From: Endomicrobium sp.
GTDB lineage: Bacteria > Elusimicrobiota > Endomicrobiia > Endomicrobiales > Endomicrobiaceae
Length of the DNA: 39,334 bases
Assembly (NCBI GenBank): GCA_031290625.1
Contig: JAITND010000016.1
Span: forward strand, 1 to 39,334
Direction of reading: 5' to 3'
Position 1 is the stretch's first letter; the number at the start of each line of letters is the position of its first letter. Shown here piece by piece: positions 1 through 39,334 of this stretch. The translations under genes and the position numbers were made by a program. The notes beneath the pieces are model-generated. The model was given only the letters and a program-made list of their open reading frames with translations, was not told where the DNA came from and searched no databases.

Positions 1-529
1 TTCTATACCTCTTTGAGCTTGTATACTTTCGTTATAACAATGTTTTATTTCCTTCATTTCAATAGCAATATCGGCGACGCTAAGCAAACTCTAAGGAGCG
101 ATTCTTCCGGTTACGACAATATTTGACTTCCGGGATAATTGTTTTAAAAGAGCTAAGAATTGTCTTTCATTTATAAATTTATCGCGTAAAGCTATATTAA
201 ATTCTTCCAAAACTATTAAATCGTACTCTTTAGGACTAACAGACGATGATTTTACTTTATCCATAGCTAAACAACAGTCGCTTTTTGCGTCTTTGACGCT
301 TACGTTTTTAAATAGATACGGGTGTTTTTTGGCAAACGAAAAAAATCCAAATTGCCTAGGATTGACAAAATTTTCTGTTCGCTGTAAAACTCCTCTCCCT
401 TAAATAATTGTTTCAGGCAAACTTTAAAACCTTGCCCTAATGAACGAATTATTTATCCTATAGCCGCCGTTGTTTTACCTTTTCCGCTACCAGTATTTAC
501 AATCATCAAAATAGAAAACCCGCCTTCAT
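1..529 (-). pseudogene. cobO: Cob(I)yrinic acid a,c-diamide adenosyltransferase (CobO/BtuR family), degraded and truncated by window edge
   Basis: Minus-strand translation gives [46 protein letters not shown]..., then ...SFAKKHPYLFKNVSVKDAKSDCCLAMDKVKSSSVSPKEYDLIVLEEFNIALRDKF...VVTGRIAP*SLLSVADIAIEMKEIKHCYNESIQAQRGIE. P-loop [10 protein letters not shown] and VVTGR.AP match the family. Two in-frame stops plus a frameshift at the A7 run 339-345. Confidence 0.8.
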
Positions 530-589
530 TTAAGAGAAAGCAGATTTTTCGTAACAAAACACAGTTACGTCAATAATATGCTTTTGTCT

Positions 590-1080
590 CTATTTTATTT
601 CCTTAAACATTTCTTTGGTCGCGCCGCATTTAGGACAACTTTCAGGAGGCTCGCTTCTTAAACGCTCATATCCGCATATCTCGCATTTCCATTTTTTATC
701 GGAAGTTTTTTTGCGCTTGGGTTAGAATAATCTATGCCGAACAGTTTGTCTTTTGGTCTGCTTTCAGGAATGGGACTCGTCTCTTTTTTACCCTCGTACG
801 CATCTTTAGATACGTATAAAGCGCAAAAGCCCGAACCGTATTTTTTTATATCGTTTTCCATGTATCTGCAGGGACAGATTAAATATGAATCCAAACCATA
901 AACGCTAGTTGAAAGCCTGCGCGGACACGAGGCGTATCCATAGCGTTTTAAATTAACGCAAAGATTCTTTAACAGCTCATTTACAAAAACAGAATTTTTA
1001 TTAAAATAATATCCTTTCGCTCGGGCGTTTTTTTTAAGATAAGCTATCAACTCTTCGTTAACGTTTATCCTTGTATTCAC
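590..1080 (-). pseudogene. Ferredoxin-thioredoxin reductase catalytic-chain-like protein with C-terminal rubredoxin-like domain, split by a 1-nt frameshift
   Basis: ORF 658..1080 has CPRR...CPCRY...GSGFCALYVS (FTR catalytic chain). The other frame supplies KKWKCEICGYERLRSEPPESCPKCGATKEMFKEIK*. The frames join if the T7 run (plus strand) at 706-712 were T8. GTG start overlaps the stop of the upstream glutaredoxin gene. Confidence 0.75.
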
Positions 1081-1356
1081 GCCAGCGCATCTTTTATTGC
1101 CTCAGGCTGGAAGCCGCCAATTGTTTTTGTTTTATTGATCACCATTGTAGGGAAACATCCCTGCGGATTTACTAACAACAACTCTTTCATAACTTTGTCT
1201 TGCTCGGCGCTTCCAAGTAAGTCAACGTCAACGTAATCGTATTTAATTCCCATGTCGACTAAAAGACGCTTTGTTTTTTTTACACCACACGTAAGTACTT
1301 AAAGTGTAAAGAAAAACCGAGTTCTTATCATTTTTCCTATCAACATAATTTATCAT
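1077..1356 (-). pseudogene. Glutaredoxin-like protein, frameshifted
   Basis: Frame-corrected translation MINYVDRKNDKNSVFLYTLSTYVWCKKTKRLLVDMGIKYDYVDVDLLGSAEQDKVMKELLLVNPQGCFPTMVINKTKTIGGFQPEAIKDALA*. Frameshift at T8 (plus strand) 1274-1281. Pattern ..WCKKTK, cis-Pro (FPT) and GG loop are glutaredoxin-like. Confidence 0.75.
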
Positions 1357-1440
1357 TTTAATCTCCTATCGCCGTAAAAATATATACGACTCAGATATAA
1401 AATATACGATTACCGCGTAAATTTAACCAAATTTTAATTT

Positions 1441-2133
1441 CTATATCAAATTATGTTCTTTAAAGCTAAAATAATCGTTATTTGAAACTATTATATGGTC
1501 TAAAAGAAGAACTTCTATCGCTTCTAATGCTTTCTTTACTGAAATTGTCGCGGCAATATCGCTTTGAGAAGGACTTAACGTTCCACCTGGGTGATTATGA
1601 GCTATTATTATAGAAGCTGCTTTATTGTTTAAAGCTATTTCCGCTATTTTTCTTGGTATGAGGAAAGATTTATTTACCGTGCCGCTTTCAAGCTCTTTGT
1701 AAAATATTACTCTGTTTCCAGAATCCAGCGTTAAAACATAAACTTTTTCTATTTTTTCTCCGCTTAAAGAGGAAATTAGAAAATCTTTCACTCTATCTGG
1801 AGAGTTTATTTCTTTTTGTCGTTTTACAGCGAGAGAAAGATATAAAGAGGATAGTTTTCTTAAAAATAGTAAAAATCCTGCGGAATAATCCGATAAATTT
1901 TTTATCTTTTTTAAATCGTTTATATCGGCATCTAAAACTTGTTTTAGACTGCCAAATTCTTGTATCAACGCTTTAGCTTGAGGCTTTACGTCTCTTCTGG
2001 GAATTACGTACGTAAGAACCAGTTCCAAAATTTCATAATCGGCAAGACCTTTAAAACCCGTTTCTAAAAACCTATTCCTGAGTCTATTTCTATGTCCGAT
2101 GTAGTGAGGTTTTGACTTTTTTTTAAATATCAA
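1441..2133 (-). CDS. radC: RadC/JAB-domain DNA repair family protein
   Basis: N-terminal HhH-like region and metalloprotease-like motif HNHPGGTLSPSQSD. Confidence 0.9.
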   Translation of the reverse strand: MIFKKKSKPHYIGHRNRLRNRFLETGFKGLADYEILELVLTYVIPRRDVKPQAKALIQEFGSLKQVLDADINDLKKIKNLSDYSAGFLLFLRKLSSLYLSLAVKRQKEINSPDRVKDFLISSLSGEKIEKVYVLTLDSGNRVIFYKELESGTVNKSFLIPRKIAEIALNNKAASIIIAHNHPGGTLSPSQSDIAATISVKKALEAIEVLLLDHIIVSNNDYFSFKEHNLI

Positions 2134-2170
2134 TAGTTTACCTTTTCTCGGATTTCTTTTTTATGAGACG

Positions 2171-2535
2171 TTATTTTTTTATTCCTAAAAAATTTTTCTT
2201 TTGCTCGTTTTGAACGCTTTTTTTCCGATTGCGTATTTTTTCTATCATTTGACGCTTTTTTGACAGTTCGCCGAGAATCTTTTCTTCTATCTTTCCAGCA
2301 AGCAATCGTCTTGCCAAAAATCTGTTTAATCCTTGCGTTCTTTCGCAATGGTTTACTTCCGCGCCAGTAGGCAAATGCTTTAAATAGACGACCGTAGACG
2401 CTTTATTGACATTCTGTCCGCCTTTGCTCGGCAAACGTACAAATTTTTTTCAATATCCGACTCTTTTATCGCATAACGTTCAAAAATTTTACCTACTTCA
2501 GCCTGTTTTTTTAAACTCGCGCCAAAATCTATCAT
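2171..2535 (-). pseudogene. RF-1 domain (GGQ) peptide-chain-release-factor-like protein, split by a 1-nt frameshift
   Basis: N-terminal frame MIDFGASLKKQAEVGKIFERYAIKESDIEK; C-terminal frame KFVRLPSKGGQNVNKASTVVYLKHLPTGAEVNHCERTQGLNRFLARRLLAGKIEEKILGE.... The frames join if the T7 run (plus) at 2444-2450 were T8. Corrected length is 122 codons, with a basic tail. Confidence 0.75.
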
Positions 2536-3146
2536 ATTAAAACCTTTTCTTCTTTAAGTTTTCTTACGAATTCATAAGGTTTAACAAACAAGCAAGCATT
2601 GATTCCGTTTCTCGCAGCAGCTTTAATATTTTCTTCCATATCGTCGGTAAAAAATATTTCCGAAGGCAAAATACCATAATGACTTATTAACTTTTTATAA
2701 ATTTTGTCTTCCGGCTTTCTCAAATGCATTTTATAAGAAAGAAAAAAATCATTAAAAAGAGCAAACACCTCGGGATAACGATCTTTCAAATAATTAAAAT
2801 GCAGCTCATTTGTATTTGACAGTATTGCAAGTTTATATTTACCTGCAAGCATAACTATCAATTCTATTGTTTCAGGCATGGGTTCAAAAATATTATTCCA
2901 GTGAAAAGAAAACTCATTATACGTCCCACTATATTCAGTTCGTTTAGCCAAAATATCATAGAAATCAAAAGAAGAAATATTGCCTTTTTCATAAGAATAC
3001 GCAAATTCAGAATACGTAGGAATCAGCTCGTTAAAATTAGCTATTTTGCGGTTAGGAATTTTTTGGACATAGGCTTTGACAAATTTCATTAAATCAAATC
3101 TGAATATAACATTGCCCAAATCAAATACAATAACTTTTGCAGACAT
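2532..3146 (-). CDS. HAD superfamily hydrolase (subfamily IA-like)
   Basis: Likely start at MSAKVIVFDLGNVIFRFD. Motifs DxG, LSNTNE, K(PEDKIY) and FTDDMEENI. Confidence 0.85.
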   Translation of the reverse strand: MSAKVIVFDLGNVIFRFDLMKFVKAYVQKIPNRKIANFNELIPTYSEFAYSYEKGNISSFDFYDILAKRTEYSGTYNEFSFHWNNIFEPMPETIELIVMLAGKYKLAILSNTNELHFNYLKDRYPEVFALFNDFFLSYKMHLRKPEDKIYKKLISHYGILPSEIFFTDDMEENIKAAARNGINACLFVKPYEFVRKLKEEKVLI

Positions 3147-3147
3147 G

Positions 3148-3843
3148 CTAAGCTCTCGGGTGGCGAATATCCTTGCCATGCACCATAAAAATTACATCTT
3201 CGCAAATGTTAGTCGCGTGATCGCCAAGCCGTTCTATGCTTTTAGCTATAAACATCAAGTCCGTTGCCAGTTGAATAGTATCCGAATCAGGCAATTTAAT
3301 CATCACTGTTTTCAATTCGCTTATAATTGCGTCTCTTAAACCGTCTACTTCGTTATCTTTAGATAAAACAGACATGGCTAAATCAGAATCGCTAGTATTA
3401 AAAGATTTTATACAATCTATAATCATACTTTGAACAATCCCTATCATCTTTGGAATATTGACGAGAGGCTTGACTTCAGGATACTTTATTAAATCTAAAG
3501 ACATCTTGGCTATGTTTAAAGACTCGTCTCCCATTCTCTCTAAATCGCTGTTGATTCGCATTGCCGAAGTTATAAATCTTAAATCCGCTCCCGCCGGTTG
3601 GTTTAAAGCTATAAGTTTTAAACATTTATCGTCAATAACTATTTCCTGAATATTAACTTCTTTTTCCAAAGAAAGAACCGTATCTATTTGATTGGGATCT
3701 CTGGAAACAAGCTCGTTAGTCGCCGCTTGTATCATTTTTTGAACAAGACCCGCCATATCAAGAAGATGATTTTGTAAGTTGCTCATTTCAACGTCAAAGC
3801 GCCGCATACCGGGTGCCTCCTTAACCAAATCTGCCGCTGACAT
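3148..3843 (-). CDS. phoU: Phosphate-signalling regulator PhoU
   Basis: Tandem PhoU helical repeats (MRRFDVEMSNLQNHLLDMAGLVQKMI...; RMGDESLNIAKMS; ERLGDHATNICEDVIFMVHGKD). Start may be MSAADL (3843) or MRRFDV (3807). Confidence 0.9.
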   Translation of the reverse strand: MSAADLVKEAPGMRRFDVEMSNLQNHLLDMAGLVQKMIQAATNELVSRDPNQIDTVLSLEKEVNIQEIVIDDKCLKLIALNQPAGADLRFITSAMRINSDLERMGDESLNIAKMSLDLIKYPEVKPLVNIPKMIGIVQSMIIDCIKSFNTSDSDLAMSVLSKDNEVDGLRDAIISELKTVMIKLPDSDTIQLATDLMFIAKSIERLGDHATNICEDVIFMVHGKDIRHPRA

Positions 3844-4612
3844 AATCGTCAGTCTCTTTTCTTGAGGGATTAGTAAATATTTTCTCAGTTTTATCAAACT
3901 CTATAAGCCTACCCATAAACATAAAAGCCGTCTCTTGCGAAACTCTGGCCGCTTGCTGCATATTGTGCGTTACTATTACTATCGTATAATTCTCTTTAAG
4001 CTTAATAATCAACTCTTCAATATTTCTCGTGGCAACGGGATCGAGAGACGAACACGGCTCATCAAGAAGAATAATACGCGGAGCTATAGCAATAACCCTT
4101 GCTATACAAAGCCTCTGTTGCTGTTCCAAAGTTAAAGATAACGCCGACTTACGAAGCTTATCTTTTATATCGTTCCATAACAAAACGGCTTTTAAACTTT
4201 TTTCTACTGTTTCATTTATAACGTCTTTATCCGAAGCTATTCTGTTTACTTTAAGACCAAAAGCCACATTTTCGTGAATTGAAATTGGAAAAGGATTAGG
4301 TCTTTGGAAAACCATTCCTACGTTTTTCCTTAATATATCTACATCGGTGTCTTCAGCGTAAATATTACGATTAGAAATATTTATTTCACCGACGGTATGA
4401 ACATCGTCTATTGTGTCATTAATTCTGTTTATAGACCTCAATAGCGTGGATTTCCCGCACCCTGAAGGACCTATCATGGCAGTTACGCGGTTTTCCCCTA
4501 TGCTTATGTTAATATCTTTAAGCGCATGAAAATCAGAATAATACAGATTAAAATTTTTTATTTCTATTATGGACATAACAAAACTACTCCTAACCTTTGC
4601 AATAACAAACAA
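3821..4612 (-). CDS. pstB: Phosphate ABC transporter ATP-binding protein PstB with altered signature motif
   Basis: Walker A GPSGCGKST, MVFQRPNPFPISIHENVAFGL, Walker B RIILLDEP, H-loop VTHN. The ABC signature reads LTLEQQQRL instead of LSGGQQQRL. Likely start is internal (MSIIEIKNF). Confidence 0.9.
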   Translation of the reverse strand: MFVIAKVRSSFVMSIIEIKNFNLYYSDFHALKDINISIGENRVTAMIGPSGCGKSTLLRSINRINDTIDDVHTVGEINISNRNIYAEDTDVDILRKNVGMVFQRPNPFPISIHENVAFGLKVNRIASDKDVINETVEKSLKAVLLWNDIKDKLRKSALSLTLEQQQRLCIARVIAIAPRIILLDEPCSSLDPVATRNIEELIIKLKENYTIVIVTHNMQQAARVSQETAFMFMGRLIEFDKTEKIFTNPSRKETDDYVSGRFG

Positions 4613-4615
4613 AGA

Positions 4616-5551
4616 TTAAAACCGCATATTTTTTAAAATATTTAAAGCAAGCTCTACCGAGTCTCTACCCTGTTCTCCTGAAACAGCGGGCTTTTTGCCT
4701 TCTATAACGCTGCTTATGAAGTTGTCCAATTCATAAAAAAGCGGCTCATTTGGCGGGAGTTTGGGTTTCTTTACATCTATATCAAAAAGCGACGCAATTT
4801 TTTCTCTTCCCTCTTTTTTTACATAAACTTTAAGATTTTTTCCAGCATAGTCTATTGAAACATAACTATCAGGCTGAAAAATCCTTATCTTCCTATACTT
4901 TTCCATAGAAACTCTGCTTGCAGAAACATCCGCCACACAACCGCCGGCATATCTTAATCTAACCTTAGCAATATCCTCAGTATCTGATAGAATTTTGGCT
5001 CCGTGAGCTTCCAAAGATACAACTTTATCTTTAACAAGATAAAACAATATGTCCAGGTCGTGTATCATCAAGTCTAAAACCACGCCGATATGATTAGTTC
5101 TTGGATCGTATGGTCCAAGCCTGTTAACCTCAATAAACTTAGGGCTGCTGATAAATGGAACGGCAGCTATAATTGCAGGATTAAATCTTTCAACATGACC
5201 GACTTGTAGAACTAAATTTCTAGATTTTGCTATTTCTATAAGTTCTTCCGCCTCAGCAACGTTTAAAGTAAAAGGTTTTTCCACCAAACAATGAACGCCG
5301 CTTTGTAGAAGAGGTTTTGCAACTTGATAGTGATACGGCGTCGGAACGGATATAACTGCAGCGTCGACGTCTCCGACAAGCTCATTAAAATCCGTTAAGT
5401 AATTTGTTTTGTTTGCTTTTGCTATTTTTTCAGCTCTTTCGGCGTCGGCATCTACAACAAATTCAAGTTTTGAATCATGGCGCTCCCCCAAAATTCTGGC
5501 GTGGTGTCGTCCTAGAGAGCCAACTCCTATTACCGCGGTCCTTATACTCAT
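4616..5551 (-). CDS. gnnA: Gfo/Idh/MocA-family oxidoreductase, likely UDP-GlcNAc 3-dehydrogenase GnnA
   Basis: Rossmann GVGSLGRHHARIL, LVEKPFTLN, GHVERFNP. Adjacent to an aminotransferase and lpxI/lpxA. Confidence 0.75.
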   Translation of the reverse strand: MSIRTAVIGVGSLGRHHARILGERHDSKLEFVVDADAERAEKIAKANKTNYLTDFNELVGDVDAAVISVPTPYHYQVAKPLLQSGVHCLVEKPFTLNVAEAEELIEIAKSRNLVLQVGHVERFNPAIIAAVPFISSPKFIEVNRLGPYDPRTNHIGVVLDLMIHDLDILFYLVKDKVVSLEAHGAKILSDTEDIAKVRLRYAGGCVADVSASRVSMEKYRKIRIFQPDSYVSIDYAGKNLKVYVKKEGREKIASLFDIDVKKPKLPPNEPLFYELDNFISSVIEGKKPAVSGEQGRDSVELALNILKNMRF

Positions 5552-6642
5552 TTTTTATAACTCTTTACTACTTTAATTATTTCGTCGACTTCCGCCGCTA
5601 AAAGCGACGGGTGGACAGGAAGAGACGCAACTTCCATCGCGGCTTTTTCAGCTTCTTTACAAAGACCAGATTTATATCCGAGTTTTTTATAAAGCGGCTG
5701 CTTATATATTACGCAAGGATAATAAACTCCGCTTCCTACGCCTTTATCAGCAAGATGCTTCATAAAACTCTCTCTTTCCTTTGAAGAAATTCTTACCGTA
5801 TATTGATGAAAAACATGCCTGCAATTTTCAGGAATATAAGGAGTTTGCAAAAACTCTAAATCTTTAAAAGCTTCATTGTATTTTTTTGCATTCGCTATTC
5901 TTTTTTCAATCCAACTTTCAAGCTGTTCAAGTTGAGCTATGCCTATAGCCGCAGCTAAGTTTGTCAGTCTGAAATTATATCCTAAAACTGTATGCGTAGA
6001 ACGCCCTTCTCTGCCATGGTTTATAATTTGCCTGCCGTATTTATCGGCTTTTGCGTCGTTTGTAAGAACTATTCCTCCTTCTCCGGTCATCATATTCTTT
6101 GTCGCATAAAAAGAAAACGCCGCAGCATTGCCAAAAGATCCCGCTTTTTTATTTTTAAATTCCGCTCCATGCGACTGGCAAGCGTCTTCTACAAGCTTAA
6201 ATTTATATTTCTTTTTCAACTTTACAATCGCGTCCATATTGCAAGTAAGCCCGTACAAATGCACTATTACGGCAGCTTTAACATTCTTTTCTTTTTTTAA
6301 CGTCTCTTCCAATTTAATAGGATCTATGTTAAAGGTTTTCGGATCAATGTCTACAAAAATTGGTTTTGCTCCGCAAAAAAGAATGGAGTTGGCAGTAGCT
6401 ATAAAAGTAAAAGGAGTAGTAATTACCTTGTCGCCGGGCTTAACGCCAAACATCAAAAGCGCCGTATGGATAGACGTAGTTCCGTTAGCGTTAGCTATGC
6501 CAAATTTAGCGCCGCAATAGTCTGCAAAAGATTGCTCAAATTGGGACACGTATTTGCCGCTCGCTAAAATTCTTGAATTCAAAACGTCATTTACCAACCG
6601 TCTTTCTCTCTCTCCGATAATCGGACAAGCAACATTTATCAT
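5548..6642 (-). CDS. gnnB: DegT/DnrJ/EryC1-family aminotransferase, likely GnnB
   Basis: NANGTTSIH, VEDACQSHGAEFKNKKAGSFG, SFYATKNMMTGEGG (PLP lysine). 4-nt overlap with gnnA. Confidence 0.75.
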   Translation of the reverse strand: MINVACPIIGERERRLVNDVLNSRILASGKYVSQFEQSFADYCGAKFGIANANGTTSIHTALLMFGVKPGDKVITTPFTFIATANSILFCGAKPIFVDIDPKTFNIDPIKLEETLKKEKNVKAAVIVHLYGLTCNMDAIVKLKKKYKFKLVEDACQSHGAEFKNKKAGSFGNAAAFSFYATKNMMTGEGGIVLTNDAKADKYGRQIINHGREGRSTHTVLGYNFRLTNLAAAIGIAQLEQLESWIEKRIANAKKYNEAFKDLEFLQTPYIPENCRHVFHQYTVRISSKERESFMKHLADKGVGSGVYYPCVIYKQPLYKKLGYKSGLCKEAEKAAMEVASLPVHPSLLAAEVDEIIKVVKSYKK

Positions 6643-6659
6643 TTTTTACCTCTGTTATT

Positions 6660-7460
6660 TTATATTCCAATTATAGTCGTACCGAGCTTTTTCGCTTTTT
6701 CTATCGCTTCATCTTTATCCAACATCAAAGTAACGCCGGACTCTATCGCTATCGCTCTTACTTTGTTTTCTTTTAAAGTATTAATTGTGTTAAGCCCTAT
6801 AACGGGAACATCAAACCTAAAATCTTGATTTGGCTTTGCAACTTTAACAACTATAGAATTCGCTCCTCCAAGAGCATACGCTCTTTTAATACATTCATCC
6901 GTCCCTTCTACAGATTCCACTGCAAGAACAGACTTATCTTTCACAACAACAGTCTGACCTATATCAAACCCTGAAATATCTTTAGCTATCTTATATCCAA
7001 ACTCTACGTCTTTATTTTCATCTGAAGAAAGCTTCTTTCCGGCTATCAAACCTTTTGGAGCAAGCAAATGTTTTAGATAGGCGTGAGATACTATAAGATG
7101 CATTCCGTCCTTTTCAAATTCGTCGGCAATTGTTTTTAGGATTGTATCCGTTTTCTTATTTATCAAACTTCCCATTACTTTAATAGCGCGAAAGTCCATG
7201 CTTATAGCAGAATAAATTTTTACGTGTTTAACTTGACCCGCCGTTATAACAGTTTTTACATTTTCGCTTTTTAGAGCATCTATAATTTTTTGAAACTTTC
7301 CTACTGAAAGCCAATATGTTTTATCGCAGATTTTTTCCAAATCAGAATCGGCTTCTTCTTTTAGAGCAATGCAAATTACTCTATCGCCGCTTCTTTTTAT
7401 TTCTTCGGCAACCAAAAACGGAAATCTGTTGTTTCCTGCTATCAAGCCTATATTTTCCAC
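6660..7460 (-). CDS. lpxI: UDP-2,3-diacylglucosamine pyrophosphatase LpxI
   Basis: MENIGLIAGNNRFPFLVAEEI... and DMHLIVSHAYLKHLLAPKGLI-type LpxI (DUF1009) features; lipid A operon context. Confidence 0.9.
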   Translation of the reverse strand: MENIGLIAGNNRFPFLVAEEIKRSGDRVICIALKEEADSDLEKICDKTYWLSVGKFQKIIDALKSENVKTVITAGQVKHVKIYSAISMDFRAIKVMGSLINKKTDTILKTIADEFEKDGMHLIVSHAYLKHLLAPKGLIAGKKLSSDENKDVEFGYKIAKDISGFDIGQTVVVKDKSVLAVESVEGTDECIKRAYALGGANSIVVKVAKPNQDFRFDVPVIGLNTINTLKENKVRAIAIESGVTLMLDKDEAIEKAKKLGTTIIGI

Positions 7461-7483
7461 TATCGTAATAACTCCTTAAAAAA

Positions 7484-8248
7484 CTATCCGGGTCTGGCAA
7501 TACCTCTTTTAGAATTTTTAATAAACGTTACTATTTCTTGCACCGCTATAGATTTACTTTGTCCAAGCTCTGACAAAGCGTCTTTAAGCATTAACTTTGA
7601 CATAAAAAGAGCGCGGTACGCCTCTTTCACAGCGTTAATTTCTTCCGTAGGCATTTTCCTTCTTCTCATACCTACCAAGTTCAAACCGTTCGGCGCAGCT
7701 CTATATCCCGCGCACAAGACGTAAGGAATTATATCCATTGTTACAGTAGCGCCCGAGCCAACCATAACGCCCTTTCCGACTTTAGTAAACTGATGCAAAC
7801 CTACGGTAGCGCTTACAAAAGCGTCATCTCCAACCTCTACATGTCCACCTATTGCAGAACAATTTGCAACAATAACATTGTTACCTACTCTAGCGTCGTG
7901 AGCTGCGTGCGATGACGCCATAAAATAACAATTTTTTCCTATGATTGTTTTTCCCGTCTTGGCAGATCCTCTGTTAAAAGTTACGAACTCTCTGGCTACG
8001 GTCCCGTCGCCTACGCAAACTCTTGAAGGTTCATCTTTATAGCTTAAATCCTGAGGAGCTGTTCCAATAGAAGCTGAATGGTAAATTTTACAATTCTTAC
8101 CGATTTCGGCGTATTGTATGTAAGCGTTTGAACCAATAATGGCGCCATCGCCTATTACAACATCTTTACCTATCACCGTATAAGCGCCTATTACGACATT
8201 GTCGCCTATAATAACAGATTTATCAATTATCGCAGTTTGGTGTATCAT
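7484..8248 (-). CDS. lpxA: Acyl-ACP--UDP-GlcNAc O/N-acyltransferase LpxA, copy 1 (diverged)
   Basis: Left-handed beta-helix hexapeptides; SSHAAHDA and VGLHQFTKVG catalytic region; GLNLVGMRRRK. Reads QDLSYKDE where copy 2 has QDLKYQGE. Confidence 0.88.
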   Translation of the reverse strand: MIHQTAIIDKSVIIGDNVVIGAYTVIGKDVVIGDGAIIGSNAYIQYAEIGKNCKIYHSASIGTAPQDLSYKDEPSRVCVGDGTVAREFVTFNRGSAKTGKTIIGKNCYFMASSHAAHDARVGNNVIVANCSAIGGHVEVGDDAFVSATVGLHQFTKVGKGVMVGSGATVTMDIIPYVLCAGYRAAPNGLNLVGMRRRKMPTEEINAVKEAYRALFMSKLMLKDALSELGQSKSIAVQEIVTFIKNSKRGIARPG

Positions 8249-8250
8249 TT

Positions 8251-9021
8251 TTACCCCTGTTTTGGTCTGGCAATACCTCTTTTGGAATTTTCTATAAAAA
8301 GTATCATTTCTTTAACATATTGAGACGATGAGTCCTTAAGCTTAACAACAGCGTCTTCCAGAGACAATTTTGACATAAACAATATTTTGTAAGCGTCTTT
8401 TATATCTTCAATTTCTGAAAGTTTTACTTTTTTTCTTTTTAAACCTATGAGATTTAAACCGACAAGAACGGCTCTATCGCCTTGAGCCGTTACATATGGA
8501 ACAATATCCATGCTTACCATTGAACCCGCGCCGATAATTACGGATTTCCCAATTTTGCAAAATTGATGGACGCCTATTCCAGAGCTTAGTATAGCACCGT
8601 CATCTATTTCAACATGACCCGCAATACCTGTAGAATAGCCAATTATAACGTTATCGCCTATTATAGAGTCGTGAGCAATATGAGCGCAAGCCATAATTAA
8701 ACAGTTTTTACCTACAACAGTCCGACCGGCGGCCGCAGTGCCTCTGTTTAAAGTAACGCTCTCTCTGATAGTTGTTCCATCGCCGACTACAACTTTCGTT
8801 TTTTCGCCTTGATATTTTAAATCCTGAGGACGTTTGCCTATTGACGAAAAATTAAAAATTTCGCAGTTATGTCCTATTTCGGCATATTCAATTACAGATT
8901 GACCATGTATTTTTGTTCCGCTTTTTACAACAGTATCCGTACCCATAACGGCATAAGGACCTATTTCCACATTATCCTCTATAACAGCGCTTTTATCTAT
9001 TATAGCCGTTTGATGTATCAT
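8251..9021 (-). CDS. lpxA: Acyl-ACP--UDP-GlcNAc O/N-acyltransferase LpxA, copy 2 (canonical motifs)
   Basis: PQDLKYQGEKTKVVVGDGTTIRESVTLNRGT, CAHIAHDS, IGVHQFCKIG, GLNLIGLKRKK. Tandem with copy 1; shared C-terminus NSKRGIARP. Confidence 0.9.
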   Translation of the reverse strand: MIHQTAIIDKSAVIEDNVEIGPYAVMGTDTVVKSGTKIHGQSVIEYAEIGHNCEIFNFSSIGKRPQDLKYQGEKTKVVVGDGTTIRESVTLNRGTAAAGRTVVGKNCLIMACAHIAHDSIIGDNVIIGYSTGIAGHVEIDDGAILSSGIGVHQFCKIGKSVIIGAGSMVSMDIVPYVTAQGDRAVLVGLNLIGLKRKKVKLSEIEDIKDAYKILFMSKLSLEDAVVKLKDSSSQYVKEMILFIENSKRGIARPKQG

Positions 9022-9117
9022 TTATTACCTCTATAGTTAATTAACAAAACTAACCGACTTATAAGGCGACTACGCGCAAAACGACAAACTGAAAGGCAAG
9101 TTTATAATAATAAATTG

Positions 9118-10461
9118 TTATTTCTCTCTGTCTACAATAATAAACATAAACTCAGCTTCCGTCGCTAATTTCCCGTCAACATAAGCTTCGCCTCTTATCT
9201 TTCCGTGTTTTCCGCCGTTTTTGATAATTTTAACTTTTAACTCAAGCAAGTCTCCGGGTTTTACGGGTTTGCGAAATTTTGTTTTATCTATAGACATAAA
9301 ATACGCAAGCTTTCCCTGCATTTCGGGCTTGGATAGAAACATAACGCACGAGGTTTGAGCCATAGCCTCAACTATTAGAACGCCTGGCATAATCGGTGCG
9401 CCCGGAAAATGTCCCTGAAAAAAACCTTCGTTGCCGCTAACACACTTATAGCCTATAGCTTTAGTAGTCTCTGCGCTATTAATTTTAACTTTATCTATCA
9501 TTAAAAACGGATATCTATGCGGTATATGTTTTAGAACTTCTTCGTGGGATAGAATTCTTTCCGTTCCCGCCGTTTCGCAATTTACGTTCATTGTGACCTC
9601 CGTTTGTCCATCTTCTTCTATAACCGCTTCTTCTAAGAATGCTTTTACAAAAGCAATATTATTTTGATGTCCAGGCTTATCTGCAACTATTTTGGCTTTT
9701 ATCGGTTTACCAGCAAGGTACAAGTCTCCAATTAAGTCCAAAACTTTATGCCTTACAAACTCGTCATCGTAACGCAAAGGTTCTTTATTATGAATGCCGT
9801 TTAATCCCAAAACAATAGCATTGTCCATAGAGCCGCCAAGGGCAAGACCATTATTTTGAAGAGCCTCTATCTCATAGTCAAAGCAAAACGTTTTAGCAGG
9901 AGCAATGTTGTTTAAATAATCGTCCTTGCTTATGCTCCCAAAAGACATTTGTTGAAATTTTAATAGCGGATGATCAAAACCTATAGTACAGTCTATTTCA
10001 AATTTATCTGAAGGGTAAGCCGTTATTTTAGTTTTTCCAGACTCGAAATGAATAGGTTTCTTTATTACATAATATTGTTTCGGAGAATCCAGCGCTTTTA
10101 GTCCGCCCTTCAACAAAGTTTCCGCTATTATTTTTGCGCTGCCGTCAAGAATTGGAGGTTCGTTGTTGTTTATCTCTATAATTAAATTATCAATGCCAAG
10201 CGCGGCGCATGCCGACATTATATGTTCTATCGTATGAATTCTAACGCCGTCTTTCTCTATAACGCTGCCTCTAACAACAAGTCCTGAAGCCGCATTGGAA
10301 TAAAGAGCCGCAATTTCAGGTTTATTTGGCAAATCTACCCTGATAAATTTTATACCAAATCCAGCGGCGGCAGGTTTAAAAACCACAACGCTTTTATTTC
10401 CCGTGTGGATACCAATGCCTTCAACGGAAACTTCTTTCACAATAGTCGCTTGTTTTGCCAT
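9118..10461 (-). CDS. lpxC/fabZ: Bifunctional UDP-3-O-acyl-GlcNAc deacetylase / 3-hydroxyacyl-ACP dehydratase (LpxC-FabZ fusion)
   Basis: LpxC Zn motifs HTIEH and RHKVLDLIGD; FabZ HRYPFLMIDKV and FQGHFPGAPIMPGVLIVEAMAQ in one ORF. Confidence 0.95.
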   Translation of the reverse strand: MAKQATIVKEVSVEGIGIHTGNKSVVVFKPAAAGFGIKFIRVDLPNKPEIAALYSNAASGLVVRGSVIEKDGVRIHTIEHIMSACAALGIDNLIIEINNNEPPILDGSAKIIAETLLKGGLKALDSPKQYYVIKKPIHFESGKTKITAYPSDKFEIDCTIGFDHPLLKFQQMSFGSISKDDYLNNIAPAKTFCFDYEIEALQNNGLALGGSMDNAIVLGLNGIHNKEPLRYDDEFVRHKVLDLIGDLYLAGKPIKAKIVADKPGHQNNIAFVKAFLEEAVIEEDGQTEVTMNVNCETAGTERILSHEEVLKHIPHRYPFLMIDKVKINSAETTKAIGYKCVSGNEGFFQGHFPGAPIMPGVLIVEAMAQTSCVMFLSKPEMQGKLAYFMSIDKTKFRKPVKPGDLLELKVKIIKNGGKHGKIRGEAYVDGKLATEAEFMFIIVDREK

Positions 10462-10467
10462 TTAAAT

Positions 10468-11496
10468 TTACTTATCCTCCAAATCTTTCTTTATTTTTCT
10501 TAAATCAGAATACATTTCAGGAAGTTTTCTCATTAAGACTCTTATCTTTATGCTTTGATTCAGCGAAGACATGGGATTACCGCCGACAACATCTCCATCT
10601 TTAACATTTCCGGAAATACCAGATTGGCCTGAAATCATAACATTATCGCCTATTTTTATATGTCCCGCAATTCCAGTCTGTCCGCCTATTGTCACATTAT
10701 TGCCTAAATGGGTAGAGCCGGATATTCCAACTTGCGAAACTATTATGCAATTCTCGCCTACTTGAACATTGTGGGCTATCATGACAAGATTGTCTATTTT
10801 TGCGCCGTTTCCTATTCTCGTAGCGTCAACAGTAGCTCTGTCAATTGTAGTATTAGAGCCTATCTCAACATCATTGCCTATTTCTACCCTTCCTATTTGA
10901 GGAATTTTCTGAGTTTTGCCATCAACAGAAACAAATCCAAAACCATCGCCCCCGATAACAACTCCTGGCTGCAAAACAACTCTGTCGCCTATCAAAGAAT
11001 TTTCTCTTATTACGACATTAGGGTATATAAGACAATCTTTGCCGATTTTTACGTCTCTGCCTATGTAAACGTTAGGAAAAATTTTAGCGTTGTCTCCAAT
11101 TTCAGCGCCGCACTCAATTACAACGTTTTGCCCTATATAAGGGTCTTTGCCGATTTTGACTTTATCAGATATTGCCGCCGAGCGATGAATTTTTTTATTT
11201 ATTAAAGATAATCTTCCTTTCTCTATAATGGAAAGAACCATACTGTACGCATACTTAGGATTTTTAACTTTGATTATGTTTTTATTTTTGAACTGGACAA
11301 CGTCAGTATTAAGCCCGACAAGAATAACGCCAGCTTGAGTATTTAGCGCATCATGAAGATATTTTAAATTCTCAAGAAAAGAAACTTCATTGTTTTTTGC
11401 TTCTAAAAGACCATTTACGCCTGTTAAAACAACGTCTTTATCGCCAATAAGTTCGCCTGAAACAACCGCCGCAAGCTCAAATGCTGTAAACCTCAT
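10468..11496 (-). CDS. lpxD: UDP-3-O-(3-hydroxyacyl)glucosamine N-acyltransferase LpxD
   Basis: N-terminal LpxD domain; hexapeptide repeats; [36 protein letters not shown]. Confidence 0.95.
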
Positions 11497-12093
11497 CTAT
11501 CTATCCTTTGCCATTTTTATAACTTCATCAGTCACATCTTTACATTTTTCGGTTACAACGCCTTGTTTATCTAAAACTATCGTCGCGCCGTATTTTTTAA
11601 GTTCTTCTCTGAGCAAAGATTCTATATCCTTTAATACTCCAGCCGTATTCCTTTCTTCCATTAAAAGTATTTCAATTTTTGTTCTTTCCGACAAATCGGA
11701 AATCTCCGATTTCTTAATGTTTATCAACTCGCGAATACCGCTTAACTCTTTGAAAAGCTCATCCAAAGGCTTATTTTCAGACTTTGCTTCCGATATTTTT
11801 AAATTAACAATTTTCGCTTGTTCTTTAAGAGAATTAAACTCTTTTACAAGGTTGTCAACGGCGTCTTTGCGCGTCCTTACAAAAGCTTTTATTTCCTTCT
11901 TATACTCTAAAGTCATCGGGTGAGAATTAAAAACCTTCTCCATATCGACAAAAATAATATTATCTTTGGCAGTTTTATTTCTAGCGGGATCATCAATCCG
12001 TTCAACCGCTCCGTTTATAGGTATTTCAAAACAAAAAGCGGACGCCGTAAATAAGAAAAAAACAATAACAGAAAATATTTTTCTTAAAACCAT
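11497..12093 (-). CDS. OmpH/Skp-family periplasmic chaperone
   Basis: Signal peptide, FVDMEKVFNSHP, long charged helical region; next to bamA and lpxD. Confidence 0.85.
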   Translation of the reverse strand: MVLRKIFSVIVFFLFTASAFCFEIPINGAVERIDDPARNKTAKDNIIFVDMEKVFNSHPMTLEYKKEIKAFVRTRKDAVDNLVKEFNSLKEQAKIVNLKISEAKSENKPLDELFKELSGIRELINIKKSEISDLSERTKIEILLMEERNTAGVLKDIESLLREELKKYGATIVLDKQGVVTEKCKDVTDEVIKMAKDR

Positions 12094-12148
12094 TCCCTAT
12101 CCTAAAAGTTGATTATACAAACATTATCTACAGGAAAACCTTTACAAA

Positions 12149-14401
12149 TTACATCGGGAAACCTATGGAGAAGTATATCTCTTGCAAATTCTCTTTTTGT
12201 TTATGATTAAACCCGTACGCCCAACCAATTCTTATAGGAAACGCTGGCGTCGCAATTCTCAATTCAAACCCTGCTGAAGAACGAAGATTGTTTTCTCCAG
12301 TTCCAAACCATTTTAGAGTTCCGTACCTTCCCCAATCGCCGCCTATATCGTAAAAAAGCGCGCCGACTAAAATTGAGTTGCCCCTCTCGGCGACTAGCGG
12401 GCATTTATATTCAAAATTAATAACAGCTTTATAGTTACCGCCATCGGCAGGACCGATTTCTGTTCTATACTTATAACCTCTTACGCTTTCTGGGCCGCCT
12501 GTGTAAAACCTCTCGTAAATAGGCACTGTCGTTGAACGTCCATAAGATACTATAAAACCAACTTCCGCCCTTGCGCTAAATACAAACTTCCAAAATACAG
12601 GCAAAAACCAAGAGCTTTTTAAAACCGTCCTTACATAATCAACTTCTCCGCCAAAATAAGATCCTGCAAGGTTTACGCTCAATGCTTGTCTGTCGCCGCT
12701 TGTTGGATCATATCTATAGTCCAACGAATCGCGCACTATTTGCATAAATACGCTGGTTGTTCTATCTTTAGACAAATCTGACGCTTTTTCTATCTCGTGT
12801 TTTTTTGAATCGTCAATATTGGAAAGCATTACATTTTCGTATCTGTAACCAAACATTAAACTTACAAGCGGGCTGATTCTAGGACCTACGCCGACTGAAA
12901 AACCTGTTCTATGTTCGTCATAAGCATTAGTAACATCGGCATAATCTTTCTTTCTAACCATATCAAACGCGCTTAACGTTAAACTTGCATTTTTGTCAAA
13001 AATATAAGGCTCCGTCCAACTTATATTGAAATTTGTCTTTTTCTTTCCATACTCAACCAAGAAATCCAAGCGTTGACCCAAACCAAACAAGTTCATATGC
13101 ATAAGACCACATGTAAAAACAAGTTCGTCAACTGAAGAATAACCTACGCCAGCATTGATATTGCCTGGTTTTCCTTCCATAATTTCAATGGCCAAATCTA
13201 CAATGTTAGGAACGACGGTAGGCAGCAAATGAGGTTCAACGCCGTCAATGAACCCTAAGTTCCTTATTCTTTGCATACTTCCTATAAGCTTCTTTCTTGA
13301 AAATACGTTTTCAGGCTTTAATAATAACTCCCTTCTGATAACTTTTTCTTTAGTGGACTCCAACCCTTCTATATAAATATTTCCAACATAAACGATTGAA
13401 TTTTCTTTTATATTCCAATCAACGTCCACAATATCACCGCTCTTATGAAAATCTGGAACAATCTGAGCTTGAAGATACCCTTTATCCGCATAAGACTCGG
13501 CAATATCCTGTTTTGTTTCGGCAATTTTTTGCTCGTTAAACACTTGTCCCTTTTTAAATTTTACCGTCTTTTTTAACTCTTTGTCTTCTAATGCAAAATT
13601 ACCATCAAAAGCAATTTCTCCTATCTTATATTTGCCGCCTTCGCTTATGTTCAAAGTCAAAAATATTTCCGTTCTAGCTTTGTTGAAAGAAGTCGTAGAC
13701 GTTGCCAGTTTATAATCTATAAAACCGTTGTTTTTATAAAAAGCCTCTATATCTAATAAATCCTTTTGATAATTTTCATCTTTAAATATTTTCTTAGGTC
13801 TTATTTTTTTCATAAGTTTAAGAATTTTTTTCTCAGAGTATGAAATAACGCCTTCAATTTTAACACCGCCTATTAAAATTTTATTATTTTCCGTTATAAG
13901 GAAAGTTACGGTCATTTTATTTGTATCCACATCAATGGTTGGATAAGCTTCAATAACGCAATCGGCATAACCTTTGTCGCCGTACAACTTTATTATCTTT
14001 TTTTTTGATTCTTCCAGCTTTAAAATATCATAGAACTCTTTTTCTTTTAAAACGCCGATGTCTTTAAGCTTACTTTTTGAAAATTCAAAATTGCCTCTAA
14101 AAACAATATTTTCTATATAAGGCTTTTCAACAACGCCAAACGTAAGAACTCCAGTATTTTTATCAAAAGTAAAAGTACAGTCGTCAAAATATTCAAGCTC
14201 AGTAATAGAACGAACCGCAGCTCTGACTGACTCTAAAGAATATACTTTGCCCTTCTTAAGTTTTATTTCAGATAAAACGCTTTTTTCTTTTACGTTGCGC
14301 AAGCCTTCAATATTTAATTTAGAAATTATATTATCGGCGGAAGCGAACGCGGACATTAACGCGCAAACGCACAGCACTGTCAAAAATAACCGAAGTTTCA
14401 C
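12149..14401 (-). CDS. bamA: Outer membrane protein assembly factor BamA (POTRA + Omp85 barrel)
   Basis: Signal peptide; POTRA repeats (I.G...); C-terminal barrel with FYTGGPESVRGYKYRTEIGP and a terminal hydrophobic pattern. Confidence 0.95.
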   Translation of the reverse strand: MKLRLFLTVLCVCALMSAFASADNIISKLNIEGLRNVKEKSVLSEIKLKKGKVYSLESVRAAVRSITELEYFDDCTFTFDKNTGVLTFGVVEKPYIENIVFRGNFEFSKSKLKDIGVLKEKEFYDILKLEESKKKIIKLYGDKGYADCVIEAYPTIDVDTNKMTVTFLITENNKILIGGVKIEGVISYSEKKILKLMKKIRPKKIFKDENYQKDLLDIEAFYKNNGFIDYKLATSTTSFNKARTEIFLTLNISEGGKYKIGEIAFDGNFALEDKELKKTVKFKKGQVFNEQKIAETKQDIAESYADKGYLQAQIVPDFHKSGDIVDVDWNIKENSIVYVGNIYIEGLESTKEKVIRRELLLKPENVFSRKKLIGSMQRIRNLGFIDGVEPHLLPTVVPNIVDLAIEIMEGKPGNINAGVGYSSVDELVFTCGLMHMNLFGLGQRLDFLVEYGKKKTNFNISWTEPYIFDKNASLTLSAFDMVRKKDYADVTNAYDEHRTGFSVGVGPRISPLVSLMFGYRYENVMLSNIDDSKKHEIEKASDLSKDRTTSVFMQIVRDSLDYRYDPTSGDRQALSVNLAGSYFGGEVDYVRTVLKSSWFLPVFWKFVFSARAEVGFIVSYGRSTTVPIYERFYTGGPESVRGYKYRTEIGPADGGNYKAVINFEYKCPLVAERGNSILVGALFYDIGGDWGRYGTLKWFGTGENNLRSSAGFELRIATPAFPIRIGWAYGFNHKQKENLQEIYFSIGFPM

Positions 14402-14457
14402 AGCGAACCTCCTAAGAATTAAATTTTTATCAAAAAAGTTATACTAACTAACAAACA

Positions 14458-15252
14458 TTACTTAATAATTGCATTTGCGCTTATTTCCCAGATAATACGT
14501 ATTCCTTCCAGAGTCAAATTGGGAAGAATAACTTCTATTTCTTTTATTTCGCCAAGCATAAGACCTGCAAGCCCGCCTGTGGCTATTATGCGCTCTACCG
14601 CCATTTCATTCTTCATTCTCTCAATAAGTTCTTTAACAAGTCCAACATAACCAAAATAAAGTCCAGACTGTATGCACTCCACAGTCGTCGTTCCTATTGA
14701 TTTTGGCGGTTTCTTCATCTCAACTTGCGGCAACTGGGCTGTTTTCAAATTTAAAGATTGAGCCGATATTACAGGTCCAGGAGCTATAGCCCCGCCCCTG
14801 TATCTGCCTTTTTCGTCTATACAATCAAAAGTTGTAGCGGTCCCAAAATCTACGATAATACAACCGCATCCATACATGGAATAAGCGGCAACAGCGCCCG
14901 CAATTCTGTCAGCTCCAACTTCTCTAGGATTTGCCACGGCAAAAATAATGCCGCCTGAATTAGTATGGTTTACAAAGAAAACTTCTTTTCCAAAATAATT
15001 TCTTACTAAATCTTCAAAAATAAGATTTAACGACGGAACAACGCTCGCTATACCCACAGACGTTGCTTTTTTCGCGTCAACCCCGGAATAAAAGAACATA
15101 TCCATAAGCATTGTCGCATACTCATCGGAAGTTTGTTCTTTTATAGTAGACATTCTCCATACTTTTAATGGTCCTGGCAAAACTTTGCCGTTGCGCATAT
15201 CAAACAAACCTATAGTTATATTTGTATTACCTATGTCTAAAGCTAAAAACAT
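14458..15252 (-). CDS. coaX: Type III pantothenate kinase
   Basis: MFLALDIGNTNITIGLFD, GADRIAGAVAAY, IVDFGTATTFDCID. Confidence 0.95.
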   Translation of the reverse strand: MFLALDIGNTNITIGLFDMRNGKVLPGPLKVWRMSTIKEQTSDEYATMLMDMFFYSGVDAKKATSVGIASVVPSLNLIFEDLVRNYFGKEVFFVNHTNSGGIIFAVANPREVGADRIAGAVAAYSMYGCGCIIVDFGTATTFDCIDEKGRYRGGAIAPGPVISAQSLNLKTAQLPQVEMKKPPKSIGTTTVECIQSGLYFGYVGLVKELIERMKNEMAVERIIATGGLAGLMLGEIKEIEVILPNLTLEGIRIIWEISANAIIK

Positions 15253-15270
15253 GTTTTCCTCTTACAATAC

Positions 15271-15801
15271 TTACAAAACAGTCTTATTAAAAATATTATT
15301 GCCAAAACTATCTATCGCAACAACTAAGGGCATATCCTCGATTTCAAATCTATAAACAGCTTCAGGTTCTAAATCTTCAAAAGCCAACAATTCGGCTTTT
15401 TTTACTGTCTTTGAAATAAGCGCTCCAACACCGCCTGTTGCGACAAGATACGCCGCATTGTTCTCTTTGAAGGCTTTTGCCACCCATTCCGTTCTGGCGC
15501 CTTTACCTATTAAAACTTTAACGCCTTCTTTTAAAATCCTCGGCGTATAAACGTCCATTCTGGAAGACGTTGTAGGTCCGCAAGATCCCACAATCTCTCC
15601 GGGTTTTGGCGGAGTAGGTCCACAATAATAAATTGCTGAATTTTTTAAATCAATAGGCAGCTTTTCACCCTTGTCTAAAATATCTACAATTCTTTTATGC
15701 GCGGCGTCTCTTGCCGTATAAATATTTCCGTTAAGTAGAACTTTTTGTCCGGCTTTTATATCTTTAATATTTAAAATTAAATCTTGTAAATTTATTTTCA
15801 T
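15271..15801 (-). CDS. Class I fumarate hydratase (tartrate dehydratase-type), beta subunit
   Basis: IYCGPTPPKPGEIVGSCGPTTSSRMD; start probably MKINLQDL (15801), overlapping the alpha stop. Confidence 0.9.
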   Translation of the reverse strand: MKINLQDLILNIKDIKAGQKVLLNGNIYTARDAAHKRIVDILDKGEKLPIDLKNSAIYYCGPTPPKPGEIVGSCGPTTSSRMDVYTPRILKEGVKVLIGKGARTEWVAKAFKENNAAYLVATGGVGALISKTVKKAELLAFEDLEPEAVYRFEIEDMPLVVAIDSFGNNIFNKTVL

Positions 15802-16640
15802 ATAGTGATCGTCTTTCTTTTGCAAGAATGGCATTGAATGCTTACCGCAACAGGAAGCGAAGCTATATGCGTAGGTTTTGCAGTTATAAATACGGCAAGC
15901 GCCGTAGTATTGCCGCCCATTCCCATCGGACCTATATTTAATTTGTTGATTCCTGAAAGTAATTCTTGTTCTTTTTTAGCATAGAATGCATTTTCATTAA
16001 CGCCGCCTATTTCTCTAAGCAACGCTTTTTTTGATAAAAGTCCAACTGAAGCAAAATCCCCGCCGACGCCAACTCCTATAATTAAAGGCGGGCAAGCGTT
16101 TTTTCCTTTATCTTTTACAACGCTTAATACAAAATCTTTCACGCCTTCCCAACATGCGGAAGGCGTAAGCATCTTTAACGCCGAGGCGTTTTCACCGCCG
16201 CCGCCTTTAGGAAGAAACGTAATTTCTATTTTTTCTCCCGAAACAATATCAATATAAATATTACTTGGCGTATTGTCCGTTGTGTTTCTTCTTTCCAGCG
16301 GATCAGAAACAACGGATTTGCGAAGATAGTTATCTTTATAACCCAAAGCAACGCCTTTGTTTATTGCATCGCAAATATTACCGTTTTCTACGCGCGCTTC
16401 TTGACCAAGCTTAATAAAAAAGTTGGCCGTTCCTGTGTCTTGACATAAAGGAACCTTCTCTTTTTTGGCAATAGACGCGTTTTTAGCTATCTGCTCTAAT
16501 ATGTCGCGAGCTGCCGAGCAGTTTTCACAGCGTATACAGGCGCTTAAAGACTTTAAAACATCGTCCGGGAGATTATAATTTGTTTCAGCGCATAAATCTT
16601 TAACGGCGTTTGTTATAATCTCCGACTCTATTTTTCGCAC
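15798..16640 (-). CDS. Class I fumarate hydratase (tartrate dehydratase-type), alpha subunit
   Basis: VPLCQDTGTANFFIKLGQ, LPKGGGGENASALKML, GVGVGGDFASVGLLSKKALLR. Confidence 0.92.
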   Translation of the reverse strand: MRKIESEIITNAVKDLCAETNYNLPDDVLKSLSACIRCENCSAARDILEQIAKNASIAKKEKVPLCQDTGTANFFIKLGQEARVENGNICDAINKGVALGYKDNYLRKSVVSDPLERRNTTDNTPSNIYIDIVSGEKIEITFLPKGGGGENASALKMLTPSACWEGVKDFVLSVVKDKGKNACPPLIIGVGVGGDFASVGLLSKKALLREIGGVNENAFYAKKEQELLSGINKLNIGPMGMGGNTTALAVFITAKPTHIASLPVAVSIQCHSCKRKTITI

Positions 16641-17974
16641 TTTTTTATGTAACCTTTTTTCATCATAGTTTCGGTTATTGCTCTGCTTCTTTTTATTATC
16701 TCTTTCGCATCGCTATAAATTTTATCGTAACTTAATTTTTTGGCGGCTATTTTTTCTTTTACCGCTTTTACGCCTATAGCGGCCGCTATTTTTGGAAATA
16801 TTTCCCAATCGTCCATCGTTGGAAGGATTTTGTTAGGTCTTATTTTATTGTCAGGTATACATGAAGCGAGCTCTATTGCCGCGGTTATGCACATTGCGTC
16901 GGTAATTGAGGAAGCTCTTACGTCTAACGCTCCTCTAAAAACACCGGGGAAACCCAAAGAATTGTTAACTTGATTTTCAAAATCGCTTCTGCCTGTGGCA
17001 ACAACGGCAGCGCCCGCGTCTTTAGCATCCCAAGGCCAGATTTCAGGCGTTGGATTGGCGCAAGTAAAAACTATAGGATTTTTAGCCATAGCTTTTATCC
17101 ATTCTTTCTTTATCACTCCGGGTCCTGGAGCGGATAAAGCTATAACAACATCAGCATTTTCCATCGCTTCTTTAGCTCCGCCTCTAATGTCGCTCGCATT
17201 TGTTATTGACGCAATATTGCGCTGTTGTTTGCACGACTCTAAATCTTGGCGATCTTTGTGAAGCGTCCCTTTTATGTCAACCATAACTATATTCGCAGGA
17301 TTTGCTCCATAAAGCGTCAAAAGTTTTGATATACAAATATTTGCAGCGCCCGCCCCTATCATTGCTATCTTTATTTTGTTTACTTTTTTACCAACAACTT
17401 TTAATGCGTTGATAAACCCTGCAAGCGTAACTAAAGCGGTTCCTTGTTGGTCGTCATGCCACACAGGTATTTTGCATTCTTTTCTTAAGGTATCCAATAC
17501 GGAAAAACATTTAGGTTGGGAAATATCTTCTAAGTTTACTCCGCCAAAAGACGGCTGCAATATTTTAACCGTTCGTATTATTTCTTTCTCGTCTTTAGTG
17601 TCAAGACATATAGGGAAAGCGTCCACGCCGCCAAGATACTTGTATAAAAGAGCCTTTCCTTCCATAACAGGAAGTCCTGCTTCGGAACCAATGTCGCCTA
17701 GTCCAAGCACTCTTGTGCCATCGCTTACAACCGCCACAGTATTCCACTTATTTGTATATTCGTAGACAAGTTCTGGATCTTTGCTAATGTCAGCGCATAC
17801 GGCCGCCACGCCGGGGCTATACCATATTGAAAAGTCGTTTAAAGTTTCAACTCCGCACTTTGGAACAACTTCTATTTTTCCGCGGTAAAAAGGATGCAGT
17901 TTTCTTGCAAGTTTTGCCGGCTCTTGAGCAGCCTTCAAAAGCATAACTTCATTAACTTTTGTTCGTTTTTTCAT
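16628..17974 (-). CDS. NAD(P)-dependent malic enzyme
   Basis: IWYSPGVAAVCADI, VVSDGTRVLGLGDIGSEAGLPVMEGKALLYK, WHDDQQGTALVTLAG. Likely start at MKKRTKVNE rather than the 5' ORF end. Confidence 0.92.
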   Translation of the reverse strand: MKKRTKVNEVMLLKAAQEPAKLARKLHPFYRGKIEVVPKCGVETLNDFSIWYSPGVAAVCADISKDPELVYEYTNKWNTVAVVSDGTRVLGLGDIGSEAGLPVMEGKALLYKYLGGVDAFPICLDTKDEKEIIRTVKILQPSFGGVNLEDISQPKCFSVLDTLRKECKIPVWHDDQQGTALVTLAGFINALKVVGKKVNKIKIAMIGAGAANICISKLLTLYGANPANIVMVDIKGTLHKDRQDLESCKQQRNIASITNASDIRGGAKEAMENADVVIALSAPGPGVIKKEWIKAMAKNPIVFTCANPTPEIWPWDAKDAGAAVVATGRSDFENQVNNSLGFPGVFRGALDVRASSITDAMCITAAIELASCIPDNKIRPNKILPTMDDWEIFPKIAAAIGVKAVKEKIAAKKLSYDKIYSDAKEIIKRSRAITETMMKKGYIKKCEK

Positions 17975-18062
17975 ATATCTTTCCCGCAAATTATATAATC
18001 CAATAATTACGCGAGTATTATATATCTTTAGACACTTGACCGTCAAACAACTAAAAAAGCAA

Positions 18063-18101
18063 AAACCCGGGCGGCAAGAAATTTTCTTGCCGCCCGGGTT
18101 T
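18063..18101 (-). terminator. Perfect inverted repeat, probable intrinsic terminator
   Basis: Arms aaacccgggcggcaagaaa / tttcttgccgcccgggttt (19 bp each, 1-nt spacer), followed on the minus strand by ...TTTTTGCTTTTTTAG. Lies 15 nt beyond the frame-corrected stop of the upstream gene. Confidence 0.8.
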
Positions 18102-18116
18102 GAAATGCGCTTCTAA

Positions 18117-18960
18117 TTACGCTGCAGCTGACGCCGCTCTTGCACTGTTGCGTATGCCTGTTAAAGCGTCTACTCTTTAGTTTAGCGTCTCTCATCATAG
18201 GCATCAATGTTTCCAATTTATCAGACAGCACTCTCTTACCCCTTTTATTATCCTTACTTTCCAACGCTGTTTTTAATTTACTTATATCTATATCTCCAAA
18301 CAACTTGCCGGCAGGAACCATATTTTGCTCTTCTCCTTTAAAGACATCTACAAAAACATGAGACTTTACGCCTACAGTCATATCGGTTATCTCGCGTTGT
18401 ATGCCGTCAAAATCGCGAGCATTTATCATCCCAGCCACTTCGCGCTTATCTCTAACTACCATTAGAACGCTTGCAACAATTCTTATCAACTCTAAGACTT
18501 CGTTAAATTCGTTTTCTTTTAAAGCTCCTTGCGCAAACTGTTCAAGAACTTCTTTATACGTATTAAAAGCTGCTTACGCTATATTAGCCTCGTCGGGAAG
18601 TTCTCCTTCTCCCAGCTTAAGGAAACTCTTCATTTCGCCGATATTTCTAAAATAACACAATGCTTTTAGCAAAGCGATTTGCATTTCGCCGGGTTTAGTA
18701 AAACCTTCGCCTAATTTCCCAACCAGCCTTCTTCCTGTTCTCTGCACGCCTATGCTCCTATCTATTTTCGCCTCAATAGGAAGAATGTCTTTAAAGGCTT
18801 GGTCTTTGATTCTTGCCAAATTGCCTCTTGCGCCAGCAAGGTTATTCTCGTCAAAATATCTATCGTCCGCCAGTCGATCTATAGTAATATTCCGATCTTC
18901 GTCAGAAATAACTCCGGGAGCGGTCTCTTGTTTTAAAATATCTTGCAACCTTTTAATCAT
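18117..18960 (-). pseudogene. Conserved-looking protein of unknown function, interrupted by one in-frame stop and a late frameshift
   Basis: ORFs 18574..18960 and 18043..18489 share a frame, separated by TAA at 18574-18576 (ANIA*AAFNTYKEVLEQF...). A frameshift near 18170-18182 would restore VDALTGIRNSARAASAAA* ending at 18117, just before the terminator. Confidence 0.6.
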
Positions 18961-19264
18961 AACATCGTAATTTTTTCTACTTTGAAATCGTTAAACATTA
19001 CTACAAGCAGCTTTTTAGCCAATTTCTTAAACTCGTCTAAATTGATAAAATCCGGAGCCATTGGATTATTTTCAAAAATAAGTTTGCTGATAGCCGCCAT
19101 ATCCCATTTAAATTCTTTTGCAACCAATTCAAGTCTCTTCTTTTCATCCGCTTACCGTAGGCTGTGAACAATGATGCAGTTACAACGACGGCTATGCTCT
19201 TTAAAAAAACGTTATTTTTCCAATATGTTTCAAAATACTCTGCAATTTTTGACTTTAGGTTCAT
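18957..19264 (-). pseudogene. Small membrane-anchored protein of unknown function, one frameshift
   Basis: MNLKSKIAEYFETYWKNNVFLKSIAVVVTASLFTAYGK then (other frame) ADEKKRLELVAKEFKWDMAAISKLIFENNPMAPDFINLDEFKKLAKKLLVVMFNDFKVEKITML*. Stop overlaps the next ATG (ATGA). Confidence 0.55.
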
Positions 19265-19309
19265 GAAAAATCCCCCGTTAGTCTTTATTTCATTGTAAAA
19301 AACAAAAAA

Positions 19310-19333
19310 CTCGGCGCAGATTTAAACGCCGAG
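19310..19333. terminator. Stem-loop, probable (bidirectional) terminator
   Basis: ctcggcg-cagatttaaa-cgccgag flanked by A/T runs on both sides. Confidence 0.65.
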
Positions 19334-19344
19334 ATTTTTATTTT

Positions 19345-19872
19345 TCAACCCAAACAAAAATACATGTCCGCCGCAAGCTTTTTGCGTCTTAGAGCAAAAA
19401 TAAATATTATAAACAACAACAATATAACTTCATGCGCTAAAAACTTCGGAATTATTTTGTAATTCATATACAGTCTAAAAAACTCTACAGTTGACATAAA
19501 AGCGCAACAAGCTTTGTCTGAAACAAATATAATTATTTTTTTCGCATTAGAAAGAGAATTGACGCTTATTGCCGATACCGAATTATTATATCCAGTATTT
19601 TTTGGCTTTTTTTCTGATTTTCCTCTAGAAGGAGCGCTAATATCTGCGGTTTGAATTGAAAATAAAAATTTTTGAATATCTTTTAGAAGTTTACGGGAAA
19701 GTATTATTATAGAGTCATTGCAACACTTAAACAGATTTGAAACAACGTTATGACCGGGAGGATTAACAACAAAAACAAGACTACCTTTGCCGATGTTAAT
19801 AGCGCTTAAAGAAAAACCGTTCACGCTCATACAGCCAAGAATAAGAAACGCACATATTTTCTTTTGACGCAA
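19345..19872 (-). CDS. Hypothetical exported protein with C-terminal TM segment
   Basis: N-terminal hydrophobic segment (CAFLILGCMSVNGFSLS) and C-terminal EVILLLFIIFIFALRRKK. Confidence 0.5.
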   Translation of the reverse strand: MRQKKICAFLILGCMSVNGFSLSAINIGKGSLVFVVNPPGHNVVSNLFKCCNDSIIILSRKLLKDIQKFLFSIQTADISAPSRGKSEKKPKNTGYNNSVSAISVNSLSNAKKIIIFVSDKACCAFMSTVEFFRLYMNYKIIPKFLAHEVILLLFIIFIFALRRKKLAADMYFCLG

Positions 19873-19915
19873 GAAAATTCCTTAAATTCCCCAAAGTTGA
19901 ACAAATTCCTTTTGA

Positions 19916-20076
19916 CGCTCACCTCAGCTCCTTAAAGCTTATTATGAAAGCGCGGCTTGGAACATCAACAAAAAAGAAATAGACATATTCGGACAGTCAA
20001 AAAAAAAATCGGACGAGACGATAAAATAATATACAACGCGAGCAAGAAAAAACTTATCCGTATTGTATATTACTAA
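19916..20076 (+). pseudogene. Possible plus-strand gene remnant of unknown identity
   Basis: Open frame RSPQLLKAYYESAAWNINKKEIDIFGQSKKKIGRDDKIIYNASKKKLIRIVYY* without a start; convergent to the RND gene. Confidence 0.3.
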
Positions 20077-20106
20077 TTTGCAAAAGTCAAAAATAAATTT
20101 TTAAAG

Positions 20107-23100
20107 TTATAAATCTTTTTCCTTCAACTGCGCGTCAGTATAATCCGCCATTCTTTTATCAGGCCTGCCTACGCTTTTACGAAAGAAGCGTCTAATTTTA
20201 TCCATATACTCAAATATTGACGGGATCACTACCAACGTAAGTATTGTAGAGCTTATTACTCCGCCGATAACGACAATACCCATACCTCTTCTAAAATGAC
20301 CTACTTCGCTAAGACCCAAAGCAGTAGGAAGCATTCCCGCAATAAGAGCAAAAGAAGTCATAAGTATAGGGCGAAATCTTATGGTTCCAGCTTTTATTAT
20401 TGAATCGTCTATATCCAACCCCGCTCTCATTTGTTGTTGAGCATAGTCAACCAAAAGAATAGAATTCTTTGCCACAATACCAAGCAACATTATCATGCCT
20501 ATCATTGTAAACATGTCTATAGGCTGGCCAGATATCAACAAGGCAATAATCCCGCCGATAATTGCAAGAGGAAGAGCCGTCATAATTGTAAAAGGCGTTA
20601 TTACAGACTCATATAAACTTGCAAGAACCATAAATATGAACACTATTGAAAGAGCGCCGGCTATTATTATGCTCTTAAACATATCTTTCATATCTTCGGC
20701 ATGACCCGATAAATTCAAAACTATATTTTTATATTTATCAGAATTTTGAGGGTCGGACTTCAATTCGTTAAATATCATTACCGCGTCTTTTTGTATTTCA
20801 CCTATTGCTCCGCCTGAAGCGACGTTTCCTTCAATAGTAACATAACGAGTTCTGTCTCTTCTAAATATCTGCGTCGGACCTGCCGACAACTTTGTATAAG
20901 CTACATTTTTAAGCCTTATAAGTTTATTATTAACATTATTTACATATATAGAGTCAAAACTCTCGGCGATATCTTTTTCGCTATCTTCGTATTGAACTCT
21001 TATATCGTACTCAAGACCATGCTCTCTGTACTTGCCAGCTAAAGCTCCATCAATCATAGCCCTTACTTCGCTTCCTATAATCACGGAACTTACGCCGTAC
21101 TTTTCCATTTTCTTGGTATCCAGCTCAATACGGACTTCAGGTTTTCCGGGCTTATAATTGGAATGTATGTCAACAAACTTCGGAATACTTCTATATCTCT
21201 TAATAAGCTGTTGCGCCGCGCCATACAATACGTCAATATCTGCGCCTCTAAGCTCAACTACAAACTCGCTGCTGTTTCCTCCGCCAAGCGACTGCCTTAC
21301 TATTGAAATTTCAAGTTCATTACCGTACTTATCGTTTAGCGCTTTTCTCAAATAATCTTTCATTTCTGAAGTAGTGCGCGTTCTCTTAACAGAACTTTCT
21401 AACTTTTCTTTTTCGCCAAACAACTTTGTAATAAAGGCGCTCTTAGATTCATTTGGAATCATTTTGACATAAATACTTGCCTGATTAGAGAGGTTAGAAA
21501 ACATATCGCCTCCCCCTATGGTTGAAGAAACAAGCTCAATATCGGAATCGCTCATAATTATATCTTCTATATCTCTGGCATATTTATCCATTTGATCCAA
21601 TGAAGTTCCCGGTTCTGCGGTTAAGTTAACATTAAACTCGCCCCATTCTGAAGCAGGCATAAATGTTGTCTTAATATACTTTTTTGCTATGCCTATAGTG
21701 GAAATAAAAACAACCAAAGAAATAACTAATGTCGCAAATTTCCAACTTAATATAAAATGTCTTTGTTTACCAGCCAATTTAACAGGAATATTTAACACAT
21801 CTTTTTTGACTATAAACGTTATAAGAACCTTATATATATTTTCACAAAAAGCAAAGACTGAGTTAAACCAATCCACAGTAATTCGTCTGAAAATTTTTAC
21901 AACAAAGTCGCTAATCTTTTTGAATTTTGACTTTTTGTCGTCTTTAGCTTTATCGTGGTCAGGAATAATATAAGCTGAAAGCATAGGAGCTATTGTTAAA
22001 GCGTCTATAACAGAAATAATCATTGCAAATACTACGGTTAATCCGAATTCTTTAAAAAACCTTCCCATTATTCCGCTTAAAAAAGCAACTGGCAAGAACA
22101 CAGCTATAACTGTGCTTGTTGTGGCTATAACGGCCAAAGTAACTTCATTAGTACCGTCAATTGCCGACTTTATTGGGTTTGATCCTTGTTCATAATGCCT
22201 AAAAATATTTTCGCGGACAACAATAGCATCGTCAATCAGTAAACCTACGGCAAGAGATAAAGACATTAAAGAAAGCACATTCAAGCTAAAACCGGAAGCA
22301 TACATAAACACAAAAGAGCCTATCAAGCTATTGGGCAAAGACAAAGCCGTTATAAGAGTAGAACGCCAGCTTCCCAAAAAGAAATAAACCACAACTATTG
22401 CAAGAAAAATGCCTTCTATTATTGTAGACCTTACGTCTTCAATATTCATTCTTACGCCGCGCGCTTGGTCGGAAATAAGCGTAAGCTTAGGACTGCCGTT
22501 ATATTTTTTATATTTTTCGTTGGCTTGAGCTATTTCTTTTATTATTCCATCGGAGACAGCTACATCGTTTCCTTTAGCCTGTCTGTAAACCGCAAGCAAG
22601 AGAGACGGTTGATATATTATCTCGCCGTTTTCTTTGGTATCAAGCCTTGCTCTTGAAACTTCCGAAACTACACCGTCGTCAATTTTTGCAACGTCTTTCA
22701 CGACAACAGGCTTATCGTTGCCCATGAAATTTACTACTACATTGTTTATCTGCTCTACAGACTTAAACTCGCCCATAGTTCTAAAAGATATTTCTTTACT
22801 ACCTCTATTTACTCTTCCTGCCGGGATATTTAAAGCGTTAGACTTAATTCTAGCAGCCAAAGCGGTAAGAGTCAGCTCATGTTCTTTAAGTTTTCTCCTG
22901 TCGGCGTTTATATGAATTTCTCTTTTGGAACCGCCTATTATATTTACCTGAGAAACTCCCGAAACCTGCGCTAAATCTTTTGAAACTATATCATCTGCAA
23001 AATCATACAATTCTTTCGGACTCATGCTTTCGGATTTCAAGCTCAACATTACTATAGGCATTGAGTTCATATCCGCTTTTATTATCAAAGGATCGTCTAT

Positions 23101-23466
23101 ATTTTCGGGCAAATCATTTCTTATCCGCCCTATTTTATCTCTTACCTCTTGAGCCGCGACATCTGGATTTTTTGTAAGTTCAAACTCGCCGATAACTACT
23201 GAAACGTTATCTTGATTTATGGAATAAGAATGTTTAAGACCAGCTACTCCGCTCAAAGCGTCTTCAACAGGCTTTGTAACAATCTGCTCAATTTCTGCAA
23301 CGCCCGCTCCCTTATAAGTTGTAACTATAATCACGTAAGGAAATTCAACATCAGGAAACATTCTTACGCTTAGCTTGCTCGAAGAAACAAGCCCTAAAAT
23401 AATAAGCGTTATAAGTAAAGCGAAAATAAAAGTCGGACGTTTAATTGATAATCTTGCCAAATTCAT
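20107..23466 (-). CDS. RND-family efflux transporter (AcrB/MexF/HAE1-like)
   Basis: 1119 aa; TM4 proton-relay region VGLLIDDAIVVRENI; VAKNSILLVDYA; duplicated RND architecture. Confidence 0.95.
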   Translation of the reverse strand: MNLARLSIKRPTFIFALLITLIILGLVSSSKLSVRMFPDVEFPYVIIVTTYKGAGVAEIEQIVTKPVEDALSGVAGLKHSYSINQDNVSVVIGEFELTKNPDVAAQEVRDKIGRIRNDLPENIDDPLIIKADMNSMPIVMLSLKSESMSPKELYDFADDIVSKDLAQVSGVSQVNIIGGSKREIHINADRRKLKEHELTLTALAARIKSNALNIPAGRVNRGSKEISFRTMGEFKSVEQINNVVVNFMGNDKPVVVKDVAKIDDGVVSEVSRARLDTKENGEIIYQPSLLLAVYRQAKGNDVAVSDGIIKEIAQANEKYKKYNGSPKLTLISDQARGVRMNIEDVRSTIIEGIFLAIVVVYFFLGSWRSTLITALSLPNSLIGSFVFMYASGFSLNVLSLMSLSLAVGLLIDDAIVVRENIFRHYEQGSNPIKSAIDGTNEVTLAVIATTSTVIAVFLPVAFLSGIMGRFFKEFGLTVVFAMIISVIDALTIAPMLSAYIIPDHDKAKDDKKSKFKKISDFVVKIFRRITVDWFNSVFAFCENIYKVLITFIVKKDVLNIPVKLAGKQRHFILSWKFATLVISLVVFISTIGIAKKYIKTTFMPASEWGEFNVNLTAEPGTSLDQMDKYARDIEDIIMSDSDIELVSSTIGGGDMFSNLSNQASIYVKMIPNESKSAFITKLFGEKEKLESSVKRTRTTSEMKDYLRKALNDKYGNELEISIVRQSLGGGNSSEFVVELRGADIDVLYGAAQQLIKRYRSIPKFVDIHSNYKPGKPEVRIELDTKKMEKYGVSSVIIGSEVRAMIDGALAGKYREHGLEYDIRVQYEDSEKDIAESFDSIYVNNVNNKLIRLKNVAYTKLSAGPTQIFRRDRTRYVTIEGNVASGGAIGEIQKDAVMIFNELKSDPQNSDKYKNIVLNLSGHAEDMKDMFKSIIIAGALSIVFIFMVLASLYESVITPFTIMTALPLAIIGGIIALLISGQPIDMFTMIGMIMLLGIVAKNSILLVDYAQQQMRAGLDIDDSIIKAGTIRFRPILMTSFALIAGMLPTALGLSEVGHFRRGMGIVVIGGVISSTILTLVVIPSIFEYMDKIRRFFRKSVGRPDKRMADYTDAQLKEKDL

Positions 23467-23504
23467 AACTTTCTACCTTCTACCTTGTATTCTTTCTTTT
23501 CAAA

Positions 23505-24950
23505 TTAAAAAACTTCGTTAACGCCGCTGTAAAAAGCTTTTGCTTGTTCATTTATTTGAATAAGCTCCAGTATGCCTTTAAAAACATTAAGAGCGGCGCC
23601 GTCTAAATCTTCTTCGCTCTGCAAAAGCATATATGTAGTAGTTCTTCCTTTTTTTAAAAGATTTCTGTCTTCTTCGTAACGCTGCTTTTGTATTTTTTCA
23701 ACTTCAACGGCAAGGTCCATCCTTATTCTCGCATTGTTCCAATTGTCAATCAACTGAATCCAATCGTCGTTTTCTTTTACAACTGCGCTTTCAGCCGCCG
23801 TCTGGGCAGAAACTTTTGCAGCTTCATAGCCTTTATCTATAGCTTTTCTAAGTTTAAAGTCCAACGGCAGAGTATATTTCAAACCTAAGGAATAGGACGG
23901 TCTGTCGCCGTTTTTTACATGATCAAAAGATTTGCCTGAAGATTGTTCAACGCCGTTAACGGAATATTTACCTTCTAAAATCAACTCAGCTCCTCGGCTT
24001 CTTTGAGACGCTTCATGGTCATACAAAGCGGTATTTATGTCTTCCAAAGCCGCAAGAACGTCAGCCCTTGCGCCTTTCTTTGTAAGAGTCCCGTCAATTT
24101 TAAACGAATTACCCTTATCTTCAAACTTCTCAACGTCATACCTTACTCTATCGTCTTTAATATTTAAGAACTGGTTAAACGTTCTGTTGGCTCTATTTTC
24201 GTCTTCATAAGCAAGTTTTAAATTCAATTCGCCAGACTTTACCGCCGCCTGCGACTGAAGCAAATCGGATCTCTCGACCAAATCCATATTGTATCTTCTT
24301 TGATTCCAGTCCAAAAGCCTTCTTTTTCTGTCAAACGATACTTTTCTAAAATCTATTACAGTTCTTGCATAGGACAAGTTCCAATAAGATATTTTCGCAT
24401 CTAATAAAAGTTTTTGTTTTTTATATTCCAATAAATACAAGGCTGATTTTGCGCTTGCTTTTTGTTTGGCAAGGATTGCTTTTGTAGAGCCGCCGTTTAT
24501 ATCTTTCCACAGAGACTGCTGCACTCCGACAAAAGGAGCGATATCGCTTACGTTATAGCGAGTCTCGCCGAGCGCCGCGCCAGAAACATAATCATAAGTC
24601 CCATAAATTCCTTCAATTCCTAAAGAAAATTGCGTTCCGGTTGCAAATTGTTTATTTAGAGACGCGTCGTACTTCCAATTTGACGCTTCGTTAAGTTTGG
24701 CAAGTTGATTATAAGGTCTGCCGCTTTTATCATCGCTGTAACTTACGTCCGCGCTAAGGGAATATGCGTACACCCTTTCTATATCGGCAAGTTTGCCTTT
24801 TACCGCGTCAATACTTGCTTGAATGGATTTCAAACCGCTATTATTTTTAGCAACCATATTCAGATAGCCGTCAATTGTTAACATCTCTCCGTAAGCAAAA
24901 CTTGCAGCAAAACAAAATGTAAAAACAAACAAGAATCTAAACTTCTTCAT
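23505..24950 (-). CDS. TolC-like outer membrane efflux protein
   Basis: Signal peptide and long coiled-coil helical repeats characteristic of the OEP family; adjacent to the RND gene. Confidence 0.85.
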   Translation of the reverse strand: MKKFRFLFVFTFCFAASFAYGEMLTIDGYLNMVAKNNSGLKSIQASIDAVKGKLADIERVYAYSLSADVSYSDDKSGRPYNQLAKLNEASNWKYDASLNKQFATGTQFSLGIEGIYGTYDYVSGAALGETRYNVSDIAPFVGVQQSLWKDINGGSTKAILAKQKASAKSALYLLEYKKQKLLLDAKISYWNLSYARTVIDFRKVSFDRKRRLLDWNQRRYNMDLVERSDLLQSQAAVKSGELNLKLAYEDENRANRTFNQFLNIKDDRVRYDVEKFEDKGNSFKIDGTLTKKGARADVLAALEDINTALYDHEASQRSRGAELILEGKYSVNGVEQSSGKSFDHVKNGDRPSYSLGLKYTLPLDFKLRKAIDKGYEAAKVSAQTAAESAVVKENDDWIQLIDNWNNARIRMDLAVEVEKIQKQRYEEDRNLLKKGRTTTYMLLQSEEDLDGAALNVFKGILELIQINEQAKAFYSGVNEVF

Positions 24951-24986
24951 AAAAAAATTTCTCCAATAATTATCTTGCGCTCTTAG

Positions 24987-26366
24987 CTACGCAAGCTCCA
25001 ACAAAACAACAGTTTCCGCATGGCGCGTCTGCGGAAACATATCAACCGGAACAATCTGTCTGACCTTATATATAGTACACATTTTAATTATAATTTGCAA
25101 ATCCCTAGCAAGAGTAGAAGGATTGCAAGAAACGTAAACTATTCTCTTAGCATTTGAGTCCGACAAGAAATTTATAACGTCTTTAGTAAGACCGCTCCGC
25201 GGAGGATTCACAACTATAACGTCAAATGTTAAACCGTTTTGATTAACCCACTGTTGTGCGGTCGTCGCATGGAATTCGACATTATAAACATTATTTGCCG
25301 CGGCATTTTCTTTGGCGTCTTCAATAGCCCGCTCAACCTGTTCTATTCCAACAACTTTCTTCACATTATGAGCCATAGAAATGCCGATTGCGCCCGTACC
25401 GCAGTATAAATCAAGCAAAACGTCTTCTTTGGACGGGCTTAGCAGCTTCAAAACCTCGTTATACAAAACTTCCGTTCCTTTTGAATTTGTTTGGAAAAAG
25501 GAAAACGGCGAGATGTTGAAAAAATAATCTTTTCCACCGACGGTAAGTTTTTCCGTAATATATGGTTTCCCATACGCAAGAGTAGTCTTATCAGATACCA
25601 CAGCGTCCGACTTTCTTCCGTTTATCGTCCAATAAACGCTGTCTACGAACTCCGCTAGTTCTTTTACAAGAGGCTCTAAAAACAACCGCTCTTGATCGGT
25701 ATTATTTGTAACTATATTTATAAGAAATTGATTATTGTTTGCGGCTTTGCGCAAAACTAAATGTCTAAAAAATCCTTCATGCGTTTTATTTTTATACGCC
25801 GGAATATTATTTTTATTGGCAAAAATTTTCACTGTTTCCGCCGCGCGTAAAAAATCTTTATCCGCTATAAAACACGGAGGAACAGATATATATTTGTTGA
25901 AACTTCCTCTGCGGTGAAGCCCTAAATCCGTTTTAAAATCGTCATCAACTAAACCGTCTTTAGAAGACTTAAAAAAGCTAAATTCCATCTTGTTTCTGTA
26001 AAACCATATATTTGGACTTGTTAAAATTTCAGAAATCTTAACGCCTGCGAAATCTAAAAGTTCCGAAACATACGCTTGTTTATATTTGATTTGATTTTCA
26101 TACGAAGTATTTTGAAAAGAACAACCGCCGCATAGTCCAAAAGACGGACATAGAGGAAACGTCCTTTCGGAAGACTTAGAAGTAATTTCTTTTACCAATC
26201 CTTCCCTAAACGACTTTTTATCCTTTATCACCGACACGTCTGCGCGTTCATTGGGAAGAAGTCCTTCGGCAAACAACGCAATTCCGTCATCGCATCTGCA
26301 AAGAGATCTTCCTGGAAAAACAATTTTTTCGCATATTACAGTTATAATTTTATTTTTTAAAGACAT
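24987..26366 (-). CDS. 23S rRNA (uracil-5-)-methyltransferase, RumA/RlmD family
   Basis: TRAM-like N-terminus, CPSFGLCGGCSFQNTSYENQ, LDLYCGTGAIGISMA, VNPPRSGL, YVSCNPSTLARDL. Confidence 0.93.
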   Translation of the reverse strand: MSLKNKIITVICEKIVFPGRSLCRCDDGIALFAEGLLPNERADVSVIKDKKSFREGLVKEITSKSSERTFPLCPSFGLCGGCSFQNTSYENQIKYKQAYVSELLDFAGVKISEILTSPNIWFYRNKMEFSFFKSSKDGLVDDDFKTDLGLHRRGSFNKYISVPPCFIADKDFLRAAETVKIFANKNNIPAYKNKTHEGFFRHLVLRKAANNNQFLINIVTNNTDQERLFLEPLVKELAEFVDSVYWTINGRKSDAVVSDKTTLAYGKPYITEKLTVGGKDYFFNISPFSFFQTNSKGTEVLYNEVLKLLSPSKEDVLLDLYCGTGAIGISMAHNVKKVVGIEQVERAIEDAKENAAANNVYNVEFHATTAQQWVNQNGLTFDVIVVNPPRSGLTKDVINFLSDSNAKRIVYVSCNPSTLARDLQIIIKMCTIYKVRQIVPVDMFPQTRHAETVVLLELA

Positions 26367-26720
26367 GAACCCGTATCTTCTTTTAAAGTCTGAATTTCCT
26401 TCCTTGCGCTTTCCAAATCAACCAGCGTCTGCTCAAGTTCGCCAATCTTAACTTTAAGTTTTTCATAAAGCTTCGTTAGAGTTGTTTATAGCCCGAGCAA
26501 TCCGCGCGACAAATACCGAAACATCTTTTGAATTTGTCGCGTCTTTTAGCAAAAACGTCGTCATCGGAAACAGATTTTCCAAACCTAAGCTTGAAAAAAT
26601 AGCATTAGAGCTTTCATACAAAGCCGCCATAATTCTTAGCTCATTTTTTCCATAGCCTTCTCAGCAAGAGCAGTAAGTTCGTCAATAATCGGTATTTCTG
26701 CCTCTATCGGCAGTACTTTG
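26357..26720 (-). pseudogene. Frameshifted coiled-coil protein remnant of unknown family
   Basis: Joined frames: EAEIPIIDELTALAEKAMEK / NELRIMAALYESSNAIFSSLGLENLFPMTTFLLKDATNSKDVSVFVARIARAINN / TLTKLYEKLKVKIGELEQTLVDLESARKEIQTLKEDTGSCL*. First shift at T6 (plus) 26644-26649; second near 26480. Confidence 0.55.
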
Positions 26721-26725
26721 CATCC

Positions 26726-27223
26726 TTATCTGTAGTTAGCAAACTGAAGAGGCAATGAAAAGGACGCTTCTTTTAGATATGCCATGACTTGTTGCAAATC
26801 GTCTTTTTTAGAAGAAATAACTTTTACTTTTGAACCGTCTATTTGTGTTTGAACTTTTATTTTTGAATCTTTTATAAGTTTTACAAGCTCTTTTGCTTTA
26901 TCCGTAGATAAACCAGAAATAATTTCCGCAGCCTGTCTTACGTATCCTTCAAAAGCTTTCTCTTGAGATTTATAATCGAGAGCTTTTATTGAAACTCCCC
27001 TCTTTGCAAAACGCCCCTCTAAGATGTCTTTCAATGCTTTCATTTTAAAATCGTCGTCAGCAATAAGAGTTATTTTTTTATCATTTTTGTTAAGTTCTAT
27101 TGAAGATTTGCATCCCTTAAAGTCAAATCTGTTGGCGAGCTCTTTTTGAGCTTGATTGACGGCGTTATCAACTTCCATAATATTTACTTCGGAAACTATA
27201 TCAAAGGAAAACTTATCAGCCAT
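26726..27223 (-). CDS. yajQ: YajQ family nucleotide-binding protein
   Basis: MADKFSFDIVSEVNIMEVDNAVNQAQKELANRFDFKG, full length. Confidence 0.95.
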   Translation of the reverse strand: MADKFSFDIVSEVNIMEVDNAVNQAQKELANRFDFKGCKSSIELNKNDKKITLIADDDFKMKALKDILEGRFAKRGVSIKALDYKSQEKAFEGYVRQAAEIISGLSTDKAKELVKLIKDSKIKVQTQIDGSKVKVISSKKDDLQQVMAYLKEASFSLPLQFANYR

Positions 27224-27271
27224 TCAATCCCCCACCCCAACACCCCCGAAAATTCGTAATAAAATTATTTT

Positions 27272-27385
27272 TTATTTCCCGCGCCCGCTACTTTTTCCCG
27301 ATATTATAATAATGTACGTAAAGAAAAATATAAACAACGCCATAAACAAGTACGCCGGCCAATCTGACGCAAAATCAACATACAT
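27272..27385 (-). CDS. Small single-TM protein (37 aa)
   Basis: MYVDFASDWPAYLFMALFIFFFTYIIIISGKSSGRGK preceded by AGGAGGGCGGCT-ATG (strong Shine-Dalgarno). Confidence 0.5.
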   Translation of the reverse strand: MYVDFASDWPAYLFMALFIFFFTYIIIISGKSSGRGK

Positions 27386-27484
27386 AGCCGCCCTCCTATT
27401 ATTTATTATTAGAAACACAGGAACTATTCTACTTTTTTTGACGCGCCTTCTCAAATATTTTTATTGCAGATAAGAGCGGAAGTT

Positions 27485-28672
27485 TCAACGCTTTTGATTC
27501 CAAACAGGAGACATAGAGCGCAAGTCTGACACTATTTTCGGCAATACTTTAAGAACATACTCGACATCTTCTTCGCTATTGTAACGCCCAAAAGAGAAAC
27601 GCATAGCGCCCTGAGCCGCGACGGGGTCCACGCGCATTGACGATAATACATGAGAAGGTTCCGACGATCCTGAAGCGCACGCGGAACCTGTTGAAACAGC
27701 TATGCCTTTCATGTCAAGCATAAGAAGCAATGCTTCCCCTTCTATATAGTTAAAACTTATATTTAAAATATTTGAGACTGCTCTCGCTCCGCTTCCATTC
27801 GCAGTTGCTTCAGGTATAACCTCCAAAATACCTTTTTTCAGTTTTTCCTTTAAATACAAAATATGTTTCTCATTATTTTCAATAGCGGCGTTAGATATTT
27901 CCAAAGCTTTCGCGCAACCCACTATAGACGCGGTATTTTCTGTTCCAGGACGAAGTCCATTTTCGTGATGACCTCCAAACATTATTGGAGATATTTTTAC
28001 GCCTTTTTTAACGTATAAAACGCCTATACCTTTAGGTCCGTTAAATTTGTGGGCAGACATAGCAAGCATATCAACGCCCAATTTTTTAACGTCAAGACGA
28101 AGTTTGCCCGCAGTCTGAACGGCGTCCGTATGAAAATATATTTTATTTTTTCTTGTTTCATTGATTTTCTTAAGCTCGTTAGCAATAATTTCTATAGGCT
28201 GAATTGCGCCCACCTCGTTGTTGGCATGCATTATGCTTACAAAAACGGTGTCTTTTTTTACGGCTTTTTTAAAATCCTCTACAGAAACAACGCCGTCTTT
28301 ATCCACGCCTAGATACGTAACTTCATACCCTATTTTTTCAAGATACTTGCAAGAGTATAAAACAGCACGATGTTCTATTCTTGTAGCGATAATATGTCCT
28401 TTTTTGCCATAAGCGTTTAACAAACCAAATATCGCAATATTGTCAGACTCGGTGCCGCAGCCAGTAAACAATATTTCTTCAGGACTTGCATTTAACAACT
28501 CCGCTACTTTCGTTCTTGAATTGTCAATAGCAGTTTTTGCCTGCCTGCCGAAAAAATGAAAACTTGAAGGATTGCCGTAAATATCCCTAAAATACGGCCG
28601 CATTTCCTTTATAACTTCAGGGGCGACGGCAGTGGTAGCGCTATTGTCCAAATATACTTTTCTCTGTTCCAT
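27485..28672 (-). CDS. Cysteine desulfurase (NifS/IscS family)
   Basis: VYLDNSATTAVAPEV, SAHKFNGPKGIGVLYV, STGSACASGSSEPSHVL. Confidence 0.95.
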   Translation of the reverse strand: MEQRKVYLDNSATTAVAPEVIKEMRPYFRDIYGNPSSFHFFGRQAKTAIDNSRTKVAELLNASPEEILFTGCGTESDNIAIFGLLNAYGKKGHIIATRIEHRAVLYSCKYLEKIGYEVTYLGVDKDGVVSVEDFKKAVKKDTVFVSIMHANNEVGAIQPIEIIANELKKINETRKNKIYFHTDAVQTAGKLRLDVKKLGVDMLAMSAHKFNGPKGIGVLYVKKGVKISPIMFGGHHENGLRPGTENTASIVGCAKALEISNAAIENNEKHILYLKEKLKKGILEVIPEATANGSGARAVSNILNISFNYIEGEALLLMLDMKGIAVSTGSACASGSSEPSHVLSSMRVDPVAAQGAMRFSFGRYNSEEDVEYVLKVLPKIVSDLRSMSPVWNQKR

Positions 28673-28681
28673 GCCAAATTC

Positions 28682-29629
28682 CTATTTTTTATTCTTCGCA
28701 ATCCGTTTATTTTTTATATGTTCCGCAAAAGTTTTGGCAAAAAAATGACTGCCGTCGCCAGCCGAAACAAAATACAAAACGCCAGACTCCGCTGGATATA
28801 AAGCGGCTTTTATTGATTGTATTCCCGGATTGCTTATGGGACCCGGAGGCAAACCAAAATGCAAGTAGGTGTTGTACGGCGATTTAAACTTAGTATCTTG
28901 TAAGGAAAGCTTCTCTTTTACAACGCCCATAGCGTACAAAACGGTAGCGCATGATTGCAACGTCATCTTTGTCTTGAGCCTATTATAAAAAACAGCCGCT
29001 ATAACGCTTCTTTCTTCTGGTTTAACAGCTTCTTTTTCAATAATTGACGCCATAGTAATTATGTCTTTGAAAGGAACATTTAACTCTTTCGCCCTTTTGT
29101 ACATATCAGGCTTAATCTTTTTGTTAAACTCATTGCGCATCATGTCAATCAATTCTTCTTCGCTCATACCAAGTCTTATAAAATAAGTCTCGGGCATAAG
29201 ATATCCTTCTAAATTTCTGTTCGTTGCAATTGTAATAAACTTATCTTTATCAATTTTTACTTTATCGGCAATAATACCGGCCGTTTGCTTTATATTGTTT
29301 CCTTCCGGAATTGTAATTCTAATAAAATTTTTGGAATTGTTCTTTAATTTTTTTAAGATTGTAAATATGCCGTCATTACCTGACAGCTCGTATACGCCGG
29401 CTTTTAATTTTCTTTGCGAATTTGTAAGTTTTACAAAAAATAAAAATAATTTCTTTGAAACTATTAAATTTTCTTTTTCTAAACAAGACGCAACTGCTAA
29501 AAAGTTTTCTCCTTTTTCAATAACAAACGAAGTTTTACCTCCAGTTGCGGCAATAAAGCCCGCGCAAAAAAACGCCGTAAAAAAAACTATAAAAACGACC
29601 GATATAATAACAATTATCTTTTTAGCCAC
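28682..29629 (-). CDS. mltG: Endolytic murein transglycosylase MltG
   Basis: TM anchor; GYLMPETYFI, MASIIEKEAVKPEERSVIAAVFYNRL, YNTYLHFGLPPGPISNPG. Confidence 0.93.
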   Translation of the reverse strand: MAKKIIVIISVVFIVFFTAFFCAGFIAATGGKTSFVIEKGENFLAVASCLEKENLIVSKKLFLFFVKLTNSQRKLKAGVYELSGNDGIFTILKKLKNNSKNFIRITIPEGNNIKQTAGIIADKVKIDKDKFITIATNRNLEGYLMPETYFIRLGMSEEELIDMMRNEFNKKIKPDMYKRAKELNVPFKDIITMASIIEKEAVKPEERSVIAAVFYNRLKTKMTLQSCATVLYAMGVVKEKLSLQDTKFKSPYNTYLHFGLPPGPISNPGIQSIKAALYPAESGVLYFVSAGDGSHFFAKTFAEHIKNKRIAKNKK

Positions 29630-30099
29630 AGTTTTATAAATTCCCTGTTAATAATATCTTTTTCATTATTATCAAAATACTTTTTTGCTCTTTTAATATT
29701 CTTTGTTTTAAAACCTTTAGCTAAAAAAGTTTCAACCGTTTCATGTTTAGCTCCGCCTGAAGAAGTCCTCCTGCGGAGTCCTTTGTCGTTTGTTACAACA
29801 GTTATTTCGTACGGATTTTGAGATTCGTCGACAAGTTCTGCAATAATATCGTCGGCAGACAAAATACCGCAGCTGAAGATTATTTCAATGTCGCCGACAT
29901 GGGATTTATTATACTCGCCCGCTTCGTACGGATTTTTTGATTTGTAGTCAAAAACCACCGTAACAGAATTTCTAAGACTTCCGCAAGGTACGCCGGATTG
30001 TATAAATTCAACGAATCTATTTCTCCTTTCTTCCAATGAGGAAGCGGAAAATTCGCCGCTTGAATTTATCACGTTATAACCGTCGATTATATAATGCAT
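29614..30099 (-). CDS. NYN-domain (YacP-like) RNA nuclease family protein
   Basis: MHYIIDGYNVINSS, VTVVFDYKS, ADDIIAELV, TVVTNDKGLRRR. Confidence 0.85.
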   Translation of the reverse strand: MHYIIDGYNVINSSGEFSASSLEERRNRFVEFIQSGVPCGSLRNSVTVVFDYKSKNPYEAGEYNKSHVGDIEIIFSCGILSADDIIAELVDESQNPYEITVVTNDKGLRRRTSSGGAKHETVETFLAKGFKTKNIKRAKKYFDNNEKDIINREFIKLWLKR

Positions 30100-30185
30100 A
30101 TACTACCTTTTATCGCGCCTAATTGTAAAAACAAAACTATAAACGAGGAGCGGGAATCCGTCCTTCTTGTTAGCAAAACTTAATG

Positions 30186-30611
30186 TTAGATATTTTTGCG
30201 CATATCCAAGTACATTTGTAAAATGAGCGCGGCAGCTATCTTGTCTTTAAGTCCTTTGCGTTTTTCTCTGGAGACATTGCCTTCTTGTATAAGTATTCTT
30301 TCAGCTTGAACGGTTGTAAGCCTTTCATCAATAGTAGTCGCTTCAATGTCAAAAGAAAGAATTTTAATTTCGCCAACCGCTTTGCGGACGGTTTCAGCCA
30401 TTTTTCCTTCCGTGCCGTTCATATTAATAGGAAGCCCAAACACAACGACAGAAACATTGTTGGCTTTGGCTATTTCTAAAATTTTGGCGGCATTTTTTTT
30501 AAGAGAAACGCTTTTTATAGTATCAAAAGGGCTTGCGGTAATTCCCAACAAATCCGTCATGGCAAGACCTATTCTTTTAAGTCCGTAGTCAACTCCCATC
30601 ACTCTGCTCAT
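30186..30611 (-). CDS. ruvX: RuvX/YqgF Holliday-junction-resolvase-like protein
   Basis: MGVDYGLKRIGLAMTD, VVVFGLPINMNGTEG, TIDERLTTVQAE, KDKIAAALILQ. Confidence 0.93.
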   Translation of the reverse strand: MSRVMGVDYGLKRIGLAMTDLLGITASPFDTIKSVSLKKNAAKILEIAKANNVSVVVFGLPINMNGTEGKMAETVRKAVGEIKILSFDIEATTIDERLTTVQAERILIQEGNVSREKRKGLKDKIAAALILQMYLDMRKNI

Positions 30612-30622
30612 ACCGGACTCCT

Positions 30623-32605
30623 TTATTTTTTTAGCTCTTCTTTTACGGCATTTTCAACGCCATCAGGAGCGCAATGTTCAAATATCTCCCCGTTTATTTT
30701 TACAGCAGGACCCTTTGAACACCGCTCTAAACATATTAAAGCCCGCGCATTTACAGCGTCTTTAAACTTGTCGCCGTCTACTATGCGTTTTAGAATTTCT
30801 TTTGAACCTTTCCTTAAACAATTATTGCCTACGCACACTTCTACGTTAACAGCTTTATCTGAAGGAGATTTAAAAATTTCTAAAGTCTCCTTAAATCTTT
30901 TTCTGTATTTATAGCTCGTATGCAAATATTCACGAGCTTTTTTACTTCCAGGCTTTTCAAGATAATCTTTGTACATCTTTTGGACATACGGATTGTCTTG
31001 AGGTTTATGCAATTCCATAATTTTATCATTTTCGTATAAAACTTTGCTTCTTCTTTTTCTCACAGCCAAGTCCAAATAAACAGGCTGCCCCGCGCCGCCA
31101 ACGCACCCTCCCGGACACGCCATGACTTCAACAAAATCGTATCTTTTCTTATCGGCTCTAATATCCCTTAAAACTCTTCTGGCATTTTTTAATCCGTGTA
31201 CAATAGCTAATTTAAGCTCTTTGCCGCCAATTTTTAGTTTTGTTTCTCTTACGCCATTTTCGCCTCTGACAAAATTAAACTCTTCAGCTTCATCGCCGTT
31301 ACTGTTTATGACGTTTCTTAAAACAGATTCCGTAACGCCGCCCGAATTGCCAAATATTATACCGCCGCCCGTTTTAAAACCCAAAGGCATGTCAAACGCC
31401 GAAGCTTCAAGATCCGCAAAACGTAAACCCGCTTCTTCAATCATTAAAGCAAGCTCTTGAGTGGTTATAACATAATCAATATCTACAACCCCGTCCTTTG
31501 CAAGTTCGGTCCTTCTTGCTTCATATTTTTTTGCAGTACACGGCATTACGGAAACAACGACCAACTCTTCCTTTGGAATGCCTAAAAATTCAGGCATTAT
31601 TCTTCTTGCAATAGAACCGTACATTCCTTGGGGAGACCGACAAGTTGAAAGATGTTTAATAAAATCTGGATAGTATTGTTCTACAAATCTTACCCAAGCT
31701 GGGCAACAAGAAGTAAACATCGGCATATGGTCGTCTTTTTTTAAACGTTCTAAAAATTCATTCGCTTCTTCTACAATCGTCATGTCGGCAGTAAACGAAA
31801 TATCAAAAACTTTTGCAAAGCCCATGCTTCGTAAAGCTGTAACAATTTTACCAGCTATTTCCGTTCCGTTCTCTTCAGTAACGCCAAAAACCTCGCCTAA
31901 AGCCGCCCTCACCGCAGGAGCTACGGCTATTATAACTTTTTTCTTTTCATTGCTTAGAGCTTTCCATACTTCTCTAAATTCTGTTTTTGGCAATATTGCG
32001 CCTGTCGGGCACACTCTTGAGCATTGCCCGCAATAAACGCATTCCGAAGATTCTAAATCCATTTCAAAAGCCGGGCAGACTTTAGACTGAGAACCACGCC
32101 CGACAAAGCCTAAAGCTCCTATACTTTGTATTTCATCGCAAAATCTCACGCAATTCCCGCAAAGAATACACTTACCATTGTCTCTTACTAAAGCGTATGT
32201 TGAAATATCTTTAGGCTCTTTGCGAGAAATATTTTTAAATCTGACTTCTTCTATGCCTAGCCTTCTTGCTAAAGACTCAAGTTTGCAACTTTCGCTTTTG
32301 GCGCACGTTACGCATTCTCTGTCATGGCTTGCAAGCAAAAGCTCTATAGTAATCTTTCTCATCTCTATTAACCGTTCAGTATTTGTTTTTATATCTATAT
32401 CAGGTTCAGGTGGAGTAGAACATGCCGACATTATGCCCCTTCCTGTCGCTTCTACCACGCAGAGCCTGCACGCTCCGTAAACGCTAAGCTCAGAATTATA
32501 ACAGAAAGTTGGAAGTTCTATATGTTCTTTTCTGATAACTTCTAGCAAATTTCTTTCATTTGTAAATTCAACTTTTTTGCCGTTTATGGTCAGGTATTTT
32601 CCCAT
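30623..32605 (-). CDS. hydA: [FeFe] hydrogenase catalytic subunit (HydA/HndD type) with C-terminal thioredoxin-like [2Fe-2S] domain
   Basis: H-cluster motifs FTSCCPAW, VMPCTAKKYEA, MACPGGCVGGAGQP; N-terminal 2Fe-2S/4Fe-4S domains; C-terminal VEVCVGNNCLRKGS...ALICLERCSKGP. Confidence 0.95.
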   Translation of the reverse strand: MGKYLTINGKKVEFTNERNLLEVIRKEHIELPTFCYNSELSVYGACRLCVVEATGRGIMSACSTPPEPDIDIKTNTERLIEMRKITIELLLASHDRECVTCAKSESCKLESLARRLGIEEVRFKNISRKEPKDISTYALVRDNGKCILCGNCVRFCDEIQSIGALGFVGRGSQSKVCPAFEMDLESSECVYCGQCSRVCPTGAILPKTEFREVWKALSNEKKKVIIAVAPAVRAALGEVFGVTEENGTEIAGKIVTALRSMGFAKVFDISFTADMTIVEEANEFLERLKKDDHMPMFTSCCPAWVRFVEQYYPDFIKHLSTCRSPQGMYGSIARRIMPEFLGIPKEELVVVSVMPCTAKKYEARRTELAKDGVVDIDYVITTQELALMIEEAGLRFADLEASAFDMPLGFKTGGGIIFGNSGGVTESVLRNVINSNGDEAEEFNFVRGENGVRETKLKIGGKELKLAIVHGLKNARRVLRDIRADKKRYDFVEVMACPGGCVGGAGQPVYLDLAVRKRRSKVLYENDKIMELHKPQDNPYVQKMYKDYLEKPGSKKAREYLHTSYKYRKRFKETLEIFKSPSDKAVNVEVCVGNNCLRKGSKEILKRIVDGDKFKDAVNARALICLERCSKGPAVKINGEIFEHCAPDGVENAVKEELKK

Positions 32606-32609
32606 TTGT

Positions 32610-34484
32610 TTAACCTCTAGCCACAGCGCTGAATTTGCATGAAGCCATACAAACGCCGCATTTAACGCATTTTAAACCGTCAACTATATGTTTTTTTCCC
32701 TTCTCGCCGCTAATTGCTTTAACATGGCATTTTGACGCACATACTCCGCAACCAACGCATTTGTCCATTATTGTATAACTCAATAAATTTACGCATTCTC
32801 CAGCTGGACATCTCTTGTCTTTGACATGAGCGTCATACTCATCTCTAAAATATCTTAACGTAGATAAAACTGGATTAGGAGCAGTTTTTCCCAAACCGCA
32901 CAAAGATCCAGCCATAACGGCTTTTGCAAGCTGCTCAAGAAGAACAAGCGTTTCCTCGTTTGCTTTGCCGTTTGTAATATCTGTAAGCATTAAAAGCATT
33001 TGCTTAGTGCCTTCTCTGCACAAAACGCATTTACCGCAAGATTCATTTTGGGTAAACTGCATAAAAAACTTTGAAACATTTACCATACAATTATGTTTGC
33101 TCATAACTACAAGCCCGCCGGAACCAACCATTGCTCCGACTTTTTTTAACGACTCAAATTCTAAAGGAAGGTCTAAATGTTGTTTTGTAAGACAACCTCC
33201 AGACGGACCGCCTATCTGCACGGCTTTAAAGTTGTCTTCTTTAACTTCGCCATTATCGTTGGTAACGCCGCCGGTGATATCAAATATTATGCGTTTTAAA
33301 GTCGCTCCTAAAGGAACTTCTATAAGACCAGCGTTTGCGACATTTCCGGTTAGCGCAAATGTTTTTGTGCCGGGAGAATTTTCAGTCCCTATTTTTCTGA
33401 ATTCATCCGCTCCATAATTTATTATTATCGGAATCGCGGCAAGCGTTTCAACGTTGTTTATAGCCGTAGGTTTTTCCCATAAACCGCTTTGAGCTGGAAA
33501 AGGAGGTTTTGGTAACGGCATTCCGCGTCTTCCCTCAACAGAAGCTATTAAGGCTGTTTCTTCGCCGCAGACAAAAGCGCCGGCTCCCTCCATAACATGA
33601 AGTTTAAAGTTACGATTTGATCCAAAAATATTTTCTCCCAAAACGCCTATATCTGTAGCGTCTTTTACGGCTCTGTTCATTCTTTCAACCGCAAGACCAT
33701 ATTCAGTTCTTACGTATATGTACCCCTCGTCGGCTCCCATTGCTTTTGCCGCTATTATCAATCCTTCAATGACGCCGTGCGGATTTCCTTCCATAACGCT
33801 TCTATCCATAAAAGCCCCAGGGTCGCCTTCGTCCCCGTTACAAATCATGTATTTTTTTGAATCTTTTTGTTTTCTTGTTATATCCCACTTTCTTCCAGTT
33901 AAAAAACCAGCGCCGCCGCGCCCTCTCAAGCCTGATTTTAAAACAACGGCGCAAACTTCTTTATCTGTCATCTCGGTACAGGCTTTTTTTGCAGCAGCAT
34001 ATCCGCCGTTAGCTATGTACTCCCTAATATTTTCAGGGTCTATAATGCCGCATTGTTTAAGAACCATTCTATGCTGTTTTTGATAAAAAGGAATTTCTTC
34101 CCGTCCTTTACATACCGCGTTGCCGTCGCGATAACAGAGCTTCTCTATAAGCTCGTCGTTTTTAACGCTTTTTTCTAAAATTTCTTTCACGTCTTCGGGT
34201 TTAACTTTCGTGTAAAGTACGCCTGCCGGCAAAATATTTATTAAAGGTCCATTTTGACAAAATCCCTGACAACCGCTTTTTGAAAAAAATGAACCTTTAT
34301 TTTCTTTTTTCAGTTCAATACAAGCGTCTATGCCGAGTTCTTTAGCCGTATCGACCAAACTCTTAAAAACTTTAATAGAACCGTTTGCCACGCATCCCGT
34401 CCCAGTGCAGACAATGACTCTTTTCGTTATATTATCTCTTGAAGACAAAAATTCTTGAGTTATTTTTTCCAAATCAATCGTCAT
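32610..34484 (-). CDS. hydB: NuoF-like bifurcating hydrogenase subunit (HydB/HndC type)
   Basis: Trx-like N-terminus; GLRGRGGAGFLTGRKW, CNGDEGDPGAFMDR, ESCGKCVLCREG; C-terminal 2x[4Fe-4S] ferredoxin. Confidence 0.95.
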   Translation of the reverse strand: MTIDLEKITQEFLSSRDNITKRVIVCTGTGCVANGSIKVFKSLVDTAKELGIDACIELKKENKGSFFSKSGCQGFCQNGPLINILPAGVLYTKVKPEDVKEILEKSVKNDELIEKLCYRDGNAVCKGREEIPFYQKQHRMVLKQCGIIDPENIREYIANGGYAAAKKACTEMTDKEVCAVVLKSGLRGRGGAGFLTGRKWDITRKQKDSKKYMICNGDEGDPGAFMDRSVMEGNPHGVIEGLIIAAKAMGADEGYIYVRTEYGLAVERMNRAVKDATDIGVLGENIFGSNRNFKLHVMEGAGAFVCGEETALIASVEGRRGMPLPKPPFPAQSGLWEKPTAINNVETLAAIPIIINYGADEFRKIGTENSPGTKTFALTGNVANAGLIEVPLGATLKRIIFDITGGVTNDNGEVKEDNFKAVQIGGPSGGCLTKQHLDLPLEFESLKKVGAMVGSGGLVVMSKHNCMVNVSKFFMQFTQNESCGKCVLCREGTKQMLLMLTDITNGKANEETLVLLEQLAKAVMAGSLCGLGKTAPNPVLSTLRYFRDEYDAHVKDKRCPAGECVNLLSYTIMDKCVGCGVCASKCHVKAISGEKGKKHIVDGLKCVKCGVCMASCKFSAVARG

Positions 34485-34960
34485 CTTGCCTCCATTATCT
34501 CGTCTATAAGACCAACAACTTTATCCGGAGTCGTTTGACCGTAAACATTTTTGTTTACAACTACCGCCGGAGCAAGCCCGCAAGCCCCAAGACATGCGAC
34601 GCTTTCAATTGTAAACGTCACGTCTTTTGTGGTGTTTTCGTTTTCTTTCAAGCCCAGTTTTTTTCTTATAGCGTCTATAATAGCAGCGGATTTCTTTACA
34701 TGGCAAGCCGTTCCATTACAAACTCTTATGATATTTTTTCCTTTTGGTTTTAAGGCAAAATGAGAGTAAAATGTAGCGACGCCATAAACTATCGCGGGAG
34801 ACATATTAAGAGATGATGATATAAAAGACATGACTTCTTCAGGAAGGTATCTGTATTCTTCCTGCGCAGACTGAAGGATAGGTATAAGTCTTGACTTGTC
34901 AAAATTATTCTCTTCCAGAATACGGCAAACTGCTTCAAACTTAACGTAATTTGACGTCAT
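34481..34960 (-). CDS. hydC: NuoE-like [2Fe-2S] hydrogenase subunit (HydC/HndA type)
   Basis: VCNGTACHVKK...CLGACGLAPAVVVN; 4-nt overlap with hydB. Confidence 0.93.
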   Translation of the reverse strand: MTSNYVKFEAVCRILEENNFDKSRLIPILQSAQEEYRYLPEEVMSFISSSLNMSPAIVYGVATFYSHFALKPKGKNIIRVCNGTACHVKKSAAIIDAIRKKLGLKENENTTKDVTFTIESVACLGACGLAPAVVVNKNVYGQTTPDKVVGLIDEIMEAR

Positions 34961-35026
34961 TTGATCCGCTCCTTAAAGTGACGTATGAGTTATTGCGGTA
35001 AAAAAAAGATCAATAAAATTTTTATA

Positions 35027-35293
35027 TCAAACTTTTAATAAATTGATTTTTACAAGAAAAATTTTTATTATTTTTTCAAAGTTAAAATTGTTTGCAATAA
35101 TGCGCGATTTGCGGTATATAGCGGATAAGTTATCGCCTACGTCAATATATTTAGTTTCGTTTTGTCTTGCGGATTTATAAGGGTCTTCAAGGACAGTTTC
35201 TTTAGGCGAGGGAGTAGTCGCGGCAAAAACAAAAATATTGCCGCAAAAAATAACTGTTAAAAACAATACGATAAAATTTTTATCCGTTCTCAT
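35027..35293 (-). CDS. Hypothetical small exported protein
   Basis: Signal-peptide-like N-terminus (FIVLFLTVIFCGNIFVFAAT); overlaps the antiporter stop by 14 nt. Confidence 0.4.
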   Translation of the reverse strand: MRTDKNFIVLFLTVIFCGNIFVFAATTPSPKETVLEDPYKSARQNETKYIDVGDNLSAIYRKSRIIANNFNFEKIIKIFLVKINLLKV

Positions 35294-36455
35294 TTTGTTT
35301 TGATAAAAGATACTTAAGTATTATAGGCGTTATAAAAGTAGTAAGCATTATAACGGCTACCAAAGCGCTGTATTCGTTTGAACCGAAAACATTATTTTTA
35401 AAGCCTATACCCGCAAATATCAAACCTACTTCTCCGCGCGGAACCATTGATACGCCTATTAAAAACTTATTTATACCTTTCTTTAGAACTACAAAACCCG
35501 CCGCGGCTTTGCCTATGAAAGCAACTACAAAAAGCGCTACAACCAAAAATAATATTTCTCTATTAACGGCTACAAAAGGGTTAAACGCGCTTATGTCAAC
35601 GTTAGTTCCCATCAACGCAAAAAACACGGGAACAAAAAAAGCATACATAGGTTTTATGTCTATTCTTATCTCTTCAGACCGCTTAGTTGTTGAAAGAACA
35701 AGTCCCGCGACAAAAGCTCCAACTATTGAAGCAAGTCCAACTTTGGTTGCAAATGCCGAGACAACAAAACAAAAAGCGATTCCTATAACAAATATTACAT
35801 GCTCTTGTTTCATTTTTGAAACAAGTTTAAATATCGTTGGAGCTATAAGAATTCCTACCGCTACAGACAATACTAAAAACAATACGGCAGTTCCGCTTAT
35901 TGAGGCTATTGTTCCAAAAGTAATTGTTCCGCCTTGAACAAGCTTTAAAACTACAGCTAAAATAGCAAGACCTATAACGTCATCAATAACTGCCGCCCCT
36001 AGAACTATTTTGGCTTCTTTAGTTTCAAGACGTTTTAAATCCATAAACACTCTGGCAGTAATACCCACAGACGTAGCCGTAAGCACAGCGCCGGCAAAAA
36101 TTGCCTGCGTACTTGAAAGTCTAAAATGTAAAAATACAAAATATCCAAGAAAGTAAGGAACAACAACTCCAATAAAGGCTACGGCGGCGGCCCAACCACC
36201 GGCTTTTAAAAATTCTTTTATGTCTGTTGAAAGACCAACTTCAAAAAGAAGAATCACAGCGCCAAGTTCCGATATGCTCGTTAAAATAGGAGTTTCATGA
36301 ACAAGACCCAATATGCTAGGACCTATAAGAACGCCTGCTAAAAGCTCGCCTATTATAGAGCTCTGTCCTAGTTTTAAAGCTATTTCTCCAAAAATTTTAG
36401 CAAATAAAAGAATACTCGCTAAAGTTATCAAAAATCCAAAAATATCGCGCATCAA
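35280..36455 (-). CDS. CPA2-family cation:proton antiporter (KefB/NapA-like)
   Basis: About a dozen TMs; GELLAGVLIGPSILGLV, AVIDDVIGLAILAVVL, VPRGEVGLIFAGIG. Confidence 0.92.
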   Translation of the reverse strand: MMRDIFGFLITLASILLFAKIFGEIALKLGQSSIIGELLAGVLIGPSILGLVHETPILTSISELGAVILLFEVGLSTDIKEFLKAGGWAAAVAFIGVVVPYFLGYFVFLHFRLSSTQAIFAGAVLTATSVGITARVFMDLKRLETKEAKIVLGAAVIDDVIGLAILAVVLKLVQGGTITFGTIASISGTAVLFLVLSVAVGILIAPTIFKLVSKMKQEHVIFVIGIAFCFVVSAFATKVGLASIVGAFVAGLVLSTTKRSEEIRIDIKPMYAFFVPVFFALMGTNVDISAFNPFVAVNREILFLVVALFVVAFIGKAAAGFVVLKKGINKFLIGVSMVPRGEVGLIFAGIGFKNNVFGSNEYSALVAVIMLTTFITPIILKYLLSKQNENG

Positions 36456-36469
36456 TTAGCCTCTATATA

Positions 36470-37135
36470 TTAACTTTTCCAAGGTTTACCGCAAGCAAAA
36501 GTTTCATGGCAACCTTTCCTTGCGCAGTCAGGTCCCGCATCTTCAAAAAGCAAAGGAGCTTCTTTTCTTGCAAGATTTAACATACGGCGCGCCATATCTT
36601 TTATTTCCCATTGCGCCCTATTACAGCATCTTAATGAAAAGAAATGCCTTAATTCTCTGGCGTTCATGGTAATTATTATTTGCGTAGCCGCAGCATTTGG
36701 CAAAATATATCTCGCGTCTTCCGCGGGAATGCCGGCGTCTAAAAATTCTTTATATAAATTTTTAGTATTTTTTAAAAAACTATTATATTTTTTCAAAAGT
36801 TTTTCATCTTTTTTTATGGTTGGAGGAAACACAAAATCAAGGCCAGACTTAAACTTTACATACCTTTGGCTTTGAACCGAAAAAGAAGCTATTCTGTGTC
36901 TTGTAAGCTGAGCGAGTAAAGCGCGCGACACGCCTTCAACGCCAAAAGTAAAAGACGCGTGCTCAAGCACGGAATGATGACCGGAAGAAATAACTTTGCC
37001 CAACAAGTCTATAACCTTTTCAGACGTAAGATTTTCATCAATATTGTCAATAGTCGACGCGCTGTAACACAGTCTGGCGGCAACTGCGCACGTTTTCTCG
37101 GCGTCTTTGGTAGATTTTAAAAGTTTTACGTTCAT
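36470..37135 (-). CDS. thyX: FAD-dependent thymidylate synthase ThyX
   Basis: HHSVLEHASFTF, RHRIASFSVQSQRY, NARELRHFFSLRCCNRAQWEI. Confidence 0.95.
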   Translation of the reverse strand: MNVKLLKSTKDAEKTCAVAARLCYSASTIDNIDENLTSEKVIDLLGKVISSGHHSVLEHASFTFGVEGVSRALLAQLTRHRIASFSVQSQRYVKFKSGLDFVFPPTIKKDEKLLKKYNSFLKNTKNLYKEFLDAGIPAEDARYILPNAAATQIIITMNARELRHFFSLRCCNRAQWEIKDMARRMLNLARKEAPLLFEDAGPDCARKGCHETFACGKPWKS

Positions 37136-37148
37136 TTTTATAAAATTA

Positions 37149-38444
37149 TTAGAACCACTTTACGCCTTTTATGACTTCAATAGTCTCTTCTCTTTTCCTG
37201 CCAAGAGAAATTAAATCAATCGGCGCGCCGACAAGCTGTTCTAAACGTTTGACATACTTTTGAGCATTAAGCGGCAATTTTTTGAAGTCAGTAACGCCTT
37301 TAACTCTGCCTTTAAAGCCCGGCATTTCTTCGTATACTGGTTTAGCATACTTTTGAACAGTTCTTGACGCGGGGAACTCTTTATATATTTTACCTTTGTG
37401 CTTGTAAGCTACGCATATCTTAATTGTATCTATATCTTCAATACAATCAAGCTTAGTCAAAATTAAACGATTTATACCGCTTACCCTTACGCTGTGTCGC
37501 ACAACTACGGCGTCAAACCAACCACAGCGACGCGGTCTTCCCGTAGTTGCTCCATACTCTCCGCCTTTTTCTCTTAAGAAATCGCCCATTTCGTCAAAAA
37601 GCTCTACGGCAAAAGGACCTTCGCCAACTCTTGTAGTATAAGCTTTTACCACACCCAAAACGCCATTTATTTTTGTAGGTCCTACGCCCACTCCCGAGCA
37701 TACCCCGCCGGCAATGGGATTAGACGATGTTACAAAAGGATATGTGCCAAAATCCAAGTCCAGCAACGTACCCTGAGCGCTTTCAAAAAGAATTTTCTTT
37801 TTCTTCTTTATTGCATTTTCAACCATAAGACTTGTGTCAGCCACAAAAGGCTTCATAAATTTTGAAAATTCTTTATGGTCTTTTAAAATTTCTTTCTTTA
37901 ATTTCTTAATATTTATTCCGCTTTTTTCCAAAATAGAAGCTTTCTCTATCAGATTCTTCTCAAGCAAATCAGTAAAAACATCTTTCTCTAAATAATCAAC
38001 TACTCTTATGCCTATTCTTTTCACCTTATCGGAATAGCAAGGACCTATTCCTCTCTTGGTAGTGCCTATTTTAACATTGCCTTCCTCAAGAATTCCGTCA
38101 ATAATTTTGTGATAAGGAAGTATAACATGAGCCTGCTCGCTTATAAAAAACCTACCCTTTACAGGAATTTTTTTCTTGCTTAATGCGTTGACTTCTTCTT
38201 TTAAAGCTCTAGGGTCGACAACAACTCCATTTCCAATTAAGCAGTATTTTCTGGGAAAAAGTATTCCTGACGGTATCAAGTGAAGTACAAACGGTTTGTT
38301 TTCGTAGATTAGAGTATGTCCTGCGTTATTGCCACCCTGATAGCGCACAACGTAGTCCGCCTGCTTGGCGAGATAGTGAACGACTTTTCCTTTTCCTTCA
38401 TCTCCCCACTGAGTTCCTAAAACAACTAATGCTAATGTCGACAT
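37149..38444 (-). CDS. purA: Adenylosuccinate synthetase
   Basis: VVLGTQWGDEGKGKVVHYLA, RYQGGNNAGHT, GIGPCYSDKVKR, VGEGPFAVEL. Confidence 0.97.
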   Translation of the reverse strand: MSTLALVVLGTQWGDEGKGKVVHYLAKQADYVVRYQGGNNAGHTLIYENKPFVLHLIPSGILFPRKYCLIGNGVVVDPRALKEEVNALSKKKIPVKGRFFISEQAHVILPYHKIIDGILEEGNVKIGTTKRGIGPCYSDKVKRIGIRVVDYLEKDVFTDLLEKNLIEKASILEKSGINIKKLKKEILKDHKEFSKFMKPFVADTSLMVENAIKKKKKILFESAQGTLLDLDFGTYPFVTSSNPIAGGVCSGVGVGPTKINGVLGVVKAYTTRVGEGPFAVELFDEMGDFLREKGGEYGATTGRPRRCGWFDAVVVRHSVRVSGINRLILTKLDCIEDIDTIKICVAYKHKGKIYKEFPASRTVQKYAKPVYEEMPGFKGRVKGVTDFKKLPLNAQKYVKRLEQLVGAPIDLISLGRKREETIEVIKGVKWF

Positions 38445-38477
38445 GATTCCTTCCATAAAATAATCCTTTAAACTTTT

Positions 38478-38595
38478 TTAAAAGTCTAAAGGGTTTATAG
38501 TGTTTGGCGCGGACGCGCCCATGTTAATAGCATACGCTCCCAACGGAATTTGAACCAAGACGCCGCCGTTGGGTTTGCAATTATTTTGACGCCGC
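38478..38595 (-). pseudogene. C-terminal fragment of an unidentified protein
   Basis: Frame ...NNCKPNGGVLVQIPLGAYAINMGASAPNTINPLDF*, with upstream MSAAS in a different frame. Confidence 0.3.
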
Positions 38596-38609
38596 AGACA
38601 TCATACCTT

Positions 38610-38765
38610 CTACTAACTACTAATTTTGGCATCTTTAACGCTGTAATTGTATTCAATTTTTCATTATCTGTCAAATGGTAATATGTTTTTTCAGTTATAT
38701 TTATGCTTGAACGTCTACTATATTATAATGCCCATTTATTTATCCTTTTTAAAGCGGTAGTCCTA
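38610..38765 (-). pseudogene. Tyrosine recombinase/integrase C-terminal remnant
   Basis: RRSSINITEKTYYHLTDNEKLNTITALKMPKL resembles the integrase tail (LGHSSIxITExYxHLTDxEK). An upstream stop and loss of the GH motif indicate decay. Confidence 0.5.
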
Positions 38766-38818
38766 ATCCATAACATCATATTCATGTAAAAATCCGCTGT
38801 CCGACTTCATCATCCTCT

Positions 38819-38938
38819 TTAGAAATTATAATTAGGCATTTTTGTCTCTTTTGCCAACCTAGATGCTCTTACACCCAAAGGTCTTAAAAATTCCTCTCGT
38901 AAAACTTCCGAAGGCTTTACTACTGGTATTTCCTTCAT
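38819..38938 (-). pseudogene. HigA-like (XRE) antitoxin N-terminal fragment
   Basis: MKEIPVVKPSEVLREEFLRPLGVRASRLAKETKMPNYNF*; matches the HigA N-terminal pattern (PGEVLREEFLxPLGxSxxRLAKxxxxP) and terminates prematurely. Confidence 0.6.
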
Positions 38939-38951
38939 TGTTCTTCACCCC

Positions 38952-39077
38952 TTAATGATAGTCTACTATCTCGGCGTCTTCTTTTGCGACTCGGGCGTTT
39001 CGTTCGGCGTCGCGCTCGGCATAATACTCGTCCCATATTTGTTTTTCGCTCTTTGTTGGTTCTTTGGGTTTAGGCAT
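38952..39077 (-). CDS. Small charged hypothetical protein (41 aa)
   Basis: MPKPKEPTKSEKQIWDEYYAERDAERNARVAKEDAEIVDYH*; ATG overlaps the stop of the upstream ORF. Confidence 0.4.
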   Translation of the reverse strand: MPKPKEPTKSEKQIWDEYYAERDAERNARVAKEDAEIVDYH

Positions 39078-39315
39078 TAGGGACATCTATAGGCAAAAAT
39101 TGACGATCTATTATTCTGGGGATTTCATCCTCAGCCTTATTATTATCTTTCAAAATTTGGATGACTCTGTCAGCTTGTAACAAAGGATTTAGAGCGATAA
39201 GTGTGTACTTAAAATATGCCGGCATATGCTTCAACACATCATTAAGCTGCTCTTCTGTTTTTATTATCTTGTGCCACCCATCCTTTGTTTCCCTATTTTC
39301 TAAATTCTGATACAT
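39070..39315 (-). CDS. Hypothetical protein (81 aa)
   Basis: Open frame MYQNLENRETKDGWHKII...FLPIDVPNA* translationally coupled to the 41-aa ORF. Confidence 0.4.
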   Translation of the reverse strand: MYQNLENRETKDGWHKIIKTEEQLNDVLKHMPAYFKYTLIALNPLLQADRVIQILKDNNKAEDEIPRIIDRQFLPIDVPNA

Positions 39316-39334
39316 TTTAACAGCTTTTGAATAA

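What the first reader, a model, noticed from the sequence alone, without database searches (positions are those of the whole stretch)
7484..9021. Tandem lpxA duplication with divergence in the active-site region of one copy
Both copies keep the HxAHD and HQF histidine motifs, the G(L)N and R positions and the same C-terminal NSKRGIARP, but copy 1 reads QDLSYKDE where copy 2 and E. coli-type LpxA read QDLKY.GE (the Lys corresponds to E. coli K76, known to be important). At the acyl-chain ruler position (E. coli G173) I read Ser in copy 1 and Ala in copy 2. Inference: one copy may be specialised for UDP-GlcNAc3N versus UDP-GlcNAc, or for a different acyl chain, next to gnnA/gnnB.
Basis: partly seen in the sequence, partly recalled or inferred. 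Interest (0 to 1): 0.66.

Follow-up and report, generated by a model that had tools for sequence, protein, structure and literature searches.

The report
Twin LpxA enzymes, one lacking K76
A termite-gut endosymbiont bacterium carries two side-by-side copies of LpxA, the enzyme that starts lipid A (endotoxin) synthesis; one copy has lost a sugar-binding lysine in the way seen in bacteria that build lipid A on a diamino sugar, so the pair probably divides the work between two sugars, which is testable but not yet proven.

Summary
Two adjacent, intact lpxA genes (54% identical) sit in an lpxD–lpxC/fabZ–lpxA2–lpxA1–lpxI–gnnB–gnnA cluster of a termite-gut Endomicrobiaceae genome (Elusimicrobiota). 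Copy 1 has Ser and copy 2 Lys at E. coli K76.

One duplication inside the family produced two clades. Copy 2 is Lys in 41/41 sequences; copy 1 is Ser/Gly/Asn/Cys in 36/36. Both are under purifying selection.

The residue-76 change recurs in Campylobacter-like genomes (Ser/Gly) and Leptospira LpxA (Gly), both linked to 2,3-diaminoglucose (GlcN3N) lipid A. It comes with an aromatic residue at 116 and often a new lysine in the next loop (67/80 sequences without K76, 0/158 with it).

Best explanation: copy 1 is biased towards UDP-GlcNAc3N and copy 2 is the general enzyme, giving mixed or hybrid lipid A. Strict division is not supported: relatives that kept only copy 2 retain gnnAB, single-copy outgroups pair K76 with gnnAB, and S76 Campylobacter lacking gnnB exist. 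An acyl-chain split is a live rival, because copy 1 of this genus often has Val/Ile/Leu at the ruler position.

Paired lpxA plus gnnAB with a hybrid backbone is known in Capnocytophaga canimorsus, so this is a new variant of a known kind.

The parts
7484..8248 (-). lpxA1 (copy 1): LpxA paralogue with Ser69 in place of E. coli K76, G-S-A-K in the coil-5 loop, Tyr108 at E. coli 116, Ser at E. coli 173
   Evidence: AF2 model pLDDT 96
8251..9021 (-). lpxA2 (copy 2): LpxA with the canonical Lys69 (K76); Ala at E. coli 173; upstream gene of the pair, stop codon 2 nt before the lpxA1 start
   Evidence: AF2 model pLDDT 97
8042..8044 (-). codon 69 of lpxA1 (AGC, Ser) = E. coli K76
8815..8817 (-). codon 69 of lpxA2 (AAA, Lys) = E. 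coli K76
6660..7460 (-). lpxI, UDP-2,3-diacylglucosamine hydrolase
   Evidence: Pfam LpxI_N and LpxI_C
5548..6642 (-). gnnB, DegT-family aminotransferase (would make UDP-GlcNAc3N with GnnA)
   Evidence: Pfam DegT 387 bits; synteny with lpxA/gnnA across the family; below the PseC equivalog cut-off, so the name rests on synteny
4616..5551 (-). gnnA, Gfo/Idh/MocA oxidoreductase, overlaps gnnB by 4 nt
   Evidence: Pfam GFO_IDH_MocA; best NCBIfam model UDP-GlcNAc 3-dehydrogenase (archaeal), below cut-off; synteny
9118..10461 (-). lpxC-fabZ fusion
   Evidence: NF009667 472.6 bits, above cut-off 465
10468..11496 (-). lpxD
   Evidence: TIGR01853 358 bits, above cut-off

Best explanation
The pair is a functional LpxA duplication inside a lipid A operon. 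Copy 2 (K76) is the ancestral, general UDP-GlcNAc acyltransferase and probably still tolerates UDP-GlcNAc3N. Copy 1 became biased towards UDP-GlcNAc3N, the 3-amino sugar nucleotide made by GnnA/GnnB from the same operon, by losing the lysine that touches the sugar ring oxygen and rebuilding the neighbouring loop and pocket. Running both gives lipid A with both ester- and amide-linked 3-hydroxyacyl chains, that is a hybrid or mixed GlcN/GlcN3N backbone. Shown here: duplication, residue changes, selection, synteny, natural losses. Inferred: the substrate bias and the lipid A product.
For: Copy 1 and copy 2 are sister clades (100/99 support each) from one duplication within Endomicrobiaceae. Residue 76: copy 2 K in 41/41, copy 1 never K in 36/36; single-copy outgroups K in 12/12. 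dN/dS is 0.08-0.25 for copy 1 and 0.08-0.37 for copy 2, similar to lpxD and gnnAB. L. interrogans LpxA (PDB 3hsq, titled for its sugar-nucleotide selectivity) has Gly at 76; C. jejuni LpxA (3r0s) has Ser, and C. jejuni makes a hybrid GlcN3N-GlcN lipid A with GnnA/GnnB (PMC8036547). Non-K76 LpxA arose about 6 times on the tree, 4 forced by well-supported branches. gnnA is adjacent or present in Endomicrobiaceae, Campylobacter/Sulfurospirillum-like genomes, Nitrospinaceae and one Desulfuromonadales lineage. Residue 116 is F/Y in 75/80 non-K76 and 8/158 K76 sequences. The fourth residue of the next loop is Lys in 67/80 non-K76 and 0/158 K76. K76 contacts the glucosamine ring oxygen in E. coli LpxA (PMC6286764). 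G001 lost copy 2 to multiple stops but keeps copy 1, gnnAB and lpxB. G158 has decayed gnnAB and no copy 1.
Against: Five reduced relatives (G090, G096, G104, G112, G130) lost copy 1 but keep intact gnnA, gnnB and lpxB, so a K76 enzyme apparently copes with UDP-GlcNAc3N. Single-copy K76 relatives with gnnAB are common. About half of the S76 Campylobacter sampled have at most a diverged gnnA-like gene; 17 of 19 tested lack a close gnnB, so S76 does not forbid O-acylation. The literature reports that C. jejuni gnnA/gnnB inactivation alters lipid A behaviour rather than being lethal (PMC8036547). The Lys/aromatic association rests mainly on two large clades, so its nominal p value overstates the evidence. 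Whole-fold comparison does not separate the copies: 3hsq is the top PDB hit for both.
Confidence: 0.5

Rival explanations
1. The copies split by acyl-chain length or type: copy 1 has a shortened hydrocarbon ruler and places a shorter 3-hydroxyacyl chain, and the K76 change is secondary.
For: At E. coli G173, copy 1 of this genus is V 10, S 8, T/L/I/A 1 each of 22, while copy 2 is A 24, G 2 of 26; in other genera copy 1 is mostly A/G. Larger residues at G173 shift E. coli LpxA to C10 chains (PMC6286764). Segatella copri authors read their two LpxAs this way (PMC12643348).
Against: K76 loss is on the stem of the whole copy 1 clade, whereas bulky 173 residues appear mainly within one genus, so the ruler change is later and not universal. 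It does not explain the recurrence of K76 loss in other gnnAB lineages.
Confidence: 0.22
2. Both copies work on both sugars; the duplication gives dosage, or heterotrimers whose active sites combine residues of both subunits.
For: Genes are 2 nt apart and probably co-translated. LpxA active sites lie between subunits (PMC6286764). Either copy can be lost in relatives.
Against: Dosage does not explain fixed opposite states at residue 76 and about 20 other separated sites. AlphaFold modelling of the Segatella pair favoured homotrimers (PMC12643348).
Confidence: 0.16
3. Copy 1 has left lipid A synthesis and acylates another UDP-amino sugar, as the LpxA-like N-acetyltransferase Pcryo_0615 does.
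For: 8e62 is an LpxA-fold N-acetyltransferase for a 2,3-diamino sugar and appears among the fold matches.
Against: Copy 1 keeps the complete C-terminal LpxA domain, passes the LpxA equivalog cut-offs, keeps the active-site histidines and sits in the lipid A operon; 8e62 covers only part and matches copy 2 equally. G001 keeps only copy 1 together with intact lpxD, lpxI and lpxB.
Confidence: 0.06
4. Copy 1 is a decaying or inactive duplicate.
For: It has been lost in one clade; three copy 1 sequences have H160V and single ones have lost D74 or H144.
Against: dN/dS 0.08-0.25, intact reading frames throughout the clade, H122/H125 invariant and H144 nearly so.
Confidence: 0.06

Closest known systems
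Capnocytophaga canimorsus lpxA/lpxA' with gnnA/gnnB
   Same: Two lpxA genes clustered with lpxC and lpxD, gnnAB in the genome; lipid A has a hybrid GlcN3N-GlcN backbone (PMC3342949).
   Different: C. canimorsus itself could not be read here. Two sampled Bacteroidota tandem pairs (G310, G404) keep K76 in both copies and differ at 144/160 instead, so that duplication has a different signature.
Leptospira interrogans LpxA (PDB 3hsq/3i3a/3i3x)
   Same: Lacks K76 (Gly), has Tyr at 116 like copy 1, and a lysine in the coil-5 loop; [quoted passage not shown]
   Different: The loop lysine is one position earlier; Gly instead of Ser; independent branch; a paralogue in the Leptospira genome was not looked for.
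Campylobacter jejuni LpxA (PDB 3r0s) and GnnA/GnnB
   Same: QDISYK(D/E)E loop almost identical to copy 1 QDLSYKDE; Lys at loop position 4; Phe116; hybrid lipid A.
   Different: Single LpxA; gnnBA not next to lpxA; independent origin on the tree.
Escherichia coli LpxA
   Same: Copy 2 keeps K76 and the catalytic set; overall fold.
   Different: Asn instead of His99; Ala at 173; the window genome also carries gnnAB.
Segatella copri two LpxA homologues
   Same: Two catalytically complete LpxAs about 45% identical in one genome (PMC12643348).
   Different: Interpreted as acyl-chain diversification; locus tags far apart, so not a tandem.

Membership tests
LpxA (acyl-ACP--UDP-N-acetylglucosamine acyltransferase) | Score above curated LpxA equivalog cut-offs plus hexapeptide beta-helix and C-terminal Acetyltransf_11 domain | tested here: met
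   Both copies: TIGR01852 and NF003657 above cut-off; PF00132 and PF13720
LpxA (acyl-ACP--UDP-N-acetylglucosamine acyltransferase) | Catalytic and binding residues H122, H125, D126, G143, H144, H160, Q161, N198, R204 | tested here: met
   All present in both window copies
LpxA (acyl-ACP--UDP-N-acetylglucosamine acyltransferase) | LpxA fold | tested here: met
   AF2 models pLDDT 96 and 97; PDB LpxA hits with TM about 0.96
Canonical K76 UDP-GlcNAc O-acyltransferase subtype | Lysine at E. coli position 76 | tested here: not met
   Copy 1: Ser; not met in any of 36 copy 1 sequences. Copy 2: Lys, met
UDP-GlcNAc3N-using LpxA (Leptospira/Campylobacter-like) | K76 replaced by Ser/Gly, aromatic residue at 116, extra Lys in the coil-5 loop | tested here: met
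   Copy 1 meets all three; copy 2 none. This sequence signature was derived here and is not an established definition
UDP-GlcNAc3N-using LpxA (Leptospira/Campylobacter-like) | gnnA and gnnB in the genome | tested here: met
   Adjacent in window; whole-genome hits
UDP-GlcNAc3N-using LpxA (Leptospira/Campylobacter-like) | Measured preference for UDP-GlcNAc3N | not testable with these tools
   Needs purified enzymes
Two-LpxA hybrid-backbone system (C. canimorsus type) | Two lpxA genes plus gnnAB in one genome | tested here: met
   Window and more than 30 further Endomicrobiaceae genomes
Two-LpxA hybrid-backbone system (C. canimorsus type) | Lipid A with one GlcN and one GlcN3N | not testable with these tools
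   No lipid A analysis of any Endomicrobiaceae was found in the papers searched
GnnA/GnnB | Curated family model at or above cut-off | tested here: inconclusive
   Best models (NF040723 for GnnA, PseC for GnnB) score below their cut-offs; no dedicated GnnA/GnnB model was hit; assignment rests on fold family and synteny

The most novel reading that the evidence does not exclude
LpxA sugar-nucleotide choice follows a repeatable sequence code, in which lysine leaves position 76, a lysine appears in the next extended loop, and residue 116 becomes aromatic. Endomicrobiaceae duplicated LpxA so that one copy keeps the ester (UDP-GlcNAc) code while the other adopts the amide (UDP-GlcNAc3N) code, the same solution that Campylobacter and Leptospira reached separately.
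Probability: 0.3. Interest if true: 0.65.

Novelty: new variant of a known kind. Interest (0 to 1): 0.48.

Why it matters
The linkage (ester or amide) of the primary acyl chains affects how lipid A is sensed and how it resists antimicrobial peptides, yet which residues make an LpxA choose the amino sugar is poorly defined. Here the ancestral and altered enzyme sit side by side in one operon, with relatives that lost one or the other, and the altered one carries changes that recur in Campylobacter and Leptospira. That turns the question into a small set of residue swaps and one lipid A analysis in the cultured free-living relative Endomicrobium proavitum. It also predicts that termite-gut endosymbionts living inside protist cells carry an unusual lipid A.

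Tried and rejected
(1) Strict co-occurrence test (copy 2 only means no gnnAB): failed; single-copy genomes usually keep gnnAB. (2) Structure ranking as a discriminator: 3hsq ranks first for both copies; only the C. jejuni hit moves (rank 2 against 28), so not used as evidence. (3) Recombination of the active-site region from a Campylobacter-like gene: rejected, copy 1 is closer to copy 2 (0.51-0.57) than to Campylobacter in every segment, 0.57 against 0.54 in the closest one. (4) Horizontal acquisition of copy 1: rejected by the tree. (5) Window gnnA as a probe in Campylobacterota was too distant; a Campylobacter GnnA was used instead. (6) An apparent 33/37 against 16/64 gnnA association in Campylobacterota shrank when the diverged gnnA-like genes without gnnB were recognised. 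(7) Bacteroidota pairs as an independent test of the K76 rule: both copies K76, so no support there. (8) A second alignment put a gap at loop position 104 for copy 1; the lysine was therefore recounted from the residue at position 101 in ungapped sequence: 67/80 instead of 72/80. (10) The Leptospira LpxA structure paper (PMC2710806) is not held.

Full report
WHAT IS THERE. The window is from a termite-gut Endomicrobiaceae genome (Elusimicrobiota). Its closest named relative is Candidatus Endomicrobiellum porotermitis, 97% identical in copy 1. All seven genes of interest are on the minus strand in the order lpxD (10468-11496), lpxC/fabZ fusion (9118-10461), lpxA2 (8251-9021), lpxA1 (7484-8248), lpxI (6660-7460), gnnB (5548-6642), gnnA (4616-5551). 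lpxA2 stops 2 nt before the lpxA1 start codon, and gnnB and gnnA overlap by 4 nt, so one operon is likely (inference). Both LpxAs pass the curated LpxA cut-offs and have the full two-domain architecture. AlphaFold models are confident, pLDDT 96 and 97. The GnnA and GnnB names rest on fold family and synteny; no dedicated model reached its cut-off.

THE OBSERVATION. At E. coli K76, copy 1 has Ser69 and copy 2 Lys69; at G173, copy 1 has Ser and copy 2 Ala; the active-site histidines, Asn198 and Arg204 are kept in both. In E. coli LpxA the K76 side chain contacts the glucosamine ring oxygen (PMC6286764).

ORIGIN. A maximum-likelihood tree of 131 LpxAs puts copy 1 (35 rows) and copy 2 (40 rows) as two clades, 100/99 support each, that are sisters (99/87) within Endomicrobiaceae. 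Single-copy relatives from rumen and other habitats, and Proendomicrobium, branch outside. So there was one duplication inside the family. Copy 2 is Lys at 76 in 41/41 sequences, single-copy outgroups 12/12; copy 1 is Ser 83%, Gly 8%, Asn 5%, Cys 2% of 36, never Lys. The change is on, or close to, the stem of copy 1. Pairwise dN/dS is 0.08-0.25 for copy 1, 0.08-0.37 for copy 2 and 0.03-0.32 for lpxI, gnnAB and lpxD, so copy 1 is maintained.

NATURAL LOSSES. One clade of small-genome relatives (G158, G090, G104, G112, G096, G130) sits inside copy 2 and has lost copy 1. Five of them keep intact gnnA and gnnB; in G158 only gnnAB remnants are left. G001 is the reverse: its lpxA2 is riddled with stops and frameshifts while lpxA1, lpxI, gnnB, gnnA, lpxD and both parts of lpxC/fabZ read through. 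LpxB is intact in all of these. In G017 the whole cluster is broken, as reported for E. trichonymphae Rs-D17 (PMC4505116). I found no genome with copy 1 and without gnnAB other than fragmented assemblies. This is one-sided support: copy 1 seems to go with gnnAB, but copy 2 clearly can live with gnnAB alone.

THE SAME CHANGE ELSEWHERE. Leptospira interrogans LpxA (3hsq; [quoted passage not shown] From my own knowledge, not held here, that enzyme was reported to be selective for UDP-GlcNAc3N. C. jejuni LpxA has Ser, and C. jejuni makes a hybrid GlcN3N-GlcN lipid A using GnnA/GnnB (PMC8036547). In 101 Campylobacterota genomes 37 lack K76 (35 Ser, 2 Gly) and form one clade on the tree sample. Many K76 genomes also have gnnA. 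gnnAB therefore looks permissive for losing K76 and does not require it.

A WIDER SIGNATURE. Sequences without K76 also have Phe/Tyr at 116 in 75/80 cases against 8/158 with K76. They have Lys as the fourth residue of the next extended loop in 67/80 against 0/158, and usually D/N/E instead of Gly at 79. Leptospira has the loop lysine one place earlier. Segment identities argue against import of this region from Campylobacter into copy 1, so the resemblance looks convergent. It rests mainly on two large clades, and the Fisher p value (2e-46) is inflated by relatedness. That the loop lysine compensates for K76 is an inference; I could not measure the distance in a trimer.

WHAT CUTS AGAINST A STRICT SPLIT. 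Apart from the copy 2-only relatives, about half of the non-K76 Campylobacter have at most a diverged gnnA-like gene; where its neighbourhood was checked (5 genomes) no gnnB lies within the 5 kb examined. 17 of 19 such genomes lack a close gnnB anywhere. In those the S76 enzyme must use UDP-GlcNAc, if they make lipid A. So residue 76 marks a history with, and probably a preference for, UDP-GlcNAc3N; it is not an on/off switch.

THE ACYL-CHAIN RIVAL. At the ruler position, copy 1 of this genus is often Val, Ile or Leu and copy 2 is Ala/Gly, but in the other genera copy 1 is mostly Ala/Gly too. Chain-length tuning may have been added later in the endosymbiont genus; both effects could be real.

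COMPARISON WITH WHAT IS KNOWN. Two lpxA genes with gnnAB and a hybrid backbone were described in Capnocytophaga canimorsus (PMC3342949). lpxA duplications are known elsewhere, for example Geobacter sulfurreducens (PMC3087551), Psychrobacter cryohalolentis (PMC4557000) and Segatella copri (PMC12643348). New here, as far as the searched papers show, are the family-wide tandem with fixed opposite residue-76 states, its single origin and reciprocal losses, and the shared loop/116 signature. Two tandem pairs in sampled Bacteroidota keep K76 in both copies, so the code is not universal for lpxA pairs.

VERDICT. Observation confirmed. Interpretation partly supported: sugar-nucleotide bias is the best single reading (0.5), with strict division disfavoured and acyl-chain specialisation the main rival.

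Noticed in passing
G000 contig C15:1-8000 (L136): A second partial gnnB plus complete gnnA (89% aa) lies on another contig of the same MAG, colinear with window 1-5816 at 83% nucleotide identity; a 1.6 kb stretch further on is 95% identical to L035. Probably a co-binned second Endomicrobiellum strain or a mosaic.
   Followed up: partly
L130 (G070, another family of the order): A separate tandem lpxA pair, both K76, one with Asp74 replaced by Ser (PQSIKYKNE), followed by lpxI-gnnB-gnnA: an independent duplication next to gnnAB.
   Followed up: no
L303/L304 (G404, G310, Bacteroidota): Tandem lpxA copies that differ reciprocally at active-site positions: one H144/L160, the other F144/H160; both keep K76.
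   Followed up: no
L315-L319 (Campylobacter-like genomes G495, G563, G477, G501, G538): A diverged gnnA-like gene (26-32% to Campylobacter GnnA) without gnnB in the 5 kb examined; in L315 it sits before a hemH-like ORF as in gnnB+ relatives; one copy (G538) has an internal stop. Looks like stepwise loss of the GlcN3N pathway.
   Followed up: partly
L048, L051, L061, L065, L135 and others: The lpxC-fabZ fusion of the window is split or frameshifted at the LpxC/FabZ junction in several relatives, with both halves otherwise readable.
   Followed up: no
L037, L038, L040 copy 1 (8001-8759, 8001-8759, 3276-4034): Copy 1 in three close relatives has Val in place of His160, a residue listed as essential in E. 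coli LpxA.
   Followed up: no
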